NCBI GenBank assembly: GCA_003161615.1
Contig: PMOB01000006.1
Location: 62,001-126,000, forward strand
Direction of reading: 5' to 3'
DNA length: 64,000 nucleotides
Source of the DNA: Actinomycetota bacterium
Lineage (GTDB): Bacteria; Actinomycetota; Thermoleophilia; Gaiellales; Gaiellaceae
The notes below the pieces were generated by a model that worked only from the letters and a program-made list of their open reading frames with translations, did no database searches and was not told the DNA's origin. Position 1 is the first letter of the stretch, and every line of letters starts with the position of its first letter. The position numbers and the translations under genes are program-made. This document shows positions 1 to 64,000 of this stretch, piece after piece.

Positions 1-99
1 GTGGACGCTCTCCGCCTGCTGCTCTGCGAACTCCCGCAGCCCGCGCATGATCTCCTCGGGGTCGCCCCCGAACGGCAAGCCGAATCCTCCACCTTCCAT
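1..99 (-). CDS. Partial gene, N-terminus only, unidentified
   Basis: An ATG on the minus strand at 99 opens a frame that runs off the left edge of the window, so only 33 residues are visible. They start with a Gly/Phe-rich stretch (MEGGGFGLPFGGDPEE) followed by an amphipathic segment. This style of N-terminus is seen in actinobacterial zinc-dependent metalloproteases of the DUF2342 type, but the resemblance is weak and I do not assign a function. The next gene in the same direction (hypothetical protein, 670-122) ends just upstream, so the two may be co-transcribed. Confidence 0.45.
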   Translation of the reverse strand, partial: MEGGGFGLPFGGDPEEIMRGLREFAEQQAESVH

Positions 100-121
100 G
101 CGGCCAGGGTAGCGGCGCGGC

Positions 122-670
122 TCAGCTCAGCGGCAGCTTGTATGAGCGCTCGACATCGGCCGTGAGCTCCTCGACGGCTCCGATCGCCGACTGCATGGCG
201 GCCGCGAAGGGAGAACCAACGCTCGCGCCAAGCGCCCCCTCCAGGCGGCGTGAGGCGCTGCCGATCGCGTCGAGATAGGCCCCGCTCGCGACGCACGGTA
301 CCGGCTGGAGCGTCTCGGCGAGCGCCGCCGCGGCCGTCTCCGCCTCCTCGATCCCTTCCGGCGCCTCGGTCTCGCGCAACTTGGCGAGCCGCGCGCGGAG
401 CTCGGCAAGATCGCCGCCGCCCGCCGACTCCTCCGCCACCTCGCACAGCGCGGTGAGCGAAACCGCCTCCCGCACGAGCCGAACATCGTTTATCGGCTGC
501 GCGTCGCCATCGAGCCCGAGCCAGGAGTGGCCGTCCGCCGAGGCGAACGCGCAGAGGTAGACGCGGCGGCCAAGGGTCTCCGCGACGAGCACGCCCGCGA
601 GCTCCTCCCCGTCCGCCGCGAAGGCGGCAGCTGCGGCCGCGATCCGCGCGACGTCGTCCGCCACAGCCAT
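122..670 (-). CDS. Hypothetical protein, 182 aa
   Basis: The product is alanine-rich and soluble, with no signal peptide or membrane segment. The middle (about residues 70-120) is rich in Glu, Arg and Ala and looks helical, possibly coiled coil. The N-terminal part contains a hydrophobic beta-like stretch (GVLVAETLGRRVYLCAF). I do not recognise the family. The ATG at 670 lies 17 bases from the start of the divergent methyltransferase gene, so the two must share a very short promoter region. Coding is supported by length and by third-position GC preference typical of the neighbours. Confidence 0.6.
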   Translation of the reverse strand: MAVADDVARIAAAAAAFAADGEELAGVLVAETLGRRVYLCAFASADGHSWLGLDGDAQPINDVRLVREAVSLTALCEVAEESAGGGDLAELRARLAKLRETEAPEGIEEAETAAAALAETLQPVPCVASGAYLDAIGSASRRLEGALGASVGSPFAAAMQSAIGAVEELTADVERSYKLPLS

Positions 671-687
671 GCAGGGAGAATAGGCGC

Positions 688-1401
688 GTGGAGTCGACCG
701 CCCGGACGCGTCACGCCCGCGAGCTGTTCGCGCCGCTCGGCGGGACGTATGACCGCTATGCGCGTTTGCTCTCGCTCGGCCAGGACCCGCGCTGGCGCGC
801 TTTCCTCGTCACGCGGATCCCGCCGGATGCGCGGCGCGTCCTCGACGTGGCGAGCGGGACGGCGGCGGTCGCGATCGAGCTGGCGCGCGCGGAGCCGGAG
901 CGCACCATCGTCGGCGTCGACCAAAGCGCAGAGATGCTCGCGGCCGGCCGCGCCCGCGTCGGGGCTGCGGGACTCGCCGACCGGATCGAGCTGGGCGAAG
1001 GACACGCCGAGTCGCTTCCGTTCGCGGACGGCGAGTTCGACGCCCTTACGTTCACGTATCTCCTGCGGTACGTCGACGACGTCCCCGCGACGCTGCGGGA
1101 GCTTGCGCGCGTCGTGCGGCCGGGCGGTGTGATCGCGATGCAGGAGTTCGGCCTGCCGCGCGGCGTCTGGCGGCCGTTGTGGGAGCTGTACGTCCGCGTC
1201 GGCCTGCCGGCGGCGGGCGCGGTGATCGCGCCGGGCTGGCACGAGGTAGGGAGCTTCCTCGGGCCGAGCATCCGCGACTTCTGGACGCGCCGGCCGGAGC
1301 CGGCGCTGCTCGAGGCGTGGCGGGAAGCCGGGATCGAGAGCGTCCAGGCCCTCCGGCTCAGCGTCGGCGGCGGCATCGTCGTCTGGGGACGGCGCGCGTG
1401 A
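688..1401 (+). CDS. UbiE/MenG-like SAM-dependent methyltransferase
   Basis: This 237 aa protein is a class I SAM methyltransferase. Motif I is LDVASGTAAVA (about residues 52-62), the acidic residue ending strand 2 is in VGVDQSAEML, and the UbiE-like post-motif FDALTFTYLLRYVDD is at about residues 116-130. The N-terminal F-x-x-x-G-x-TYDRY pattern (FAPLGGTYDRY) is typical of the UbiE/MenG family, which methylates demethylmenaquinone. The quinone role is inferred from the family; a different small-molecule substrate is possible because no other menaquinone gene is adjacent. A GTG start is used, and the stop overlaps the next gene's GTG by four bases, indicating translational coupling. Confidence 0.8.
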   Translation: MESTARTRHARELFAPLGGTYDRYARLLSLGQDPRWRAFLVTRIPPDARRVLDVASGTAAVAIELARAEPERTIVGVDQSAEMLAAGRARVGAAGLADRIELGEGHAESLPFADGEFDALTFTYLLRYVDDVPATLRELARVVRPGGVIAMQEFGLPRGVWRPLWELYVRVGLPAAGAVIAPGWHEVGSFLGPSIRDFWTRRPEPALLEAWREAGIESVQALRLSVGGGIVVWGRRA

Positions 1402-2129
1402 ACCTCTCGCGGCCTCGCCCCGCCTTCTACGCGCTCGAGTCCGGCGGCTGGCGCGACTACGTCACCCTCCTCCATCCGCCGTACACGCTCTGGCACCTCT
1501 CCTATGTCGCGGTCGGTGCCGCCCTCGCGCCGCGCATGGACTGGGCGCTGCTCGGCTGGACGACGCTGGCGTTCGCGCTCGCCATGGGGGTCGGCGCGCA
1601 CGCGCTCGACGAATTGAGCGGGAGACCGCTGCAGACGCGAATCCGGACGCGGACGCTCGTCGCACTCGCCGCAGTATCGATCGGCGCCGCTTGCGCGATC
1701 GGCTGCGCGATCGCAGTCTCGCGCGACCTCTGGCTCCTCGCCTTCGTCGCAGTCGGCGGCTTCATCGTCGTCGCGTACAACCTCGAGCTGTTCGGCGGCT
1801 CGCTCCATGGCGGCTTTTGGTTCCCGGCGGCCTGGGGCGCGTTCCCCGTCCTCACCGCGTATTTCGCCGCCGCGCACACGCTGCGCGGCGCCGCGTTCGC
1901 CGCCGCCGCCTACGCGTTCGCCTCGAGCTGGGCACAGCGACAACTTTCGACGCCGGTCCGGCTCGTCCGGCGACGGGTCGTGGCGATCGACGGGGAGATG
2001 GAACTGGACGACGGCACGCGCGTCAGGCTCGACACAGACTCGATCGCAGGAGCCGCGGAGACCTCGCTGAAGCTGCTCGCCGCGGCGAGCGTCCTCATCG
2101 CTGCCGCGCTGCTTCTTGCGCGCGTCTGA
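1398..2129 (+). CDS. Integral membrane protein, possibly UbiA-like
   Basis: A 243 aa multi-spanning membrane protein with about six to seven hydrophobic segments. It carries the pattern GAHALDELSGRPLQTRI near residue 65 and YNLELFGG near residue 125. Their spacing and acidic residues recall the two Asp-rich motifs of UbiA-type prenyltransferases, though neither matches the canonical NDxxDxxxD, so the relationship is only suggested. The GTG start overlaps the stop of the upstream UbiE-like methyltransferase, so both are probably made together. A quinone or lipid-modifying role would fit but is inference. Confidence 0.7.
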   Translation: MNLSRPRPAFYALESGGWRDYVTLLHPPYTLWHLSYVAVGAALAPRMDWALLGWTTLAFALAMGVGAHALDELSGRPLQTRIRTRTLVALAAVSIGAACAIGCAIAVSRDLWLLAFVAVGGFIVVAYNLELFGGSLHGGFWFPAAWGAFPVLTAYFAAAHTLRGAAFAAAAYAFASSWAQRQLSTPVRLVRRRVVAIDGEMELDDGTRVRLDTDSIAGAAETSLKLLAAASVLIAAALLLARV

Positions 2130-2150
2130 ACGCCGCCTACACTGGAGCGA

Positions 2151-3482
2151 ATGTCGCTGACGACCTTCGCCGATCTCGTTTTCGCCGGCGGCGTCCTCGT
2201 CGCTGCGCTCGCCCTCGCAGTTGCGGCGCTCCGCCGTGGCCCGACCTGGCTTCTCGCGAGTTTCGTCGGGCTGGAAGGCGCCGGAGCGATCGGGATCTGG
2301 GTCGCTTTCGCGCTCCGGCACGGGCGCCCGCTCGCGGTCGCCGCGGGCGGACTGACGGGCTGCCTCGTCGCCGCCACCGCCGCGGTCCTCCTGCGCGCCG
2401 CCCTGCAGCGCGTCGCGGCGATGGACGCGCGACTCGTCGAGGCACAGACCGACCTCCTCGCGCTCGTCGAGCGGGAGAAGGCGACGCGCGCGACCGAGCT
2501 CGAGCTCACGCTGGCGCGCGCCCGGGCCGACTCCCGTTCGCTCCTCGAAGAGCAGGAGCGCCAACTCGCCGAGGAACGCCGCGCGGTGGCCGAGGAGCGC
2601 GGCGGGGAGGCTACTGCCGTCCTGACGGCGCGGCTTGCCGAGACGCAGGCGCAGGTGGAGGAGCGGCTCGCATCCTGGGCGCAGGACCTGGAACGCGCCG
2701 CGGAGGGCACGAAGACACAGATCACCGACCTTCGCCGCCGCCAGGAACAGCTTCTCTCGGAGGTCGAGCAACGGCTGCTCGCCGACTCGGAACGCATGAC
2801 GACCGAGAGCGAGCAGCAGCGGACAGCGCTCTCGCGGCTCCGCTCCGACGTCGACCACGCACTGGAAGAGGCGCTTTCCATCGCCCGGTCGGAGCTCGAG
2901 GCCCACGGCGCCGAGCGGCGGCGCGCGCTCAGCCAGCTCGAGGAGCGGCTCTCCCGCCGCGAGCGGGAGCTCACCGAGCACGCGCAGCGCGAGGAGGCCG
3001 AGGCCGTTCAGCGGATCCGCGCAGGCTTTGAGGACGTAGCCCGCCGCCAGGTCGAGCAGCTCGAACGCTCGGTGGAGCGAGCCGTCGCGTCATACGCCGC
3101 CGAGGCGGCGCAGCAGTTCGCGGCCGTCGTGAAGACCTCGCGCGAGGACGCGGCGAAGCGGCTCGCGCGGGAGCTCGACCGTTCGGTGAGCACCTTCGCG
3201 CGCGAGGCCGAGACCGTCCTCGCCGAGAAGCTCGCCCACGTCGGCGACGCCGGCGCGCAGCGGCTCGAGCGCCGTATCTCCGACATCACGACCGACCTGG
3301 AGCGACGGCAGGAAGAAGTCGTCGCCGCCCACGACCAGAAGCTCGCAGAGCTCGAGTCGGAACTACGGAGGCGGATCGACGAGCTTCACGCAGACGTCGA
3401 CGCCGAGCGCGGGATCCTCGAGGCACGGCTGCAGGATCTTCTGCGGCGCCTGCCGTCCGCCGCCGCCGTCGGCGATTCGTAA
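2151..3482 (+). CDS. Membrane-anchored coiled-coil protein, 443 aa
   Basis: Two hydrophobic segments (about residues 8-30 and 60-85) are followed by about 340 residues of continuous, highly charged Glu/Arg/Ala/Leu/Gln sequence with heptad-like spacing, a long coiled coil. There is no enzymatic motif. The organisation resembles RmuC-like or other membrane-tethered filament proteins, but the RmuC nuclease domain is absent. It is likely a structural or scaffold protein facing the cytoplasm. The ATG follows the upstream membrane-protein gene by 21 bases, so it may be the third gene of the operon starting at 688. Confidence 0.7.
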   Translation: MSLTTFADLVFAGGVLVAALALAVAALRRGPTWLLASFVGLEGAGAIGIWVAFALRHGRPLAVAAGGLTGCLVAATAAVLLRAALQRVAAMDARLVEAQTDLLALVEREKATRATELELTLARARADSRSLLEEQERQLAEERRAVAEERGGEATAVLTARLAETQAQVEERLASWAQDLERAAEGTKTQITDLRRRQEQLLSEVEQRLLADSERMTTESEQQRTALSRLRSDVDHALEEALSIARSELEAHGAERRRALSQLEERLSRRERELTEHAQREEAEAVQRIRAGFEDVARRQVEQLERSVERAVASYAAEAAQQFAAVVKTSREDAAKRLARELDRSVSTFAREAETVLAEKLAHVGDAGAQRLERRISDITTDLERRQEEVVAAHDQKLAELESELRRRIDELHADVDAERGILEARLQDLLRRLPSAAAVGDS

Positions 3483-3544
3483 CGAAAACCTGACCTAACA
3501 AACCACGGCAGGGTTCGTCGGAAACACCACGAACTGGTGGAGCC

Positions 3545-3748
3545 ATGAGCGAGACGACGCAAATCCTCGAGCCCCTGATCGACGAACGGTCGAAGGTTGA
3601 GAGCTGGCGGCTTCACATCCTGATCGAGGCCGGCTACCCCCTCTCGCTCGCCGAGCGTCTCGCGGTCAGCGAGGCCGATCTCCACACCGCGTGCGCGATG
3701 ATCGGCAAGGGCTGCGCGCACGAGACCGCGGCCGAGATCCTGCTCTAA
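3545..3748 (+). CDS. Small conserved-looking hypothetical protein, 67 aa
   Basis: A short acidic soluble protein starting at an ATG nine bases after a GGTGGAG ribosome-binding sequence. It ends with a helical segment (CAMIGKGCAHETAAEILL). It lies just upstream of xseA and in the same direction, with 30 bases between them. I do not recognise a family. The good ribosome-binding site and in-operon position support it as real. Confidence 0.6.
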   Translation: MSETTQILEPLIDERSKVESWRLHILIEAGYPLSLAERLAVSEADLHTACAMIGKGCAHETAAEILL

Positions 3749-3778
3749 CCCGATCTCAACCGCGAGTACGCTGCGCCC

Positions 3779-5002
3779 ATGGCGAAGGTCGAGGCGCTGC
3801 CGTACGACGACCGCACCGTCTACTCGGTCGCGGCCTTCAATCGCGGCGTCGCGCAGTGGCTCGGGCGCCTGCCGAGCGTCTGGGTCGAGGGGGAGGTGAC
3901 GGAGCTCCGGCGCCACGAGCGCTGGGCGACCGTCTTCTTCACGCTCAAGGATCCCTCCGACGGCTCTTCGGCGGGCGTGACGATGTCGCGTGGCAAGTTC
4001 GACGCGCTCCAGCTCGAGCTGGAGAACGGGGAGCGCGTGCACGTCTTCGGACGCCCCGAGCTCTACGAGCAGCGCGGCGATTTCAAGCTGCGCGCCCTGA
4101 CGATCGAGCGGTTCGGGCTCGGCGCGCACCTCGCGGCGCTCGAACGGCTGAAGACGAAGCTCGCGGCCGAAGGGCTTTTCGCGGCGGAGCGCAAGCGACC
4201 GCTTCCCTTCCTGCCGCGCCGGATCGGCGTCGTGACCGGGAACGACGCCGCGGCGAAGCAGGACGTCGTGACGACGATCCAGACACGCTTCCCGCCGGCG
4301 TCGGTTCTCGTCGCGGAGACGTACGTCCAGGGACCGCGCGCAGCGGGAGAGATCGTCGCGGCGATCGACGCCCTCTGCGAGCAGCCGGACGTCGACGTCA
4401 TCGTCCTGACGCGCGGCGGTGGCAGCTTCGAGGATCTGCTCCCGTTCAGCGACGAGCGCGTCGTCCGCGCCATGGCCGAGTGCCGGGTTCCCGTCGTCTC
4501 GGCCGTCGGCCACGAGCAGGACACGCCGCTGTGCGACCTCGCGGCCGATGTCCGCGCCTCGACGCCGACGGCCGCCGGGAAGCTCGTCGTCCCCGACCTC
4601 ATTCAGTTGTCCGGCAGGCTCGACCGCGCGCGCGAGACGCTCGCGCGCGACGTCCGGCGCTCGCTCGAGCGGGATGCGGCGAGACTCGCGCGGGCGGCCG
4701 AGCGGCTGCGGACTGCACCGCGGCTCGGCCTCGAACGCGAAGGGATCCGCCTCGAGCGGGCGCGGGAACGGCTCCGGCGGGCGCCGGCGCTCGCGGTCGA
4801 GCGCAAGCGGGCGGTGCTCGAGAATTCCGGCGCGAAGCTCGTTGCGTTGTCACCGTTGCAAACACTCCGCCGAGGGTACGCAATCGTCCGGACGGATTCC
4901 GGCCTCGTCTCGTCGAGCGAGAACGTCTCGCCCGGCACCCGCGTCGAGGTGGCGCTCGCGCAGGGCGGCTTCGGTGCGCGCGTGGAGGAGGTGACGCCGT
5001 GA
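3779..5002 (+). CDS. xseA: Exodeoxyribonuclease VII large subunit
   Basis: The 407 aa protein has the standard XseA layout. An N-terminal OB fold (about residues 15-105, with VWVEGEVTEL and VFFTLKD) binds single-stranded DNA. The nuclease domain contains IGVVTGNDAAAKQD, the RGGGSFEDL loop near residue 215 and the GHEQDTPLCDLAAD motif near residue 242. It is followed by an Arg/Leu-rich coiled coil and the C-terminal RRGYAIVR segment. It degrades single-stranded DNA in complex with many XseB subunits, in DNA repair. Its stop codon overlaps the GTG of xseB, the usual arrangement for stoichiometric expression. Confidence 0.96.
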   Translation: MAKVEALPYDDRTVYSVAAFNRGVAQWLGRLPSVWVEGEVTELRRHERWATVFFTLKDPSDGSSAGVTMSRGKFDALQLELENGERVHVFGRPELYEQRGDFKLRALTIERFGLGAHLAALERLKTKLAAEGLFAAERKRPLPFLPRRIGVVTGNDAAAKQDVVTTIQTRFPPASVLVAETYVQGPRAAGEIVAAIDALCEQPDVDVIVLTRGGGSFEDLLPFSDERVVRAMAECRVPVVSAVGHEQDTPLCDLAADVRASTPTAAGKLVVPDLIQLSGRLDRARETLARDVRRSLERDAARLARAAERLRTAPRLGLEREGIRLERARERLRRAPALAVERKRAVLENSGAKLVALSPLQTLRRGYAIVRTDSGLVSSSENVSPGTRVEVALAQGGFGARVEEVTP

Positions 5003-5235
5003 GCGAACCCGAAGAGCCGACCTTCGAGCAGGCCCAGGCGGAGCTCGAGCAGATCGTGGAACAGCTCGAGCGCGGGCAGGTTCCGCTCGACGAGGCACTC
5101 GCGCTGTGGGAGCGGGGCGAGCAGCTGTACGCCTTCTGCCGCGGCAGGCTCGACGCCGCGCAGGGGAAGGTCGAGGAACTGGCACGCCGGGCCGAGCAGC
5201 AACGCCCCGAGCCGGAAGCTGCCGCGCCCTCCTAG
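4999..5235 (+). CDS. xseB: Exodeoxyribonuclease VII small subunit
   Basis: A 78 aa helical protein with the XseB signature: FEQAQAELEQIVEQLERG, then PLDEALALWERGEQLY. The GTG start lies inside the xseA stop (GTGA overlap), so translation is probably coupled. XseB forms the helical collar that binds the XseA coiled coil. The C-terminus is a short Glu/Pro/Ala tail. The last four bases overlap the end of the convergent flippase-like gene. Confidence 0.93.
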   Translation: MSEPEEPTFEQAQAELEQIVEQLERGQVPLDEALALWERGEQLYAFCRGRLDAAQGKVEELARRAEQQRPEPEAAAPS

Positions 5236-6335
5236 CCCGCCGCCGCGCTCTCAGTCTCGCCCCGACGACGGCGCTCCCCATCCTCGGGCAGCTCCGCCTG
5301 CGCCGCCGACGGCATGACGCGCAGCATGGTGAACGAGAGTCCCTCACGGGCGAGGAAGAGGAGCCCGACGCCGATCCCGACCGAAGCCTCGATCGCCTGC
5401 AGCCCGAACCCGTACGCGACGCCGACGCTGTACGCGACGCCGTAGCCGGCGAGAGCCGACGCGATCGCGACCTGCACGAGGCCGACGTTGCCGGGCCAGA
5501 ACGGGAAGATCGTCACGACGTTCATCAGCAGGAGGACGACGCCCGCTGCCGGCAGAGGCGCATGGATGTCGAAGGCACGCATCGCGGTGTAGACGGCGAA
5601 GATCTGGCACGTCCAGCCGCAGATCTGGAAGAAGATCGCGAGCGCGGTGGCGCCGGGGGAGCGCATCACGTGCAGGCCCGCGCGCCCCATCGCCAGCAGC
5701 CGGCGCACCGGGCCGAGGTGCTCGAGCGAGACGAGCGCCGGCCTCCGGGCGGAAACGAATGCGAACACGAAGAGGCCGACGCCGAAGGCGATCACGGCCA
5801 GCAGGCTCTCCTGCGCCGACGTCGGGATGTTCGCCGTGGCGACGACGTAGAGGACGAGCAGGAGCACGGGGACGATGTCGAAGACGCGGTGCGCGAACAC
5901 CGTCCCGACGAGCGTCGCCCACGCTCCCTTCCGCCCCGGCAGCTTCCGCGTCAGCACGGCGACGCGCGCGAGCTCGCCGATCCGCCCCGGCAGGACGGCG
6001 TTGGCGAAGAGCCCGACGGAGAACGCGGAGAAGACGAGCGGCGCGTTCGGCCGCGGCGGCTCCATCGCGGAGTGGATCACGGTCGTCCAGGCGAGCGCGC
6101 GGACGACGACCGACAGCAGGTTGAGCGCGATCGCGACGACGACCCACTGCCAGCGGACGTGGGAGAACGCGGTCCCGATCGCCGAGAGGCTTCCGTGTCT
6201 CCACCACACGAGCGCAGCGAGCCCGCCGAGGAGGACGAGACCGGCGCCGACGCGAACCAGCGGACCGGCGGGCGGGCGGCGGAGACGGTTGGTGGGCGGA
6301 GGCGCGCCGTCCGGCTCGGATGTCCCTGGCTCCAT
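5232..6335 (-). CDS. Flippase-like membrane protein (UPF0104/LPG-synthetase TM domain)
   Basis: The 367 aa product has about eight membrane segments and the family pattern of AglD/YbhN-like proteins. This includes NAVLPGRIGELARVAVL near residue 115 and the FPFWPGNVGLVQ segment near residue 280. These proteins resemble the membrane half of lysylphosphatidylglycerol synthases and are proposed lipid flippases or lipid-linked sugar handlers; the substrate here is unknown. An N-terminal Pro/Arg-rich cytoplasmic stretch precedes the first helix. It is divergently arranged with the MATE gene, with only 25 bases between start codons. Confidence 0.8.
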   Translation of the reverse strand: MEPGTSEPDGAPPPTNRLRRPPAGPLVRVGAGLVLLGGLAALVWWRHGSLSAIGTAFSHVRWQWVVVAIALNLLSVVVRALAWTTVIHSAMEPPRPNAPLVFSAFSVGLFANAVLPGRIGELARVAVLTRKLPGRKGAWATLVGTVFAHRVFDIVPVLLLVLYVVATANIPTSAQESLLAVIAFGVGLFVFAFVSARRPALVSLEHLGPVRRLLAMGRAGLHVMRSPGATALAIFFQICGWTCQIFAVYTAMRAFDIHAPLPAAGVVLLLMNVVTIFPFWPGNVGLVQVAIASALAGYGVAYSVGVAYGFGLQAIEASVGIGVGLLFLAREGLSFTMLRVMPSAAQAELPEDGERRRRGETESAAAG

Positions 6336-6360
6336 CGGCCCATTATCGTCGGCGGCCCCG

Positions 6361-7662
6361 ATGCGCCTTCGCTCGCTTCACGACCGCGAGATCCTCCGGC
6401 TCGCGCTGCCCGCCCTCGGCGCGCTCGCGGCCGAGCCTCTCTACGTACTCGCCGACACCGCAATCGTCGGCCACCTCGGCCGCCCCCAGATCGCCGCGCT
6501 CGGCCTCGCGGGCACCGTTCTCGCGGGCGCGTTCACGATCTTCAACTTCCTGACCTACGGGACGACGGCTGTCGTCGCGCGCGCGTCGGGCGCCGGCCGG
6601 GAGGAGGACGCGGCGCGACTCGCGGCGCAGGCGCTTTGGGCCTCGCTCGGGATCGGCTTCGTCCTGCTCGTCGGCTGCGAGATCGTCGCCGCGCCGCTGC
6701 TGAGCGGGCTCGGCGGCCACGGCCGTTCCGGCCACTTGGCGCTCGTCTACTTCCGGATCGCCGCGATCGGGCTTCCCGCCGCCCTCGTCGCACTCGCCGG
6801 CCAGGGCTACCTCCGCGGCGTCTCGAACCTCCGCCGGCCGCTCGAGATCGTCGTCGTCGCGAACGCCGTCAACCTCGTCCTCGAGGTGCTGTTCGTCTAC
6901 GGCTTCCACTGGGGAATCGCGGGCTCGGCAGCCGGAACCGCGATCGCCCAGGCCGGGATGGGCGTCGCGTTCGTCGCCGAGTTGTTGCGGCCGCACGCGC
7001 CGTCGCGCCGGCCGAGCTGGCGCGAGATGCGGCCGATGGTGCGCGTCGGCCGGCAGATCTTCGTCCGCACCGCGGCGCTCTACGCCTCGTTCCTCGTCGC
7101 CGCGTCCGTCCTCGCGCGGATGGGCGACGCGGAGATCGGAGCGCACCAGATCGCGTACGAGCTCTTCATCTTCCTGGCCCTGATCCTCGATGCGCTCGCG
7201 ATCTCCGGGCAGGTGATCGTCGGGAGGATGCTCGGTGCCGGCGACGCCGACGGCGCGCACGCGGCCGCGACGCGGATGATCTGGTGGTCGGTCGCGATCG
7301 GCGCGGCCTTCGCGGCGATCCTCGCTCCTCTCTCCCACGCGCTGCCCGCGGCATTCACGAGCGACCCGCGCGTCCTCCATCAGGCCGCGCTCCTCTGGCC
7401 GTTCCTCGCCGCGATGCAGCCGCTCGGCGGCGCCGTCTTCGCGCTCGACGGGATCCTGATCGGCGCCGGCGACACGCGGTACCTGATGTGGTCGATGCTC
7501 GCTGCGAGCGCTGTCTTCATCACGCTCGCAGCCCTCGCACTCGCGCTCGGCTGGGGAGTGATCGGCGTCTGGGCGGCGCTCGACATCCTCATCGCCGCCC
7601 GGCTCGCGCTCCTCTGGCCGCGCTTCGCCCGCCGGCGCTGGGCGGTCGTAGGCTGGGACTAA
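6361..7662 (+). CDS. MATE-family efflux transporter (DinF-like)
   Basis: A 433 aa protein with twelve predicted membrane helices in two homologous halves. The opening REILRLALPALGALAAEPLYVLADTAIVGHLG pattern (quoted in part: PLYVLADTAIVGHLG) and the AGQGYLRGVSNLRRPL loop are typical of the DinF branch of the MATE family. Members use Na+ or H+ gradients to export organic cations or oxidised metabolites; the substrate cannot be read from sequence. The ATG at 6361 was chosen because it precedes the conserved first helix and upstream in-frame codons lie inside the divergent gene. The deaminase-family gene follows after nine bases. Confidence 0.87.
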   Translation: MRLRSLHDREILRLALPALGALAAEPLYVLADTAIVGHLGRPQIAALGLAGTVLAGAFTIFNFLTYGTTAVVARASGAGREEDAARLAAQALWASLGIGFVLLVGCEIVAAPLLSGLGGHGRSGHLALVYFRIAAIGLPAALVALAGQGYLRGVSNLRRPLEIVVVANAVNLVLEVLFVYGFHWGIAGSAAGTAIAQAGMGVAFVAELLRPHAPSRRPSWREMRPMVRVGRQIFVRTAALYASFLVAASVLARMGDAEIGAHQIAYELFIFLALILDALAISGQVIVGRMLGAGDADGAHAAATRMIWWSVAIGAAFAAILAPLSHALPAAFTSDPRVLHQAALLWPFLAAMQPLGGAVFALDGILIGAGDTRYLMWSMLAASAVFITLAALALALGWGVIGVWAALDILIAARLALLWPRFARRRWAVVGWD

Positions 7663-7671
7663 GATTCGCGG

Positions 7672-8700
7672 ATGGACGGGGGCCTCGCCGAGCTGCACAC
7701 CCATCTCGGCGGCTCGGTCCCGTCCGAGACTCTCTGGTCGCTCGCCCACGAGCAAGGGATCGCGCTACCGGTCAAGGACTTCTGGGATTTCGACCGGCTC
7801 GTCACCGTCTCCGACCCGCGCGGCGTCCCCGACCTCGACGCGCTCGACGCGATCTACCACTGGACGGAGCTCATCCAGTCGAGCCCGCTCGCCGTCGAAG
7901 TGTCTGTGCACGGCGCGATCGGCGGCGCGTACCGCTCGCAGGGGATCACGACGCTCGAGCTCCGCTTCAACCCGATGAAGAGGAACCGCGGCGGCGAGCG
8001 CGACCTCGACCACATCATCCTCGCCGCGATCCGCGGCCTCGACGTCGCGAGTCTCGAATACCCCCAGGTGCGCGCGGGCCTGATCCTGATGATGGACCGG
8101 ACGTTCACGGCGCGGCAGAACCAGATCATCGTGGAGAAGGCGATTCGCTGGGCGCCGCGCGGCGTGGTCGGGATCGACATCGCCGGGCCGCGGCCGGGCG
8201 GCGGACGCTACGACTACTCGCAGGTGCAGCCGATGGTCGAGGAGGCGCGCGCCGCTGGGCTCGGCGTAACGATCCATGTCGGCGAGGAGGGCGGCGAGTT
8301 CGGCCGGGAGGAGATCGGCGAGGTGCTCGAACTGCTGCGCCCCGACCGGATCGGACACGGGATCCTCGCCGCCGGCGACGCCGGCCTGATGAAGGAGCTG
8401 CGCGAGCGCGAGGTCGTGCTCGAGATCTGCCCGACCTCCAACCTCCTGACGAAGGCGCTGCCCGACGACGACGCGGTGCGCGACACCTTCCGCACCTTCG
8501 TCGAGAACGGCGTCCTGTTCACGATCGCGACCGACGGCCCGGAGATGATGCGCACCCACCTGCGCGACGAGTTCGACCTGCTGCTGCGCGTCGGCGCGCT
8601 GACGCAGGAGGAGCTCACCGAGGCGAACCGCCGTGGCCACGAGGCGAGCTTCGTGGGCGGTTCCCACACAGCCCGGGCGAATACTCCCGTCGGCCGATAG
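7672..8700 (+). CDS. Adenosine deaminase family protein
   Basis: This 342 aa amidohydrolase-fold enzyme retains the zinc ligands and proton shuttles of adenosine deaminases. It has HTHLGGS at the N-terminus (residues 9-15), HVGEEG near residue 202 (zinc His and catalytic Glu), RIGHG near residue 225, EICPTSN near residue 250, and an Asp in ATDGPEM near residue 287. The last motif is usually TDDP; here the second Asp, which contacts the purine in true adenosine deaminases, is Gly. The enzyme may therefore act on a modified adenosine or aminofutalosine-like substrate; that is inference. It follows the MATE gene closely. Confidence 0.82.
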   Translation: MDGGLAELHTHLGGSVPSETLWSLAHEQGIALPVKDFWDFDRLVTVSDPRGVPDLDALDAIYHWTELIQSSPLAVEVSVHGAIGGAYRSQGITTLELRFNPMKRNRGGERDLDHIILAAIRGLDVASLEYPQVRAGLILMMDRTFTARQNQIIVEKAIRWAPRGVVGIDIAGPRPGGGRYDYSQVQPMVEEARAAGLGVTIHVGEEGGEFGREEIGEVLELLRPDRIGHGILAAGDAGLMKELREREVVLEICPTSNLLTKALPDDDAVRDTFRTFVENGVLFTIATDGPEMMRTHLRDEFDLLLRVGALTQEELTEANRRGHEASFVGGSHTARANTPVGR

Positions 8701-8734
8701 CTCGCCCTCCCGCGTGGGCTTAGCCTGCCGCGCC

Positions 8735-9004
8735 ATGACCAGTAGAGACGAAAGACGGCCCGGCCTGACCGAGCGCCAGCTGCAGATCGTGGAGCTGATC
8801 GCACGCGGGTGCTCGAACGATGAGGTCGGCGAGCAGCTCGGCATCTCGCCGCGAACTGCGAAGGCGCACTGCGACGTGCTGCGGCAGAAGCTCGGCGTGC
8901 CGAGACGGCGGCAGATCCCTGCCGCATTCAGGGCCCTCACGGGCGAGGACCCCCTCGCCCTCGCCCAGGAGCCCGTGCCGGCCCTGGCCGGCATCGGGGG
9001 CTGA
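8735..9004 (+). CDS. LuxR-type HTH protein, DNA-binding domain only
   Basis: The 89 aa product is essentially one LuxR/GerE helix-turn-helix: LTERQLQIVELIARG, then NDEVGEQLGISPRTAKAHCDVLRQKLGV (quoted in part). It has no receiver or ligand domain. The ATG at 8735 starts just before the domain. It probably acts as a stand-alone DNA-binding protein or partner of another regulator. It is followed by a strong GC hairpin and then the broken large LuxR regulator at 9124. Confidence 0.8.
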   Translation: MTSRDERRPGLTERQLQIVELIARGCSNDEVGEQLGISPRTAKAHCDVLRQKLGVPRRRQIPAAFRALTGEDPLALAQEPVPALAGIGG

Positions 9005-9011
9005 CGGCGAA

Positions 9012-9039
9012 CCCGCGCCCGGCCTACACCGGGCGCGGG
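9012..9039 (+). terminator. GC-rich hairpin after the small LuxR gene
   Basis: A perfect 11-base stem (CCCGCGCCCGG / CCGGGCGCGGG) with a six-base loop lies eight bases after the stop at 9004. It is followed by a G/C run rather than a T run, so it may be a weak terminator or a stability element rather than a classical intrinsic terminator. Confidence 0.5.
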
Positions 9040-9123
9040 GCCCCCGCTTGCGGCATCCGTGACAAGCCTGTCGGAGAGGAGTAGGGTTGGCGCGTCTCGG
9101 GCGGCCTACGCCCGATCAGGGGA

Positions 9124-11655
9124 ATGGTGGAGACGATCTCACCGGCGCTTTCGCCCGCGCTCGCGCACATCATCGAGCGCCCCAGGCTGATTGCGCGCCT
9201 CGAGGAAGGTGGCGGCTCGCGCGTCGCCGTCTTCGCGGCCCCGGCGGGGTACGGGAAGACGACGCTCGCGCGCCAGTGGTCGGAAAAGCAGTCAGGACAG
9301 GTCGCCTGATACCGCACGACGCGCGCCTCCGGCGATGTCGCTCTTCTCGCCGTTCAGTTCGACGAGCTCCTCGCCTCGCTCGCGCCCGACCTGCCGCGGG
9401 AGCCGGGCAAGGTCGCGTCGATCGCCTCCGTGAATCCCAGCCCTAAGCCGCTCGGCCGGGCGGTAGTGCGCACGTTCGAGCCGCTGGAGGAGGACATCCT
9501 GATCATCGTCGACGAGTGGGAGGCGGCCGAGACACCGGAGGCTGAGGAGTTTCTCTCGATGCTCGTCGACGGCCTCCACATTCGTTTCGTGATCACGACG
9601 CGGGAGCGGCCTGAGTGGTTCGTACCGCGGCTCGAGGTCTACGGCGAGGGGCTCGAGATCGGCGTGGACGAGCTCACGATGACGGATGACGAAGCCGCGG
9701 AGGTTCTCTCTGCCGCCGGCGCGGTCGCGGGTCGCGCACGCGTGATGCGGACGGCCGCCGGCTGGCCGGCGGTGCTGGGCCTCGCGGCGATGAGCGGCGA
9801 GGTGGACTTCACGTCCGACCGGCTCGTGTCGCACACGCTCTACGAATTCCTCGCCAGCGAGCTCGTGGCGTCCGCGGAGCCGGAGACGCGAGAGGCTCTG
9901 ATGCTCCTCGCCGTTGCCTCGGTCGTCGAGCTCGAGCGCGCGAAACAGCTCCTCGGCGACGGCGGCGAAGCGGCCCTAGCAGACGCCTCCGCGCGCGGCC
10001 TGCTGGCAATCACCGAGCGGAGCGCCCTCTTCTTCCACCCACTGCTGCGCGATCTGCTGATCCAGCGCTTCAGCGAAGTCGACGACGAAACGCGGTCGCA
10101 CCTCCTGACGCGGTGCCGCCGCCTGTTCGAGTTCCGGCTGTGGGATGAAGCGCTGTCGGTCGGGGAGCTGTCTCTGGATCCGGTCTTCGTCGCCGACGCG
10201 ATCGGCGTCGCATTGGACGATCTCCTCGCCGCAGGCCGCACGAGCAGCCTGGAGCGCTGGGTCATGTCCGCCCGCGCCGCGCACGCGAAGGGGCCTCTGG
10301 TGTCCTTTGCAGAGAGCGAATTCCTGTTGCGCCGCGGAGAGTTCGACGCTGCTGTGGCGATCGCGACGCAAGCAGCGCAGGATCTAGACGGCGACATCGC
10401 GGCTAGGGCGGACTTACTCGCCGCTCGGGCAGCTCACCTCGGAAACCGCCCAGGCGTCCGCGACAGACATCTCGCCCAAGCCGAGGAGAATGCAAAGAAG
10501 CACGAAACCAAGGCCGACCTGCTATGGCTGAAGGTAGCGGCGGCGGCAGCCAGCGAAGATGCAGGAACCGAACCCCTCTTCGATCAACTCGAGAAGCTCC
10601 CGAGAGGCGGGTTCGACCACTCGCTACGCGTCGCGACTGGCCACATTCACCTCGGTCTCCTAGTCGGGCGATTGACGGAGCGGCTCGAGGAGGCTGAGGC
10701 AAGGATCGCGGCGCTGGACAAGGCCACCGATCCGTATGCGCAGAGTTCGGTGCTGAATCTCTATGCCTCGGCGTTGATCGCCGCAGGGCGCTATGGAGAG
10801 GGGTTGGCTGCTGTTGAGAAAGAACTGAGCCTTGCAGAGGAATATGGATTCGAGTTCGTAGTCTGTTACGGCTTCGCGAACAAGACCTGGGCGCTCGCCG
10901 GGCTTCGACGCCTCCCCGAGGCGCGTCGAGCCCTTACCGTGTTGGAGCGCTGTCTTTCGTCATCACCAGACCCGTTTGTTGAATGCCAGCGATCGATCTA
11001 CGCCGCAACCCTTCACATCGCCGAGGGCGATCTCGAGCGAGCTTCCAACACACTCATGAGCGGGCAGGATCCGCGCGCCGGGGTGACCCAACGCGGGGAA
11101 CATCGCGCATTGCATGCCTTAGTGCTTGCGGCACTCGGGCGTGGGAGAGAGGCTGAGCACTATGCCGACGCAGCTCGGCACTGCTCGCGCGGAGTCGAAA
11201 CGCGAGCACTTCTCGCCGGCGCCTCAGCCGTGGAAAGTATTCATAAGGGCAACCGGAAGCAGGCGCTTGAGGCGTATGAGGAGATAGCGACGCTTGGCGT
11301 ATGGAACGCACTGGTGGTCGCTTGGCGCGCGTGCCCTGATCTGGCGGCTGTCCTAATGGAGGACTCGGAGCGACGCGAGCGGATGTTGCCGCTGCTGATC
11401 GGGGCAAATGATCGCGATATCGCCCGGCGCGCAGGCGTACCGATTCCGCGCGAGGCAAGACCGCGCGGGGTTCTGTCGGCGCGCGAGCGCGAAGTACACG
11501 AGCTAATTGCTCAGGGTCTGACGAACGACGAGATCGCAAAGCTCTTGTACATCAGCCTCTCGACGACCAAGGTTCACGTGAAACACATTTTCGAGAAGCT
11601 CGGGGTTAGATCGCGCATCGAGGCCGCGCGGCTTTGGGACAACGAGCGGGACTAG
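9124..11655 (+). pseudogene. LuxR-family ATP-binding regulator (MalT/LAL-like) with an in-frame TGA
   Basis: One reading frame of 844 codons encodes a large ATP-binding LuxR regulator. It has a P-loop APAGYGKTTLARQW (about residues 40-53), a Walker B-like ILIIVDEW (about residue 122), winged-helix and TPR-like repeats, and a C-terminal LuxR helix-turn-helix (LSAREREVHELIAQGLTNDE). A TGA at 9307-9309 interrupts it in frame at residue 62. Family members have Trp at this spot (Val-Ala-Trp before the next strand), so a single TGG to TGA change explains it. Everything after the stop stays open for 782 codons. The rest could start at a GTG at 9430, but that product would lack the P-loop. Composition is less GC-rich than the neighbours, most clearly from about 10,400 on. 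Confidence 0.85.
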
Positions 11656-13040
11656 TTCCCTGCGTCGACTGCTAGCGCCTCGACCAGCGTGACATCAGAC
11701 TCAAACTCGCCAGCGGGTTCCTCGTGGTCGAACCGAAAGCGTTCGCCGAGCGCAGTCCGATATGCCTCGTCTTCCGAAGTCAACACCGCTTCGAACGCCG
11801 CGACCACTGCGGTGTCGAACTGGCTTTCCACAGCCTGCGCCAGGCGAAGGCGCGCGACACGGCTCGGAAGCTTGTCACGATACGGGCGGTCGGACGTCAT
11901 CGCGTTATAGGCGTCTGCGACGGAGATGATCTTCGACAGGAGCGGGATTTCGTCCGCACGAAGGCCGTCGGGGTAGCCCTCGCCGTCGATCCTTTCATGG
12001 TGGTGCCGGACGATTCGGCCGATCCGTCCGTGGTCCTCGACCTCGACCTTCCGAAGGAGCTGCTCTCCGTACTCGGGATGCTTTTCCATCAGCCGCCGCT
12101 CCTCGAGCGACAGTGGTCCGTTCTTTTCCAGGAGTGCGGCCGGAAGACGGTACTTGCCGATGTCGTGTACCAACGCGCAGAGATGTACGAGATTGCGATC
12201 GTCGTCCGCAAGCCCCATCCGTTCGGCGATGTCGTGCGAATAGGTTGCTACCGCTAGCGAATGACCCGCGGTGTAAGGGTCGCTCTCCTCGAGCATCGCC
12301 ACGAGCCCTGTGGCAAAGCGCGCATTTGCGGTCCTAAGTCGGGCGTTTGCTGCTTCCAGGCTTCGTGACGCCTCCTTTTCCTGTTGATAGAGGTGAAGAA
12401 GGCGCTGAGCCGCGAGTGTTGGGACGAATACGACGAGGACGAGCCGGAGCGAGTACGCGTGATACCCGTAAACGAACAGCGCGACGATCGGCACGTAGAG
12501 CGGAACCGTCAGCAACGAGACAGCTCCGATGGCCGCGAGACCTGCCTTCCAATCGGCGCGGCGGACGATACCCGTCCCGGCGACCAGCACGGCCTCAGCG
12601 GCTTGGTCGGCGACCGAGGCTGCCAAACTCGCGAGGAAGTACGTGCCCACGTCATTTGCGCCATGCAAGAAGGGGGCGGCAGCTAGGCCGGCGGCCGCCG
12701 CCATCAAGCCTCCAATCGGCGTGTAGACAGCCCATTTCAGTCGCGATTCGCGGATGTCCCAGGCGTTAGAGATCGCACCGACCGCGAAGCCCCCGATTGG
12801 GCCGAATACGACGGCCGCAAACACAACGGGGAGAAACGAGACGGACATCGTGGCGCGCTCCGTCACGGCCACGCTCTGTCGTTCGGCAATTGCAGCAACT
12901 GCACCGAGCACGACAACTGCCCAGAGAGGCGGCAGCCGGTAACCGTCCATCCAAAGCGCAGCAACGGCGCCTGCGGATGCGACCGCCAGCACGACCGCCC
13001 AAGCGGCGCTTCGTCTGTCGACGGGACTAGACCGACGCAC
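11652..13040 (-). CDS. Membrane HD-GYP domain protein (putative c-di-GMP phosphodiesterase)
   Basis: The N-terminal half has about seven hydrophobic segments, similar in style to MASE-type sensor domains. A coiled linker is followed by an HD-GYP domain with GHSLAVATYSHDIAERMG, the HDIGK metal motif and HHHERIDGEGYP, matching the HHExxDGxGYP signature. Such enzymes hydrolyse cyclic-di-GMP. A GTG at 13040 is chosen because it follows an AAGG ribosome-binding sequence and places an inverted repeat in the leader; a TTG at 13121 would add 27 residues. The stop shares CTAG with the stop of the convergent LuxR regulator. It is less GC-rich than the bulk of the window. Confidence 0.88.
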   Translation of the reverse strand: MRRSSPVDRRSAAWAVVLAVASAGAVAALWMDGYRLPPLWAVVVLGAVAAIAERQSVAVTERATMSVSFLPVVFAAVVFGPIGGFAVGAISNAWDIRESRLKWAVYTPIGGLMAAAAGLAAAPFLHGANDVGTYFLASLAASVADQAAEAVLVAGTGIVRRADWKAGLAAIGAVSLLTVPLYVPIVALFVYGYHAYSLRLVLVVFVPTLAAQRLLHLYQQEKEASRSLEAANARLRTANARFATGLVAMLEESDPYTAGHSLAVATYSHDIAERMGLADDDRNLVHLCALVHDIGKYRLPAALLEKNGPLSLEERRLMEKHPEYGEQLLRKVEVEDHGRIGRIVRHHHERIDGEGYPDGLRADEIPLLSKIISVADAYNAMTSDRPYRDKLPSRVARLRLAQAVESQFDTAVVAAFEAVLTSEDEAYRTALGERFRFDHEEPAGEFESDVTLVEALAVDAGN

Positions 13041-13056
13041 GATTGAAGCCAGCCTT

Positions 13057-13082
13057 GCGTATCCCCCAGAAGGGGTATACGC
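13057..13082. promoter_or_regulatory. C-block/G-block inverted repeat upstream of the HD-GYP gene
   Basis: GCGTATCCCCC and GGGGTATACGC face each other around AGAA, with one unpaired base. It lies 17-42 bases upstream of the chosen HD-GYP start. The same kind of repeat (ATCCCCC-N4/5-GGGGGAT) occurs at several other places close to signalling genes in this window, which suggests an operator rather than a terminator. There is no T run on either side. Confidence 0.45.
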
Positions 13083-13222
13083 TGCGGCTGCCGTCAGTCC
13101 CCGATCGATCGGAGTTCTCAATGCGTCGTTCGCTTATCCGCCTTGCCGTCCGCTCTGCCGCGGTCGGCCAGGGCAAGATCTGGTAGAGCCGTCGGATAGT
13201 CCGTTATCCACAGCCTGTGATC

Positions 13223-13241
13223 ATCCCCCGGCTGGGGGAAA
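13223..13241. promoter_or_regulatory. C-block/G-block inverted repeat, second copy
   Basis: ATCCCCC-GGCT-GGGGGAA, seven-base arms with one mismatch at the end. It is nearly the same element as at 13057 and 30043. It sits between the DnaA-like box and the terminator. Confidence 0.4.
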
Positions 13242-13277
13242 GGCACAAGGCGGATAGCGGGATGACGGCAGCAGTTC

Positions 13278-13315
13278 ACGGGCGCCGGGTGTTCTTCACC
13301 CGGCGCCCGTTTTTT
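13278..13315 (+). terminator. Strong orphan rho-independent terminator
   Basis: A perfect 14-base stem (ACGGGCGCCGGGTG / CACCCGGCGCCCGT) with a TTCTT loop is followed immediately by five further T residues on the plus strand. Both flanking genes are on the minus strand, so this terminator has no annotated gene to serve. It implies an unrecognised plus-strand transcript beginning somewhere after about 13,100. Confidence 0.8.
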
Positions 13316-13358
13316 CCTCGTCCACAGCCTGCGGCTTGCTCCTGTGGACGAGTGCGTG

Positions 13359-13691
13359 CTAGGCGATGAGCCCGCGACGAAAGCCGACGGCAACGGCATG
13401 AGCACGCGAGCGCGCCTGCAGCTTCGCGAGTAGATGGCGGACGTGAGACTTCACCGTCTCCTCCGACAGGAACAGCCGCTCGCCGATCTCCCGGTTCACG
13501 AGGCCGTCGGAGATGAGCTGCAGCACCTCGATCTCCCGCCCCGTCGGCTCCTGCTCGAGCGCGCGTGTCGGGGTCTGAAGCGAGATCACGTCCCCGCCGG
13601 GCCCCCCGCGCCGGCGCGCCGCCACTTCCTCGAAGCGGCGCGAGTGCGTGAGGTACCGGCTGAGGATCTCCTTGCGCTCAGCAGCGTCCAC
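13359..13691 (-). CDS. Small LuxR-family DNA-binding protein, 110 aa
   Basis: After a 45-residue charged N-terminal segment comes a LuxR/GerE helix-turn-helix: LTG-like PTGREIEVLQLISDGLVNRE, then RLFLSEETVKSHVRHLLAKL. There is no receiver domain. The C-terminal extension is basic (HAVAVGFRRG). An inverted repeat (ACTCCC/GGGAGT) lies 24 bases upstream of the ATG and may be autoregulatory. Together with the genes at 8735, 9124 and 11652 it forms a signalling cluster. Confidence 0.85.
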   Translation of the reverse strand: MDAAERKEILSRYLTHSRRFEEVAARRRGGPGGDVISLQTPTRALEQEPTGREIEVLQLISDGLVNREIGERLFLSEETVKSHVRHLLAKLQARSRAHAVAVGFRRGLIA

Positions 13692-13714
13692 GAGCCGAGT
13701 ATCGGCGCGGCAGC

Positions 13715-13734
13715 ACTCCCCCTTTAGCGGGAGT
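13715..13734. promoter_or_regulatory. Inverted repeat upstream of the small LuxR gene
   Basis: ACTCCC and GGGAGT are separated by eight bases (CCTTTAGC). It is in the 45-base gap between the LuxR start and the convergent-side binding-protein gene end. The C-block/G-block layout resembles the other repeats near signalling genes. Confidence 0.4.
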
Positions 13735-13736
13735 CG

Positions 13737-16010
13737 CTAACTCGACCGTGCCGGCCGCACGCAGATCGTCGCGTAGTCGAACTCGTAGAGGACGTTGTTC
13801 ACGTAGCAGCCGAGGTCGACGCGCGCGCTGAAGAAGTCGGTTTCCTTGCGATTGAGGAACGGCGCCCACGGTGCGAGGCGCATCACCTGCAGGTCGAGCT
13901 GCGCCCAGCGCGCGTCCACCTTCGAGGTGAGCTTCGGCTGGCGCGTCAGCGCGTCGATCTTCCGATTGACCGACGGCGAGTCGAAGTACGCGTAGTCGTC
14001 GTTGTGCGTCGGCCGGATCTGCTGGCCGTTGAGCAGGACGCCGAACCAGTCGAGCGGGTGCGGGTAGTCCTGGAACCAGTCGGCGAAGCCGATCTGCGCG
14101 CGCGTCGTCCCCTCGCCCAGCGTCGCCCAGTAGTCGCTCGCCGTCAGGACGCGCTCGCGGACTTTGAAGCCGAGCTTGCGGAGGACGGAGGCGAGGTACT
14201 CGGTGAACGGCAGGTCGGCGGCGACGTCGTGGTTCCAGACGACAACGCGCTTCCCGCGCTCACCCGACTCGCGCACAAGCTTGCGCGCCAGGCGCAGGTC
14301 GTGCCGGTAGAGGTGATGCCGGCGGAAGGACGGATAGTCCGGCGGCAGGACGTTCTCCGTCGGCTTCGCGAGCCCGCCCGCGAGCTCCACCAGCGTCCGG
14401 CGCGAGATCGCGTAGTTCACCGCCCGCCGCACCGCGAGCTTGTCGAACGGCGCGACACGCGTGTTCATGAAGAAGTAGAGAAGGTTCGGCGTCGTGAACT
14501 TCTCGAGGCGCTTCGGGTACTTCCTCTGGATGCTCGCCAGCCGCTTGCTCGGAACCGGCCAGTAGCTCATCCAGTCGTCCTTGCCCTGGATGACGCGGCG
14601 CAGCGCGACACCGGCGTTCGGGACGACGTCCCACGTGACGCGGTCGGGATTGCCGGCCGGCACCGCGCCGTGGAACTGCCAGGCGTGGAAATACGGATTC
14701 CGCACCTCGACGATCCGCGCGCGCGGCTGGTAGCTCTGGATCACATACGGCCCCGTCGCGGGCAGCGGGTGGAGCGAGGTGTCGGCGCGCGGCGCGCTTG
14801 CCGGGACGGGAGCGGCGAACTCCGACGCGAGGATGTTCTCGAAGTCGCCCTCGGGCGCGCGGAGATGGATGACGATCGTCCGCTTCCTGTCGTTGACGAC
14901 GATCCCGGGGATGCCGCCCTTCTGGCGCTGCGCGAACCCCTTCGCGCCGATGATGTCGCGGAACAGGCCGGCACCGGCCGAGTCGAGGATGAAGTCCCGC
15001 TCGATCGCTGCTTTGAAGTCGCCCGCCTTGACGCGCGTCCCGTTCGAGTAATGGAGGTCTTTGCGCAGCGTCAGCGTGTACGTCCGCTTGTCCGGCGAGA
15101 CGGTCGGCAGCGCCCGCGCAAGGTAGGGGACGAGCTTCGCGCCGTCCAGCCCGCTGTCGTGCTTGTAGCCGAGGAGCGGTAGGTAGACGTTCCACATGAC
15201 GCCCCAGCCCTCGGTCGAGTCCGACAGGCCCGGGTCGAGGTAGTCCGTCGACTCGTCCATCGCGATCCGGAAGTCGGGGAAGGCGTGCGGTGCGCCGGTG
15301 GGCTTCGCGGGCTTCGGAGCCGCGACCGTCACGGTCGTGGCATGCGTCGTGCCGGGCGGAGCGGCGCTCTCCTGGCTCCCGCAACCGACGAGGGCGAAGA
15401 ACGACAGAGCCGCTACGAAAGCGCCGAAGCGGACGAGGGCGCGGCGGCGCGCACGCAGCTCCGCGGGCTCGTCCTCCTCCACGACGCCGTCGACGCCCTC
15501 GCGGCGCGTCGAGTGGAGGATGCGCCCGCCGCCGAGCCAGAACGCGATGTGATCGGCGCTTTCCGGCGGTCCGTACGTGATGAGGTCACCGGCACGGAGC
15601 TCGTCTTCGCCGAGCTTCTCGCCCGCCGCCTCCTGCTCGTCGGCGTCGCGGGGAACGAGCGTGCCGGTCGCCCGAAAGGACATGTGGACGAGTCCAGAGC
15701 AGTCGATACCCGCAGCGGTCATTCCTCCCCATTCGTAGCGGGTTCCGAGCAACGACCGCGCGTAGGCGACCGGATCGGCCCCCCGCGCCGCGAGCCATTC
15801 CGGGTCGGCGTCGCCACCAAGTGCCTCGCGGCGGATCCAGCCGGGATACGCGTACGCGGTCTCGACGCGCGCCCACTCGCCGCGCTCCTCAAGCACGCGA
15901 AGCGGCTCGCCGGCGCGCGCCTGCGTGACCTGCTCGGCATCGTCTCTCGGTTCCGCCCGCAGTGGTGCCAGCTGGCGCGCAAACGTATGTTCGCCTACGC
16001 TCTCCGCCAT
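13737..16010 (-). CDS. NlpC/P60 hydrolase fused in frame to an oligopeptide-binding lipoprotein
   Basis: One open frame of 757 residues joins two normally separate proteins. Residues 1-175 are an SH3b-like segment plus an NlpC/P60 cell-wall peptidase (GIDCSGLVHMSFR with catalytic Cys; DHIAFWLGGGRILHS with catalytic His). Directly after RRRALVRF comes a hydrophobic signal and lipobox (FFALVGCGSQ), then a family 5 solute-binding domain to the end (DSTEGWGVMWNVYLPLLGY, DFENILASEF, DWFQDYPHPLDWFG). The binding part alone could start at a GTG at 15482, giving a 581 aa lipoprotein. If made as one chain, the hydrolase would sit on the cytoplasmic side of an internal signal, which is unlikely to be useful. 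A lost stop codon or internal initiation is therefore suspected. Confidence 0.8.
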   Translation of the reverse strand: MAESVGEHTFARQLAPLRAEPRDDAEQVTQARAGEPLRVLEERGEWARVETAYAYPGWIRREALGGDADPEWLAARGADPVAYARSLLGTRYEWGGMTAAGIDCSGLVHMSFRATGTLVPRDADEQEAAGEKLGEDELRAGDLITYGPPESADHIAFWLGGGRILHSTRREGVDGVVEEDEPAELRARRRALVRFGAFVAALSFFALVGCGSQESAAPPGTTHATTVTVAAPKPAKPTGAPHAFPDFRIAMDESTDYLDPGLSDSTEGWGVMWNVYLPLLGYKHDSGLDGAKLVPYLARALPTVSPDKRTYTLTLRKDLHYSNGTRVKAGDFKAAIERDFILDSAGAGLFRDIIGAKGFAQRQKGGIPGIVVNDRKRTIVIHLRAPEGDFENILASEFAAPVPASAPRADTSLHPLPATGPYVIQSYQPRARIVEVRNPYFHAWQFHGAVPAGNPDRVTWDVVPNAGVALRRVIQGKDDWMSYWPVPSKRLASIQRKYPKRLEKFTTPNLLYFFMNTRVAPFDKLAVRRAVNYAISRRTLVELAGGLAKPTENVLPPDYPSFRRHHLYRHDLRLARKLVRESGERGKRVVVWNHDVAADLPFTEYLASVLRKLGFKVRERVLTASDYWATLGEGTTRAQIGFADWFQDYPHPLDWFGVLLNGQQIRPTHNDDYAYFDSPSVNRKIDALTRQPKLTSKVDARWAQLDLQVMRLAPWAPFLNRKETDFFSARVDLGCYVNNVLYEFDYATICVRPARSS

Positions 16011-17670
16011 GCAGCTCAGGCTAGACGCGGCCGACCGGCTGGTGGAACTCGTGGAGGAGCGGCGCGGGCCGGTGGCCGCCGAGGACGCGGCGCGCCAGCT
16101 CTTCGCGCTGCGCCAGGCTCCTGTCGCGCTCGCGCGCTCGCTCCTCAGCGAGGTCGTCGAGGCCGACGCGCGCCTCGCATGGAACGGCGACACGGTCGGG
16201 CTCGCACAGCCGCCCGGCGCCGGCCTCCTGCTCGAGGACGCAACGTACGTCGTCGTCGACCTCGAGACGACCGGGCTCCGGCCCGGCCAGTCGGGGATCT
16301 GCGAGATCGGAGCGGTGCGGATCCAGGCGCTCGAGCCGGCCGGCGAGTTCGAGACGCTCGTCAACCCGGGAATGCGAATCGCGCCGGGCGCGTCGGCTAT
16401 CACCGGCCTGCGCGACGAGCAGCTCCGCGGAGCGCCTCGGCCGCAGGAGGCCGTGCGGCGCTTCCTCGACTTCGCCGGCGACGCGGTGCTCGTCGCCCAC
16501 AACGCGCGCTTCGACCTCGCCTTCCTCGACCGCGAGACGGAGCTGCTGACGGGCTCGCGCATCGCCGCACCGGTCGTCGACACGGTGCTCCTCGCGCGAA
16601 AGCTGCTTGCGGGGCGCGTCGCGGGCTTCTCGCTCGGGCAGCTCTCGTGGTTCCTCGGGACGACCGAGCGGCCCTGCCACCGGGCGCTCCCCGATGCGCG
16701 CGCGACGGCCGAGCTCCTCCTCGCTCTGATCGGGCTCGCGCAGGAACGCGGTGCACGGACGGTCGCCGATCTCGGCGCGCTCGCCGCGACGCGCAACCGC
16801 CGGCTCCTCGACAAGCGCCATCTCGCGTTCGGCGCTCCGACCAGTCCCGGCGTCTACCTCTTCCGCGGCCGCGGCGACCAGGTGCTCTACGTCGGCCGGG
16901 CTCGCGACCTGCGGGCGCGGCTTCGCTCCTACTTCCGCAGCGACCGGCAACGCCCCGCGGTCGAGGCGGCGCTCGGCGCGACGGAACGGATCGAGTGGCG
17001 CGTCCTCGGGTCGGAGCTCGAAGCCGCGCTCGCGGAGCTGCGGCTGATCCGGGAGCTGCGCCCGCCGGGAAACGCGCGCGTCTCGCGGCCGGAGCGCCAT
17101 GTCTGGCTGCGAGCGCGCGGCGACTCCGTCGTCGCGTCGACGCAGCCGTCCCCGCTCGGCCCGCTGCGCTCGCGGCGGCAGGCGCAGCTCGCGGCGCGGG
17201 CCTTGAAGCCGGACGAGCTCGTGTCGCCGTCCGCCGCGCTGCCCCGGCTGCGACGCCGTCTCCGCGAGCTCTCGGACGCGCGCCGCTTCGAGGACGCGGC
17301 GAGGCTCCGCGACCGGATCGGAGCGCTCGAACGCGTCTGCCGCGAGCTCGAACGGCTCGAGCGGCTGCGGCGGATGGAGTGCTGCCTCCTTGTACCCGCT
17401 GCCGAGGAGAGCTACGTCACCGCGGTGTTCGTCGCCGGTGGCGGCGTCGTCGCGGAGCGAACGCTGCCGCCTGGAGGCGGCGCCGCGCTCGAAGTCGAAG
17501 CCGGCCTCGCCGCTGCGAGACGCGCCGCGACAGCAGGCGGCGAGCTCCAGCTCGACGAAGTGCTCCTCATCGACTCGTTCCTCCGCCGCCCGCCGCCCGA
17601 GCTGCGGGTCGCGCCGCTCGCGCGCACGGCGATCCTTCATGCGGCGGAGGCGGTTCCCCGGGGCGGCTAG
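16009..17670 (+). CDS. DEDDh exonuclease fused to a GIY-YIG/UvrC-like nuclease
   Basis: The 553 aa protein starts with an about 75-residue helical domain. It continues with a DnaQ-type exonuclease (VVVDLETTGL with D84 and E86; AHNARFDLAFL; CHRALPDARAT with the His-Asp pair). A GIY-YIG domain follows near residues 280-310 (SPGVYLFRGRGDQVLYVGRA), then a UVR-like segment (DARRFEDAARLRDRI). This is the actinobacterial DnaQ-Cho type fusion, probably acting in DNA repair. Its ATG overlaps by two bases with the divergent hydrolase ATG (CATG at 16008-16011), so each gene's ribosome-binding region lies inside the other. Confidence 0.88.
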   Translation: MQLRLDAADRLVELVEERRGPVAAEDAARQLFALRQAPVALARSLLSEVVEADARLAWNGDTVGLAQPPGAGLLLEDATYVVVDLETTGLRPGQSGICEIGAVRIQALEPAGEFETLVNPGMRIAPGASAITGLRDEQLRGAPRPQEAVRRFLDFAGDAVLVAHNARFDLAFLDRETELLTGSRIAAPVVDTVLLARKLLAGRVAGFSLGQLSWFLGTTERPCHRALPDARATAELLLALIGLAQERGARTVADLGALAATRNRRLLDKRHLAFGAPTSPGVYLFRGRGDQVLYVGRARDLRARLRSYFRSDRQRPAVEAALGATERIEWRVLGSELEAALAELRLIRELRPPGNARVSRPERHVWLRARGDSVVASTQPSPLGPLRSRRQAQLAARALKPDELVSPSAALPRLRRRLRELSDARRFEDAARLRDRIGALERVCRELERLERLRRMECCLLVPAAEESYVTAVFVAGGGVVAERTLPPGGGAALEVEAGLAAARRAATAGGELQLDEVLLIDSFLRRPPPELRVAPLARTAILHAAEAVPRGG

Positions 17671-18977
17671 GCCGGGGCGTTGTAGAGGTGGCAGGCCACC
17701 TCGACGTCGCCCGACTGCCCGAGGGTCGGGTCGTGCGGCTCGTGGAAGTCGAGCTCGAGCCGGCCGTCGACCGCTTCGAGCCGCCGCACACCTTTCCAGA
17801 ACGGCTCGTCGGGATCCTCTGTCCGGATCCGCTCGAGCACGGCGAGCATCTCCGCTGCGGTCCGGCCGCGCGGCGGCGTGAGCCGCGCGGAGATCAGCGG
17901 CGCGGAGAGAGCGTCGAGATTGCCGAACAGCGCCTCTTCCTCCTCCACTCCCGCCTCGCCCGCCTTCCGCGCCCAGCGCGCCTCGAGCAGGTCGCGGAGA
18001 TCGCGAGACTCCCAGCCGCACGGCTGGAACGCGAGCGGGCAGCGCGGATGGAAGGAGCAGCCGAGCGGCGGCGACGCGGCGTCCGGGACTTCGCCGCGCG
18101 GCAGGTCCCGCGGCACTGCCCGCGCCGGGTCGGGCTCGGGAATCGCACGGAGCAGCGCCTTCGTGTACGGGTGCTTGGGATCCGCGTAGATCGACGCCGC
18201 ATCCCCGATCTCGACGATCCGGCCGAGATACATGATCGCGATCCGGTCGCAGAAGAACTTCGCCGTCGCGAGGTCGTGGGTCACGTAGAGATACGTGAGA
18301 TCGAAGTCGCGCTTCAGCTCGGCCATGAGCTCGAGGATCTTGGCCCTGACGCTCATGTCGAGCATCGACACGGGCTCGTCTGCGACGAGCAGAACCGGGT
18401 TGAGGATGATCGCGCGGGCGATGACCGCGCGCTGCTTCTGCCCGCCCGAGAGATCGCTCGGGTACTTGTCCATGTACTGCGCGGCTGGCGCCAGCCCAAC
18501 CCGCTCGAGAGCCTCGGCGACCTTGATCCGCAGCCGCTCGCGGTTCCGTTCCAGGCCGTGGATCTGGAGCGGATGGCCGACCGCCTGCGCGATCGTCATC
18601 GCCGGGTTGAGCGACGCGTGTGGATCCTGGAAGACGACCTGCATGCGGCGGCGAAGCGCGCGGAACTCCCGCTCGGGCACGTGCGCGACGTCGTGTCCCT
18701 CGAATTCGACGACGCCGGACGTCGCACGGACGAGACCGAGGATCGTCCTCCCGAGCGTGGTCTTGCCGCTGCCGGACTCGCCGACGAGCCCCAGCACCTC
18801 GCCCTTGCGGACGTCGAGCGAGACGCCGTCGACGGCCTTGACGACCCCGCCTTCGCGGCCGACGAGCCGGTCGGCGAAGCTGCCGCGGATCGAGTAGTAC
18901 GTCCGCAGGTCGCGGATCGAGACGAGCGGCTCGCCCTCGGCGATGTCCGGCCTCGCGACCGCCGCCTCAGGCCTCAT
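17667..18977 (-). CDS. oppF: Oligopeptide ABC transporter ATP-binding protein, OppF/DppF type
   Basis: A 436 aa ABC ATPase with Walker A GESGSGKTT, Q-loop VVFQDPHASLNP, signature LSGGQKQR, Walker B LLVADEPVS and the His switch THD. The peptide-transporter C-terminal cluster is present (HPYTKALL, then the Cys pattern CSFHPRCPLAFQPC that can bind an Fe-S cluster). An extra about 100-residue C-terminal extension follows, longer than usual. The ATG at 18977 overlaps the upstream oppD stop by 11 bases. It is the last gene of the five-gene importer operon. Confidence 0.93.
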   Translation of the reverse strand: MRPEAAVARPDIAEGEPLVSIRDLRTYYSIRGSFADRLVGREGGVVKAVDGVSLDVRKGEVLGLVGESGSGKTTLGRTILGLVRATSGVVEFEGHDVAHVPEREFRALRRRMQVVFQDPHASLNPAMTIAQAVGHPLQIHGLERNRERLRIKVAEALERVGLAPAAQYMDKYPSDLSGGQKQRAVIARAIILNPVLLVADEPVSMLDMSVRAKILELMAELKRDFDLTYLYVTHDLATAKFFCDRIAIMYLGRIVEIGDAASIYADPKHPYTKALLRAIPEPDPARAVPRDLPRGEVPDAASPPLGCSFHPRCPLAFQPCGWESRDLRDLLEARWARKAGEAGVEEEEALFGNLDALSAPLISARLTPPRGRTAAEMLAVLERIRTEDPDEPFWKGVRRLEAVDGRLELDFHEPHDPTLGQSGDVEVACHLYNAPA

Positions 18978-19992
18978 CCGCAACTCCGAGCAGCTCGCGT
19001 TCGAGCGGCGCGCCACCGCCGGCCGGAATGCGATCGTTCGGCCCGTGCAGCCAGCAGAGGACGCGGCGGCCGTCCTCGAACCGCTGCTCAATCGGCTCCA
19101 GCTGGGCGCAGACCGTCATCGCGTTCGGGCAACGCGGATGGAACCGGCACCCCGGCGGCGGATCGATGAGGTTCGGCGGCGCACCGGGGATCGAGTGCAG
19201 CTCGGTCGTGTCGAGGGAGATGGTCGAGCGCAGCAGCTCCCGCGTGTACGGGTGCGCCGGCTCGGCGAAGATCTCGCGCACCGGCCCCTCCTCCGCGATC
19301 CGGCCGGCGTACATCACGGCCATCCGGTCGCACGACTCCGCGACGATCCCGAGGTTGTGCGTGATCAGGAGCAGCGCGGTCCCGAAGTTGTTCTTCAGGT
19401 CGGCGAGGAGCGCGAGGATCTGCCCCTCCACGATCACGTCGAGCGAGGTTGTCGGCTCGTCGGCGACGAGGAGTTTCGGCCGCAGGACGAGCGCGAGGGC
19501 GATCATGATCCGCTGCCGCATCCCACCGGAGAACTCGTGCGGGTATTGGCGGAACCGGGTCGGCGGGATCCCCATCCGGCCGAGGGTCTCGAGCGAGCGC
19601 CGCCGGACCTCGGCGTCGGTCAGGTTCGGCTCGTGCTGCTCGAGCGTCTCGCGGAAGTGGCCTTCGATCCGGAGGAGCGGATTCAGCCGGGTCATCGGCT
19701 CCTGGAAGATGAGCCCGAGCTCCGGCCCTCGCATCCGGCGCACCGACTTCTGTGACATGGCGACGAGGTTCTGCCCGTCGTACAGGACCTCGCCGTCGGC
19801 GCGCGCGCCGTCGGGGAGAAGGCCGAGGATGCCGCGGCCGAGCGTCGACTTGCCGCAACCCGACTCGCCGACGAGACCGACGACCTCGCTCTCGCCGATG
19901 TCGAGCGAGACGCCGTCCACCGCGCGCACCGGCCGGCCGGGCGTCCCGTAGTAGACGCGGAGGTTCTTGACCTGGAGGATCGCGTCGCTCAC
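18967..19992 (-). CDS. oppD: Oligopeptide ABC transporter ATP-binding protein, OppD/DppD type
   Basis: The 341 aa ATPase has Walker A GESGCGKST, LIFQEPMTRLNP, signature FSGGMRQR, Walker B LLVADEPTT and H-switch ITHN. The C-terminal peptide-transporter motif (GCRFHPRCPNAMTVC) contains the conserved Cys set. The GTG start overlaps the stop of the permease gene dppC (GTGA). It pairs with the oppF product to drive peptide import. Confidence 0.94.
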   Translation of the reverse strand: MSDAILQVKNLRVYYGTPGRPVRAVDGVSLDIGESEVVGLVGESGCGKSTLGRGILGLLPDGARADGEVLYDGQNLVAMSQKSVRRMRGPELGLIFQEPMTRLNPLLRIEGHFRETLEQHEPNLTDAEVRRRSLETLGRMGIPPTRFRQYPHEFSGGMRQRIMIALALVLRPKLLVADEPTTSLDVIVEGQILALLADLKNNFGTALLLITHNLGIVAESCDRMAVMYAGRIAEEGPVREIFAEPAHPYTRELLRSTISLDTTELHSIPGAPPNLIDPPPGCRFHPRCPNAMTVCAQLEPIEQRFEDGRRVLCWLHGPNDRIPAGGGAPLERELLGVADEA

Positions 19993-20984
19993 TCGGCCTC
20001 TTCGACTGCGCCGGGCACCGGCTCGAAATCGAACTGCCCGAAGCGGCGCCGGCGGAGCACCGGGTTGATCGTCTCGTTCAGCCCCTCGCCAAGCAGGGTG
20101 AGCCCGGTGACGAGAAGGACGATCGCGAGCCCCGGGAACAGGCCCGTCCACCAGATCCCGGACGAGGCGTCCGAGACGGCGCGCGATACGTCGTAGCCCC
20201 ACTCAGCGCCCTGCGTCGGCTGGATCCCATAGCCGAGGAAGCCGAGCGAGGCGAGGAGGAGGATCGCGTCGGCGGCGTTCAACGTCGCGATCGGCGGCAC
20301 GTTCTGGACCACGTTGAAGAACACGTACTTGCGGATCACCGTGCGCGGGCGCGCGCCGAGCGCTCGCGCGGCATCGACGTACGGTTCCTCGCGGACGCTG
20401 ATCACATGGTTCCGGACGACGCGGAAGTACAAGGGAACGTAGGCGGCGGTGATCGCTATCGCCGCAGTGAAGATCCCTCCGCCGATGCTCGAGGTGGAGA
20501 GCACGAAGGCGATAACGATCGCGATCAGCAGGTACGGGAAGGCGAAGATCGCGTCCATGATCAGGACGAGGGCGCGGTCGAGGATCCCGCCGAAATAGCC
20601 GGAGATCAGCCCGAGCGGCACACCGATGCTGAGCGACATCGCGAGCGCGATCACGACGACCTTGAGCTCGGTCTGGGCGCCGTAGATCACACGCGCCATG
20701 ACGTCGTCCGACTGCACGGTCGTCCCCATCCAATGCAGGCCCGACGGATGCCCGAGCTGCGGGAAACGGACGCCGTTCGCCTTGTACTGGCTGAAGTTGT
20801 AGCGCGAGATGACCGGCGCGAGGAAGGCCATGAGGATGAACGCGAACGTGATGCCGACGCCCGCCCAGAACATGCCGCGGGCGATCCCGCTTGCCTCGCG
20901 GATCGGCTTCGTCGCGCGGCCGAGCGCGAGCAGCCGGGCGCGGCCGTACGGCGTGCGAGGACTCGCGGGAGCGGTCGCAGCCAC
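19989..20984 (-). CDS. dppC: Peptide ABC transporter permease, DppC type
   Basis: A 331 aa membrane protein with a long first helix followed by the DppC-type extracytoplasmic loop. The binding-protein-dependent permease core has five more helices and the EAA motif in EPYVDAARALGARPRTVIRKYV. The GTG at 20984 is one base after the dppB stop. The C-terminus has a basic/acidic cytoplasmic tail. Confidence 0.93.
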   Translation of the reverse strand: MAATAPASPRTPYGRARLLALGRATKPIREASGIARGMFWAGVGITFAFILMAFLAPVISRYNFSQYKANGVRFPQLGHPSGLHWMGTTVQSDDVMARVIYGAQTELKVVVIALAMSLSIGVPLGLISGYFGGILDRALVLIMDAIFAFPYLLIAIVIAFVLSTSSIGGGIFTAAIAITAAYVPLYFRVVRNHVISVREEPYVDAARALGARPRTVIRKYVFFNVVQNVPPIATLNAADAILLLASLGFLGYGIQPTQGAEWGYDVSRAVSDASSGIWWTGLFPGLAIVLLVTGLTLLGEGLNETINPVLRRRRFGQFDFEPVPGAVEEAE

Positions 20985-20985
20985 G

Positions 20986-22008
20986 CTAGTACCGGATCCT
21001 CGGGTCGACGTACGCGTTAAGGAAGTCCACGAGCACACTCACCGCGACGACGACGAGCGCGAACACGATGATGATCCCCTGCACGGCCGTGTAGTCCCGG
21101 TTCTCGAGGTACACGACGAGCTCGTGACCGATGCCCGGCCAGTTGAACGTGGTCTCCGTGAGGACTGCGCCGCCGAGCAGGATCGCGAGGTTGAGGCCGA
21201 CGATGGTGATCACCGGAACGAGCGCGTTCTTGAAGGCGTGCGCGAAGACGACGCGATGCTCGGCGATCCCCCGCGCTCGCGCGGCCTCGATGTAGTCGTC
21301 GCGCATGGTCCTGATCACATTGACGCGGACAAGGCGGATGAAGACGCCTGCCGTCACGAGGCCGAGCGTCGTCGCGGGAAGGATCAGATGCTTGGTGATG
21401 TCCCACAGCGCTCCCCAATTCCCGTCCCAGATCGCGTCGACGAAAAAGATGTTGGTGTGGGTCTGGAGCAGCGCCTGCGTGATCGGGCTCGCCTGATCGG
21501 ATGTCGGCAGCCAGCCGAGCCAGACGCCGAAGACGAGCTGCGCCATCAGCCCGAGGAAGAACACCGGCGTGGCGTAGATGAAGATCCCGAACAGGCGCCC
21601 GAAGATGTCGAGCGGCGTGTCGCGGTAGCGGCCGGCAACGAGGCCGATCAGCACCCCGACGACGATCGCGATGAGCATCGCGAAGAACGTGAGCTCGAGG
21701 GTGGCAGCGCCGTTCTGCTCGATGATCTGGGAGAGCGGACGATTGTCGGTGATCGTCGTGCCGAAGTTGCCGCGGAGGATGTTCCAGAGGTACTCGCCGT
21801 ACTGGGTGATGAGCGGCTTGTCGAAGCCGAGCCGGTGTTCGATCTGGTGGACGTACGCGGCAGGGACGTGGCCGCCGAGCGCCGCCTGAATCGGGTTACC
21901 CGGAGCGACGCGCAGAAGCAGGAAAACCAGCGTCAGCAGGATGAACACCATCGGCACGACAAGCGCCAGGCGCGTAATGAGGTACGTCCTGAGAGAGGTG
22001 CCGGCCAC
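20986..22008 (-). CDS. dppB: Peptide ABC transporter permease, DppB type
   Basis: The 340 aa protein has the typical N-terminus of DppB permeases (YLITRLALVVPMVFILL), the RVAPGNP motif near residue 34, six membrane helices and the EAA loop (DDYIEAARARGIAEHRVV). Together with DppC it forms the channel. It is separated from the binding-protein gene by a 66-base gap containing a stable hairpin. Confidence 0.94.
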   Translation of the reverse strand: MAGTSLRTYLITRLALVVPMVFILLTLVFLLLRVAPGNPIQAALGGHVPAAYVHQIEHRLGFDKPLITQYGEYLWNILRGNFGTTITDNRPLSQIIEQNGAATLELTFFAMLIAIVVGVLIGLVAGRYRDTPLDIFGRLFGIFIYATPVFFLGLMAQLVFGVWLGWLPTSDQASPITQALLQTHTNIFFVDAIWDGNWGALWDITKHLILPATTLGLVTAGVFIRLVRVNVIRTMRDDYIEAARARGIAEHRVVFAHAFKNALVPVITIVGLNLAILLGGAVLTETTFNWPGIGHELVVYLENRDYTAVQGIIIVFALVVVAVSVLVDFLNAYVDPRIRY

Positions 22009-22027
22009 GTTCTGCGGATTCTGCAGG

Positions 22028-22055
22028 AAGGGGCGCCTCGGTAGAGGCGCCCCTT
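22028..22055 (-). terminator. Intercistronic hairpin between the binding protein and dppB
   Basis: A perfect 12-base stem (AAGGGGCGCCTC / GAGGCGCCCCTT) with a four-base loop. There is no T run on the minus strand. Such hairpins between a binding-protein gene and its permeases usually protect the upstream message or partly stop transcription, so that the binding protein is made in excess. Confidence 0.65.
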
Positions 22056-22074
22056 CGTTCGTCGAGGGCTAGGA

Positions 22075-23634
22075 CTACTTCGAGATCAGCCAGAAGCGCA
22101 TGTAGTACGCGGCATCCAGCGTCGAGTCGATGCCCTTCACGTTGCTGCGGCTCACCGCGATCATGTTCCCCTGCCAGTACGGAATCGTCGGCAGGTCCTT
22201 CGCGCCGAGCATCTGCATCTGCTTCAGGTACGAGTAGCGCGAGGCTTCCGTCTTGGCCGCCCGCTCCTTCGCAATCAGACCGTCCATCTTCTTGCTGCTG
22301 TAGCCGTTCGAGTAGAAGGAACCGGTCTGGTAGAAGCTGACGGTGTAGTCGTCGGCGTCCGGATAGTCCGGGAACCAGCCGAGCTGGAACGCCCCGTACA
22401 CCTTGCCGAGCGCGCTGCTGTACTGCGCCCACTCGGCGGACTTCAGCGTCACTTTGAACAGGCCCGACGCGTTGAGCGCCCGCTGGATCTCCACGTACTC
22501 GTCGGCCGACGCGTCACCGTAGTGCGACGGCGTCCACCAGAGCGTGATCTTCAGCGGCGTCTTCACGCCGGCGGCCTTCATTGCGGCCTTCGCCTTCGCA
22601 ACGTTCGGGCTTGCGCCGTACAGCGCCTTGAACGCGTCGGTCTGGCCGGGCAGGCCTTTCGGCACCATCGAGTAGAGCGGAGCCACAGTGCCGTGATAGA
22701 CGCGGCTCGCGATCGTCTGCCGCGGCATCAGGTAGGCGATCGCCTTCCGGACGTTGACGTTGTTGAACGGCGCCCGCTTCACGTTGAACACGAGATAGCG
22801 GATGACCACGCCGTGGCCGGAGTGGACGGTGAGCGACTTCTGCTTGCCCAGCGCCGTGAGTTCGGTCGGCGTGAACGTCTGGAACGCCATGTCGAGGGAG
22901 CCCTGCTGAAGCGCCAGCTTCATCGTCGACGACTTCGAGAAGTAGTTGATGATGAGGCCGCTGTTCTTCGGCTTCGCGCCCCAGTAGTTCTTGTTCACTC
23001 CGAACACCGCTTGCTGGCTCGGCGTGAACTTCGTGAGCACGTACGGCCCGGTGCCGATCATGTGGGCCGTGTCCGTGTTCGCCAGGATCTTGGTGGCCGG
23101 GAAGTCCTTCTTGTCGACGACGTAACCGGCGTTCGTCGAGAGGATGTACGGCCAGACCGAGAACGGGTGGATGAGGTGGAAGACCACCGTGTACTTCCCG
23201 CTCGTCGAGGTGCTCTTGAGGTCCGACAGCAGGGTGTAGATGCCCTGGTCGCCCTTGATCTTGAGGACGCGGTCGAACGAGTACTTCACATCCGCCGAGG
23301 TCATCGGATCGCCGTTCGAGAACTTGACGCCGTGCCGGAGCTGGCACGTCCACGTCTTGAGGTTCGTCGAGTGGCTGCACCCCGTCGCCAGGACAGGCGT
23401 GAGCTTCGCGCCGTTCGGGAAGCCGTAGAGCCCCTGGAAGATGTTGAGGTCGACGGTGAACGAGTCGTAGTCGTACTGGTTCGCCGGATCGATGTTGACG
23501 ACCGTGCCCGTCGTTCCGTCAACGATGATCCCGCCCGACTTTGCGCCACCGTAAGCGCTCGTCGCGACCGCGGCGGCAGCCGCGGCGAGCGCGACGGTCA
23601 GCACCGCCAGCGCCCATTTGAACCTTTTCTTCAT
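22075..23634 (-). CDS. Peptide/solute-binding protein of ABC importer (family 5)
   Basis: A 519 aa secreted protein with a classical signal peptide (MKKRFKWALAVLTVALAAAA) and no lipobox cysteine, unlike the second binding protein at 13737. Family 5 motifs include DPANQYDYDSF, the KFSNGDPMTSADVKYSFDR segment near residue 105 and the GWFPDYPDADDYTVSFY region near the C-terminus. The ligand is likely a peptide, but family 5 proteins also bind nickel, sugars and other solutes. It is the first gene of the importer operon and has a strong AAAGGGAGG ribosome-binding site. Confidence 0.92.
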   Translation of the reverse strand: MKKRFKWALAVLTVALAAAAAAVATSAYGGAKSGGIIVDGTTGTVVNIDPANQYDYDSFTVDLNIFQGLYGFPNGAKLTPVLATGCSHSTNLKTWTCQLRHGVKFSNGDPMTSADVKYSFDRVLKIKGDQGIYTLLSDLKSTSTSGKYTVVFHLIHPFSVWPYILSTNAGYVVDKKDFPATKILANTDTAHMIGTGPYVLTKFTPSQQAVFGVNKNYWGAKPKNSGLIINYFSKSSTMKLALQQGSLDMAFQTFTPTELTALGKQKSLTVHSGHGVVIRYLVFNVKRAPFNNVNVRKAIAYLMPRQTIASRVYHGTVAPLYSMVPKGLPGQTDAFKALYGASPNVAKAKAAMKAAGVKTPLKITLWWTPSHYGDASADEYVEIQRALNASGLFKVTLKSAEWAQYSSALGKVYGAFQLGWFPDYPDADDYTVSFYQTGSFYSNGYSSKKMDGLIAKERAAKTEASRYSYLKQMQMLGAKDLPTIPYWQGNMIAVSRSNVKGIDSTLDAAYYMRFWLISK

Positions 23635-23732
23635 GAAATCCTCCCTTTCAAGCTAGGGCCCTAAGATCGGGAACCGACACAATCCTCCCGTTTTCGGGTC
23701 CCGACCGCAACTCGTTTCGTTGCGGGAGGTGT

Positions 23733-24854
23733 CTAGGCGGCGGCGACGGAAATGAGGTCGCGCAGGGCGCCGAGCCGGGCGAGAGCCTGGCCCTCGAGTT
23801 GGCGGACGCGCTCACGCGTCAGATCGAGCTCGTTGCCGATCGCCTCGAGCGTCCACGGCTCGCCCTCGAAGCCGAAGCGGAGCTCGAGAATCCGCCGCTC
23901 CCGCTCGGGCAGCGCCTCGAGAGCCCGCCGCACACCCTGCCGGCGGAGCGATTCCTCGGCCTCGTCGAACGGATCTGCGGCCTCGCGGTCGGCGAAGAGA
24001 TCGCCGAGCTCGCCCTCGTCGTCGGCGCCGACCGTCTGGTTGAGCGAAACGGACGCGTTGGCCGCGCCGAGCGCCTCGTCGACGTGCTGCATCGGGAGGC
24101 CGGTCGCCTCGGCGAGCTCCTCCTTCGTCGCCTCGCGCCCGAGCTCGACCTCGAGCCGGCGAGCGGCGCGGGACAGCTTCTGCTGGCGCTCGACGACGTG
24201 GACGGGAACGCGGATCGTGCGCGCGTGGTTCGCGACCGCGCGCTGCACCGACTGGCGAATCCACCAGGTCGCGTACGTCGAGAACTTGTAGCCGCGGCGC
24301 CAGTCGAACTTCTCGACGGCGCGGTTCAGGCCGAGCGTCCCCTCCTGGATCAGATCGAGGAACGGGACGCCGAGGCCGCGGTAGCCCTTGGCGATCGAGA
24401 CGACGAGCCGGAGGTTCGACTCGATCATGCGGCGCTTGGCCGTCGGGTCGCCGCGCTCGATCCGCTTCGCGAGCATCACCTCGTCGGCGGCAGTGAGCAG
24501 CTTGTGACGGCCGACGTCGGCGAGGAAGAGCTGGAGGCTGTCGGCCGAGCCCGAGACCGCGACCGCCTGGGTCTGCGTGTCCTCCACCTTCTTCTCGTCC
24601 TTCTCGTCCTTCTCGTCGGCGTCGCTCTCGGCCTCCGCCTTCGGGGGCGCGGCGACGGCGGCCGGCTGGCCAATCTCGATCCCGGTCCGCTCCAACTCGC
24701 GCGTCAGCTCCTCGAGCTCGCTCTCGTTGAGCTCCTGCTCGGCGGCGAACGCCGCGATCTCGGCCGGGTCGACGTAGCCGCGCTCCTCCGCCCCTTCGAC
24801 GATGGCCTTGATCTGGTCCGACTCGAGCAGTTCCTGCAGCTGGTTCTGCGTCAG
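23733..24854 (-). CDS. rpoD: Primary RNA polymerase sigma factor (RpoD/SigA)
   Basis: A sigma-70 protein with an N-terminal region 1.1 ([21 protein letters not shown]), an acidic Lys/Glu linker, region 1.2 ([21 protein letters not shown]), region 2 ([39 protein letters not shown]), region 3 and region 4 ([17 protein letters not shown]). To keep region 1.1 the gene must begin at a CTG (24854), because no ATG, GTG or TTG lies between the upstream TAG and that region. A TTG at 24695 would remove region 1.1. GAGAG five bases before the CTG could be the ribosome-binding site. Confidence 0.92.
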
Positions 24855-25034
24855 AGCTCTCTCAGTCCTTTCGTCCTACCTTGTGAAACGTCAGCAAGCC
24901 TTCTCACCATAGGAGGGAAGTCCTCCGCCTGCCACCCGGTCGCTCGAACGAGTCGACGCGCAAGTGTATTCCGCGCCTCGGCTGCGTCCGGAGCATAGGA
25001 CGCCGGTCGGCGGGCGAAGTTGGGCAGGAACCGT

Positions 25035-27605
25035 CTACGAGGCCTTGCGGCGGCCGCGCGTCGGCCGTTTCGCCGGCCCTTTCGCGCGCCGCTCGGCGAG
25101 GAGCTCGAGAGCGCGGTCGAGCTCGACAGACTCGGGATCGTCGCCGCGCCGGAGGCTCGCGTTCGTCTCGCCGTCGGTGACGTACGGGCCGAACCGCCCC
25201 TCTTTGAGGACGATCGCCTTGCCCGTAGCGGGATCCGCGCCGAGCTCCCGCTTCGGAGCGGCGGACGCCGCCTGCCTGCCGCGCCGCGGCTTCGGCTGGG
25301 CGATGAGCGCGAGCGCATCCTCGAGCGTGATCGTGAGGAGCTGCTCCTCGGCCTCGAGCGAGCGCGTCTCCTTCTCCTTCTGGACGAACGGCCCGTACCG
25401 GCCGTTACGCGCGACGACCTCCTCGCCGTCGGGCGCAGTGCCGAGCGTGCGCGGCAGCGTCAGAAGGCGAAGCGCGTCCTCGAGGGACACGGTCTCGACG
25501 GACATCGACTTGAAGAGGGATGCGGTGCGCGGCTTCTCCTTCGAGTCGTCCGGCAGGACCTCCGTGACGTACGGGCCGTAGCGGCCGGTTTTGGCGACGA
25601 CCGGCCGGTCGGTCTCGGGATCGACGCCGAGCTCGCGGTCGCCGGTCGGCTGGGAGAGAAGCTCCTCGGCCTTCTCGACCGTCAGCTCGTCGGGCGCGAG
25701 GTCGTCGGGCACGCTCGCCCGCGCGCCGTCGCGCTCGAGGTACGGGCCGTAGCGGCCGACGCGGAGGACGATCCCGTCGCCGATCTCGAGCGAGTTGATC
25801 TCCCGCGCGTCGATTGCGCTGAGGTCGGAGACGAGCTCCTGCAACCCCGCTGATCCGTCCCCGAAATAAAACCGCCGCAGCCAGTCGACGCGTTGCTCGT
25901 CGCCGGCTGCGATCCGGTCGAGGTCGTCCTCCATCCGGGCCGTGAAGTCGTAGTCGACGAGCTGGGTGAAGTGCTGCTCGAGAAGGCCGACGACCGAGAA
26001 GGCGAGGAAGGCGGGAACGAGGGCACCGCCGCGCTTGAAGACGTAGCCGCGGTCGAGGATCGTGCCGATGATCGAGGCGTAGGTGGACGGGCGGCCGATG
26101 CCGAGCTCCTCAAGCGTGCGGACGAGCGTCGCCTCGGTGTAGCGCGCGGGGGGGCTCGTCTCGTGACTCTGCGGCTCGAGCTCGCGCAACTGGACGGCGT
26201 CGCCCTCGGAGAGGTTGGGGAGACGGCGCTCCTCGTCGTCGTCGCCCGCCGCGCGGTCGTCGTCCCGCCCCTCCTCGTACGCGGCGAGGAAGCCGCGGAA
26301 CGTGATCACGGTGCCGCTCGCACCGAACTCGACGACCTCGCCGTCGCTGGATGCGCCGCCGATCCGCAGCGAGACCGTCTGGCCCTGTGCGTCCTTCATC
26401 TGCGACGCGATCGTCCGCATCCAGATCAGCTCGTAGAGCTTGTGCTCGTCGCGGGACACCTCACCGACCACCTGCTGCGGCGTGCGGAAGCGGTCGCCGG
26501 CCGGGCGGATCGCCTCGTGCGCCTCCTGTGCGTTCTTCACCTTGCGCTCGTATCGCCGCGGCTTGTCGGGGACGTACTCGGCGCCGAACAGGGAAGTCGC
26601 CTGGTCGCGGGCGGCGACGAGGGCCGACTCCGACAGCGTCGTCGAGTCGGTGCGCATGTACGTGATGTAGCCGTTCTCGTAAAGGCGCTGGGCGATGCGC
26701 ATCGTCGTCTGCGCGGTGTAGCGGAGCTTGCGGCTCGCCTCCTGCTGCAGCGTCGACGTCATGAACGGCGCGGCCGGCTTGCGGGAGTACGGCTTCTGCT
26801 CGACGCGGGTGACGCTGAAGGAGGAGCCCTCGAGCCGGGTCGCGAGACCGCGCGCCGCGTCCTCGTCGAGCGGGCGAGCGTCGGTGCGCAACTTCCCGTC
26901 GGGGCCGAAGTCGCGGCCCACGGCGACGCGCTGGCCGTCGACCGAGACGAGCCGCGCCTCGAAGGAGTCCGGATCGAAGGTCGCGAGGAGGTCCCACCAC
27001 GCGGCGGCGCGGAACGCGATCCGCTCGCGCTCGCGCTCGACGATGAGCCGCGTCGCGACCGACTGGACGCGCCCGGCGGAAAGCCCGCGCATGATCTTCT
27101 TCCAGAGGACGGGCGAGACCTCGTAGCCGTAGAGCCGGTCGAGGATGCGGCGGGACTCCTGCGCGTCGACGAGCCGGCTGTCGACGTCCCGCGTCTCCTC
27201 CAGCGCGCGGTCGATCGCCTCGCGCGTGATCTCGTGGAAGACCATCCGGCGCACCGGCACTTTCGGCTGCAGGACTTCGAGCAGGTGCCAGGCGATCGCC
27301 TCGCCCTCGCGATCCTCGTCCGTTGCGAGCAGCAGCTCGTCCGCGCCGGCGAGGTGCTTGCGCAGCTCGGCGACCTTCTTCTTCTTGTCCGGATCGACTA
27401 CGTAGAGCGGCTCGAAGTCGTGCTCGACATTGACGCCGAGCCGCGCCCAGGGCTCGCCCTTGAGGTTCTCGGGGATCTCGGCGGCGCTGTCCGGGAGGTC
27501 GCGAATGTGGCCGACGGAGGACTCGACGATGAAGTCTGGGCCGAGATAGCCGGCGATGGTACGAGCCTTCGCGGGCGACTCAACGATGACGAGCCGTTTT
27601 GGCAC
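25035..27605 (-). CDS. topA: DNA topoisomerase I
   Basis: An 856 aa type IA topoisomerase. The Toprim domain is at the start (LVIVESPAKARTIAGYLG; LATDEDREGEAIAWHL). The active-site tyrosine is in NGYITYMRTDSTTLS, about residue 315. The C-terminal third contains repeated Topo-C modules with the core GR(Y/F)GP(Y/F), four to five copies (for example GRYGPYVTEV, GRYGPFVQKE, GRFGPYVTDG), instead of the Cys4 zinc fingers of E. coli TopA. The very C-terminus is basic (KRPTRGRRKAS). It removes negative supercoils. Confidence 0.96.
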   Translation of the reverse strand: MPKRLVIVESPAKARTIAGYLGPDFIVESSVGHIRDLPDSAAEIPENLKGEPWARLGVNVEHDFEPLYVVDPDKKKKVAELRKHLAGADELLLATDEDREGEAIAWHLLEVLQPKVPVRRMVFHEITREAIDRALEETRDVDSRLVDAQESRRILDRLYGYEVSPVLWKKIMRGLSAGRVQSVATRLIVERERERIAFRAAAWWDLLATFDPDSFEARLVSVDGQRVAVGRDFGPDGKLRTDARPLDEDAARGLATRLEGSSFSVTRVEQKPYSRKPAAPFMTSTLQQEASRKLRYTAQTTMRIAQRLYENGYITYMRTDSTTLSESALVAARDQATSLFGAEYVPDKPRRYERKVKNAQEAHEAIRPAGDRFRTPQQVVGEVSRDEHKLYELIWMRTIASQMKDAQGQTVSLRIGGASSDGEVVEFGASGTVITFRGFLAAYEEGRDDDRAAGDDDEERRLPNLSEGDAVQLRELEPQSHETSPPARYTEATLVRTLEELGIGRPSTYASIIGTILDRGYVFKRGGALVPAFLAFSVVGLLEQHFTQLVDYDFTARMEDDLDRIAAGDEQRVDWLRRFYFGDGSAGLQELVSDLSAIDAREINSLEIGDGIVLRVGRYGPYLERDGARASVPDDLAPDELTVEKAEELLSQPTGDRELGVDPETDRPVVAKTGRYGPYVTEVLPDDSKEKPRTASLFKSMSVETVSLEDALRLLTLPRTLGTAPDGEEVVARNGRYGPFVQKEKETRSLEAEEQLLTITLEDALALIAQPKPRRGRQAASAAPKRELGADPATGKAIVLKEGRFGPYVTDGETNASLRRGDDPESVELDRALELLAERRAKGPAKRPTRGRRKAS

Positions 27606-27645
27606 GGCCGGTCACGATAGCCACCGGTAGGGATACTCCTCCCGC

Positions 27646-28266
27646 ATGCGTCCGCCGATCGCCTACCGGGTCATCGCCTTTCTCAGCTGGCCTTTCTTCT
27701 ACGGGCTCTTCCGGCTGCGGGCCCGCGGGACCGAGAATCTGCCGGCCTCCGGCGGCTTCGTCCTCGCCTGCAACCACATCTCCAACCTCGACCCGTGGCC
27801 GGTCGGACTGCCTCTCTGGCCGAAGCGCTGGCTCCGGTTCATGGCGAAATCGGAGCTCTACTGGTGGCCCGCGACGTACGTGCTCGACGGAGTCGGCGCC
27901 TTTCCCGTGCGCCGCGGGGTCGGCGATGTCGAGGCGATCGAGACCGCGGTGCGCCTCGCGCAGGAGGGCCACGTCGTCGTCATGTTCCCGGAGGGAACGC
28001 GGCGCGCGAAGGGGCTCGTCAAAAGGCACGTGGCGCGGCCCCGCTCGGGGGCGGCGCGGATCGCGCTCGAGGCAGGAGTCCCGCTCGTCCCGTGCGCGGT
28101 CTCCGGCATGGACCGGCTGAGGCGACTCGGCCCGCTCCGCGTCGCCTACGCCGCGCCGCTCGACATCGACGATCTGCGCGGCAGCAGCGACGTCCGGGAG
28201 GCGGCACAGGAGGCGACGGAGCGGCTGATGGCGCGGATCGAGGAGCTCGAGGCGTCGCTCGCGTGA
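27646..28266 (+). CDS. plsC: 1-acyl-sn-glycerol-3-phosphate acyltransferase
   Basis: A 206 aa membrane-associated acyltransferase. The NHISNLD motif (catalytic His and Asp) is near residue 43 and the FPEGTR motif is near residue 107. The first about 20 residues form a hydrophobic anchor. PlsC makes phosphatidic acid in phospholipid synthesis. The stop overlaps the GTG of the exonuclease gene by four bases, so the two are translationally coupled although functionally unrelated. Confidence 0.92.
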   Translation: MRPPIAYRVIAFLSWPFFYGLFRLRARGTENLPASGGFVLACNHISNLDPWPVGLPLWPKRWLRFMAKSELYWWPATYVLDGVGAFPVRRGVGDVEAIETAVRLAQEGHVVVMFPEGTRRAKGLVKRHVARPRSGAARIALEAGVPLVPCAVSGMDRLRRLGPLRVAYAAPLDIDDLRGSSDVREAAQEATERLMARIEELEASLA

Positions 28267-29069
28267 GCATCCTGCTCGCGATCGATGGCGACTCGTTTGC
28301 CCATCGCGCCTATCACGCGCTGCCGAAGTCGATCCGCCTCAACGCCGTCGTCGGCTTCACGAACATGCTCGTCCGGCTCTGGCAGTCGGAGCAGCCGGAC
28401 GCCGTCGTCGTCGCCTGGGACACGCTCACGACGCCGACGTACCGGCACAAAGCGTTCCCGCAGTACCAGTCGGGCCGGGTCTTCGAGGACTCGATCGTCG
28501 AGCAACTGGCGATCCTCCCCGAGCTGACCGCCGCCTGCGGCTTCGTCACGGCGAAGGCTCCGGGCTACGAGGCCGACGACTTCCTGGCCGCAGCGGCGCG
28601 CGAGTGGCCCGGCGAGGTGCTCGTCGCGACCTCCGACCGCGACGCGTTCCAGCTCGCGAGCGACCGTGTGACGATCCTGCAGCCGGCGCGCGGTGTGAGC
28701 GAGCTCGCGCGGATCGGGCCGGCGGGGGTGCGCGAGCGGTATGGCATCGAGCCGGAGCAGGTGCCGGATCTGATCGCGCTGCGCGGCGATCCGTCCGACA
28801 AGCTCCCGGGCGCGCGCGGGATCGGGCCGAAGAAGGCGGCGGAGATCCTCGCGCAGTACGGCACGCTCGAGGCGGCGCTCGCCGACGGCCGCTTCGCGGC
28901 CGAGGCGGAGGACTTGCGCCTGTTCCGGCGAATCGCCGCGATGGACGCCTTCGCTCCCCTTCCTCCCCTCGCACAAGCAACACCGACGTGGGCGGAGGCG
29001 TCCGACTTCCTCGAGCGGCTCGGTCTCGCCGGCGCCGCAGAACGGGTACGCGCGCTATCGACGTCCTGA
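28263..29069 (+). CDS. 5'-3' exonuclease (DNA polymerase I N-terminal-like)
   Basis: The 268 aa protein has the FEN/PIN-like layout: LLAIDGDSFAHRAYHALP at the start, GYEADDFLAAAA near residue 100, VATSDRDAFQL near residue 120, and a helix-hairpin-helix GDPSDKLPGARGIGPKKAAEIL near residue 180 (quoted in part). It is a stand-alone version of the Pol I 5' nuclease domain and should remove RNA primers or 5' flaps. The GTG start overlaps plsC. Confidence 0.92.
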   Translation: MSILLAIDGDSFAHRAYHALPKSIRLNAVVGFTNMLVRLWQSEQPDAVVVAWDTLTTPTYRHKAFPQYQSGRVFEDSIVEQLAILPELTAACGFVTAKAPGYEADDFLAAAAREWPGEVLVATSDRDAFQLASDRVTILQPARGVSELARIGPAGVRERYGIEPEQVPDLIALRGDPSDKLPGARGIGPKKAAEILAQYGTLEAALADGRFAAEAEDLRLFRRIAAMDAFAPLPPLAQATPTWAEASDFLERLGLAGAAERVRALSTS

Positions 29070-29905
29070 CGCATCCCGCGCTCGCGCGGCTCCACCCGAC
29101 CGGCGGCCACCCGGAGCGTCCCGAGCGGCTCGCGGTTCTCCTCGCGCACCAGCACGTGTGGAGCGAGGGACGCGCTGCGAGCGAGGAGGAACTGCTCCTC
29201 TGCCACACCGCGGAGCACGTCGGGCTCGTGCGGGATGTCGAGGACGCGGTCTGGCTCGACGGCGACACGCTCTGCACGGCGACGACGTACGAGGCAGCGG
29301 CCCTCGCGGCAGGGACTGCGATCGAGGCAGCGTTGCGCGGCGGCTTCGCGCTCGTCCGTCCGCCGGGCCACCATGCGCTCGCCGGGCGGGCGATGGGGTT
29401 CTGCGTCTTCAACAACGTCGCCGTCGCCGCTCGCGCCGCGCAGCAGCGACTCGGGCTCGAGCGGGTGGCGATCGTCGACTTCGACGTCCACCACGGCAAC
29501 GGCACCGAGGCGATCTTCCGCGACGACGACAGCGTCCTCTTCGTCTCGCTCCACCAGTGGCCGCTCTATCCCGGCAGCGGCGGTCCGGATGAGCAGGCGG
29601 AGACGACGCTCAACGTGCCCTTGCCGGCGGGATCCGGCGACGACGAGTACCTCGAAGCGTTCGACCGCGTCGTCACGCCGGCGGTGGAACGCTTCGAGCC
29701 GGAGCTCGTGCTCGTCTCGGCGGGCTTCGACGGCCACGAAGCCGATCCGCTTGCCGACATGCGGCTGACCGAGGACGGCTTCCGCGAGCTCGCGCGTCGC
29801 TGCCGCGCGCTCGGCGACCGCGTCGCCGCGGTGCTCGAGGGCGGCTATGTCCTCGACACGTTGCCACGGCTGGTCGACGCCGCGCTCGAGGGCTTCGTCT
29901 CCTGA
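28988..29905 (+). CDS. Histone-deacetylase-family amidohydrolase
   Basis: The sequence has the HDAC/acetylpolyamine amidohydrolase signature: GGHPERPERL near the start, PPGHHA, DFDVHHGNGTEAIF with the zinc Asp and His, SAGFDGHEADP with the second zinc Asp, and a C-terminal EGGYVL. The substrate (acetylpolyamine, acetoin-related or acetyl-lysine) is unknown. The start is uncertain. The first ordinary start is a GTG at 28988, overlapping the exonuclease gene by 82 bases and adding an Arg-rich tail; the conserved part starts at codon 29066 (CTG). Confidence 0.85.
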   Translation: MGGGVRLPRAARSRRRRRTGTRAIDVLTHPALARLHPTGGHPERPERLAVLLAHQHVWSEGRAASEEELLLCHTAEHVGLVRDVEDAVWLDGDTLCTATTYEAAALAAGTAIEAALRGGFALVRPPGHHALAGRAMGFCVFNNVAVAARAAQQRLGLERVAIVDFDVHHGNGTEAIFRDDDSVLFVSLHQWPLYPGSGGPDEQAETTLNVPLPAGSGDDEYLEAFDRVVTPAVERFEPELVLVSAGFDGHEADPLADMRLTEDGFRELARRCRALGDRVAAVLEGGYVLDTLPRLVDAALEGFVS

Positions 29906-29912
29906 ATAGAAG

Positions 29913-29942
29913 CGGGGCGGCCCTAACGCCAGGACCGCCCCG
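29913..29942 (+). terminator. Hairpin after the deacetylase gene
   Basis: CGGGGCGG and CCGCCCCG pair with a further CCT/AGG inner pairing, eight bases after the stop at 29905. It is followed by TGTTGTCT, a poor T tract, so it is a probable but not ideal terminator. Confidence 0.6.
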
Positions 29943-29960
29943 TGTTGTCTCGCCGCGCCA

Positions 29961-29976
29961 CCCCTCCCCGGAGGGG
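29961..29976. promoter_or_regulatory. C-block/G-block inverted repeat
   Basis: CCCCTCC and GGAGGGG flank two bases. It lies in the 170-base non-coding stretch between the deacetylase gene and the 3' end of the response regulator, about 70 bases from a second such repeat (30043). Confidence 0.35.
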
Positions 29977-30042
29977 AACTGCTGGTACGCGGAGCATCGG
30001 CAGTTGCCGGTCTATCCGCGCGACCCGGCGTGGGTGAATCGC

Positions 30043-30061
30043 ATCCCCCGCCGTGGGGGAT
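30043..30061. promoter_or_regulatory. C-block/G-block inverted repeat next to the response regulator
   Basis: Perfect seven-base arms ATCCCCC / GGGGGAT with a five-base spacer, 14 bases beyond the response-regulator stop. It matches the repeats at 13057 and 13223. There is no T run, so a terminator role is not obvious. Confidence 0.4.
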
Positions 30062-30074
30062 TCATTAGGAGGGC

Positions 30075-30719
30075 TCAGGCTCGAGCGAGCGTCAGTTGCT
30101 CGAGCGCCTCGCGGCGCGACGAGACGCCGAGCTTGCGCAGGAGGCTCTTGACGTGCGAGCGGACGGTGTGCTCCGAGATGAACAGCCGCTGGGCGATCTC
30201 GTCCGTGCCGTGGTGCTCGTCGAGCAGGAGCAGAACTTCCACCTCGCGCGCCGAAAGGAGCGACGCGATGCGATCGGGGACTCCCGAGCCGCGGCCGCCG
30301 CCGCTCCGCACCTGATCGAGCAGCCGGCGCGCGATCGGCCCGGAGAGGGCGGCCTCTCCTCGTGCGACCCCGGCGAGGAAGGACGCGATCCGCTCGGGTG
30401 GCTCCGTCTTGAGGAGATAGCCCGCCGCGCCGCCGCGAATCGCGGCGAGGAGGTTCTCCTCCGTGCCGGAAGCCGTGAGAACGACGACCTCACACTCGGG
30501 GGCCGCCTCCCGGAGGCGCGGTAGCGCCGAGAGCCCGTCGAGCCCGGGCATCGAGAGGTCGAGCAGGACGAGGTCGGGCTGCGTCGCGGTTGCGGCGGCG
30601 ATCGCTTCCTCGCCGTCGGCGGCGACGCCGGCCACCTCGAACCCGTGCGCGCGGAGCAGCGCGGACAGCGCGTCGCGCGTGAGGGGATGGTCGTCGACGA
30701 CGAGAACGCGATCCGGCAT
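30075..30719 (-). CDS. NarL/LuxR-family response regulator
   Basis: A 214 aa two-domain regulator. The receiver domain (residues 1-120) has the acidic pocket in VVDDHPLTRD, phospho-acceptor Asp in LVLLDLSMPGLDG, Thr in VVLTASG and Lys in LLKTEPPE. The output domain is a LuxR helix-turn-helix with LSAREVEVLLLLDEHHGTDE and SEHTVRSHVKSLLRKLGV. Its ATG is 42 bases from the ATG of a divergent histidine kinase, which is its likely partner. An inverted repeat lies between them. Confidence 0.93.
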   Translation of the reverse strand: MPDRVLVVDDHPLTRDALSALLRAHGFEVAGVAADGEEAIAAATATQPDLVLLDLSMPGLDGLSALPRLREAAPECEVVVLTASGTEENLLAAIRGGAAGYLLKTEPPERIASFLAGVARGEAALSGPIARRLLDQVRSGGGRGSGVPDRIASLLSAREVEVLLLLDEHHGTDEIAQRLFISEHTVRSHVKSLLRKLGVSSRREALEQLTLARA

Positions 30720-30729
30720 GTCGTACTTA

Positions 30730-30751
30730 TCGGCAGCGACGCTTCTGCCGA
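30730..30751. promoter_or_regulatory. Inverted repeat between kinase and response regulator genes
   Basis: TCGGCAG-N8-CTGCCGA with additional flanking TT/AA pairs (TTATCGGCAG and CTGCCGACAA, nine of ten matching). It is centred in the 42-base divergent intergenic region, an ideal site for autoregulation by the response regulator. Confidence 0.6.
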
Positions 30752-30761
30752 CAAGACCCAC

Positions 30762-32144
30762 ATGAGCGGACGGCGCACGGACCTGCAGGCGTTCCTCTGG
30801 GGAGAAGTCCTCCTCGTCGGCCTCCTCGCCGCCAGCCTCGCGCTCTTCCTCTCCCACCCGGTGCTGCGGACGCAGTACGACAAGCCACAGCTGCTGCTCG
30901 TGCTCGAGACGGTCATGGCCCTCGCCGGCTTGCTCGTCACCGTCCTCGCCGGCGCTCGCTTCGCGGTCGATGGGCTCCGCACAGACCTGCTCCTCGCGAC
31001 CGGCTTCCTCACGAGCTCGCTCTCTCTCGGCGCGTTCGCGATCGGCCCGGTGCTCGGCGGAGGAACGCTCGGACGCCCGGAGGGCTGGGCCGCATTGCTC
31101 GGAAGCATCCTCGGCCAGGGTCTCGTTGCAGCGGCGCCGTTCGTGCCAGGCCGCAGCCGCGTGCGCGAGCGCGCGCTCGGAAACTCGATTGCGGGCGCGG
31201 CCGTCGTCCTCACGGTGGCGTGGCTCCTGCTGCGCGCGCACGGCAGCGCGCTACCCGGCCTCACCGCCGCGCCGGGAGCGCGCGAGCCGGCGGGACTGAC
31301 CGCGACGCTGTCCCTCCTGGCACTCCTCGACCTCCTCGCGGTGCTCGGGTGGGGACGGCGGTTCGCCCGAACCGGCGACAACCTCGCGCAGTGGCTGGCA
31401 CTCGCCTTCACACTGCAGCTCTTCGCGGCTCTCCACCTCGTCTTCACGCCGCCGCGAGGCACGACGTCCGTGGCCGAGGGCGACTTCCTGCGTCTCCTCG
31501 CCTTCGCGGTCGTCCTCGTCGGCGCGTGGCGTGCGATCCGCGCCTCGGAGTTCGGCCGCGCCGTCGCGGAGGAGCGGGCGCGCGTCGCGCGGGAGATCCA
31601 TGACGGGCTCGCGCAGTACCTGTTCACGCTCGCTACCCATGCGCAGATGCTCGAGGCGGGCGGCCCGGTGGAGGAGATCGCACCGAAGCTCAAGGAGGCG
31701 GCGGCGCTGGCGCAACAGGAGGCGCGCTTCGCGATCCTCGCCCTCTCCTCGGCGAGCGGCACGGCGCCCTTCGACGCCGCCCTGCGCCGCTACGTCGAGG
31801 TCCTCACCGCAGATGGGAAGCTCGAGGTCGAGCTCGAAGTCGACCCGGACATCCGCCTCGCTCCGGACGAGCAGATCGAGATCTTCCGGATCGTGCAGGA
31901 GGGGCTCGGCAATGTCCGGCGGCACGCACGCGCGACGCAAGCCGAGGTCGTGATCGGCCGCAGGCCCTCCGGCGAGCGTTTCGTCGCGATCTCCGACGAC
32001 GGCGACGGCTTCGAGGGAGACGCTCCCGCGGCCGGTCAGGGACTCCGCAACATGCGGGCTCGGGCGGCGTCGATCGAGGGCGGCTTCAGCCTGCGGAGCA
32101 CGCCCGGGCGCGGCACTGCGCTCGAAGTCGTCTTGCGGACGTAA
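30762..32144 (+). CDS. Membrane sensor histidine kinase (NarX/DesK type)
   Basis: The 460 aa kinase has an N-terminal membrane domain with about eight hydrophobic segments and no large extracellular loop. The HisKA_3 phospho-acceptor is in EERARVAREIHDGLAQYL near residue 280, and the HATPase is lower down (EGLGNVRRHARA, ISDDGDGF, GQGLRNMRARAA, GRGTALEVVL). This class pairs with NarL-type regulators such as the divergent gene at 30719. The signal is unknown; a membrane stress or lipid signal is possible for such a domain. Confidence 0.92.
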   Translation: MSGRRTDLQAFLWGEVLLVGLLAASLALFLSHPVLRTQYDKPQLLLVLETVMALAGLLVTVLAGARFAVDGLRTDLLLATGFLTSSLSLGAFAIGPVLGGGTLGRPEGWAALLGSILGQGLVAAAPFVPGRSRVRERALGNSIAGAAVVLTVAWLLLRAHGSALPGLTAAPGAREPAGLTATLSLLALLDLLAVLGWGRRFARTGDNLAQWLALAFTLQLFAALHLVFTPPRGTTSVAEGDFLRLLAFAVVLVGAWRAIRASEFGRAVAEERARVAREIHDGLAQYLFTLATHAQMLEAGGPVEEIAPKLKEAAALAQQEARFAILALSSASGTAPFDAALRRYVEVLTADGKLEVELEVDPDIRLAPDEQIEIFRIVQEGLGNVRRHARATQAEVVIGRRPSGERFVAISDDGDGFEGDAPAAGQGLRNMRARAASIEGGFSLRSTPGRGTALEVVLRT

Positions 32145-32187
32145 AGCGCCTTCCCATCTGCCGTCCGTTCCGCCTATTCTGCTCGCC

Positions 32188-32823
32188 GTGCGTCGCGCTC
32201 TCGTTGTGCTCGCTGCGGTCGTCGCCGCCTGCGTCCTCTCCGCTTCTGCGGGAGCGGTAAAGCACGCGCCGCTGCAGCACGTGACGATCTTCGGCGACTC
32301 GGTCGCGGCCGCGCTCAGCTGGGATCCGACCGCCCGCGAGGTGCTCGAGCGCGGCGACCGGCTCACGCTCGAGCTTGCGCCATGCGGCCGGCTCAGCACG
32401 CCCGGCTGCTTCTCGCCGCCGCCGCCGAGCGTTCTCGCGGAGGTGCGCGCGCTCGGCCGCCGGATCGGCCCGACGGCCATCGTCCTCGTCGGCTACAACG
32501 ACGACCCGCACGTGTACGCGGCGGGAATCGACACCGTGCTGCGGGCGATGCACAAGCGCGGCGTCCAGCAGGTGCTCTGGCTGACGCTCCGCGCCGTCTA
32601 CAAGCAGTACGCGATCACGAACGAGGTGATCCGCGGCGCCTCGCACAAGTTCCCGTGGATGAAGGTCATCGACTGGAACCTGTACTCACACAACCACTCA
32701 TCGTGGTTCGGGCCGGACGGGATTCACTTCAACGGCAGCGGCGCCGTCGCGTTCGCGGACTACCTCCACCGGACGCTCAAGGAGTACGGGCTTACGGGCC
32801 CGATCTCCTCGAACGCCGGTTAG
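32188..32823 (+). CDS. Secreted SGNH/GDSL-type hydrolase
   Basis: A 211 aa protein with a signal peptide (RALVVLAAVVAACVLSASAGA) followed by SGNH blocks: FGDSVAAAL with the nucleophile Ser, LVGYNDDP in the Asn block, and FGPDGIHFNGSGA with the catalytic Asp-His near the C-terminus. It probably hydrolyses an ester outside the cell, perhaps an O-acetyl group on a cell-wall or exopolysaccharide sugar. The GTG start is 43 bases after the kinase stop. Confidence 0.82.
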   Translation: MRRALVVLAAVVAACVLSASAGAVKHAPLQHVTIFGDSVAAALSWDPTAREVLERGDRLTLELAPCGRLSTPGCFSPPPPSVLAEVRALGRRIGPTAIVLVGYNDDPHVYAAGIDTVLRAMHKRGVQQVLWLTLRAVYKQYAITNEVIRGASHKFPWMKVIDWNLYSHNHSSWFGPDGIHFNGSGAVAFADYLHRTLKEYGLTGPISSNAG

Positions 32824-32844
32824 AGGAACTTCCTTCCTGCCGTC

Positions 32845-33666
32845 CTAGCTACCGCTCGGCGCGGCGCACGACGTCGCCCACGTGCAGGCGTTGAAGCCGT
32901 CCGCATCGGGATCGGGCGCCGACGGGCTGCCGATCACGCTGCCGTTCGAGTCGATGAGCTGCATCTGCTCGGACGCGTTCAGGTTCGCCGGATGGCCGTT
33001 CACCGTGGCGAGATCGAAGACCGGTGACGTCAGGCTCGGCAGCGCCGCGAAGCCGGCATTCGTGCCGAGGATCAGCGGCGTCTCCTCGATCCACTCGGCC
33101 GTGCCGTGAGTCGAGCTGTACGGAACGGTCTGCGTGAACGTCTCGTTCCGTGTCACGTCCTGGAGCGTGATCACCCAGACGTTCGCGTCGGGCACCGTCT
33201 CGGCGATCGAGGCGTGCATGTGGTCGCCCGGATCGACGGTCATCGAGATCCCGATGGACGGACCGGGGATGATCTCCCACCAGGCCGAGTACGAGGTCTG
33301 GCCCGCGGCCGAGACGTCCTGCTCCGTGCCGGTCTGGATGAGCGTGTTGTCCGTGACTGTGCAACCGGCGTCGACGCAACCACCGCCGATGCCGATCCAG
33401 TCGGACGAGTACTCGTCCTGAGCCGGCGCATGCAGGCTCGCGGTCGGCACCGTCCAGTCGCCGGTGATCGAGTTGAAGAGCGTGCCGCCCTGCTCGAGCG
33501 TGCCCTGGTTGTAACCGAACCAGTTCGAGCTCTGGTTCGTGTTCGCGCGGACGTTGAGCAACTGACCGTGCGAGCTGAGTGTCGAGCCGGCTCCCGCCGA
33601 GGCGGCGGCGGCGAGGAGGGCAACCGCGATCCCGAGGAGCGACGCGCAAAGCGTCCGTGAGCGCAT
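32845..33666 (-). CDS. Secreted G1-family (glutamic) peptidase-like protein
   Basis: The 273 aa product has a signal peptide and a beta-rich body matching eqolisins: SSNWFGYNQ, ITGDWTVPTAS, SSDWIGIGGG, LIQTGTEQD, AWWEIIPGPS and GTAEWIEETPL. In the fungal scytalidoglutamic peptidase the catalytic pair is a Gln in LQTG and a Glu in AEFIIED. Both residues are present here at the equivalent motifs, so it is likely active at acid pH. Two pairs of Cys could form disulfides (GGGCVDAGC and CTWATSC). The RBS AAAGGAG is well placed. It is divergent from the small membrane protein gene at 33777. Confidence 0.8.
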   Translation of the reverse strand: MRSRTLCASLLGIAVALLAAAASAGAGSTLSSHGQLLNVRANTNQSSNWFGYNQGTLEQGGTLFNSITGDWTVPTASLHAPAQDEYSSDWIGIGGGCVDAGCTVTDNTLIQTGTEQDVSAAGQTSYSAWWEIIPGPSIGISMTVDPGDHMHASIAETVPDANVWVITLQDVTRNETFTQTVPYSSTHGTAEWIEETPLILGTNAGFAALPSLTSPVFDLATVNGHPANLNASEQMQLIDSNGSVIGSPSAPDPDADGFNACTWATSCAAPSGS

Positions 33667-33776
33667 CCGGAACTTCTCCTTTCGAAGCAGAAACGTTGGT
33701 GAAGGAGGGTTTCCTGTTGCTCACGTCGAAAACCCGTGCTCGTTCGGTCCGATACAAACTCATCAGGAGAGAATCG

Positions 33777-33956
33777 ATGAACATCGGCCTCAGGTCGTTG
33801 CTACTCCTCGCGGCGGTCGTGCTCTTCGTGATCGCGATCTTCGTGGACATCTCGAACGAGATGGATTGGATCGCTGCCGGCCTCGCGTGCTCGGCCGGCG
33901 CGGTGCTCGTCCGCGAGATGGGCTGGGATCACATGCTCGGCGGCAAGGCTTCGTAG
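33777..33956 (+). CDS. Small two-helix membrane protein, 59 aa
   Basis: The ATG follows a CAGGAGAG ribosome-binding sequence. The protein has one clear membrane helix (LLLLAAVVLFVIAIFV) and a second weaker one (WIAAGLACSAGAVLV), separated by an acidic loop. No known family was recognised. It is followed 25 bases later by a strong two-way terminator, supporting an independent transcript. Confidence 0.7.
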   Translation: MNIGLRSLLLLAAVVLFVIAIFVDISNEMDWIAAGLACSAGAVLVREMGWDHMLGGKAS

Positions 33957-33981
33957 GCACGAAGCGCCAGGCACGGAATGG

Positions 33982-34007
33982 AAAAGCCCCGCAAATGCGG
34001 GGCTTTT
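33982..34007. terminator. Two-way rho-independent terminator
   Basis: AAAAGCCCCGC-AAAT-GCGGGGCTTTT: 11-base stem with A runs on one side and T runs on the other, so it works on both strands. It ends the small membrane protein message (plus) and the RNase P RNA (minus). Confidence 0.88.
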
Positions 34008-34012
34008 CGTTA

Positions 34013-34318
<306 letters not shown>

Positions 34319-34332
<14 letters not shown>

Positions 34333-34522
34333 TCCCGGATTGTACCGGCGCCTCTTCGAGGCCGAGCCTGCCGTGGAGCTGCATCCCGCACTCGGGGCAG
34401 CGCACGTGCGCGCCCTCGTGGAGGACGAACTCCCCGCAGACGGGGCACTCGAGCGACGCTCCGCGCAGCACGGCGAGAAGCTCCTGCTCGAGCGAGCGGT
34501 GGAGAGGCGCCACGCCGGTCAC
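34319..34522 (-). CDS. Small zinc-ribbon protein, 67 aa
   Basis: Two CxxC knuckles (CPVCGEF and CPECGMQ, about residues 26-52) form a rubredoxin-like zinc ribbon. The start is a GTG one base beyond the lexA stop, so it is in operon with lexA. Its 3' end runs into the mature 5' end of rnpB by about 14 bases. No precise function is known for this family. Confidence 0.75.
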
Positions 34523-34523
34523 G

Positions 34524-35153
34524 TCAAACGAGCTCCCTGAAGACGCCGACGACCTTGCCGAGGATCTGGACGTGGTTCGCGTAGATCGGCTCGAGCGCGC
34601 TGTTCTCGGGCTGCAGCCGCACGCGGCCGTCCTCCCGGAAGAACCGCTTCACCGTCGCCTCGTCGGCTGACTCGTCGTCACCCGCAAGCGCGACGACGAT
34701 CTCGCCGTTCTTCGCCTCCTGGGCGCGACGCACGACGACGAGGTCGCCTTCGAGGATTCCGGCCTCGATCATCGAGTCGCCCTTGACGCGCAGGAGGAAG
34801 TCACCGTGCAGCGTCTCCGGAACGGCGATCTCGTCCTCGACGTTCTCCTCGGCGAGTAGCGGACCGCCGGCGGCGATCTGCCCCAGCAGCGGCAGCTTCG
34901 GCAGCTCGGCCGGCTCGGCGACAGGCTTGGCGCGGCCGATCAGCTCGAGCGCACGCGGCTTCGTCGGGTCGCGCCGGAGCAGACCAGCCCGCTCGAGGTT
35001 CGCGAGATGGGCGTGCACGGTGGAAGGAGACGCAAGCCCCACGGCCTCCCCGATCTCGCGCACGGTCGGCGGGTAGCCGTGCCGGTCGGAGTAGTCGAGG
35101 ACGAAGCTCCAGATCTCGCGCTGGCGGGCGGTCAGTTCCGTGCTGGTCGGCAT
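34524..35153 (-). CDS. lexA: LexA repressor
   Basis: The 209 aa protein has the N-terminal winged helix-turn-helix (LTARQREIWSFVLDYSDRHG; GLASPSTVHAHLANLERAGL) and the peptidase S24 domain. The self-cleavage site region is LGQIAAGGPLLAEEN, where Ala-Gly is cleaved. The catalytic Ser is in VKGDSMIEAGI and the Lys in the NGEIVVALAGDDESADEATVKRF segment (quoted in part: EATVKRF). It represses SOS genes until RecA filaments trigger cleavage. An SOS box 30 bases upstream shows autoregulation. Confidence 0.96.
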   Translation of the reverse strand: MPTSTELTARQREIWSFVLDYSDRHGYPPTVREIGEAVGLASPSTVHAHLANLERAGLLRRDPTKPRALELIGRAKPVAEPAELPKLPLLGQIAAGGPLLAEENVEDEIAVPETLHGDFLLRVKGDSMIEAGILEGDLVVVRRAQEAKNGEIVVALAGDDESADEATVKRFFREDGRVRLQPENSALEPIYANHVQILGKVVGVFRELV

Positions 35154-35182
35154 CTCACGCTCCGGGGGGTCGGGGACGATTC

Positions 35183-35196
35183 CGAACGTGTGTTCG
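35183..35196. promoter_or_regulatory. SOS box (LexA operator) upstream of lexA
   Basis: CGAACGTGTGTTCG matches the Gram-positive/actinobacterial LexA consensus CGAAC-N4-GTTCG with both half-sites perfect. It lies between the lexA start and the terminator of tRNA-Leu, so it controls lexA. Confidence 0.93.
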
Positions 35197-35237
35197 GCAG
35201 CAGAGTACGGACTCCTCCGGACGGCGTCAAACGAAAA

Positions 35238-35257
35238 GAGCCGCCAAACGGCGGCTC
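35238..35257 (-). terminator. Rho-independent terminator of tRNA-Leu
   Basis: GAGCCGCC-AAAC-GGCGGCTC stem on the minus strand followed by TTTTC, seven bases past the tRNA 3' end. It separates the tRNA from lexA. Confidence 0.8.
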
Positions 35258-35264
35258 CGAAAAA

Positions 35265-35350
35265 TGCGCTGGAGAGGACTTGAACCTCCACGGCCTAAAG
35301 CGGCCACTAGGCCCTCAACCTAGCGCGTCTACCAATTCCGCCACCAGCGC
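35265..35350 (-). tRNA. tRNA-Leu (anticodon GAG)
   Basis: The acceptor stem pairs GCGCTGG with CCAGCGC, the anticodon stem-loop is CTAGG-TTGAGGG-CCTAG giving anticodon GAG, the variable arm is long (class II), and the T arm carries GGTTCAAGTCC. No CCA is encoded at the 3' end. It reads CUC and CUU codons. Confidence 0.95.
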
Positions 35351-35377
35351 GCGAGAGCCTGCGGAGTGTAGCGGCGG

Positions 35378-35599
35378 CTACTTCAGGTAGTGGAAGAGCG
35401 CGATGCTGTTCGCGACGAACAGGACCGCGACCACGACCGTGACGCGCGTGAGGTTGCGCTCGACGATGTGCGTGCCGCCTGCGGAGGCCGGAGTGAAGCC
35501 CATCCCGCCCATTCCGGCATCGCGCCCGGAGTGCATGAGGATGAGCGCGACGAGGCCGACGACGATCAGCACCTGGGTGACTGCGAGGAGCTGGAGCAC
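35378..35599 (-). CDS. secG: Protein translocase subunit SecG
   Basis: A 73 aa protein with two membrane helices separated by a Gly/Met-rich loop (DAGMGGMGF), the usual pattern of SecG. It forms part of the SecYEG channel for protein export. It lies between the receiver protein gene and tRNA-Leu on the same strand, four bases after the receiver gene's stop in reverse orientation order. Confidence 0.9.
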   Translation of the reverse strand: MLQLLAVTQVLIVVGLVALILMHSGRDAGMGGMGFTPASAGGTHIVERNLTRVTVVVAVLFVANSIALFHYLK

Positions 35600-35603
35600 G
35601 CGC

Positions 35604-35990
35604 CTAGGGTAGCCGCCGCTTGCTCACCTCGACGATCGCCTCGACGAGCTCGGAGGCGATCCTGTCCTTCGTCACGTAGCCGGAGGCTCCGAGCTCGCGG
35701 GAGCGGTCGACGTCGGCCCGGGAGTTCGAGCCGGAGAGCATCAGCACCCGCACTCTGCTGCCGGCGGTGCGGATCTCCTTCGTCGCTTCGAAGCCGTCGA
35801 GCACCGGCATGCTCACATCCATCAGGACGATGTTCGGCTTGAGCTTCCTCGCAAGCTCGACCGCCTCACGGCCGTCGCCGGCCCGGCCGACCACCTCGAC
35901 CCGTTCGTCGGTTGCGAGAATCGCCTCGAGCGCCTCCGCGAACAAACGGTGGTCGTCGGCGATGAGGACGCGGACGCGACGGTTGGCCAT
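35604..35990 (-). CDS. Single-domain response regulator (receiver only)
   Basis: The 128 aa product is a receiver domain with the acidic pair in LIADDHRLF, phospho-acceptor Asp in IVLMDVSMPVLDG, Ser/Thr in VLMLSGS and Lys in YVTKDRI. It has no output domain, so it works through protein-protein contact or competes for phosphate. Its sequence style is that of NarL-type receivers. It is upstream of secG with a small gap, but a functional link is not evident. Confidence 0.87.
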   Translation of the reverse strand: MANRRVRVLIADDHRLFAEALEAILATDERVEVVGRAGDGREAVELARKLKPNIVLMDVSMPVLDGFEATKEIRTAGSRVRVLMLSGSNSRADVDRSRELGASGYVTKDRIASELVEAIVEVSKRRLP

Positions 35991-36020
35991 CCGCTCATCC
36001 TGCCTTGTTAGCGTCGGCTT

Positions 36021-36218
36021 GTGGAGGGGAACGTCGGAGAGCGGATCCAGAAGCTGCTCGTCACCGGCGACAACCGCCTGAAGCAGGGTGTCGATCCGGC
36101 GAAGGTGCGCGAGAGCTGGGAGCAGGCGCTCGAACTGGCAAGGGAAGCTGGGCTCGAGGACAGAATCCGGCCGCTGGTCGAGCTCAGGCTCGCCGGCCTG
36201 TCGCAACCGCCCGGCTGA
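36021..36218 (+). CDS. Small hypothetical protein, 65 aa
   Basis: A GTG-initiated short helical soluble protein containing GDNRLKQGVDPAKVRESWEQ (quoted in part). No known family was recognised. It is divergent from the receiver gene (30 bases) and its 3' end overlaps the glycosyltransferase 3' end by 35 bases. Coding is plausible but unproven. Confidence 0.5.
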   Translation: MEGNVGERIQKLLVTGDNRLKQGVDPAKVRESWEQALELAREAGLEDRIRPLVELRLAGLSQPPG

Positions 36219-37173
36219 GGATCGCCTCGATCCGTTCCGCCTGCCGGCGGACGTCGTGGTCGGCGGTAGCCTCGCGTGCGGCCTCGTTCGGGCACGGCAG
36301 CGCCGCAGCAGTCGCCAACGCCCGCGCGAGCGCATCGACGTCGAGCGGATCGACGAGGACGCCTGCCTCCGGCGGCACGAACTCGGGCGGGCCGCCGATT
36401 CGCGTCGCGACGACGGAGCGTCCGCAGGCCATTGCCTCGAGCAGCGCCTGGCCGAGCGGCTCGACGAGGCTCGGCTGTGCGAGGACGCGGCTCTCCGCGA
36501 GCAGGCGCGGGATCTCGTCGTGCGGGACGCGGCCGAGCAGGTGGACGTTGGGACGGCCTTCGAGCTGCGAGCGCGCCGGGCCGTCCCCGGCGAACGTCAG
36601 CGTTCCTTCCCCGACGCGCTCGAAGGCGTCGGCCAGCCGGACGACGTTCTTGCGCTCGTCGAGCGCGCCGACACAGAGAAAACGCGGCGGCCCGTCGGGC
36701 GCGGGCGCGACGGCGAACCGCTCGCGGTCGACGCCGCTCGAGACCACCTCCGTCTTGCCGCGCGCCTCCGGCAGCTTCGTCTCGAGCTCGCGGCGGAGGT
36801 AGTCGGAGACGCAGATCACGGTTGCCGCGCGCCGGACGACGAGGCGCGTCGCCGCGGCGATGCCCGGGATGACGCCGACATTCCGGACGTCGCGCCCGTG
36901 CGCGGTGACGACGAGTGGCGCGCGACCGGCGAGCGCGGCGATCAGCCCAGCGGGGACGAGGAAGTGCGCGTAGACGACGTCGGGCCGGCTCGCCGCGAGC
37001 GTCCGGCGCGCGAGCGTCAGGTAGCGAAGCTTCCCTCCCCCACGCGTGTCGAGGACGGCGCGCTCGACCTCGTTCCCACGCTCGACGAGGGCGCCCTCCA
37101 CCTGGGCGACGAACGTCCCGAGGTCGGGCGCATCCGGCCCGGGGTACATCTGGGAGACGAGGAGGATCCGCAC
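36184..37173 (-). CDS. GT4-family glycosyltransferase
   Basis: A 329 aa GT-B glycosyltransferase. The N-terminal domain has VRILLVSQMYPGPDAPD and YAHFLVPAGLIAAL; the C-terminal domain has the donor-binding loop AGDGPARSQLE and the E-x7-E region VEPLGQALLEAMACGRSVVAT. It probably transfers a sugar from a nucleotide donor to a lipid or polysaccharide acceptor; the acceptor is unknown. The GTG at 37173 is ten bases from the mutase stop (37184), suggesting co-transcription. Confidence 0.88.
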   Translation of the reverse strand: MRILLVSQMYPGPDAPDLGTFVAQVEGALVERGNEVERAVLDTRGGGKLRYLTLARRTLAASRPDVVYAHFLVPAGLIAALAGRAPLVVTAHGRDVRNVGVIPGIAAATRLVVRRAATVICVSDYLRRELETKLPEARGKTEVVSSGVDRERFAVAPAPDGPPRFLCVGALDERKNVVRLADAFERVGEGTLTFAGDGPARSQLEGRPNVHLLGRVPHDEIPRLLAESRVLAQPSLVEPLGQALLEAMACGRSVVATRIGGPPEFVPPEAGVLVDPLDVDALARALATAAALPCPNEAAREATADHDVRRQAERIEAILSRAVATGRRA

Positions 37174-37183
37174 GCGCGGCGCG

Positions 37184-38764
<1,581 letters not shown>

Positions 38765-38833
38765 GTCCAGATCGTACGTCGCGCTGCCGGAAGCGGTCTC
38801 GGGCGCGGCTCTCCGTCGGAGGACGACGTGTGG

Positions 38834-38863
38834 TACGGTTGACTGGCTGTTCAATCAACCGTA
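38834..38863. promoter_or_regulatory. 9-base inverted repeat upstream of methylmalonyl-CoA mutase
   Basis: TACGGTTGA and TCAACCGTA form a perfect repeat with a 12-base spacer, 70 bases upstream of the mutase start and about 90 bases before the MoaD-MoaE gene in the other direction. The size suits a TetR- or GntR-type dimer. TTGACT overlapping the left arm resembles a -35 box on the plus strand. Confidence 0.5.
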
Positions 38864-38904
38864 GCTCCGCAGAGAGCGGTTGGATTCTTCTCCTTGGTCG
38901 TAAG

Positions 38905-38930
38905 AGGCCGGCGCGAGCCGGTCTCTTGCG
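38905..38930 (+). other. Hairpin in the leader of the molybdopterin gene
   Basis: AAGAGGCCGGC / GCCGGTCTCTT with a four-base GCGA loop and one G-T pair, 22 bases before the GTG start of the MoaD-MoaE gene. There is no T run that fits a complete terminator. It may be a translational control element or a leftover of an upstream termination signal. Confidence 0.35.
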
Positions 38931-38951
38931 TTTCTCGGGCAAGATCACCCG

Positions 38952-39587
38952 GTGGCGCGTGTGACCGTCCGTCTCTTTGCCGGCTTGCGCGAGCGCGCCG
39001 GGAAGTCGCGCCTCGAGCTCGAGGACGTGGCTTCCGTCGCGGACGTCTGGCCGAAGCTCGGGCTCGGGGAGGAGCCGCCGGGACTTCTCTACGCGCTGAA
39101 CCGCGGATACGTGGAGCGCAATGCCGAGCTTGCCGACGGGGACGAGGTGGCGGTCATCCCGCCCGTGAGCGGCGGCTCCTTCGTCCTCGTGGACGGCCCG
39201 CTCGACGCCGCGGCGGTCATGCGCGCGGTCGAGGATCCCGAGGCAGGCGCGGTCGCGAGCTTCGTCGGCACGGTGCGGCGCCATTCGCGCGGACGCGATG
39301 TCCTCCATCTCGAGTACGAGGCCTTCGAGGAGATGGCGGAGGAGATGCTCGCCGGCCTCGGCGCCGAGCTGACCGAGCGGCACGGCCTCACGGCGGTCGC
39401 GATCCACCACCGGCTCGGCCGCGTCGAGATCGGCGAGGCGAGCGTCGCGATCGCCGTCTCCGCGGCGCATCGTGCGGCGGCGCTCGATGCATGCCGCGAG
39501 GCGATCGAGACGCTGAAGACGACGATCCCGCTCTGGAAGAAAGAGGTGTACGCCGGCGGCGAGGAGTGGATCGGGCGGGGCTCGTGA
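38952..39587 (+). CDS. moaDE: MoaD-MoaE fusion (molybdopterin synthase)
   Basis: Residues 1-79 are MoaD (beta-grasp, ending in IPPVSGG), and residues 80-211 are MoaE (GAVASFVGTVRRHSRG, LEYEAFEEMAEEML, IHHRLGRVEIGEASV, PLWKKEVY). MoaD must carry a thiocarboxylate on a free C-terminal Gly-Gly. Here the Gly-Gly continues directly into MoaE, so the chain must be cut after the Gly, as shown for mycobacterial MoaX. GTG start; the stop overlaps the next gene (GTGA). It is the first gene of an operon ending with selA and a methyltransferase. Confidence 0.92.
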   Translation: MARVTVRLFAGLRERAGKSRLELEDVASVADVWPKLGLGEEPPGLLYALNRGYVERNAELADGDEVAVIPPVSGGSFVLVDGPLDAAAVMRAVEDPEAGAVASFVGTVRRHSRGRDVLHLEYEAFEEMAEEMLAGLGAELTERHGLTAVAIHHRLGRVEIGEASVAIAVSAAHRAAALDACREAIETLKTTIPLWKKEVYAGGEEWIGRGS

Positions 39588-40264
39588 GCGCAACTCCGAA
39601 TCCCGTCCAGGACGAGCGCGGCAGCGTCCGCCGCTCGCTCCAGCGGATGGCCGGCTCGGCGGTGGTCCTCGGCGCGACCGCTCTCAAGTGGGCCTTCGTG
39701 TTCGGGAAGTTCTTCGCCTTCTTCGTCTCGTTCGCGCTCTACTCGTATCTCTTCAGGAGTTGGCAGTTCGGGCTCGGGCTCGTCCTCCTGATCCTCGTGC
39801 ACGAGATGGGGCACTTCGCCGAGGCGAAGCGGCAGCACGTGCACGTGTCGTTGCCGACGTTCGTCCCGTTCTTCGGCGCGTTCGTCACGATCCGGCGCGC
39901 GCATCTCTCGCCCTGGGGGAACGCGCTCGTCTCGCTCGCCGGCCCGTTCGTCGGAAGCATCGGGGCCGCGGTCGCGTGGGGCGCGTCGAGCTTCGGCGAT
40001 GCCCAGGTGCTCGTCGGCCTCGCCAACCTCGGTTTCCTCCTCAATGCCTTCAACCTCCTGCCGATCGGCTTCCTCGACGGCGGCAGCGTGGCGCGCGCGT
40101 TCAGCGAGGCACGGCGCGGCTGGATCCGCTACGAGAACGGCGTGCCGGTCGAGGCGATGCACCCGGACCGTGAGAGCGCCTGGAAGATCGCGTTCCTCTA
40201 CGTTCTTCTCGCGGCGGCGATCGTCGTCGGTCTCATGGCCACGAAACAGAACGGATCGATCTGA
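39584..40264 (+). CDS. M50-family membrane metalloprotease
   Basis: A 226 aa protein with four to five membrane helices. Zinc motif HEMGHFAEAKR is near residue 76 and the second ligand region LLPIGFLDGG near residue 159 (the NPDG-type Asp). It resembles rhomboid-independent site-2 type proteases of the small archaeal/bacterial branch that lack a PDZ domain. The substrate is unknown. Start overlaps the MoaD-MoaE stop; end overlaps the LOG gene ATG by one base. Confidence 0.85.
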   Translation: MSATPNPVQDERGSVRRSLQRMAGSAVVLGATALKWAFVFGKFFAFFVSFALYSYLFRSWQFGLGLVLLILVHEMGHFAEAKRQHVHVSLPTFVPFFGAFVTIRRAHLSPWGNALVSLAGPFVGSIGAAVAWGASSFGDAQVLVGLANLGFLLNAFNLLPIGFLDGGSVARAFSEARRGWIRYENGVPVEAMHPDRESAWKIAFLYVLLAAAIVVGLMATKQNGSI

Positions 40265-40938
40265 TGCAGCAGGATCGCGAGCTCCTTCAGAGCCATCACT
40301 CGGAGGAGTACCTCCAACAGAAGAGCAAGACGATCGGGCGCGAGTTCCTCGCCGGCTTCGAGGCGGTGGAGAAGATCGACCGGCCCGCGGTGTCCTGCTT
40401 CGGGTCGGCGCGAACGCCGGAGGGATCCATGCCGTACAAGCTCGCGCGCGAGGTCGGACGCCTCTTCGCGGAGGCCGGCTGGGCGGTCGTGACCGGCGGC
40501 GGCCCGGGCGCGATGGAGGCGGCCAACCGCGGCTGCCAGGAGGCTGGCGGCCTCTCGGTCGGGTTCGGGATCGAGCTTCCGCACGAGCAGTCCATGAATC
40601 CGTACCTCGACCTGGGTCTCGTCTTCGACCACTTCTACGCCCGCAAGACGATGTTCGTGAAGGCGGCGGAGGGATTCGTCGTCTGCCCAGGCGGCTTCGG
40701 CACGGCGGACGAGTTGTTCGAGTCGCTGACGCTGATCCAGACGGGGAAGGTGATGCACTTCCCGGTCGTCCTGCTCGGCGAGGCGTACTGGACGCCGCTC
40801 CTCGAGTGGGTGCGCCGGAGCGCGCTCGCCGACGGCATGGTCTCTCCCCACGATCTGGAGCTGTTGACCGTGACGGACGAGCCACAGGTCGCGCTCGACA
40901 CCGTGCTGTCGTCCTATCGCGAGAACGGCGGCGCATGA
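40264..40938 (+). CDS. LOG-family nucleotide phosphoribohydrolase-like protein
   Basis: A 224 aa Rossmann-fold protein with the LOG/lysine-decarboxylase-like signature: CFGSARTP, VVTGGGPGAMEAANRG near residue 83, and CPGGFGTADELFE near residue 144. Some LOG proteins release free cytokinin-like bases from nucleoside monophosphates. The bacterial role is often purine-nucleotide turnover; a precise substrate is not evident. It is in the operon with selA. Confidence 0.87.
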   Translation: MQQDRELLQSHHSEEYLQQKSKTIGREFLAGFEAVEKIDRPAVSCFGSARTPEGSMPYKLAREVGRLFAEAGWAVVTGGGPGAMEAANRGCQEAGGLSVGFGIELPHEQSMNPYLDLGLVFDHFYARKTMFVKAAEGFVVCPGGFGTADELFESLTLIQTGKVMHFPVVLLGEAYWTPLLEWVRRSALADGMVSPHDLELLTVTDEPQVALDTVLSSYRENGGA

Positions 40939-42209
40939 ATCTCCGCGATCTGCCTTCGGTGGACGAGCTCGCGCGCGAGGCCGGCGATCCGCTCGCGGTC
41001 GACGCCGCGCGGGCGGTGATCGAGCGGGCGCGGGAGGAGATCCGCGCCGGCGCGGATCCGGGCGATCTGGCGGCACGGCTTCGGGAGGAGCTCGACGACG
41101 TGCGGCGCCCCCGGCTGCGCGGAGTCCTCAATGCGACTGGCGTCGTCGTCCACACAAACCTCGGCCGTGCGCCGCTCGCCGAGGAGGCCCTCGCGCGCGT
41201 CGTCGAGGCCGGGCGCGGCTACTCCAACCTCGAGTTCGATCTCGCGGCCGGAGCGCGCGGCTCGCGGCAGGACCACGCAGGGGCAATCCTGCAGAGACTG
41301 ACCGGCGCCGAGGCGGCGCTCGTCGTCAACAACAACGCCGGCGCGGTGCTGCTCGCGCTCGCGGCGCTCGGGGAAGGTCGCGAGGTCGTCGTCTCGCGCG
41401 GCGAGCTGATCGAGATCGGGGACGGCTTCCGGATCCCCGACGTCCTCGCCCGCTCCGGCGCGCGCCTGGTCGAGGTGGGGACGACGAACCGGACGCGCGC
41501 CGCCGACTACGAGCGCGCGATCGGGCCGGAGACTGCGGTTCTCCTCCGCGTCCACCAGTCGAATTTCCGGGTCGTCGGCTTCGAGGAGCGGCCGCGGCTC
41601 GAGGAGGTCGCCGAGATCGCGCGCCGGCATGGGCTGCCGCTCGTCGACGATCTCGGCTCGGGCGCGATCGCGCCGGTCGACGCCGAGCCAACCGCGCGCG
41701 AGTCACTGGCCGGCGGCGCGGATCTCGTCTGCTTCTCCGGCGACAAGCTGCTCGGCGGCCCGCAGGCCGGGATCGTTCTCGGCCGCGCGGAGCTCGTCGA
41801 GAAGCTCCGCCGTCATCCGCTGCAGCGCGCGCTGCGCATCGACAAGCTCTCGCTCGCGGCTCTCGAAGGGACGCTGCTGCTCCATCTCGAGGCGCCGGAG
41901 CGGATCCCGGTCCTCCGGACGCTCGCGCAGGATGCGGCGACCGTGCGCGCGCGGGCCGAGCGGCTCGCGACGGCGACGGGCGGCGAGGTCGAGGAGACGG
42001 TCGGCCGCGTCGGCGGCGGCGCGCTGCCGCTCGCCGAGCTGCCGAGCTTCGCGTGCGCACTCGAGGAGTCGCTGGCCGAGCCGCTGCGCGCAAGCGAGCC
42101 GCCGGTCGTGGGAGTCGTCCGCGACGGCCGCCTCCTGCTCGACTGCCTGACGCTGACGGACGAGGAGGCCGATCAGGCCGCAGCACTCGTTCTCGCCGCT
42201 CGCGGATGA
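40935..42209 (+). CDS. selA: L-seryl-tRNA(Sec) selenium transferase
   Basis: A 424 aa PLP enzyme of fold type I. Family blocks are INATG-like VLNATGVVVHTNLGRAPL near residue 70, YSNLEFDLAAGARGSR, NNNAGAVLLAL, VEVGTTNRTRAADYE, and the PLP lysine in CFSGDKLLGGPQAG. It converts Ser-tRNA(Sec) to selenocysteinyl-tRNA with selenophosphate. It starts inside the LOG stop (ATGA), and its stop overlaps the methyltransferase ATG. selB and tRNA-Sec are nearby. Confidence 0.95.
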   Translation: MNLRDLPSVDELAREAGDPLAVDAARAVIERAREEIRAGADPGDLAARLREELDDVRRPRLRGVLNATGVVVHTNLGRAPLAEEALARVVEAGRGYSNLEFDLAAGARGSRQDHAGAILQRLTGAEAALVVNNNAGAVLLALAALGEGREVVVSRGELIEIGDGFRIPDVLARSGARLVEVGTTNRTRAADYERAIGPETAVLLRVHQSNFRVVGFEERPRLEEVAEIARRHGLPLVDDLGSGAIAPVDAEPTARESLAGGADLVCFSGDKLLGGPQAGIVLGRAELVEKLRRHPLQRALRIDKLSLAALEGTLLLHLEAPERIPVLRTLAQDAATVRARAERLATATGGEVEETVGRVGGGALPLAELPSFACALEESLAEPLRASEPPVVGVVRDGRLLLDCLTLTDEEADQAAALVLAARG

Positions 42210-43135
42210 CCGACCTCTGGGACGCGCTCCGCGGCGGCCTGCTGACCCGCGCGCTCGGGCTCGCTGCCGACCACGACGTGGCGCGCGCGCTCGCCGACGG
42301 CCCGCGCAGCGTCGACGAGCTAGCTGCGCAGTCGGGCGCCGACCCCGGCACCCTCTACCGCATCCTCCGCGCCCTCGCGAGCGACGGCATCTTCGAAGAG
42401 GTCGAGCCGCGGGTCTTCGCCAACACCGAGACGTCCGCGCTCCTCACGGAGGACGGCTGGGACGACTTCGCGCATCTGTTCGGCAGCTCCTGGCTCGGAG
42501 CGATCACGGCCCTTGACGCGAGCGGCGAGGCGTCCTTCCCGCGCGTGCACGGCGACGAGTTCTGGTCATGGCTGAAAGCCCATCCCGAGGAGCGTGCCGC
42601 CTTCGACCGCGCGATGGCGCAGGGCTGGCAGCGCAGACTGGAGCGCGTTGAGGGCGTCGGCTGGCGGGGGGACGAGACGGTCGTCGACGTCGGGGGCGGG
42701 AACGGCTCGTTTCTCCTCCACTTCCTCGAGCTCCATCCGGAGATGCGCGGGATCGTCTTCGACCTGCCGGAGACGGTGCGCGACGAGTCGGAGTTCGGCG
42801 ACCGCTGCGTGTTCGTCGAGGGAAGCTTCTTCGAATCGGTGCCCCGCGGCGACGTCCACGTGCTCGGGACGATCATCCACGACTGGGACGACGAGTCGGC
42901 GCTGCGCATTCTGCGGACCATTCGCGCCTCCGCCGGGGAGCGGCTCGTCCTCATCGAGGCGGTGATCCAGCCGGGCAACGAGCCGCAGGGCGCGAAATGG
43001 CTCGACCTGCTGATGCTCGTCATCTCCGCCGGGCGCGAGCGGAGCGAGGAGCAGTGGCGCGAGCTGCTCGCGGACTCCGGCTGGGAGCCTGTCCTCTTCC
43101 GGGAGAATGGCGTGATCGAGGCCCGGCCGTGCTAG
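42206..43135 (+). CDS. O-methyltransferase-family protein
   Basis: A 309 aa protein with an N-terminal winged-helix dimerisation domain (VDELAAQSGADPGTLYRILR) and a C-terminal SAM fold: VVDVGGGNGSFLLHF near residue 157, GIVFDLPE, GSFFESVPRGDVHVL and IIHDWDDESALRIL near residue 230. This is the hydroxyneurosporene/caffeate O-methyltransferase family. The ATG overlaps the selA stop. Why it sits between selA and selB is unclear; a role in selenium detoxification by methylation is conceivable but only inferred. Confidence 0.87.
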   Translation: MTDLWDALRGGLLTRALGLAADHDVARALADGPRSVDELAAQSGADPGTLYRILRALASDGIFEEVEPRVFANTETSALLTEDGWDDFAHLFGSSWLGAITALDASGEASFPRVHGDEFWSWLKAHPEERAAFDRAMAQGWQRRLERVEGVGWRGDETVVDVGGGNGSFLLHFLELHPEMRGIVFDLPETVRDESEFGDRCVFVEGSFFESVPRGDVHVLGTIIHDWDDESALRILRTIRASAGERLVLIEAVIQPGNEPQGAKWLDLLMLVISAGRERSEEQWRELLADSGWEPVLFRENGVIEARPC

Positions 43136-43560
43136 TGGCCCGCGCCCATGAAGAGCGCGGTGAACATCAGGAGCACGAGGACGACTGCGCTCTCGACCGG
43201 TCGGGTGCGGCGCCAAAGGTGTGTCGTCACTCCGGCCACGACCGCCGCCGCGAGCAGCACGAAGATCCACGTCGGCGGGAAGATGCCGCCGTCCGCATAG
43301 CTGCGGAACGAGGTTCCGTAGTACGGGTCGCCCGCATAGAAGCGCGCTGTAACGAACAGAGCCGCCACCGGCGCGAACAGTCCCGTGGGAGGCACGCGCG
43401 CGAAGACGAGCCCGCCGGCCACGAGCATCGCGATGAGACCCACGAGCAGCAGAGCGCCGGCACCGGAAGGACTGGGCGTGCGCCGCAGCGCGAGCACGAA
43501 CTCGTACGCTGCAGTTGCGGCCAGCGTGGCGACCACGAACCATCCAGTCCAGCGGAGCAC
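43132..43560 (-). CDS. Four-helix membrane protein, unknown function
   Basis: A 142 aa integral membrane protein with four hydrophobic segments and a Tyr/Ser/Phe-rich loop (FYAGDPYYGTSFRSYADGG). No known family was recognised. It is the only minus-strand gene in the selenium region, transcribed divergently from selB with a 27-base gap that contains a perfect palindrome. Its stop shares CTAG with the O-methyltransferase stop. Confidence 0.7.
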   Translation of the reverse strand: MLRWTGWFVVATLAATAAYEFVLALRRTPSPSGAGALLLVGLIAMLVAGGLVFARVPPTGLFAPVAALFVTARFYAGDPYYGTSFRSYADGGIFPPTWIFVLLAAAVVAGVTTHLWRRTRPVESAVVLVLLMFTALFMGAGH

Positions 43561-43571
43561 TTCGGTGATCT

Positions 43572-43587
43572 ATAGCAAATTTGCTAT
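43572..43587. promoter_or_regulatory. Perfect 16-base AT-rich palindrome in front of selB
   Basis: ATAGCAAATTTGCTAT reads the same on both strands and sits directly before the selB GTG (43588), filling most of the 27-base gap between selB and the divergent membrane gene. In a genome this GC-rich such a stretch is unexpected by chance and looks like a dimeric repressor operator acting on both genes. Confidence 0.65.
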
Positions 43588-45180
43588 GTGCAGACAATGC
43601 CGCTGACGGTCGGCACGGCGGGCCACATCGACCACGGCAAGACCGCGCTCGTCGAGGCGCTCACCGGCAAGAACACCGACCGCCTGCCCGAGGAGCACGA
43701 GCGCGGCATCTCGATCGACCTCGGCTACGCGCCGCTCGAGCTTCCGGACGGGACGCAGCTGTCCGTCGTCGACGTCCCCGGCCACGAGCGGTTCGTCCGC
43801 ACGATGGTCGCCGGCGCGAGCGGCATCGACCTCTTTCTCCTCGTCATCGACGCCGCCGAAGGCGCGCGGCCGCAGACGCGCGAGCACCTCGCGATCCTCC
43901 GCCTGCTCGGCATCGAGCACGGCGTCGTCGCGCTGACGAAAGCCGACCTCGTGGACTCCGAGACGCTCGGGCTCGCGCGGCTCGAGGCGGAGGAGCTCGT
44001 GCCCGGCGTCCCCGTCGTGGCGACGAGTTCGCGCACGGGAACCGGGCTCGACGAACTGCGCACGGCCCTCGCGGAGGTTGCGGCACGGGTCGAGCAGCAC
44101 CCGGCCGACGGCCCGACGCGCCTCCACATCGACCGCTCCTTCACGCTGCACGGGATCGGCACCGTGGTGACCGGCACGCTGTGGTCGGGGACGATCGGCG
44201 AAGGCGACGAGCTCCGAGTCGAGCCGCAGGGGCGGATGGTTCGGGTTCGGAGCGTCCAGGTGCACGACCGTCCGGTCGAGCGCGCGGAGGCGGGCCAGCG
44301 CGTCGCCGTCTCGCTGCCGGGAGTCGAGCGGCAGGAGATCACGCGCGGCGATGTTCTCGTCACGCCCGGCGCGTTCGGGCCGAGCTTCCGGCTCGACGTG
44401 GCGCTCGACGAAGCGGCGGAGATCCCGGCGCGCGTCCAGCTCCACCACGGCACCGCGGAGGCTGTCGCTCGCGTCGCGCGCGTGGGCGAGCGCTTCGCCC
44501 AGTTGCGCCTGTCGCGTCCCGTCGTCGCGGCGCGCGGCGACCGCGTCGTCCTCCGGGCCGGAACAACGGTTGGGGGCGGCGCCGTCCTCGATCCCAAGCC
44601 GCCCCGCCACGCCGACCTCGCCCGCTTCGAAGCGCTCGAGCGCGGCGAGACGTTTGTCCACGCCCCCGTGCAGGTGGACGGGGAGTGGGTCTGGTCGGCG
44701 GAGTGGCTCGACGAGCTCCGTGCCGAGCTCGGCCACGCCATCGACGCAGCGGACCCGCTCGACCCGGGCGTTCCTGTGCCGGCGGCAGCGTGGACGAAGA
44801 CGGTTCTGCCGCAGCTCGGGCTCGAGCTGCGTGGCGCGAAGCTCTACCGGCCTGGTGCCGCGGCGGAGCTCGGCGGGCATGCGGACGCTGCCGCCGCCCT
44901 CGAGGCGCAACTCGGGGTGGAGCCTGTCCAGGTGGAGGACGGCGCACTGGCCGGCTTCCTCGAGGAGCAGGGACGTCTCGTCCGCGTCGGCGACGGCTAC
45001 GCGATCTCGCCGGCCGCGTACGAGCGGGCCCGCGCCGTCCTTCACGACGGGATCACGCTCGCCGAGTTCCGCGACGCGCTCGGCGTCGGCCGCAAGACGG
45101 CCCAGCTCTATCTCGAGCGCTTCGACGCCGACGGGGTGACACGGCGCGTCGGAGATGGCAGAGTCCTGCGACGCCGATGA
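43588..45180 (+). CDS. selB: Selenocysteine-specific elongation factor
   Basis: The 530 aa GTPase has G1 [19 protein letters not shown], the [16 protein letters not shown] switch region, G3 DVPGHERFV and G4 TKAD, followed by beta-barrel domains 2-3 and a reduced C-terminal region with winged-helix repeats ([25 protein letters not shown]). It delivers Sec-tRNA to UGA codons with a SECIS element. Start GTG 43588, or ATG 43597 which gives the usual N-terminus [14 protein letters not shown]. The stop overlaps the SnoaL-like ATG. Confidence 0.95.
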
Positions 45181-45518
45181 ACGTTCTGGAGCTGATCTCC
45201 TCCTACAACGACGCCTGGAACGCGCAGGACCTCGATGCGATCTGCGCGCTCCACGCGCCGGGAATGGTGTTCGAGAACCACACGGCAGGCGAGCGCGCCG
45301 AGGGCGATGCCGTCCGCGAGCACATCGCCGCGATCTTCGCCGCCTATCCGGACTTGACGTTCACGACGCGCGACCTCCGGGTCGGCGAGGACTTCGCGGT
45401 CTGCGAATGGACCGCGCGGACCGGCGGCCGCGAGTGGGACGGCGTCGACGTCTTCCCGCTCAGGGACGGGCTGATCCTCCGCAAGGACGTGTACTCGGCG
45501 TCCCACCTCGCGCGCTAG
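45177..45518 (+). CDS. SnoaL/NTF2-like protein, 113 aa
   Basis: A compact alpha+beta protein: LELISSYNDAWNAQDLDAIC, then APGMVFENHTAGER and the typical C-terminal strand pattern (DVFPLRDGLILRKDVY). The family includes polyketide cyclases, ketosteroid isomerases and many proteins of unknown function. No catalytic assignment is safe. It is coupled to selB by a four-base overlap. Confidence 0.8.
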   Translation: MNVLELISSYNDAWNAQDLDAICALHAPGMVFENHTAGERAEGDAVREHIAAIFAAYPDLTFTTRDLRVGEDFAVCEWTARTGGREWDGVDVFPLRDGLILRKDVYSASHLAR

Positions 45519-45533
45519 CCCTACGCTGGCGGC

Positions 45534-46208
45534 GTGCCGATCCGCGCCTTCCTCTTCGATTTCGACGGGCTGATCCTCGACACCGAGCTCGCCTCGCGCG
45601 CCGGCTGGGAGCTGCTCTACCGCGAGCAGGGACACGAGCTGCCGGCGGATATGTGGGCGACCCTCGTCGGGACGACCCATGCGCCGTGGGACCCGATGAC
45701 GCACCTCGAGGAGCTCGTCGGGGCGCCGCTCGAGCGGGAGGCGCTGAACAAGCGACGCCGCACCCACGAGCTCGCGCTGATCGAGACAGAGGAGCTCCGG
45801 CCCGGCATCCCCGACTACCTCGCCGCTGCGCAACAGCACGGGCTGAAGCGCGCGGTCGTCTCCAGCTCGAACGACCAGTGGGTCGAGATGCACCTCGAGC
45901 GGCTCGGAGAAGCCGACGGCTGGGACGCGATCTGCACGGCGAACCGCGATCCCGCGCGGGCGAAGCCAGCGCCGACGCTCTACCTCGAGGCGCTCGACCT
46001 GCTCGGCGTCGGGGCGGACGAGGCGATCGCCTTCGAGGACTCGCCGAACGGCATCCGCGCCGCCAAGGCTGCGGGCATCTTCTGCGTCGGGATCCCGAAC
46101 GAGGTGACCCGCGAGCTCGGGCTCGGCGACGCGGGAGCCGACCTCCTGCTCGACTCGCTCGCCGATCTGCCGCCCGACGAATTGCTCGCGCGCTTTGCGA
46201 AGGCATAG
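45534..46208 (+). CDS. HAD-superfamily phosphatase (phosphoglucomutase-like)
   Basis: A 224 aa protein with motif I DFDGLILDTE (nucleophile and acid Asp), motif II VVSSSN, the Lys in RAKPAPTLYLEAL and motif IV FEDSPNGIRAAKAAGI. The helical cap is of the subfamily IA type. It hydrolyses phosphate esters or moves phosphate on a sugar; the substrate is unknown. GTG start, 15 bases after the upstream gene. Confidence 0.87.
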   Translation: MPIRAFLFDFDGLILDTELASRAGWELLYREQGHELPADMWATLVGTTHAPWDPMTHLEELVGAPLEREALNKRRRTHELALIETEELRPGIPDYLAAAQQHGLKRAVVSSSNDQWVEMHLERLGEADGWDAICTANRDPARAKPAPTLYLEALDLLGVGADEAIAFEDSPNGIRAAKAAGIFCVGIPNEVTRELGLGDAGADLLLDSLADLPPDELLARFAKA

Positions 46209-46217
46209 GGTCGCTTC

Positions 46218-46610
46218 ATGGCTGCCTACGAGACTTCCCACATCGACGCCATGGCGTCGCAGCAATGGCCGCACTGGATCCCGATCCGCCACCGGCTGGG
46301 GATCGAGACGTTCGGGATCAATGCGTACCGCCGCAACGCCGGCGAGGGCGCGGTGCCCGAGCACGACGAGTCGGCGAGCGGCGCCCCTGAGCTGTTCTAC
46401 GTCGCCACCGGCCACGCGACCTTCTCCGTCGGAGACGACGAGTTCGACGCTCCCGCCGGCACATGCGTCTGGATCACGGACGCGGCGGCGAGGCGCTCGG
46501 CCGTCGCGAAGGCCGACAACACGCTCGTCCTCGCGATCGGAGCCGCGAAGCCGGGAGAGGCGTACGCCCCGTCCGGCTGGGACACGCACTACCTCGCCGA
46601 CGAGAGCTAG
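46218..46610 (+). CDS. Cupin-domain protein, 130 aa
   Basis: A small beta-barrel protein with the cupin pattern: PEHDESASGAPELFYVATG (first motif, E-x-x-Y-V-x-x-G) and the second motif with Pro-Ala-Gly (EFDAPAGTCVWI). One metal-binding His of motif 1 is present; the others are partly replaced, so metal binding is unsure. It ends the selB gene run, just before the oppositely oriented tRNA-Sec. Confidence 0.75.
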   Translation: MAAYETSHIDAMASQQWPHWIPIRHRLGIETFGINAYRRNAGEGAVPEHDESASGAPELFYVATGHATFSVGDDEFDAPAGTCVWITDAAARRSAVAKADNTLVLAIGAAKPGEAYAPSGWDTHYLADES

Positions 46611-46617
46611 ACCCGGA

Positions 46618-46709
46618 CGGAGCGGCGCCGGAGTCGAACCGACCTAGCCGTGGGTTGCACGACCGTACGGGTTTTGAAGACCCGCTGGGCCACCAGGCCC
46701 GGCCGCTCC
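46618..46709 (-). tRNA. selC: Selenocysteine tRNA (anticodon UCA)
   Basis: The 92-base RNA has an eight-base acceptor stem (GGAGCGGC / GCCGCTCC), a long D stem (GGGCC-TGGT-GGCCC), an anticodon arm with loop CTTCAAA giving UCA, a long variable arm and a T arm with GGTTCGACTCC. These are hallmarks of bacterial tRNA-Sec. The discriminator is G and CCA is not encoded. With selA and selB it shows that UGA is decoded as selenocysteine in some genes of this organism. Confidence 0.96.
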
Positions 46710-46726
46710 GCTCCGAGGGTATCCGG

Positions 46727-47167
46727 CTACGTACAGACCGCCGACGCGGTCGTCGTGGTCTCGAGCAGGCCGGTCGGATCGAGCTGGTAGGCGAACCAGC
46801 GGCCGACGGTCCCGTAGACGCAGAAGTGCGACCCGTCGAGCGCCACCCGGGCAGTCACGCCCGCAGCCTCGACCCCGGAGTTGTTGATGTACATCGCGCT
46901 GGTGAGGCCGCCGTCGTAGACCTTCAGCCGCGCGAGCGTCATCCCGGCGTAGCCGCTGTTCTCCTGGCCGTAGATCGCTGCCGCGGTGGCCAGCTCTCGC
47001 GTGTCGGCCTTCGCTGCCGACTGGGAGGCGGTGTCCTGGTACTGGAGATACGCGGGCACGGCGACGAGCAGCAGGATCGAGAGGATCACCATCGTGATCA
47101 ACAGCTCGATCAGCGTGAAGCCGCTTTCTTCGCTCGCGAGACGGTGGAGAGTGCGACGACGTGCCAC
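46727..47167 (-). CDS. Type IV pilin-like / pseudopilin protein
   Basis: A 146 aa protein with a prepilin leader ending in Gly and the conserved start of the mature chain FTLIELLITMVILSILLLVA, including the Glu at position 5. The globular part is small with two Cys near the C-terminus (CVYGTV and AVCT) that could form the D-loop disulfide. It is probably a pilus, competence or secretion pseudopilin. No assembly genes are next to it. GTG start. Confidence 0.87.
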   Translation of the reverse strand: MARRRTLHRLASEESGFTLIELLITMVILSILLLVAVPAYLQYQDTASQSAAKADTRELATAAAIYGQENSGYAGMTLARLKVYDGGLTSAMYINNSGVEAAGVTARVALDGSHFCVYGTVGRWFAYQLDPTGLLETTTTASAVCT

Positions 47168-47227
47168 GAGTCGCGAATCGGCATCCCGCCGCCCGGAATC
47201 AAGGATGGATCGGGATACGAAGAAGCT

Positions 47228-47497
47228 CTACTCGCCCTGCATCTCGTCGATCGCGCCACGGCCCGCGTCGTGCACGCGGCGGCGCCGCTCCTCGACGGAC
47301 TCCGGCGGTTCGCTTGGCTCGGCGGCAGACGGTTCGTCGCCCGCGCGGCTCTCGGCGAGCTTCGCCCGCAGTTCCTCGGCCCGCGCGTCCTGCTCGTCCG
47401 CGCCGGGCCATTCCGAGACGGCGCTTCTCCCTCGCAGCCACCGGTACCCAACGGCCGCTCCTGCGGCTCCGGCGATCCAGGCGGCTAACCGCTTCAC
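47228..47497 (-). CDS. Small membrane-anchored hypothetical protein, 89 aa
   Basis: A basic N-terminus and one short hydrophobic helix (LAAWIAGAAGAAVGYRWL) are followed by an acidic Glu/Pro/Ser-rich helical tail (EEERRRRVHDAG at the end region). No known family was recognised. It lies upstream of the pilin gene on the same strand, with a 60-base gap. GTG start. Confidence 0.6.
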   Translation of the reverse strand: MKRLAAWIAGAAGAAVGYRWLRGRSAVSEWPGADEQDARAEELRAKLAESRAGDEPSAAEPSEPPESVEERRRRVHDAGRGAIDEMQGE

Positions 47498-47613
47498 GAG
47501 GTGGATGCTACTCTGGCCGTCGCTTCCTGCCCCGTCATCGCGCTGTTCCGTCCCGAGCAGCGCCGGCAGTCGGGGCCGACATCGAGACCATGGGAAGGGA
47601 GGGCCTCGGGACT

Positions 47614-48186
47614 GTGACGACCTACGAGATCTTGCTGATGCTGGACCCGGAGCACGCCGAGGCGCGCCAGGACGAGATCGTCGCGCGCACTCGCGAGCTC
47701 GTGGAGAAGAGCGGCGGAACCTGGCAGAGCCACGACCCGTGGGGCCGGCGGCGCCTCGCCTATCCGATCGACCACAAGGAGGAAGGCGTCTACCACCTCG
47801 TCGTCTTCGACGCGGAGGCTGCGACGCTCGATGAGGTTTCCCGCGTGCTCAAGATCGACGACGCCGTGATTCGCCACCTGGCGACGCGCCACACCGCAGG
47901 CTCGCGCACAGGCGCGCCGCACGACGAGCTGGCCACGCTCGCGGCACCGAAGCCGGCCGAGGTCGAGTCGGCCGAGGTCGAGCCCCCCGCTGAGCCGGCG
48001 GCCGAGACGGTCGAGTCCGAAACGGCCGAGCCCCCCGCGGACGAGCCAGAGGCGGACGTTTCCGCCGTCGAGGAGCCGGAGTACGCTGCCACGGACGAGG
48101 CTGGTAGCGACGCCGGCGAAGCCGACGTCGCCCGGCCGGAAGACCTGGGGGAACCGGGCGAGGTTCCGGAAGAGAAAGAGGAGTAA
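47614..48186 (+). CDS. rpsF: Ribosomal protein bS6, with long acidic tail
   Basis: Residues 1-95 are bS6 (TTYEILLMLDPEHAE, RRRLAYPIDHKEEGVYHL, ATLDEVSRVLKIDDAVIRHL). The next about 95 residues are a low-complexity Glu/Ala/Pro tail, roughly doubling the length of a usual bS6. bS6 pairs with bS18 in the small subunit. GTG start at 47614 gives the usual N-terminus; an ATG at 47590 would add eight residues. It heads the rpsF-ssb-rpsR-rplI run. Confidence 0.94.
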   Translation: MTTYEILLMLDPEHAEARQDEIVARTRELVEKSGGTWQSHDPWGRRRLAYPIDHKEEGVYHLVVFDAEAATLDEVSRVLKIDDAVIRHLATRHTAGSRTGAPHDELATLAAPKPAEVESAEVEPPAEPAAETVESETAEPPADEPEADVSAVEEPEYAATDEAGSDAGEADVARPEDLGEPGEVPEEKEE

Positions 48187-48189
48187 ACG

Positions 48190-48633
48190 ATGGCAGCCAA
48201 CATCAATCGCGTCGTGCTCGTCGGCAACCTGACGAGAGACCCCGAGTTGCGGCACACGCCGGGCGGCACGCCCGTCTGCAGCCTCCGCGTGGCGGTCAAC
48301 GACCGCAAGAAGGACGAGTCGGGCAACTGGGTCGACGCACCCAACTACTTCAGCGTCTCCGTCTTCGGCAACCAGGCCGAGAGCTGCGCGCAGTACCTCA
48401 GCAAGGGCCGGCCCGTCGGCATCGACGGCAAGCTCCGCTGGCGCGAGTGGGAGGCGAAGGACGGCGGCGGCAAGCGCGAGGCCGTGGAGATCGTGGCCGA
48501 CAGCGTCCAGTTCCTCGGCGGCCGCGGCGAGGGCGAAGGCGGCGGCGCCGGCGGCGGCAACCAGTTCGTGCCGGCAGGGGCGCAGGAGAGCGCCGACTTC
48601 CCGGCGGCGGCAGACGACGACATCCCGTTCTAG
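48190..48633 (+). CDS. ssb: Single-stranded DNA-binding protein
   Basis: A 147 aa SSB with the OB fold ([36 protein letters not shown]) and the C-terminal acidic tip DDDIPF needed for partner binding. The linker is Gly-rich. It binds single-stranded DNA at forks and repair sites. It starts four bases after rpsF. Confidence 0.96.
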
Positions 48634-48640
48634 GAGAGGC

Positions 48641-48985
48641 ATGGCGAGAGAGAAATCACAGCAACAGTCATCGCGGCGGCGGCCCGGCCAGTCGGCGGGC
48701 CCGTTCAAGAAGAGGAACTGCTTCTTCTGCAAGGAGAAGATCGCGGAGGTCGACTACAAGAACATCAACCAGCTGCGGCGCTACGTCTCCGAGAAGGGGA
48801 AGATCCGCAGCCGCCGCATCACCGGCGCCTGCCGGCGGCACCAGGTGCAGGTGGCTCAGGCCGTCAAGCGCGCGCGCGAGATGGCGCTGCTGCCGTACGT
48901 CGCCGAGGGCTCCGAGGAAGGCGGCCGTGGCGGAGGCCGGCGCGACCGCGGCGATCGCGGTGATCGCGACAGGGGCGATCGCTGA
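48641..48985 (+). CDS. rpsR: Ribosomal protein bS18
   Basis: The 114 aa protein has the bS18 core ([35 protein letters not shown]) with Cys residues of the zinc-containing form. There is an about 22-residue Arg/Ser/Gln-rich N-terminal extension and a C-terminal tail of RGDR-like repeats ([13 protein letters not shown]), which is unusual and about 20 residues longer than normal. It binds bS6. The last base overlaps the rplI ATG. Confidence 0.94.
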
Positions 48986-49662
48986 TGGAGGTCATCCTCC
49001 TCTCCGACGTTGACGACGTCGGCCTGCGCGGCGACGTTGTTTCGGTGGCACGCGGCTACGCCCGCAACTACCTGCTGCCGCGGCGGCTCGCCGAGGAGGC
49101 CACGCCCGCCCGGGTCGCCGAGCTGCGGAAGATCGACGACCAGCGCGCCCGGCACGAGGCGAAGACGTTCGAGCAGGCGCAGTCGATCGCGGAGACGCTC
49201 GCGAAGACCGTGCTCCGCTTCGAGGTCAAGGCCGGCCCGACCGGCTCCCTCTTCGGCTCGGTCACACCGACCGACATCGTCGACGAGCTCTGGAGCTCCC
49301 AGAAGATCCGCGTCGACCGGCGCAAGATCGACACCGACCCGATCAAGCGGATCGGCCGCTACCAGGTCCCGATCGACGTCTTCCAGGACGTCCGCGTCGA
49401 GGTGAAGACCGAGGTGATCCCGGAAGGCGGCGAGCTGCCGTCCGACGAGGAGCTCGAGGCGATGGAGGCCGCCGAACGCGCCGAACAGGCCGAGGCGGAC
49501 GAGTCCACCGAGCCTGCTGCGGACCTCGAGGAGATCCTCGCCGAAGAAGACGCCGCCGAGACCGCGGAGGCAGAAGCCGCCGAGGCCGGCGAAGGCGAGG
49601 CGGAAGCCGAGCCGGAGCCCGACTGGCGCGCCGACGCCGACGCCGCTCTCCGCAACGAATAA
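48985..49662 (+). CDS. rplI: Ribosomal protein bL9, with long acidic tail
   Basis: Residues 1-150 are bL9 ([38 protein letters not shown]). After this comes an about 75-residue Glu/Ala-rich acidic extension, so it is 225 residues instead of about 150. bL9 binds 23S rRNA at the L1 stalk base. It is in the run with ssb and rpsR. Confidence 0.94.
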   Translation: MEVILLSDVDDVGLRGDVVSVARGYARNYLLPRRLAEEATPARVAELRKIDDQRARHEAKTFEQAQSIAETLAKTVLRFEVKAGPTGSLFGSVTPTDIVDELWSSQKIRVDRRKIDTDPIKRIGRYQVPIDVFQDVRVEVKTEVIPEGGELPSDEELEAMEAAERAEQAEADESTEPAADLEEILAEEDAAETAEAEAAEAGEGEAEAEPEPDWRADADAALRNE

Positions 49663-49905
49663 GTAGCTCGCCGAAGCCCTGCGGCTTCGCTCACTGAGTA
49701 ACTCCGCAGCGCCCGCGATCTATCAACAACGCTGTGGAACTAGGCAGGAAGTTCCCGCTGCTAGCGGCTCCTCCATCCACAGGTGCGCCGTCCGGGGCGC
49801 CTGCAACGATGCCTGTTTCTCCTGCAAATGGCTGAAAAAGACCTGTTCACAGTGGACATACCCACACCTAGTAACCCGGCGGCCGGAGTGCTGGAATCGA
49901 GACGT
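49663..49905. other. Gap between rplI and dnaB
   Basis: 243 bases without a convincing gene. It holds a weak hairpin (CGAAGCC-CTGC-GGCTTCG, 49672-49689) that may end the ribosomal run, and a few TCCACA/CACAG fragments (around 49772 and 49847) that only loosely resemble DnaA boxes. The dnaB promoter must lie here. Confidence 0.5.
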
Positions 49906-51270
49906 ATGTCGCTCGCCCCGGTTCCGTCCCCTGCTGCAGCGCCTGGCGTCGTTCCTCCGCAGAACCTCGAGGCGGAGGAGTCTGTCCTCGGCGCGATGAT
50001 GCTGTCGCCCGGCGCGATCGCGGCCGTGAGCGAGATCCTCGACGCCTCGGACTTCTACCGCGAGTCGCACGCGAAGATCTATCGCGCGGCGCTGCAGCTG
50101 TACGGCAAGAACGAGCCTGTAGACGCGATCACGCTGACGAACGAGCTCGAGCAGCGCGGCGAGCTCGAGGAGGTCGGCGGGCGCGTGCGCCTCTACGAGC
50201 TGGCGAACCTCGTCCCCGCGAGCGCGAACGCGCGCCACTACGCGGAGATCGTGCGGGAGAACGCGACGCTGCGCGGCCTGATCCGTGCCGGCGGCGAGAT
50301 CGCGCAGCTCGGCTGGGAACGCGAGGGCGAGCCGACGGAACTCGTCGCGCGCGCCGAGCAGCTCGTCTTCGAGCTGGCCGAGCGCCGCAGCGAGGGCGAG
50401 CTCGTCCTCTTCAAGGACACGCTCGTCGAGACCTTCCAGCGGATCAGCCACCTCTACGAGTCCGGCGCCGAGGTCACGGGGCTCCGCAGCGGCTTCAAGG
50501 ATCTCGACAAGCTCACCGCCGGCTTCCAGCCCGCCAACCTGATCATCCTCGCCGCGCGCCCGTCGATGGGAAAGAGCGCCTTCGCGCTCGAGATCGCGAA
50601 CTACGTCGCCGTCGACGAGAAGACGCCGTGCGCCTTCTTCAGCCTCGAGATGTCGCGGCAGGAGGTTGCGCAGCGCCTCATCTGCTCGCGCGGCAAGGTC
50701 GACGCCCACCACATCCGCACCGGCCGGCTCGCGAAGGACGACTGGCCCCGGCTCGCTCAGGCGTGCGGCCAGCTCGAGGCGGCGCCGCTCTACGTCGACG
50801 ACACCCCGGGGCTCAGCCTGCTCGAGCTCCGCGCCCGCGCCCAGACGCTGAAGCGGCGCGAGCCGAACCTCGGGCTCGTCGTCGTGGACTACCTGCAGCT
50901 GATGACGACCGGCCGCAGCGAGGAGAGCCGCCTGCAGGAGGTCTCGCGGATCTCCCGCGACCTGAAGGCGCTCGCGAAGGATCTCGACGTTCCCGTGATC
51001 GCCCTCTCCCAGCTCAACCGCTCGCCCGAGCAGCGCCACGACAAGCGGCCGATGCTCTCCGACCTCCGCGAGTCGGGCTCGATCGAGCAGGACGCCGACC
51101 TCGTCATGTTCCTCTACCGCGAGGAGTACTACGACCGCGACGAGGCAGACGACAGCAAGAAGGGCATCGCCGAAGTGATCATCTCCAAGCACCGCAACGG
51201 CCCGATCGGGAATTTCAACGTCGCCTTCATCAGCCGATATGCAAAGTTCGCCAGCCTCCAGCAGCAGTAG
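49906..51270 (+). CDS. dnaB: Replicative DNA helicase
   Basis: The 454 aa protein has the DnaB N-terminal domain (PPQNLEAEESVLGAMMLSP) and the RecA-like helicase: Walker A ARPSMGKSAFALE near residue 220, Walker B LVVVDYLQLM near residue 325, and the DLRESGSIEQDADLV motif near residue 385. No intein is present. It unwinds DNA at the replication fork. The ATG at 49906 was chosen because it directly precedes the conserved N-terminus. It overlaps or abuts the loader gene. Confidence 0.96.
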   Translation: MSLAPVPSPAAAPGVVPPQNLEAEESVLGAMMLSPGAIAAVSEILDASDFYRESHAKIYRAALQLYGKNEPVDAITLTNELEQRGELEEVGGRVRLYELANLVPASANARHYAEIVRENATLRGLIRAGGEIAQLGWEREGEPTELVARAEQLVFELAERRSEGELVLFKDTLVETFQRISHLYESGAEVTGLRSGFKDLDKLTAGFQPANLIILAARPSMGKSAFALEIANYVAVDEKTPCAFFSLEMSRQEVAQRLICSRGKVDAHHIRTGRLAKDDWPRLAQACGQLEAAPLYVDDTPGLSLLELRARAQTLKRREPNLGLVVVDYLQLMTTGRSEESRLQEVSRISRDLKALAKDLDVPVIALSQLNRSPEQRHDKRPMLSDLRESGSIEQDADLVMFLYREEYYDRDEADDSKKGIAEVIISKHRNGPIGNFNVAFISRYAKFASLQQQ

Positions 51271-51277
51271 CTCGCTC

Positions 51278-51979
51278 GTGGCGAAGTGCCTCGGCTGCGG
51301 GCGCGAGTTCGCGACCGAGCAGGTCGTCCTCCTCGGGCAGACCTTCCCCGCCGAGCGCTACTGCGACGTCTGCCGCGAGGGCGAGATCGTGGAGGACGAA
51401 CAGCGCCAGGCGGACATCCGCTGGACGCGCGTCCGCGTCCCCTCCGCGTACGACGGCTGCACGTTCGAGACGTTCGAGCCCGTCCCCGACACGCGCAACG
51501 CGCTCGCGGTGTGCAAACAGTGGGCGAAGGAGTTGCGCGCCGGGACGGACCTGCGGCAGGGCCTGCTCCTGCGGGGGAATCCGGGCGCGGGCAAGACGCA
51601 CCTCGCGGTGGCGATCCTGCGCGAGATCATCTGGAGCGACCAGCGAAAGACGGCGCTCTTCCTCAACGTCCCTGCCTGGCTCAACGCGCTGCGCGAGAGC
51701 TACGGCGACGGTGAGCCGCCCCCCAACCCGAGCGGCTACGACCTCGTCGTCCTCGACGACCTCGGCGCCGAGGACTGGTCGAGCTGGGCGCGCGACCGCA
51801 TCTACAACCTCGTCAACCAGCGCGAGCAGCAGCGCAGCCTCGTGATCGTGACGACGAACCACGAGTGGCCCGACCTCGCCGGCCGCGTCGGCGGCCCGAC
51901 CGCGAGCCGGCTCCGCCGCCTGGCGCGCGAAGTGCACGTCGACGCGCGCGACGACTTCCGCGCACGCGACGCGGCGTAG
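51278..51979 (+). CDS. DnaC/DnaI-like helicase loader ATPase with zinc ribbon
   Basis: A 233 aa AAA+ ATPase. An N-terminal Cys4 zinc ribbon (CLGCGREF and CDVCREGE) is followed by Walker A LRGNPGAGKTHLA near residue 100 and Walker B LVVLDDLGAED near residue 155, with sensor TTNHEW. It resembles DnaC/DnaI/IstB loaders, not DciA. The position right behind dnaB suggests it loads that helicase. GTG 51278 follows the dnaB stop; an ATG at 51239 would overlap dnaB by 32 bases. Confidence 0.87.
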   Translation: MAKCLGCGREFATEQVVLLGQTFPAERYCDVCREGEIVEDEQRQADIRWTRVRVPSAYDGCTFETFEPVPDTRNALAVCKQWAKELRAGTDLRQGLLLRGNPGAGKTHLAVAILREIIWSDQRKTALFLNVPAWLNALRESYGDGEPPPNPSGYDLVVLDDLGAEDWSSWARDRIYNLVNQREQQRSLVIVTTNHEWPDLAGRVGGPTASRLRRLAREVHVDARDDFRARDAA

Positions 51980-52009
51980 GCCGGAACCCGCGGGGGGCAT
52001 ACTTCTCCT

Positions 52010-53270
<1,261 letters not shown>

Positions 53271-53281
<11 letters not shown>

Positions 53282-53996
53282 TCTTCGCCGCCCACGCGCG
53301 ACCCGAGAGCGTGAACGGCCCGCTCGGATCGCCGAGCTCGCGGATCAGCTCGGTGCGCGCGGTCTCGCGGCGCGCGTCGTCGAGCGAGGCCACCCACTCG
53401 CCGAGCGGTCCTGCACCACCGAGCACGGACGCCCAGTAGTCCTCGAATCCCTCGTAGTCGGCAACAACGTCGAGCGCGGCGACCTCCGCGTCGGGGCCGA
53501 GCAGCTCCTGGAGCTCCGCGGCCGTGCGGTAGCGCCGGGGCTCGGGTCCGGCATCGCCCATCCGCTCACGCACGTGATTGACCGACGCGAGGAGCTGCTG
53601 CTCCTCCATGTCCCACATGCAGACGGCCACCCGACCGCCAGCGACTCGCGCCATCTCGCGCACGCCCGCCTCGGCGTCGTTCATGAACGAGACGACGAGC
53701 TGCGCCAGCGCGACGTCGAACGAGTCGCCCGGCCACGGCAGCTCCTCGGCGCCCGTCTCGCGAACGTCGAGATCGGGGAAACGGCGACGCAACGACTCGG
53801 CGAACGCCGGCGCCGGTTCGGCTGCCGCAGCCTGCGCGCCTCTCCGGACGAGTTCCTCCGTCAGCGCGCCGGTGCCGGCGCCGACATCGAGGACGCGCTC
53901 ACCCGCTCCGACGCCCGCGAAGTCTGCGAAGACCGGGGCGAGCCGCCGCGAAAAGCGGCCCATGAAGCTGTCGTAGGCGGCGTCAGAGTCCCACAT
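53271..53996 (-). CDS. SAM-dependent methyltransferase
   Basis: A 241 aa class I methyltransferase with motif I VLDVGAGTGALTEEL near residue 36, acidic loop AAAEPAPAFAE and FDVALAQLVVSFMND. The DSDAAYDSFMGRFSRRLAP opening is typical of a common bacterial family. Substrate unknown. Its ATG overlaps the mobA end by 14 bases, so it is the third gene of the fdhD-mobA operon. Confidence 0.8.
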
Positions 53997-54468
53997 CGCC
54001 CGGAGTATTCACGTTCAAGAGCAGCGCGGGGTCGAGTTCGATGTGGGCCGTATCGAGAGCGGCGAGGACGGTGCGCAGGCGCCGCTCCTCCGTCTCGAAC
54101 GACCGGCGCCACCGGCGAGCGACCGCGCACGGGAGTGGGCCATCCTGCGCGACCGCCGCGTCGCGGCAGGCGTCCGCCAGCGCGTGCAACGCCTCGACCG
54201 TCAGCAGCGGCATGTCGACCGGGATCACGACGGCAACTTCGTGGGACGCCGCGCGCAGTGCGGCGGCGATCGCGGCGACGGGCCCGGTGCCCGGATCGGC
54301 CAATCCGCCTGGCCCGACCTTGAGACGTTCGTCGCACGCCTCGCCGAGCAGGCGCCAGGCGCGGTCGCCGAGCGTCTCGCCTCCGTACTCCGCGAGCTCC
54401 TTCGGCGACCCGAAGCGGCTGCTCGCCCCACCGACGAGCAGGATCCCTGTCAGCCCTCGATCCGCCAC
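53983..54468 (-). CDS. mobA: Molybdenum cofactor guanylyltransferase
   Basis: A 161 aa nucleotidyltransferase, slightly shorter than usual (about 190). It has the signature GILLVGGASSRFGSPKELAEYGG, the PGGLADPGTGPVAAIAAAL segment, and the metal-binding VIPVDMPLLTVEAL (Asp near residue 85). It attaches GMP to molybdopterin, forming the bis-MGD cofactor that formate dehydrogenases need. GTG start inside fdhD (19-base overlap). Confidence 0.85.
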   Translation of the reverse strand: MADRGLTGILLVGGASSRFGSPKELAEYGGETLGDRAWRLLGEACDERLKVGPGGLADPGTGPVAAIAAALRAASHEVAVVIPVDMPLLTVEALHALADACRDAAVAQDGPLPCAVARRWRRSFETEERRLRTVLAALDTAHIELDPALLLNVNTPGDVGL

Positions 54469-55229
54469 GGCTCGGTGTAGACGTTTGCCTTGCCGTCGCG
54501 GACGAAGCCGCAGAGCGTGACGCCGCGATCGGCGGCGAGCTCGACCGCGAGGCTCGACGGCGCTCCCACCGCGACGAGAACGGGACAGCCGGCGACCGCC
54601 GCCTTCTGGACGAGCTCGAACGAGAGCCGGCCGCTGACGCAGAGGACGTGCGCGGCGAGCGGAAGAAGTCCGTCCCTGAAGGCCCAGCCGACGACCTTGT
54701 CCATTGCGTTGTGCCGGCCGACGTCCTCGCGTGCGCAGAGCAGCTCGCCCGCGGCGGAGAAGAGCCCCGTCGCGTGGAGGCCGCCGGTGATGGCGAAGCC
54801 GGCCTGCGCCTCGCGGAGCCGGTCCGGCAGCGAGGTGACGAGCGCGAGCGGCAAGCTCAGCGAAGACTCGACCGGCGGCGCCTCCACGGCGACCGCCTCG
54901 AGCGCGCCCTTGCCGCAGACGCCGCACGACGACGAGGTGTAGAAGCTCCGTTGCAGCCGGGTTGGGTCGAAGCCGGGCGCGTCCACGTCGACCGTGTTTG
55001 CGGCGAGGTCGTCGGGGAGGCGAGCGCCGCCCGGCCGCAGTCCCTCCGAGAGGCAGAAGCCGAGCGCGAGCTCCTCGTCGTGACCCGGCGTCCGCATCGT
55101 GACGGCAACCGACACGCCTCCGATTCGGATTTCGAGCGGCTCCTCGACCGCGACCTGGTCGCGTTCGCTCGCGCCGCCCGGCAGGCGGACTACGTCGACC
55201 CCGGCGGCCGAGTAGGGCGGGGCGTCCAT
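54450..55229 (-). CDS. fdhD: Formate dehydrogenase accessory sulfurtransferase
   Basis: The 259 aa protein has the FdhD pattern SSSCGVCGKGAL near residue 104 with the two catalytic Cys, TGGLHATGLFS, EDVGRHNAMDKVVGW and SGRLSFELVQKA. It passes sulfur from IscS to the Mo-bis-MGD cofactor of formate dehydrogenase. Its presence implies a molybdenum formate dehydrogenase elsewhere. First gene of the fdhD-mobA-methyltransferase operon, divergent from purD. Confidence 0.95.
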   Translation of the reverse strand: MDAPPYSAAGVDVVRLPGGASERDQVAVEEPLEIRIGGVSVAVTMRTPGHDEELALGFCLSEGLRPGGARLPDDLAANTVDVDAPGFDPTRLQRSFYTSSSCGVCGKGALEAVAVEAPPVESSLSLPLALVTSLPDRLREAQAGFAITGGLHATGLFSAAGELLCAREDVGRHNAMDKVVGWAFRDGLLPLAAHVLCVSGRLSFELVQKAAVAGCPVLVAVGAPSSLAVELAADRGVTLCGFVRDGKANVYTEPWRIEG

Positions 55230-55272
55230 CGCCGGAGCGTATCGCCGCGCCGCGAACGCTTACGATCGATTC

Positions 55273-56466
55273 GTGCGGGTGCTAGTGGTCGGATCGGGAG
55301 GAAGGGAGCACGCGCTCGTCTGGGCGCTCTCCCGCGGCGGCGGCGTCGACGATCTCCACGCCGCGCCCGGCAACCCCGGTATCGCGGCGCTCGCGACGTG
55401 CCATCCTGTCCGCGCCGACGACCACGCCGCACTCGGCTCGCTTGCGCTCGAGCTCCGCGTCGATCTCGTCGTCGTCGGGCCGGAGGGGCCGCTGGTCGCG
55501 GGCCTCGCCGACGATCTGCGCCGGCGCGGCATCGCGGTGTTCGGCCCGAGCGCCGCCGCCGCGCGGATCGAGGGCTCGAAGACGTTCGCGAAGGACGTAA
55601 TGGATGCCGCGGGAGTCGCGACCGCGCGCACGCTCCCCGTCGCCCAGCCGCCGTGCGTTCTCAAAGCGGACGGGCTTGCCTCCGGCAAGGGCGTCTGGAT
55701 CTGCCGGACGCAGGAGGAGCTCGGCGCCGCGCTGCACTCGGCCGAGGCGCTCGGCCAGCCGTTTCACGCCGAGGAGCTCCTCGAGGGGCCGGAGCTGTCG
55801 CTCTTCGCGGTCGCCGCGGGAGGCCTCGCCGTTGCGCTGCCGCCGGCGCGCGACTACAAGCGGATCGGGGACGGCGACACCGGCCCGAATACCGGCGGCA
55901 TGGCCTCCTTCTCGCCGCTTCCGGACGTCCCCGACTCCGACGCCGCGGAGATCCTCGAGACGATCCACCTGCCGGTGCTGCGCGAGCTTGCGCGACGCGG
56001 CTCGCCCTTCCACGGACTGCTCTACGCCGGCTTGATGCGGACGGAAGACGGCCTCCGCGTGATCGAGTTCAACTGCCGCTTCGGCGACCCCGAGACGCAG
56101 TCGATCCTGCCGCGACTCGAGAGCGACCTCCTGCCGCTGCTGCTCGGCGACCTTGCCGGCCCACCTGCCGTCTCGGCTGGAGCAGCGGTCACCGTCGTGC
56201 TCGCCGCGCGGGACTACCCCGCCCGCAGCGACGACCGGGGCACGCCGATCGAGGGAGTCGACGCCGCGGCGGCGACCGGCGCGCTCGTCCTCCACGCCGG
56301 CACGGCACTCCACGACGGGACGCTCGTCACAAACGGCGGGCGCATCCTCGACGTCGTCGGGCTCGGCGAGAACGTCACCGCCGCGAGAACCGCTGCCTAC
56401 GACGCCGCTTCGCGCATAGATTTCGCCGGCATGCACTACCGCACCGACATCGCCGCCAATGTCTGA
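55273..56466 (+). CDS. purD: Phosphoribosylamine-glycine ligase
   Basis: The 397 aa ATP-grasp enzyme starts VLVVGSGGREHALVWALS, with SKTFAKDVMDAAGVATA, CVLKADGLASGKGVW and GDGDTGPNTGGMASFSPLP and the metal site IEFNCRFGDPETQ. It catalyses the second step of purine synthesis. GTG start. Overlaps purE by eight bases. Confidence 0.97.
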   Translation: MRVLVVGSGGREHALVWALSRGGGVDDLHAAPGNPGIAALATCHPVRADDHAALGSLALELRVDLVVVGPEGPLVAGLADDLRRRGIAVFGPSAAAARIEGSKTFAKDVMDAAGVATARTLPVAQPPCVLKADGLASGKGVWICRTQEELGAALHSAEALGQPFHAEELLEGPELSLFAVAAGGLAVALPPARDYKRIGDGDTGPNTGGMASFSPLPDVPDSDAAEILETIHLPVLRELARRGSPFHGLLYAGLMRTEDGLRVIEFNCRFGDPETQSILPRLESDLLPLLLGDLAGPPAVSAGAAVTVVLAARDYPARSDDRGTPIEGVDAAAATGALVLHAGTALHDGTLVTNGGRILDVVGLGENVTAARTAAYDAASRIDFAGMHYRTDIAANV

Positions 56467-56869
56467 AGGCCCGCTCGTCGGCATCCTCGTCGGCTCCGAG
56501 TCGGACCGGGAGCGGATGGAGGGAGCCACGAAGGAGCTCGACGAAGCCGGCGTCGCCTACGAGTTCGAGGTGCGCTCGGCGCACCGGACGCCGGGCGCCG
56601 TCGCCGAGTACGCGCAGACCGCCCGGGAACGCGGCCTGCGGGTCCTGATCTGCGGCGCCGGACTGTCCGCGGCGTTGCCGGGAGCCGTCGCCGCGCACAC
56701 CGACCTGCCGGTGATCGGCGTCCCTCTCCGCTCCAGTCTCAGCGTCCTCGACGGGCTCGACGCCCTCCTCGCGATCGCCCAGATGCCGCCGGGCATCCCG
56801 GTCGCCACCGTCGGCGTCGACAGCGCCCGGAACGCCGCGGCGCTCGCGATCCGGATCCTCAACCGGTAG
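56459..56869 (+). CDS. purE: 5-(carboxyamino)imidazole ribonucleotide mutase-like protein
   Basis: A 136 aa Rossmann-type protein: GILVGSESDRERM, SAHRTPGAVAEYA with the conserved catalytic His, and QMPPGIPVATVGVDSARNA. It is shorter than the usual 160. In place of the common GGAAHLPG block it reads GAGLSAALPG, without that His. A purK gene is not in the cluster, which would fit an enzyme using CO2 directly, but that is inference. Confidence 0.88.
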   Translation: MSEGPLVGILVGSESDRERMEGATKELDEAGVAYEFEVRSAHRTPGAVAEYAQTARERGLRVLICGAGLSAALPGAVAAHTDLPVIGVPLRSSLSVLDGLDALLAIAQMPPGIPVATVGVDSARNAAALAIRILNR

Positions 56870-56888
56870 CCGCTCTAAACTGGATCCA

Positions 56889-58196
56889 GTGATCGCCCGC
56901 TACTCCCGCCCGGCCATGGCCAGCATCTGGTCGGACGAGGGGAAGCTCGCGACGTGGCTCGAGGTCGAGCAGGCAGCCACCGCAGCCTGGGCAGAGCTCG
57001 GAGTCGTGCCGGAAGATGCCGCTGCGCGGATCGCGCAGGTAGCGCCGCCGGCCGCGGCGCGCGTGGCCGAGCTCGAGGCAACGCTCCACCACGACACCGC
57101 AGCGTTCGTCGACGCGGTGGCCGAGCAGCTCGGCGAGGAGGGCCGCTGGCTCCACTACGGACTCACCTCGTCGGACGTCGTCGACACGGCGCTCTCCCTC
57201 CAGATGCGGGAGGCCGGCAAGCTGATCCTCGCCGGGCTCGACCAGGCGTTCGCGGCCGTCATCGCGCGCGCGGAGGAGCACCGGGAGACGCTCCAGATCG
57301 GCCGCACACACGGCGTTCACGCCGAGCCGACGACCTTCGGGCTCAAGCTCGCGGGCTGGGCGTTCGAGCTCGCGCGCGGCCGCGAGCGCGTCGCTCGCGC
57401 TCTCGAGGGAATGCGCGTCGGAAAGCTCTCCGGCGCGGTGGGCACGTACTCCGCAACCGATCCGGAGCTCGAGCGGATCGCCTGCGAGCGCCTCGGGCTC
57501 GAGCCGGCGCCGACGTCGACCCAGATCCTCCAGCGCGACCGGCACGCCGAGCTGCTCGCCGCACTTGCGGTCGTCGCGTCCTCCCTCGACGCCTTCGCGC
57601 TCGAGATTCGGCATCTCGCGCGCACCGAGGTCGCCGAGGCACAGGAACCGTTCGGCAGCGGCCAGAAGGGCTCGTCCTCGATGCCGCACAAGCGGAACCC
57701 CGTCGTAGCGGAGCGGATCTGCGGGCTCGCGCGCGTCGTCCGCGCGACAGCGATCGTCGGCCTCGAGAACGTCGCACTCTGGCACGAGCGGGACATCTCG
57801 CACTCCTCGGCCGAGCGCGTCGTGATCCCCGACGCCTTCCTCGCCCTCGACTACATGCTCGACCGCTTCGCCTGGCTCGTCGACGGGCTCGTCGTCCGGC
57901 CCGAGCGGATGCGGCGCAACCTCGAGTCGAGCCACTTCCTCTTCTTCAGCCAGCGCGTCCTCAACGCGCTCGTCGAGTCCGGCCTCAGCCGCGACGACGC
58001 CTACCGGCTCGTCCAGCGCGCCTCGATGCGGGCCTGGGACGAGGAGCTCGACTTCCGTGAGCTCTGCCGCGCCGACGACGAGATCGCCTCAGTCGTCGAT
58101 CTCGATGCCGTCTTCGACCTCACCGTCTACACCCGCCACGTCGACACCGTCTTCGCCCGTCTCGAAGCCCTGAAGGGGGAACCCGCCCATGCCTGA
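56889..58196 (+). CDS. purB: Adenylosuccinate lyase
   Basis: The 435 aa fumarase-fold enzyme has HYGLTSSDVVDTAL near residue 85, QIGRTHGVHAEPTTFG with the catalytic His near residue 140, and the signature loop GSSSMPHKRNP near residue 260. It acts twice: SAICAR to AICAR, and adenylosuccinate to AMP. GTG start; overlaps purC by eight bases. Confidence 0.97.
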   Translation: MIARYSRPAMASIWSDEGKLATWLEVEQAATAAWAELGVVPEDAAARIAQVAPPAAARVAELEATLHHDTAAFVDAVAEQLGEEGRWLHYGLTSSDVVDTALSLQMREAGKLILAGLDQAFAAVIARAEEHRETLQIGRTHGVHAEPTTFGLKLAGWAFELARGRERVARALEGMRVGKLSGAVGTYSATDPELERIACERLGLEPAPTSTQILQRDRHAELLAALAVVASSLDAFALEIRHLARTEVAEAQEPFGSGQKGSSSMPHKRNPVVAERICGLARVVRATAIVGLENVALWHERDISHSSAERVVIPDAFLALDYMLDRFAWLVDGLVVRPERMRRNLESSHFLFFSQRVLNALVESGLSRDDAYRLVQRASMRAWDEELDFRELCRADDEIASVVDLDAVFDLTVYTRHVDTVFARLEALKGEPAHA

Positions 58197-59049
58197 GCTC
58201 CAGCACGTCGCGTCCGGAAAGATCAGGGAGATCTACTCCATCGACGAGGAGAAGCTCCTGCTCGTCGCGTCCGACCGGATCTCGACCTTCGACGTCGTCC
58301 TGCCCACGGAGATCCCGGACAAGGGCCGCGTCCTGACCGGGCTGAGCGGGTACTGGTTCACGCTCCTCGGGCCGATCGTCCCGAACCACATGCTCGCGAT
58401 CCGCGAGGACGGCCGTTCGATGGAGTGCCGGCGGCTCGAGATGCTGCCGATCGAGTGCGTCGTCCGCGGCTACATCACGGGCTCGGGCTGGAAGGACTAC
58501 AAAACGACGGGCAAGGTCTGCGGGCACCGGCTGCCGGAGGGCCTGCAGGAGTCGCAACAGCTCCCCGAGCCGATCTTCACGCCGGCGACGAAGGCGACGA
58601 GCGGCCACGACGAGAACATCACGCGCGACCAGGCCGCCGAGCTCGTCGGCCACGACCTGTTCCGGCGCGTCGAAGAGGTCTCGCTTCTCCTCTATCGCAC
58701 CGCCGCCGAGCACGCCCTCGCGGCCGGGATCATCATCGCCGACACGAAGTTCGAGCTCGGCCTCGACTCGGCCGGCAACCTCGTCCTCGGTGACGAGGCG
58801 CTGACGCCCGACTCCTCCCGCTTCTGGCCCGGCGACACGTACGAGCCGGGTCGCGGGCAGGACAGCTTCGACAAGCAGTACGTCCGCGACTACTGCGAGA
58901 CGACCGGGTGGGACAAGACGGATCCCGGGCCGGAACTGCCGGACGACGTCGTGCACGCGACACGCGCGAAGTACGTCGAGGCGTTCGAGCGGCTGACGAC
59001 CATCCCGTTCCCGGCGTATCTCGAAGATCCGAGTGTGGTGCTCGGGTGA
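58189..59049 (+). CDS. purC: SAICAR synthetase
   Basis: The 286 aa enzyme has the PurC motifs GKIREIYSIDEEKLLLVASDR, VVRGYITGSGWKDY, IIADTKFELGLD and LTPDSSRFWPGDTYEPG. It joins CAIR and Asp. It belongs to the longer class typical of actinobacteria and yeast. The stop overlaps the purS GTG by four bases. Confidence 0.97.
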   Translation: MPELQHVASGKIREIYSIDEEKLLLVASDRISTFDVVLPTEIPDKGRVLTGLSGYWFTLLGPIVPNHMLAIREDGRSMECRRLEMLPIECVVRGYITGSGWKDYKTTGKVCGHRLPEGLQESQQLPEPIFTPATKATSGHDENITRDQAAELVGHDLFRRVEEVSLLLYRTAAEHALAAGIIIADTKFELGLDSAGNLVLGDEALTPDSSRFWPGDTYEPGRGQDSFDKQYVRDYCETTGWDKTDPGPELPDDVVHATRAKYVEAFERLTTIPFPAYLEDPSVVLG

Positions 59050-59285
59050 GAGCAACGGTTCTCGTCCGGCCGAAGCCCGGCATTCTCGACCCGCAGGGCG
59101 AGGCCGTCGGCTCGGCGCTCGGCCACCTCGGCTTCGAGGTGCGCGACGCGCGCGTCGGGAAGGTGATCGATTTCGAGGTCGACGCGACGAACGCCGCTGA
59201 CGCGAAAGCGAAGGTGGAACGGATGTGCGAACAGCTACTCGCGAATCCGCTCATCGAGTCGTACGAGATCGAGGTCACCGCCTGA
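59046..59285 (+). CDS. purS: FGAM synthase subunit PurS
   Basis: A 79 aa protein: TVLVRPKPGILDPQGEAVGS and GFEVRDARVGKVIDFEV, ending in MCEQLLANPLIESYEIEV. It is the small bridging subunit that connects PurQ to PurL. GTG start overlaps purC; the TGA overlaps the purQ ATG. Confidence 0.95.
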   Translation: MRATVLVRPKPGILDPQGEAVGSALGHLGFEVRDARVGKVIDFEVDATNAADAKAKVERMCEQLLANPLIESYEIEVTA

Positions 59286-59965
59286 TGGCGATGCCGCGGC
59301 CGCGGATCGGCGTCGTCACCTATCCCGGCTCGCAGGACGACCGAGACGCTCTCTGGGCGCTCGCGGCTCTCGACGCCGAGGCGGTGCCGGTCTGGCACGA
59401 GAAGCGGGATCTGTCCAGGCTCGACGCGGTCGTCCTCCCGGGCGGGTTCTCGTACGGCGACTACCTCCGCTGCGGCGCGATCGCGCGCTTCTCTCCGGCG
59501 ACGGCCGCGGTGTGCGAGTTCGCGGAGGCGGGTGGGCTCGTGCTCGGGATCTGCAACGGCTTCCAGATCCTCTGCGAGGCAGGACTGCTGCCCGGCGCGC
59601 TGCTCCGGAACGAGACGCTCCGCTTCGTCTGCCGCGACGCCCGGCTGCGGGTGGAGCGGAACCTCCTGCCGTTCACGTCGCGTTGCACGGCGGGGCAGCT
59701 GCTCGTGATCCCGGTCAAACACGGCGACGGGAGGTACGTCCCGCCGCCCGGTCTCGACCCGGCCCAGGTGGTGCTCCGCTACGTCGACAACCCCAACGGC
59801 TCGATCGACGGCATCGCCGGCGTCTGCAACGAGGCCGGCAACGTGATGGGACTGATGCCGCATCCCGAGCATGCGGTCGATCCGCTGCTCGGCTCCGACC
59901 ACGGCGCGCTCATCCTCGCCTCGCTCGTGGACTCCGCGCGCAGGCACGCGCTCGCGGCTGCCTGA
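59285..59965 (+). CDS. purQ: FGAM synthase glutaminase subunit PurQ
   Basis: The 226 aa class I glutamine amidotransferase has the PGGFSYGDYLRCGAIA block, the nucleophile Cys in LGICNGFQILCEAGLLPG (about residue 86) and the His-Glu pair in LMPHPEHAVDPLLGSD. It supplies ammonia to PurL. The large subunit purL is not in the window; the next gene is on the other strand. Confidence 0.96.
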   Translation: MAMPRPRIGVVTYPGSQDDRDALWALAALDAEAVPVWHEKRDLSRLDAVVLPGGFSYGDYLRCGAIARFSPATAAVCEFAEAGGLVLGICNGFQILCEAGLLPGALLRNETLRFVCRDARLRVERNLLPFTSRCTAGQLLVIPVKHGDGRYVPPPGLDPAQVVLRYVDNPNGSIDGIAGVCNEAGNVMGLMPHPEHAVDPLLGSDHGALILASLVDSARRHALAAA

Positions 59966-59983
59966 GCGGCGGCGAATCGCGAG

Positions 59984-60244
59984 TCAGATCCCGAGCGTCT
60001 CTGCGAGCGCCGGGTACTGGGCGAGCGCAGCCTTCAGCCGTTCGATGTCTCGCGCCCGGAGCGTGACCGGCCCGCGCACCCCGCCACCCGCTCCTGTGTA
60101 GGAGAACCGGACGAGCCGCTCGCCCTTCGCGGTCTCGAGCAGCTGCAGCTTCGACGCGAACCGCTTCTTGCCAGCCTGTTGCGGAACGGTCAGCTCCTCC
60201 ACGAGCTTCGCCGGCCCCCACGGTGTTGCCGCTTTCGTCGCCAT
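59984..60244 (-). CDS. Small hypothetical protein, 86 aa
   Basis: A basic, beta-rich protein: KLVEELTVPQQAGKKRFASK, then LLETAKGERLVRFSYTGAGG and a helical C-terminus (DIERLKAALAQYPALAETLG). No known family was recognised. It is convergent with purQ. Its ATG is clear and the length is typical of small regulatory proteins. Confidence 0.65.
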   Translation of the reverse strand: MATKAATPWGPAKLVEELTVPQQAGKKRFASKLQLLETAKGERLVRFSYTGAGGGVRGPVTLRARDIERLKAALAQYPALAETLGI

Positions 60245-60290
60245 GACGAGGACGCTAGCCGGGCGGGTGTGACGTGTCTGTCGCGACTTG

Positions 60291-61205
60291 CTAGCGAACC
60301 GTCAACCCGAACACGTAGCCCGCGGCGAGCGCGCCTGCCGGCCCGAGCACCCAGCCCTGCAGGATCGAGAACAGCGTCGACAGGTGGACGGTCTCACGCC
60401 CGCGCGCGAACCCTGCGCCCGCCATGGCGCCAACGAGCGCCTGGTTCATCGAGGTGAAGAAGCCAAAGGCGACCGCCGCGAGGACGACCGACGCCTGGAC
60501 GAGCTGGGCCGCCGTCGCCATCGCCCGGTCGACCTCGACGATCTCGAAGGCGACGCGCCGCAGGAGTGGTTTCCCCCAGGTCAGGACTCCGACCGCGATT
60601 CCCACGCCGCCGACTGCGCCCGCCGCGAGGGGGCTGAAGGTGCCTGTCCCGACGAGCGCGCCGGTGGCATTCGAGACGTCGTTCGCGCCCATCGCGAAAG
60701 CGGCGATCGCTCCCATCAGGACGAGCGCAGCGCCGATCTTGCCGCCGAGCGGGAGCCGGTCGAGGACGAGCGTCAGCGCGTAGCCAAGCCCGATCGCGGC
60801 GAGCGGCGCCGCTGCCCAAACCTCGCCCAGACGCCCGATCGCGCTCCAGCGGACGCTCCCGCGCGTCGCGAGCGTCACTCCGACAACCGAGAAGACGAGG
60901 ATCTGGATCGTCGAGGTCGGCATCTTGAAGCGGTTGAAGAAGGTCGTGACCGCGAACGCGACGCCGATCACGACGACCTCCTCGCTCACCGACAGCCGGC
61001 CGGCCGTGAGGCCCGAGCCCACGCGCTTCTCGACGGCGTGGCTCGCGAACGTCGCGCCGAGAAAGGCGAGCGGCGCCATCAGGAGCAACGCCTGCCATGC
61101 ACCTATGGCGCGCAGCGCGTGCGGCATCCCCATCACCGCGCCGGTGTAGTGCGCGCCGATGCTCCACGCGAAGCCGAGGGCGAGCACGATCAGGAGCGCT
61201 GTCAC
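60291..61205 (-). CDS. PiT-family inorganic phosphate transporter
   Basis: A 304 aa membrane protein with about nine helices and the PiT repeat signature: FAMGANDVSNATG in the second half, and a degenerate first copy in WSIGAHYTGAVMGMPHALRA. The family moves phosphate (or sulfate) with a cation. A GTG at 61205 is preferred because an ATG at 61262 would overlap the divergent gene's ATG and add a polar 19-residue tail. It is divergent from the peptidoglycan-binding protein gene. Confidence 0.85.
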   Translation of the reverse strand: MTALLIVLALGFAWSIGAHYTGAVMGMPHALRAIGAWQALLLMAPLAFLGATFASHAVEKRVGSGLTAGRLSVSEEVVVIGVAFAVTTFFNRFKMPTSTIQILVFSVVGVTLATRGSVRWSAIGRLGEVWAAAPLAAIGLGYALTLVLDRLPLGGKIGAALVLMGAIAAFAMGANDVSNATGALVGTGTFSPLAAGAVGGVGIAVGVLTWGKPLLRRVAFEIVEVDRAMATAAQLVQASVVLAAVAFGFFTSMNQALVGAMAGAGFARGRETVHLSTLFSILQGWVLGPAGALAAGYVFGLTVR

Positions 61206-61260
61206 CCGCGCGAGGCTATCTCCCTTGTCGGCGCGCGTCCCCGGCTGTACGGTCAGCCTC

Positions 61261-61851
61261 ATGAAAGAGCGCGATCCGGGCTTCGACGACTGGTTCGACG
61301 AGCCCGAGCCGCCGACCCAGGAGTCTGGGCGTGGCGGCCATGCCGTCTACGACGACGGCGCCGACGACGCCTGGGTTCTCCCGGTGGACGAGCCGCGCCG
61401 GCGCGCACGCAGGTCCGCCGGCGGCGGTGACATCGCGTTCGGAGGCGTGCGGCTGACCACGACGCAGCTCGCGATCATCGCCGCCGCCGTCCTCGCGGTC
61501 TTCTTCGGGATCCTCGCCGCTTTCGGCGTTTTCAGCAGCAACGCCAAGACGACGGTCCCGCCGATCACGACCGCCACGACGCTGCAGACTCAGCAGACGA
61601 CGACCGCGGTCACGCCGCCCGCAGCGGCGGCGCCGACCTCCACGCTCAAACCGCTCGACACCGGCAAGCAGGTCAAGATTCTGCAGGGCGCGCTCAACGC
61701 GCTCGGGTTCTCCGTCGGCAAGCCGGACGGGGACTACGGCCCGAAGACGCAGAGCGCCGTCGAGCAGTTCCAGAGCTCGAAGGGGCTCACCGCCGACGGG
61801 ATCGTCGGTCCGGCGACGCTCAACGCGTTAGCGCAAGCGCTCTCCGGGTAG
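61261..61851 (+). CDS. Membrane-anchored peptidoglycan-binding protein
   Basis: The 196 aa protein has an acidic cytoplasmic part, a single membrane helix (LAIIAAAVLAVFFGILAAFG, about residues 78-98), a Thr/Pro/Ala-rich linker, and a C-terminal PG_binding_1 domain (VKILQGALNALGFSVGKPDGDYG; SAVEQFQSSKGLTADGIVG). It anchors to or senses cell wall. The partner enzyme is not obvious. Confidence 0.87.
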   Translation: MKERDPGFDDWFDEPEPPTQESGRGGHAVYDDGADDAWVLPVDEPRRRARRSAGGGDIAFGGVRLTTTQLAIIAAAVLAVFFGILAAFGVFSSNAKTTVPPITTATTLQTQQTTTAVTPPAAAAPTSTLKPLDTGKQVKILQGALNALGFSVGKPDGDYGPKTQSAVEQFQSSKGLTADGIVGPATLNALAQALSG

Positions 61852-61861
61852 CTTCGGACCT

Positions 61862-62272
61862 GTGGGGTTCGAGGACGTCCTCGCGGCGAACGAGGAGTAC
61901 GCGCGCGGCTTTGCGCTCGTCGGCCTGAGCGGCCGGGCCGCGAGAGGACTCGCAGTCGTCACGTGCATGGACTCGCGGATCGAGCCGCTCACGATGCTCG
62001 GGCTCGCTCCGGGCGACGCGAAGATCCTCCGCAACGCCGGCGCCCGGATCGACGACGGCGTGCTCGCGGCACTGGCGCTCGCCAAGGAGCGGCTCGGCGT
62101 GACCCGCGCGATGGTCGTCGCCCACACGGATTGCGCCGCAGTGCAAGCCGGTCAGGAGGAGATCCTGCGCGCCGACGTGGAGATGCTCCGCTCGTCTCCC
62201 GAGCTCGCCGACGTCGAGGCCGGCGGCTTCGTCTACGACGTCGAGACGGGCTTGCTCTCCCGGATCTGCTGA
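61862..62272 (+). CDS. Beta-carbonic anhydrase, short form
   Basis: A 136 aa protein with the zinc ligands and active-site pair of beta-carbonic anhydrases: VVTCMDSRIEP (Cys, Asp, Arg) near residue 38, RNAGARIDDGVL, and MVVAHTDCAAVQ (His, Cys) near residue 87. It is shorter than the usual 180-220, lacking C-terminal extensions, as in the small actinobacterial class. It interconverts CO2 and bicarbonate. GTG start. Confidence 0.87.
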   Translation: MGFEDVLAANEEYARGFALVGLSGRAARGLAVVTCMDSRIEPLTMLGLAPGDAKILRNAGARIDDGVLAALALAKERLGVTRAMVVAHTDCAAVQAGQEEILRADVEMLRSSPELADVEAGGFVYDVETGLLSRIC

Positions 62273-63924
62273 GGGATCACCAGCTCGAAGCGGGCGCCAC
62301 GGTCGCGCGGGTCGTAGACGAGATCGCCACCGTGCGCCTGCGCGTACGCGCGCGCGATCGCGAGCCCGAGTCCGTGGCCGGTGTCGCCGCCGCCGCGAGC
62401 GAAGCGGTCGAAGATCCGTCCCTCGAGCTCGCTCGGAATCCCCGGGCCGCAGTCCTCGACCGCGATGCGGAGGTGACGGTCACGCTGCTGGGCCACGATC
62501 CGGATTGGCGGCGCGCCGTAGTGCGCGGCGTTGACGAGGAGGTTCGTGATCACGCGCTCGAGCACGAGCGGATCGACGACCGCGGCGAGATCGTCCGGGA
62601 CGTCGATCTCGATGCCGTCGGTGACCGGCAGAGCTCCCTTCACGACGTCGTAGATCGCCGCCTTCAGCACCACCGGTCGCGGATCGACGCTGACCGCCCT
62701 GGCGTCGAGACGCGAGAGGTCGAGCAGCTCCTCGAGCAGCCGTCGCAACCGCTCGCCCTGCTCGACGCCGACCCGCAAGAGCTCCTCGCGGAGCTCTTCA
62801 CCAAGTTCCGGGCCGCGCTCGGCGAGCGTCTTGAGGACTCCGTAGACCGCCGTCGACGGCGTCCGGAGCTCGTGCGAGGCGATGGCCACGAAGTTGAGCT
62901 TGAGCTGGTCGAGCTGGACGGTCTCCTCGTGCAGCCGCGCGCGCTCGATCGCGATGGCGACGCGTTCGGAGACGAGCTGCAGCAGCTCGATCTCGTCTCG
63001 CCGGAATTCCCGCAGGGTCAGCGACCCGACGTGAAGGACTCCGAGCGACCCGCCTCCGACGATGAGCGGCACGCCGAGCATCGACTTGATCCCCTTCTCG
63101 CGGAGGATCGGGTTCCAGACGGGGTACTCGTCGACGTCGATCGTCTGAGGTCGCCCTTCCGCTGCGACCTTGCCCGCGAAGCCGGCGCCGAGCGGGATGC
63201 GCACGCCCTGTTCGACCTCCTCCTCGATGCCGAGCGCGGCGCGCGCGACCAGCTCCTTCGAATCGTCGTCGAGGAGGAGCACGGCACACGTGTCGGCGCG
63301 GAGGATCTCCCGGATCCGCGGCAGGAGCACGGAAAGGAGCTCGTCGACCTCGAGGTGCGCGAGCGCGGCGTCGGTGACGACCTGGATGTTCTCGACCCGC
63401 TCGCGCGCCGCGCGCTCCGCCTGGAACAGGCGCGCGTGGTCGATCGCGAGCGCGGCGCGGTCGGCGACCAGTTGCAGCAGCTCCACCTCGTCCGCTTCGA
63501 AATCGCGATAGACGAGCGAGCCGACGTGGAGGACTCCACCCACCTTGCCCTCGACGACGAGCGGCACGCCGAGCATCGACTTGATCCCCTTCTCGCGGAG
63601 GATCGGATTGAGGACGTCGCCGTGGTCGACGTCGTCGAGGACGAAGGGGCGCTTCTCCGCGGCGATCCGGCCTGCGAAGCCGCCGCCGACCGGAATGCGG
63701 ACGCCTTGCTCCACCTCCTCCTCGATCCCGAGCGCCGCGCACGCCACGAGCTCGTTCGTCTCCTCGTCGAGCAGGAGGATCGCGCAGGTGTCGACGTCGA
63801 GCAGCTGGCGCGTGCGGATGAGGAGCGCGTCGAGCAGCTGGTCGAGCTGCAGGTGCGCCAGGGCGGCGTCGGTGACGGATTGGAGGCGCCTGACCTGCTC
63901 CGCAGTCGATTCCCCCTGCCTCAT
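62233..63924 (-). CDS. Double-GAF sensor histidine kinase
   Basis: A 563 aa soluble kinase with two very similar GAF domains (about residues 25-170 and 195-335), a HisKA with phospho-acceptor in SHELRTPSTAVYG near residue 350, and an HATPase with VINLL-like ERVITNLLVNAAHYG, VEDCGPGIP and GDTGHGLGLAIARAYAQAHGG. The GAFs share LGIEEEVEQGVRIP and NPILREKGIKSMLGVPL, indicating an internal duplication. The sensed ligand is unknown. The 3' end overlaps the convergent carbonic anhydrase gene by 40 bases. Confidence 0.93.
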   Translation of the reverse strand: MRQGESTAEQVRRLQSVTDAALAHLQLDQLLDALLIRTRQLLDVDTCAILLLDEETNELVACAALGIEEEVEQGVRIPVGGGFAGRIAAEKRPFVLDDVDHGDVLNPILREKGIKSMLGVPLVVEGKVGGVLHVGSLVYRDFEADEVELLQLVADRAALAIDHARLFQAERAARERVENIQVVTDAALAHLEVDELLSVLLPRIREILRADTCAVLLLDDDSKELVARAALGIEEEVEQGVRIPLGAGFAGKVAAEGRPQTIDVDEYPVWNPILREKGIKSMLGVPLIVGGGSLGVLHVGSLTLREFRRDEIELLQLVSERVAIAIERARLHEETVQLDQLKLNFVAIASHELRTPSTAVYGVLKTLAERGPELGEELREELLRVGVEQGERLRRLLEELLDLSRLDARAVSVDPRPVVLKAAIYDVVKGALPVTDGIEIDVPDDLAAVVDPLVLERVITNLLVNAAHYGAPPIRIVAQQRDRHLRIAVEDCGPGIPSELEGRIFDRFARGGGDTGHGLGLAIARAYAQAHGGDLVYDPRDRGARFELVIPQQIRESKPVSTS

Positions 63925-63954
63925 GCCGGCGGTCCTGCCCTGTCGGGCTGCGAT

Positions 63955-64000
63955 CTAAGCGCTGCGGGAGTGGCGGCGCGCGAGAAGGAACGCCCCCGAA
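63955..64000 (-). CDS. Possible partial gene, C-terminus only
   Basis: A frame ending with TAG at 63955-63957 reads SGAFLLARRHSRSA at its C-terminus and continues beyond the right edge. The hydrophobic-then-basic ending would suit the last helix of a membrane protein. Only 14 residues are visible, so support is weak. Confidence 0.3.
   Translation of the reverse strand, partial: SGAFLLARRHSRSA

Follow-up and report, generated by a model that had tools for sequence, protein, structure and literature searches.

A putative recent nonsense change at a conserved tryptophan codon in a MalT/LAL-type regulator gene of a Gaiellaceae genome

The closest described systems to the gene analyzed here are MalT, an HTH-type regulator and STAND ATPase of Escherichia coli (PDB 8bob), and the actinobacterial LAL regulators, a name that one account applies to LuxR regulators that bind ATP and carry one DNA-binding motif (PMC9628970). 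Like them, the gene encodes an N-terminal P-loop NTPase, a long middle region, and a C-terminal LuxR HTH, and the conserved Trp after its P-loop is that of MalT. Unlike these systems, however, the allele bears a stop codon, TGA, at this Trp, and its score against the NCBIfam equivalog model for MalT (NF003420; 117.9 bits over residues 12 to 358) falls short of the curated threshold of 537. This marks the gene as one for a MalT-like STAND/LAL regulator rather than for MalT itself. The gene lies in a stretch of 64,000 nucleotides (here, the window) of contig PMOB01000006.1, from an actinobacterial genome of 2.32 Mb in 35 contigs that is 95% complete and, like its kin, was presumably assembled from a metagenome.

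Translation of positions 9124 to 11658 gives 843 codons closed by a TAG (11653 to 11655), and the sole break is the TGA at codon 62, with 61 residues before it and 781 open codons after it (Table 1). This agrees with the first-pass annotation, which had described a frame open except for one TGA and undamaged downstream, LuxR domain included: the LuxR/GerE domain is recognized by PF00196 (E value of 8.9e-17), and neither a further stop nor a frameshift was found. The distance of 11 codons that it gave between the P-loop and the TGA was a minor miscount; since the P-loop occupies residues 39 to 47, the actual distance is 15. The genome contig that holds the locus (G000:C8) carries identical bases, but it belongs to the same assembly and is thus not independent evidence.

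The N-terminal part matches the P-loop NTPase of MalT with an E value of 1.6e-14 over residues 12 to 316, a match that exists in the protein only if the stop is read through; it aligns with MalT residues 12 to 332. The Pfam AAA_22 match to the same part reaches 23.1 bits, under its cut-off of 27. LAL and MalT-like regulators are expected to have some 800 to 900 residues in a single frame, and the orthologue frames measure 834 to 946 residues from stop to stop, whereas the 843 codons of the window gene are broken at codon 62. It is the only LAL/MalT-type gene detected in its own genome, where the remaining matches cover no more than the short LuxR domain. Ahead of the HTH, the middle and C-terminal part (10324 to 11655) evolves much faster, with 27 to 41% identity to the orthologue of genome G009, the nearest full-length relative, versus 70 to 83% in the first 300 columns, and its third-position GC is lower (0.62 to 0.70 versus 0.85 to 0.89).

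Table 1. Features of the regulator gene and of the surrounding locus (window coordinates)
Feature	Position	Strand	Basis or remark
MATE transporter	within 5875-7662		before adenosine deaminase
Adenosine deaminase	7672-8700	+	
Short LuxR HTH protein	within 8633-9004	+	
MalT/LAL-type STAND ATPase LuxR regulator gene, one stop inside	9124-11655	+	translation, domain and homologue matches
P-loop (Walker A) APAGYGKTT, residues 39-47	9238-9264	+	translation; conserved in homologues
In-frame TGA, codon 62, at conserved Trp	9307-9309	+	translation, homologue alignment
GTG, first in-frame start codon past the stop; no Shine-Dalgarno-like sequence	9430-9432	+	sequence
ATG, GAGGAG nine bases upstream	9559-9561	+	sequence
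LuxR/GerE DNA-binding domain, residues 783-837	11470-11634	+	PF00196
HD-GYP-like protein	11652-13121	-	convergent to regulator gene
Second short LuxR HTH protein	13359-13691	-	

The position of the stop is strongly conserved. Among 34 aligned homologues, which include some loci fetched twice, 33 have Trp at this position and one has Arg; the Trp of E. coli MalT aligns with it as well, and an intact orthologue of 842 amino acids, aligned end to end with the window frame, has Trp at exactly the same place, an agreement that exceeds coincidence. All four close orthologues (G009, G010, G011, and G005) use TGG. These results uphold the earlier proposals that the family has Trp at this spot and that a change from TGG to TGA is the simplest cause. 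A comparison with relatives, which the first-pass annotation had called for, found them undamaged: of 103 family genomes searched, 75 gave a match, and a stop within the 201-residue region examined occurs only in the match from the genome itself. A stop that falls exactly on a conserved Trp, that is TGG in orthologues, and that is the sole one among these matches favors a nonsense change.

The same precision, together with the preserved downstream frame, is what would be expected if read-through of the TGA, with insertion of Trp or some other residue, gave a full-length regulator, an option that had been raised earlier. Yet across 33 conserved window genes, Trp stands opposite 128 Trp residues of relatives and a stop opposite only one, at codon 62; TGA is the terminator of 15 of the 33. 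All 45 tRNAs matched in the genome carry ordinary anticodons, with CCA as the only one for Trp, and no suppressor with a UCA anticodon is among them, although the genome is roughly 95% complete and such a tRNA could conceivably lie in the missing part; one tRNA cut by a contig end has the anticodon TCC (glycine), as read by eye. Hence neither a UGA-reading tRNA nor another conserved Trp encoded by TGA, the marks of suppression or recoding, was found, and the stop has no counterpart in any matched relative. Read-through therefore seems very improbable. A change of genetic code is ruled out by the Trp codons, the terminators, and the tRNA complement, and the ordinary use of TGA as a stop favors a nonsense change over recoding.

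To judge whether the gene has decayed, we compared it with its relatives. The alignment with the G009 orthologue runs over the full length with zero frameshifts. With G005 as the outgroup, relative-rate tests give 74 unique residues in the window gene and 73 in G009, 27 against 23 in G010, and 36 against 32 in G011; the window lineage has no excess of changes and shows no sign of long-term relaxed constraint. Where it differs from G009, the third codon position is affected most (0.369, 0.280, and 0.576 differences per codon at the first, second, and third positions, respectively). Depending on the transition bias assumed, the 781 downstream codons contain about 56 to 71 effective sites for nonsense changes, and not one of these has become a stop; by a simple Poisson argument, constraint was lost, if the stop is real, less than about 0.04 to 0.05 neutral substitutions per site ago (95% upper bound). 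An older pseudogene is ruled out by the absence of other lesions and of rate acceleration, and the earlier view that the change is recent and free of further damage is borne out. The gene thus has a single inactivating change, intact orthologues, and no relaxation of constraint, as ordinary recent nonsense alleles (young bacterial pseudogenes) do. Nothing distinguishes this putative allele from them.

The first-pass annotation had further proposed that reinitiation at the GTG would yield a constitutive DNA-binding form without the P-loop. This codon is indeed the first in-frame start after the stop; nevertheless, no Shine-Dalgarno-like sequence precedes it, and the proposal draws no support other than from the open frame. 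The better-placed ATG at 9559, preceded by GAGGAG, would remove not only Walker A but also the Walker B-like stretch ILIIVDEW. Moreover, this GAGGAG consists of Glu-Glu codons, for which orthologues carry GAGGAA or GAGGAG, and so it is no evidence of an evolved start. The open frame and the retained LuxR domain fit a shorter protein that starts at either codon and binds DNA without ATP control, but long selection for such a product should have altered constraint on the N-terminal part, and none of this is seen; we consider it a slim prospect. It is hardly credible that the cell tolerates the stop as a regulatory feature of this allele, be it through a low level of functional full-length protein from UGA read-through or through a functional restart product without the NTPase half.

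The main rival to a nonsense change is an error of consensus or base calling, or a minority allele taken up by the assembler, with the gene intact in the organism. One altered base in a gene that otherwise shows no decay, the sole disruption seen among the conserved genes of the window, in a genome whose kin are metagenome assemblies, is what this would produce. General assembly damage is ruled out, as there is no convincing case of another disruption in these genes; the few other stops in their alignments lie, by eye, upstream of likely starts or in probably non-coding frames. Errors are thus infrequent over the window's conserved genes, and substitutions that happen to create a stop are rare among errors, which leaves this account possible yet less likely. 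A scan of genome contigs for a copy from the same species or a nearer one returned only a 55% relative (JAICJI010000006.1, from a Thermoleophilia metagenome-assembled genome) and distant matches, and a literature search for accounts of premature stops in genomes assembled from metagenomes yielded no paper. As the evidence is one base in one assembly, it does not tell error from mutation.

The best and the probable explanation, in our view, is that a recent single-base nonsense change, either fixed or still polymorphic, has inactivated the one LAL/MalT-type copy in the genome, given the intact downstream frame, the balanced counts of unique changes, and the otherwise undisturbed conserved genes. 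A very recent change in the sampled population would have created the TGA and truncated the regulator just past its P-loop; the base is then presumably real in the organism and the truncated product presumably inactive, so that the allele would yield no functional regulator. The relative weights given here to this reading and its three rivals are our judgement and were not computed. The stop is an ordinary finding, with no suggestion of novel decoding, and it is of little importance: regulators often acquire single nonsense changes of recent origin. A real base would make the gene a natural null allele for an uncharacterized LAL regulator at a conserved locus, and an erroneous one would caution against building on a single base of a single assembly.

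The surrounding gene order recurs, whole or largely, in G009, G001, G005, G002, and G012. Namely, a genus-wide cassette comprises adenosine deaminase, a short LuxR HTH protein, the LAL regulator, a convergent HD-GYP-like gene, and a second short LuxR HTH protein, which may form a signalling unit. The LAL match is missing from G006 and G013, but in both the contig stops no more than about 430 bases from the adenosine deaminase gene; therefore, these genomes do not demonstrate gene loss. The locus is conserved across the genus wherever it is assembled, and so lends no separate indication that cells can do without the gene. In several relatives (L014 and L044 of G011, L015 and L041 of G010, L141 of G013, and L142 of G006), the contig breaks off within the LAL gene or shortly ahead of it, as though this locus were difficult to assemble, perhaps owing to strain variation. 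Beyond the cassette, a single frame on the minus strand (13740 to 16814) joins SH3, NlpC/P60, and family-5 solute-binding (SBP_bac_5) domains in an unusual combination; its far end overlaps a conserved plus-strand gene, so its true start is probably near 15960.

Follow-up and report, generated by a model that had tools for sequence, protein, structure and literature searches.

Comparison with relatives indicates that the plus strand of the window (the whole 64,000-nucleotide stretch analysed here) carries a tiny open reading frame at 13121–13186, 21 codons reading MRRSLIRLAVRSAAVGQGKIW-stop, which is under protein-level selection. The same comparison supports a peptide-coding transcript of about 225 nt that would end at an intrinsic terminator at 13278–13315 on the same strand. 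Genes of 8–28 codons fall under the usual size limits of gene callers, and such a gene recurs across the Gaiellaceae, a little-known family of soil bacteria known here almost only from metagenome-assembled genomes. The unit is not described in the open-licence literature searched, among the matches listed; because that search covered open-licence papers only, the unit is not thereby shown to be unpublished.

A sequence-only reading of the interval had described the terminator as one with no gene to serve and had taken a short regulatory RNA to be its likely product. The anatomy it reported is sound. The stem has 14 pairs (12 of them G-C) at 13278–13310 around a 5-nt loop and runs into T6 at 13310–13315; minus-strand genes for a LuxR/GerE-type regulator (13359–13691) and an HD-GYP-type protein (11652 to about 13031) flank it; and the inverted repeat (13060–13079) and DnaA-like word TTATCCACA (13204–13212) that it listed are both present. 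The statement that no convincing plus-strand gene lies upstream was mistaken, as the conserved 21-codon frame shows protein-level selection. That reading had itself named a conserved plus-strand protein frame in relatives as the observation that would speak against it. We looked for such a frame and found one, and a purely regulatory, non-coding role is therefore unsupported, while comparative anatomy bears out the other half of the proposal, a short plus-strand transcript with conserved structure. The terminator is real and serves a gene, the tiny ORF upstream of it on the plus strand.

A tiny frame ending in Trp-stop

The unit recurs in relatives on a common plan that consists of a TTG-type −35 element, the palindrome CCCCnnnnnGGGG, a TATA-type −10 element, GCCGTYAGTYCC, GGAG and a tiny ORF closed by Trp-stop; a hairpin comes next, and in many cases a terminator as well. 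Relatives were found by searching with the region, where 14 of 61 genomes gave some match (several of them by chance), and with the neighbouring LuxR gene, and the intervals were then read. A scan of the genome collection for GGGGTATA followed after 9–11 nt by GCCGTYAGTNCC returned 24 stretches, two of which (L049 and L055) matched by chance and were discarded, leaving 22 real loci. Trp is not part of that pattern, and Trp-stop closes all 21 complete units, L061 being cut off. It also closes 16 of the 17 luxR intervals read, again with no Trp condition, the exception being L086, where the match was a chance ORF that was dropped before the counts.

The coding test covered 28 ORFs, each 20 codons or longer, which were anchored at the stop codon for alignment and came from an ORF finder that had a G-rich Shine-Dalgarno site as a condition. 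In the window this site is a Shine-Dalgarno-like GGAG at 13111–13114 on the plus strand, by direct reading. The 28 ORFs reached a BLOSUM score of 7128, whereas 300 column shuffles averaged −1576 (sd 999) and peaked at 1466. Synonymous changes made up 0.51 of single-base codon changes in frame, compared with 0.29 and 0.17 in the other frames. Frame 0 was free of stops and averaged a BLOSUM of 1.07 per pair, whereas the other frames held 16 stops each and had negative means. The third codon position was the least conserved, and selection reached residues far upstream of the Trp.

Peptide composition was examined in 42 sequences of at least 19 residues, 28 of them collected by script and 14 typed from read loci. 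K or R stands at −3 in 36 of the 42 and G at −6 in 35, with A at −10 in 35 and A, T or S at −9 in 34. A basic residue (K or R) falls within residues 2–6 in 39 peptides, and an acidic one within the first 14 in two. Trp is present in all 42, partly by construction because the ORF finders required TGG-stop. In 12 of the 42, including the peptide of the window, V or L precedes G(−6), which is a poor fit to signal peptidase.

Across units the peptides range from 8 to 28 residues. Judged by eye, the forms of 25–28 aa open with basic residues and contain a long hydrophobic stretch, and long forms such as MRFRAIAFLSTLLSVASVAGQLKGW or MKARFFGIISAIATIAAIGGTMKAW resemble a signal peptide joined to Gxx[KR]xW. 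Many of the 21-aa forms carry an Arg inside the hydrophobic stretch and look, again by eye, like poor signal peptides. Five genomes of the genus g19 have only 8–10 residues (e.g., MARGAKVW), which stand at the same place and keep the C-terminus, without the hydrophobic stretch and without a leader for export.

Putative promoter region and RNA structure of the unit

Upstream of the frame lies a promoter-like site on the plus strand, TTGCGT and TATACG separated by 15 nt (13055–13081). With a permissive pattern that had no control, we saw a corresponding pair, TTG-N3 and a TATA-like element 15–16 nt apart, in 28 of 33 related units. A generic promoter scan found no promoters, leaving the 13055–13081 site unflagged. 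The spacer of this site is filled by the palindrome TATCCCCCAGAAGGGGTATA (13060–13079), a candidate operator which also precedes the divergent HD-GYP gene and which may resemble a NarL-type 7-2-7 site. Allowing at most one mismatch, 54 matches to the motif are listed for the 103 family genomes compared with 3 for the reversed control, and the matches fall partly outside the unit. We considered the palindrome as a regulon marker but do not claim a regulon, because several of the copies read outside the unit in relatives fall at the 3′ ends of genes. Elsewhere in the genome of the window, a second perfect palindrome, TCCCCCAAAAGGGGTATA, lies upstream of a response-regulator-like gene named by eye (G000:C25:45523–45540, L067). 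Palindromes of the CCCCCAAAAGGGG type in L092, L093, L094, L097, and L098 lie near the 3′ end of an apparent DMT/EamA-type transporter gene, also called by eye, and are possibly terminators.

Near the inferred transcription start, the plus strand carries a conserved 5′ leader word, GCCGTCAGTCCCC (13090–13102). It has ten invariant columns in alignment A1, the rows of which were mostly picked by a pattern holding the leader word and the palindrome, so that its conservation there is partly selected for. GCCGTYAG was also present in 11 of the 17 loci fetched by luxR alone, and the word is missing in divergent relatives which keep the peptide and the hairpin. In the minimum-energy fold of the window, the leader GCCGTCA pairs with the 3′ strand TGACGGC in a long-range helix, an observation that concerns the window only. 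The idea that the leader hides the Shine-Dalgarno site was dropped, as its occlusion of 0.70 is hardly above the 0.62 of the control.

A long plus-strand hairpin begins just after the stop codon (13188–13269). Folds give it an outer helix, P1 (13201–13209 with 13252–13260) and an inner P2 (13224–13239). In single-sequence folds, 24 of 33 units form a long hairpin (12 pairs or more) around the word CATCCC, its start falling no more than 2 nt ahead of, or 3 nt beyond, the stop codon's end; the other nine do not fold in this way. RNAalifold on a plain MAFFT alignment (A3) returned almost no structure, with 6 pairs and 0 changed on both sides. We attribute this to 3′ arms that do not align by sequence, and an arm-swap test was therefore used. 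Over 33 sequences the native arms summed to −1092 against −885 (sd 27) for swapped arms, and none of 20,000 permutations was as low, in a test that ignores relatedness and includes one locus (L076) cut at the wrong place by the pattern. The native 3′ arm was the best or second-best partner in 11 of the 33 sequences, and that of the window ranked 10th. These values indicate that the hairpin arms co-vary.

DnaA binding at TTATCCACA was considered and rejected. By our reading the short-peptide genus loses the word and keeps the pairing, and RNA pairing therefore explains the word better than DnaA does. In G239 the ORF is kept and the usual hairpin sequence was not seen by eye, which suggests, from this one genome, that the peptide rather than the RNA is the more stable core of the unit.

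Hairpins resembling the terminator were read by eye in several same-genus relatives. Between 10000 and 17000 two terminator-like sites were found, both at the 13278–13315 locus, compared with a shuffle mean of 3.6, so that there is no excess; the terminator itself is nonetheless a strong one. The fold of 13120–13318 has a z-score of −7.2, and none of 200 shuffles was equally stable. Covariance models of Rfam 15 gave no match at gathering score within 13000–13400, and the sub-threshold matches obtained under lax settings look like chance. A second inverted repeat, GTCCACAG...CTGTGGAC, lies at 13321–13351 between the terminator and the luxR stop, with similar words in relatives.

Neighbouring genes and distribution

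The gene tail-to-tail with the unit (luxR, 13359–13691, minus strand) encodes a short LuxR/GerE-type regulator (Pfam GerE, 7e-18), and full-length matches to its product share 71–92% identity with that of the window. Divergent from the unit, also on the minus strand, is the gene for an HD-GYP-type protein with a hydrophobic N-terminal part (11652–13031, start uncertain; Pfam HD_5, 3e-33). A MalT-like regulator is encoded on the plus strand at 9124–11655 and was recognised from a C-terminal GerE domain, a below-cut-off MalT match and a P-loop motif identified by reading. In this assembly its gene has an in-frame TGA at 9307–9309 (plus strand), shortly after the P-loop, which marks either a pseudogene or an assembly error. 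The MalT-like protein diverges fast; three of the ten scanned gave TPR matches, and one of these exceeded its cut-off.

A model of the 3′ part of the unit (R1), made up mostly of sequence with 6 pairs, detected the element in 48 of 103 Gaiellaceae genomes at E ≤0.01, a count that includes the weak matches G020 and G232 (a fragment). In a class draw of 299 genomes it gave 46 matches, 45 in the family and one, G259 (E 0.0017), outside it. G020, G232, and G259 are not proven units. The luxR ortholog (E ≤1e-30) was found in 50 of the 103 family genomes, and in 20 of a class draw of 150 genomes, all of them in the family. Element and luxR occur together in 44 genomes, each time on the same contig and tail-to-tail with a gap of −7 to 125 bp; luxR lies on the strand opposite to the unit in all 44 family genomes with both detected. 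The HD-GYP ortholog (E ≤1e-60) was found in 42 of the 103 family genomes; 37 of these have the element, in 33 within 400 bp, and 11 element-bearing genomes lack an HD-GYP match at this threshold. Fisher tests of co-occurrence, which ignore relatedness and missing contigs, gave 8e-18 for element and luxR and 7e-13 for element and HD-GYP.

Six genomes have luxR only. By reading, the ORF is present in four of them (G118, G228, G229, and G239), the contig end truncates the locus in G237, and in G179 the tiny ORF seems absent. Four have the element only: G164 at a contig end, the weak matches G020 and G232, and G026, which has the ORF and no luxR match. Ten further genomes were searched for the HD-GYP ortholog: G020, G026, G179, and seven lacking both luxR and the element. 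G020 alone gave a match, which lies at a contig end. Of the 22 real loci, 20 contain the HD-GYP gene and 17 the MalT-like gene, and those without them stop before these genes would be reached; 16 contain luxR, and in the remaining six the sequence runs out on the luxR side. The unit, luxR and the HD-GYP gene tend to be kept or lost together.

Two observations concern individual loci. G179 (L086/L169) has apparent HD-GYP coding directly against luxR, with no HD-GYP match at 1e-60. Gaiellaceae-like cassettes were seen at L045, L051, L052, L058, and L063 in genomes titled Chloroflexi, Glaciihabitans, Acidobacteriota, and Myxococcales, and the titles or bins of these genomes look wrong.

Possible roles of the peptide

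We tentatively favour, at somewhat below even chances, a peptide-signal cassette that works like the RRNPP systems without being a member of them. The peptide would be made and exported, in the longer forms via the basic, hydrophobic N-terminal part, and cleavage before the glycine at −6 would release a short C-terminal signal, Gxx[KR]xW (GQGKIW in the window). This signal would re-enter through the neighbouring oligopeptide-type ABC importer and be read by either adjacent GerE-type regulator, the MalT-like or the short LuxR protein. The target of this regulator would be the palindrome lying between the HD-GYP gene and the unit, which would place peptide production and an HD-GYP output, probably involving cyclic-di-GMP, under joint control. 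The hairpin after the stop would most likely stabilise the short messenger or tune its translation. Processing, import, GerE reception and action at the palindrome are steps that we infer. The conserved RNA structure, which a simple pheromone gene does not explain, speaks against the signal model, as do the 8–10 aa forms of the five g19 genomes, which have no export leader. The Arg-interrupted hydrophobic stretch of many 21-aa forms, the V or L before G(−6), the fast divergence and few TPR matches of the MalT-like protein, and the 11 element-bearing genomes without an HD-GYP match weigh on the same side. The candidate mature peptide has six residues, and the prediction is cheap to test.

As described in PMC10075063, the RRNPP signature comprises a propeptide gene, Sec/PptAB secretion, Opp import and an adjacent TPR receptor of 250–500 aa. 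Measured against that account, the unit shares with the RRNPP systems of Bacillota (Rgg/SHP, Rap/Phr, PlcR/PapR, ComR/ComS, and AimR/AimP) a tiny neighbouring peptide gene with a basic start and a conserved C-terminus, a hydrophobic middle in the longer forms, and an oligopeptide-type importer and helix-turn-helix regulators nearby. The propeptide shape outlined there is matched by eye by the 25–28 aa forms, poorly by the 21-aa forms and not by those of 8–10 aa. An adjacent TPR receptor of 250–500 aa was not found at the unit. Unlike in these systems, the regulator next to the peptide gene is of the GerE type, short (110 aa match) and without a TPR match, the other neighbour is an HD-GYP protein, and the TPR-like candidate is a long MalT-type protein (frames of 675–763 aa) encoded beyond the HD-GYP gene. 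Some of the peptides are of 8 aa, a conserved RNA hairpin follows the ORF, and the host is actinobacterial, further differences from that account. The same source describes actinobacterial signals as typically small molecules (PMC10075063); if the peptide is a signal, it would represent a peptide-based system in a phylum so characterised, with a receptor type outside the RRNPP class. It is possible, though we regard it as doubtful, that this amounts to a lineage-specific peptide signalling of Actinobacteria, with a Gxx[KR]xW hexapeptide encoded on a structured small messenger, Opp-type import, GerE-type (LuxR/MalT) readers that are not RRNPP, an HD-GYP output and one genus with its precursor pared to 8–10 residues.

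Several other readings bear on the same evidence. The tight linkage to luxR and the HD-GYP gene would also fit an intracellular micropeptide that is never exported and whose C-terminal [KR]xW binds the short LuxR or the HD-GYP protein and switches it. Such a ligand would accommodate the leaderless 8–10 aa forms, which retain the C-terminus, and a luxR product as conserved as this one (71–92% identity), but it would not need the basic start and long hydrophobic stretch of the 25–28 aa forms, and we consider it unlikely. Were the peptide to act directly on LuxR, or on the RNA that encodes it, the unit would be a compact model of micropeptide control. Some forms, which are 25–28 aa long, hydrophobic and begin with basic residues, would suit the small peptide of a type I toxin-antitoxin pair; this reading is very improbable, given homologues of 8–10 aa at the same place without a hydrophobic stretch, which argue against a membrane peptide, and a conservation concentrated in the C-terminus.

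Other readings place the function in the RNA, in whole or in part. Ribosome-arrest leader peptides, TnaC and the like, are similar to the unit in that a conserved Trp adjoins the stop codon and a hairpin forms in the RNA immediately beyond it. A sensor RNA of this kind, in which pausing of the ribosome at the Trp codon and stop melts the hairpin and thereby alters what becomes of the RNA (for example, termination, decay or read-through antisense to luxR), would agree with the conserved TGG-stop, with the long hairpin that 24 of 33 units start no more than 3 nt from the stop, with the co-varying arms, and with the GCCGTCA leader that can pair with the same 3′ strand, TGACGGC, in the minimum-energy fold of the window. 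Unlike TnaC, the unit has no directly downstream gene on the plus strand to control, and selection extends along the whole peptide to residues far upstream of the Trp, the single Trp codon standing only at the end. The Shine-Dalgarno occlusion close to its control (0.70 vs 0.62), the frame that G239 keeps without the usual hairpin and the nine of 33 units that fold otherwise also weigh against a leader sensor, which seems rather improbable. Dual-function RNAs which also encode a short peptide, such as RNAIII/delta-haemolysin and SgrS/SgrT, resemble the unit in being short transcripts that combine a small ORF with conserved structure in the RNA and end at an intrinsic terminator; they differ from it in that here the peptide appears, from one genome, to be a more stable core than the RNA, and the unit matches no Rfam family. 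Regulation by the RNA in addition to the peptide, through target pairing via GCCGUYAGUYCC or antisense to a luxR–HD-GYP messenger that would run across the unit, would fit a strongly conserved untranslated 5′ word (in pre-selected A1 rows, and in 11 of 17 luxR-fetched loci) and a unit lying antisense between luxR and the HD-GYP gene, which share a strand on its two sides. Divergent relatives lose the 5′ word and keep the peptide and hairpin, and we rate this dual role as distinctly unlikely. That the unit is a non-coding small RNA only, with an accidental ORF, as first proposed, would be compatible with the strong fold (z about −7) and the co-varying arms, and is hardly credible in the face of frame-specific protein selection.

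The importer of the favoured signal model would be the product of Opp-type ABC genes on the minus strand at 17667–23634, which comprise ATPases (17667–19091 and 18967–20202, the second named by eye only), permeases (19989–21038 and 20986–22008) and a substrate-binding protein (22075–23634). Of the 13 loci with enough sequence, 11 have OppD/F-like ATPases on the luxR side, and in two they are absent or elsewhere. The Opp-type transporter may be ordinary neighbourhood. Between Opp-type genes, a plus-strand gene at 15925–17670 joins an RNase T exonuclease domain to GIY-YIG and UVR domains. Elsewhere in the window, a selenocysteine tRNA (Rfam RF01852) is encoded on the minus strand at 46619–46709.
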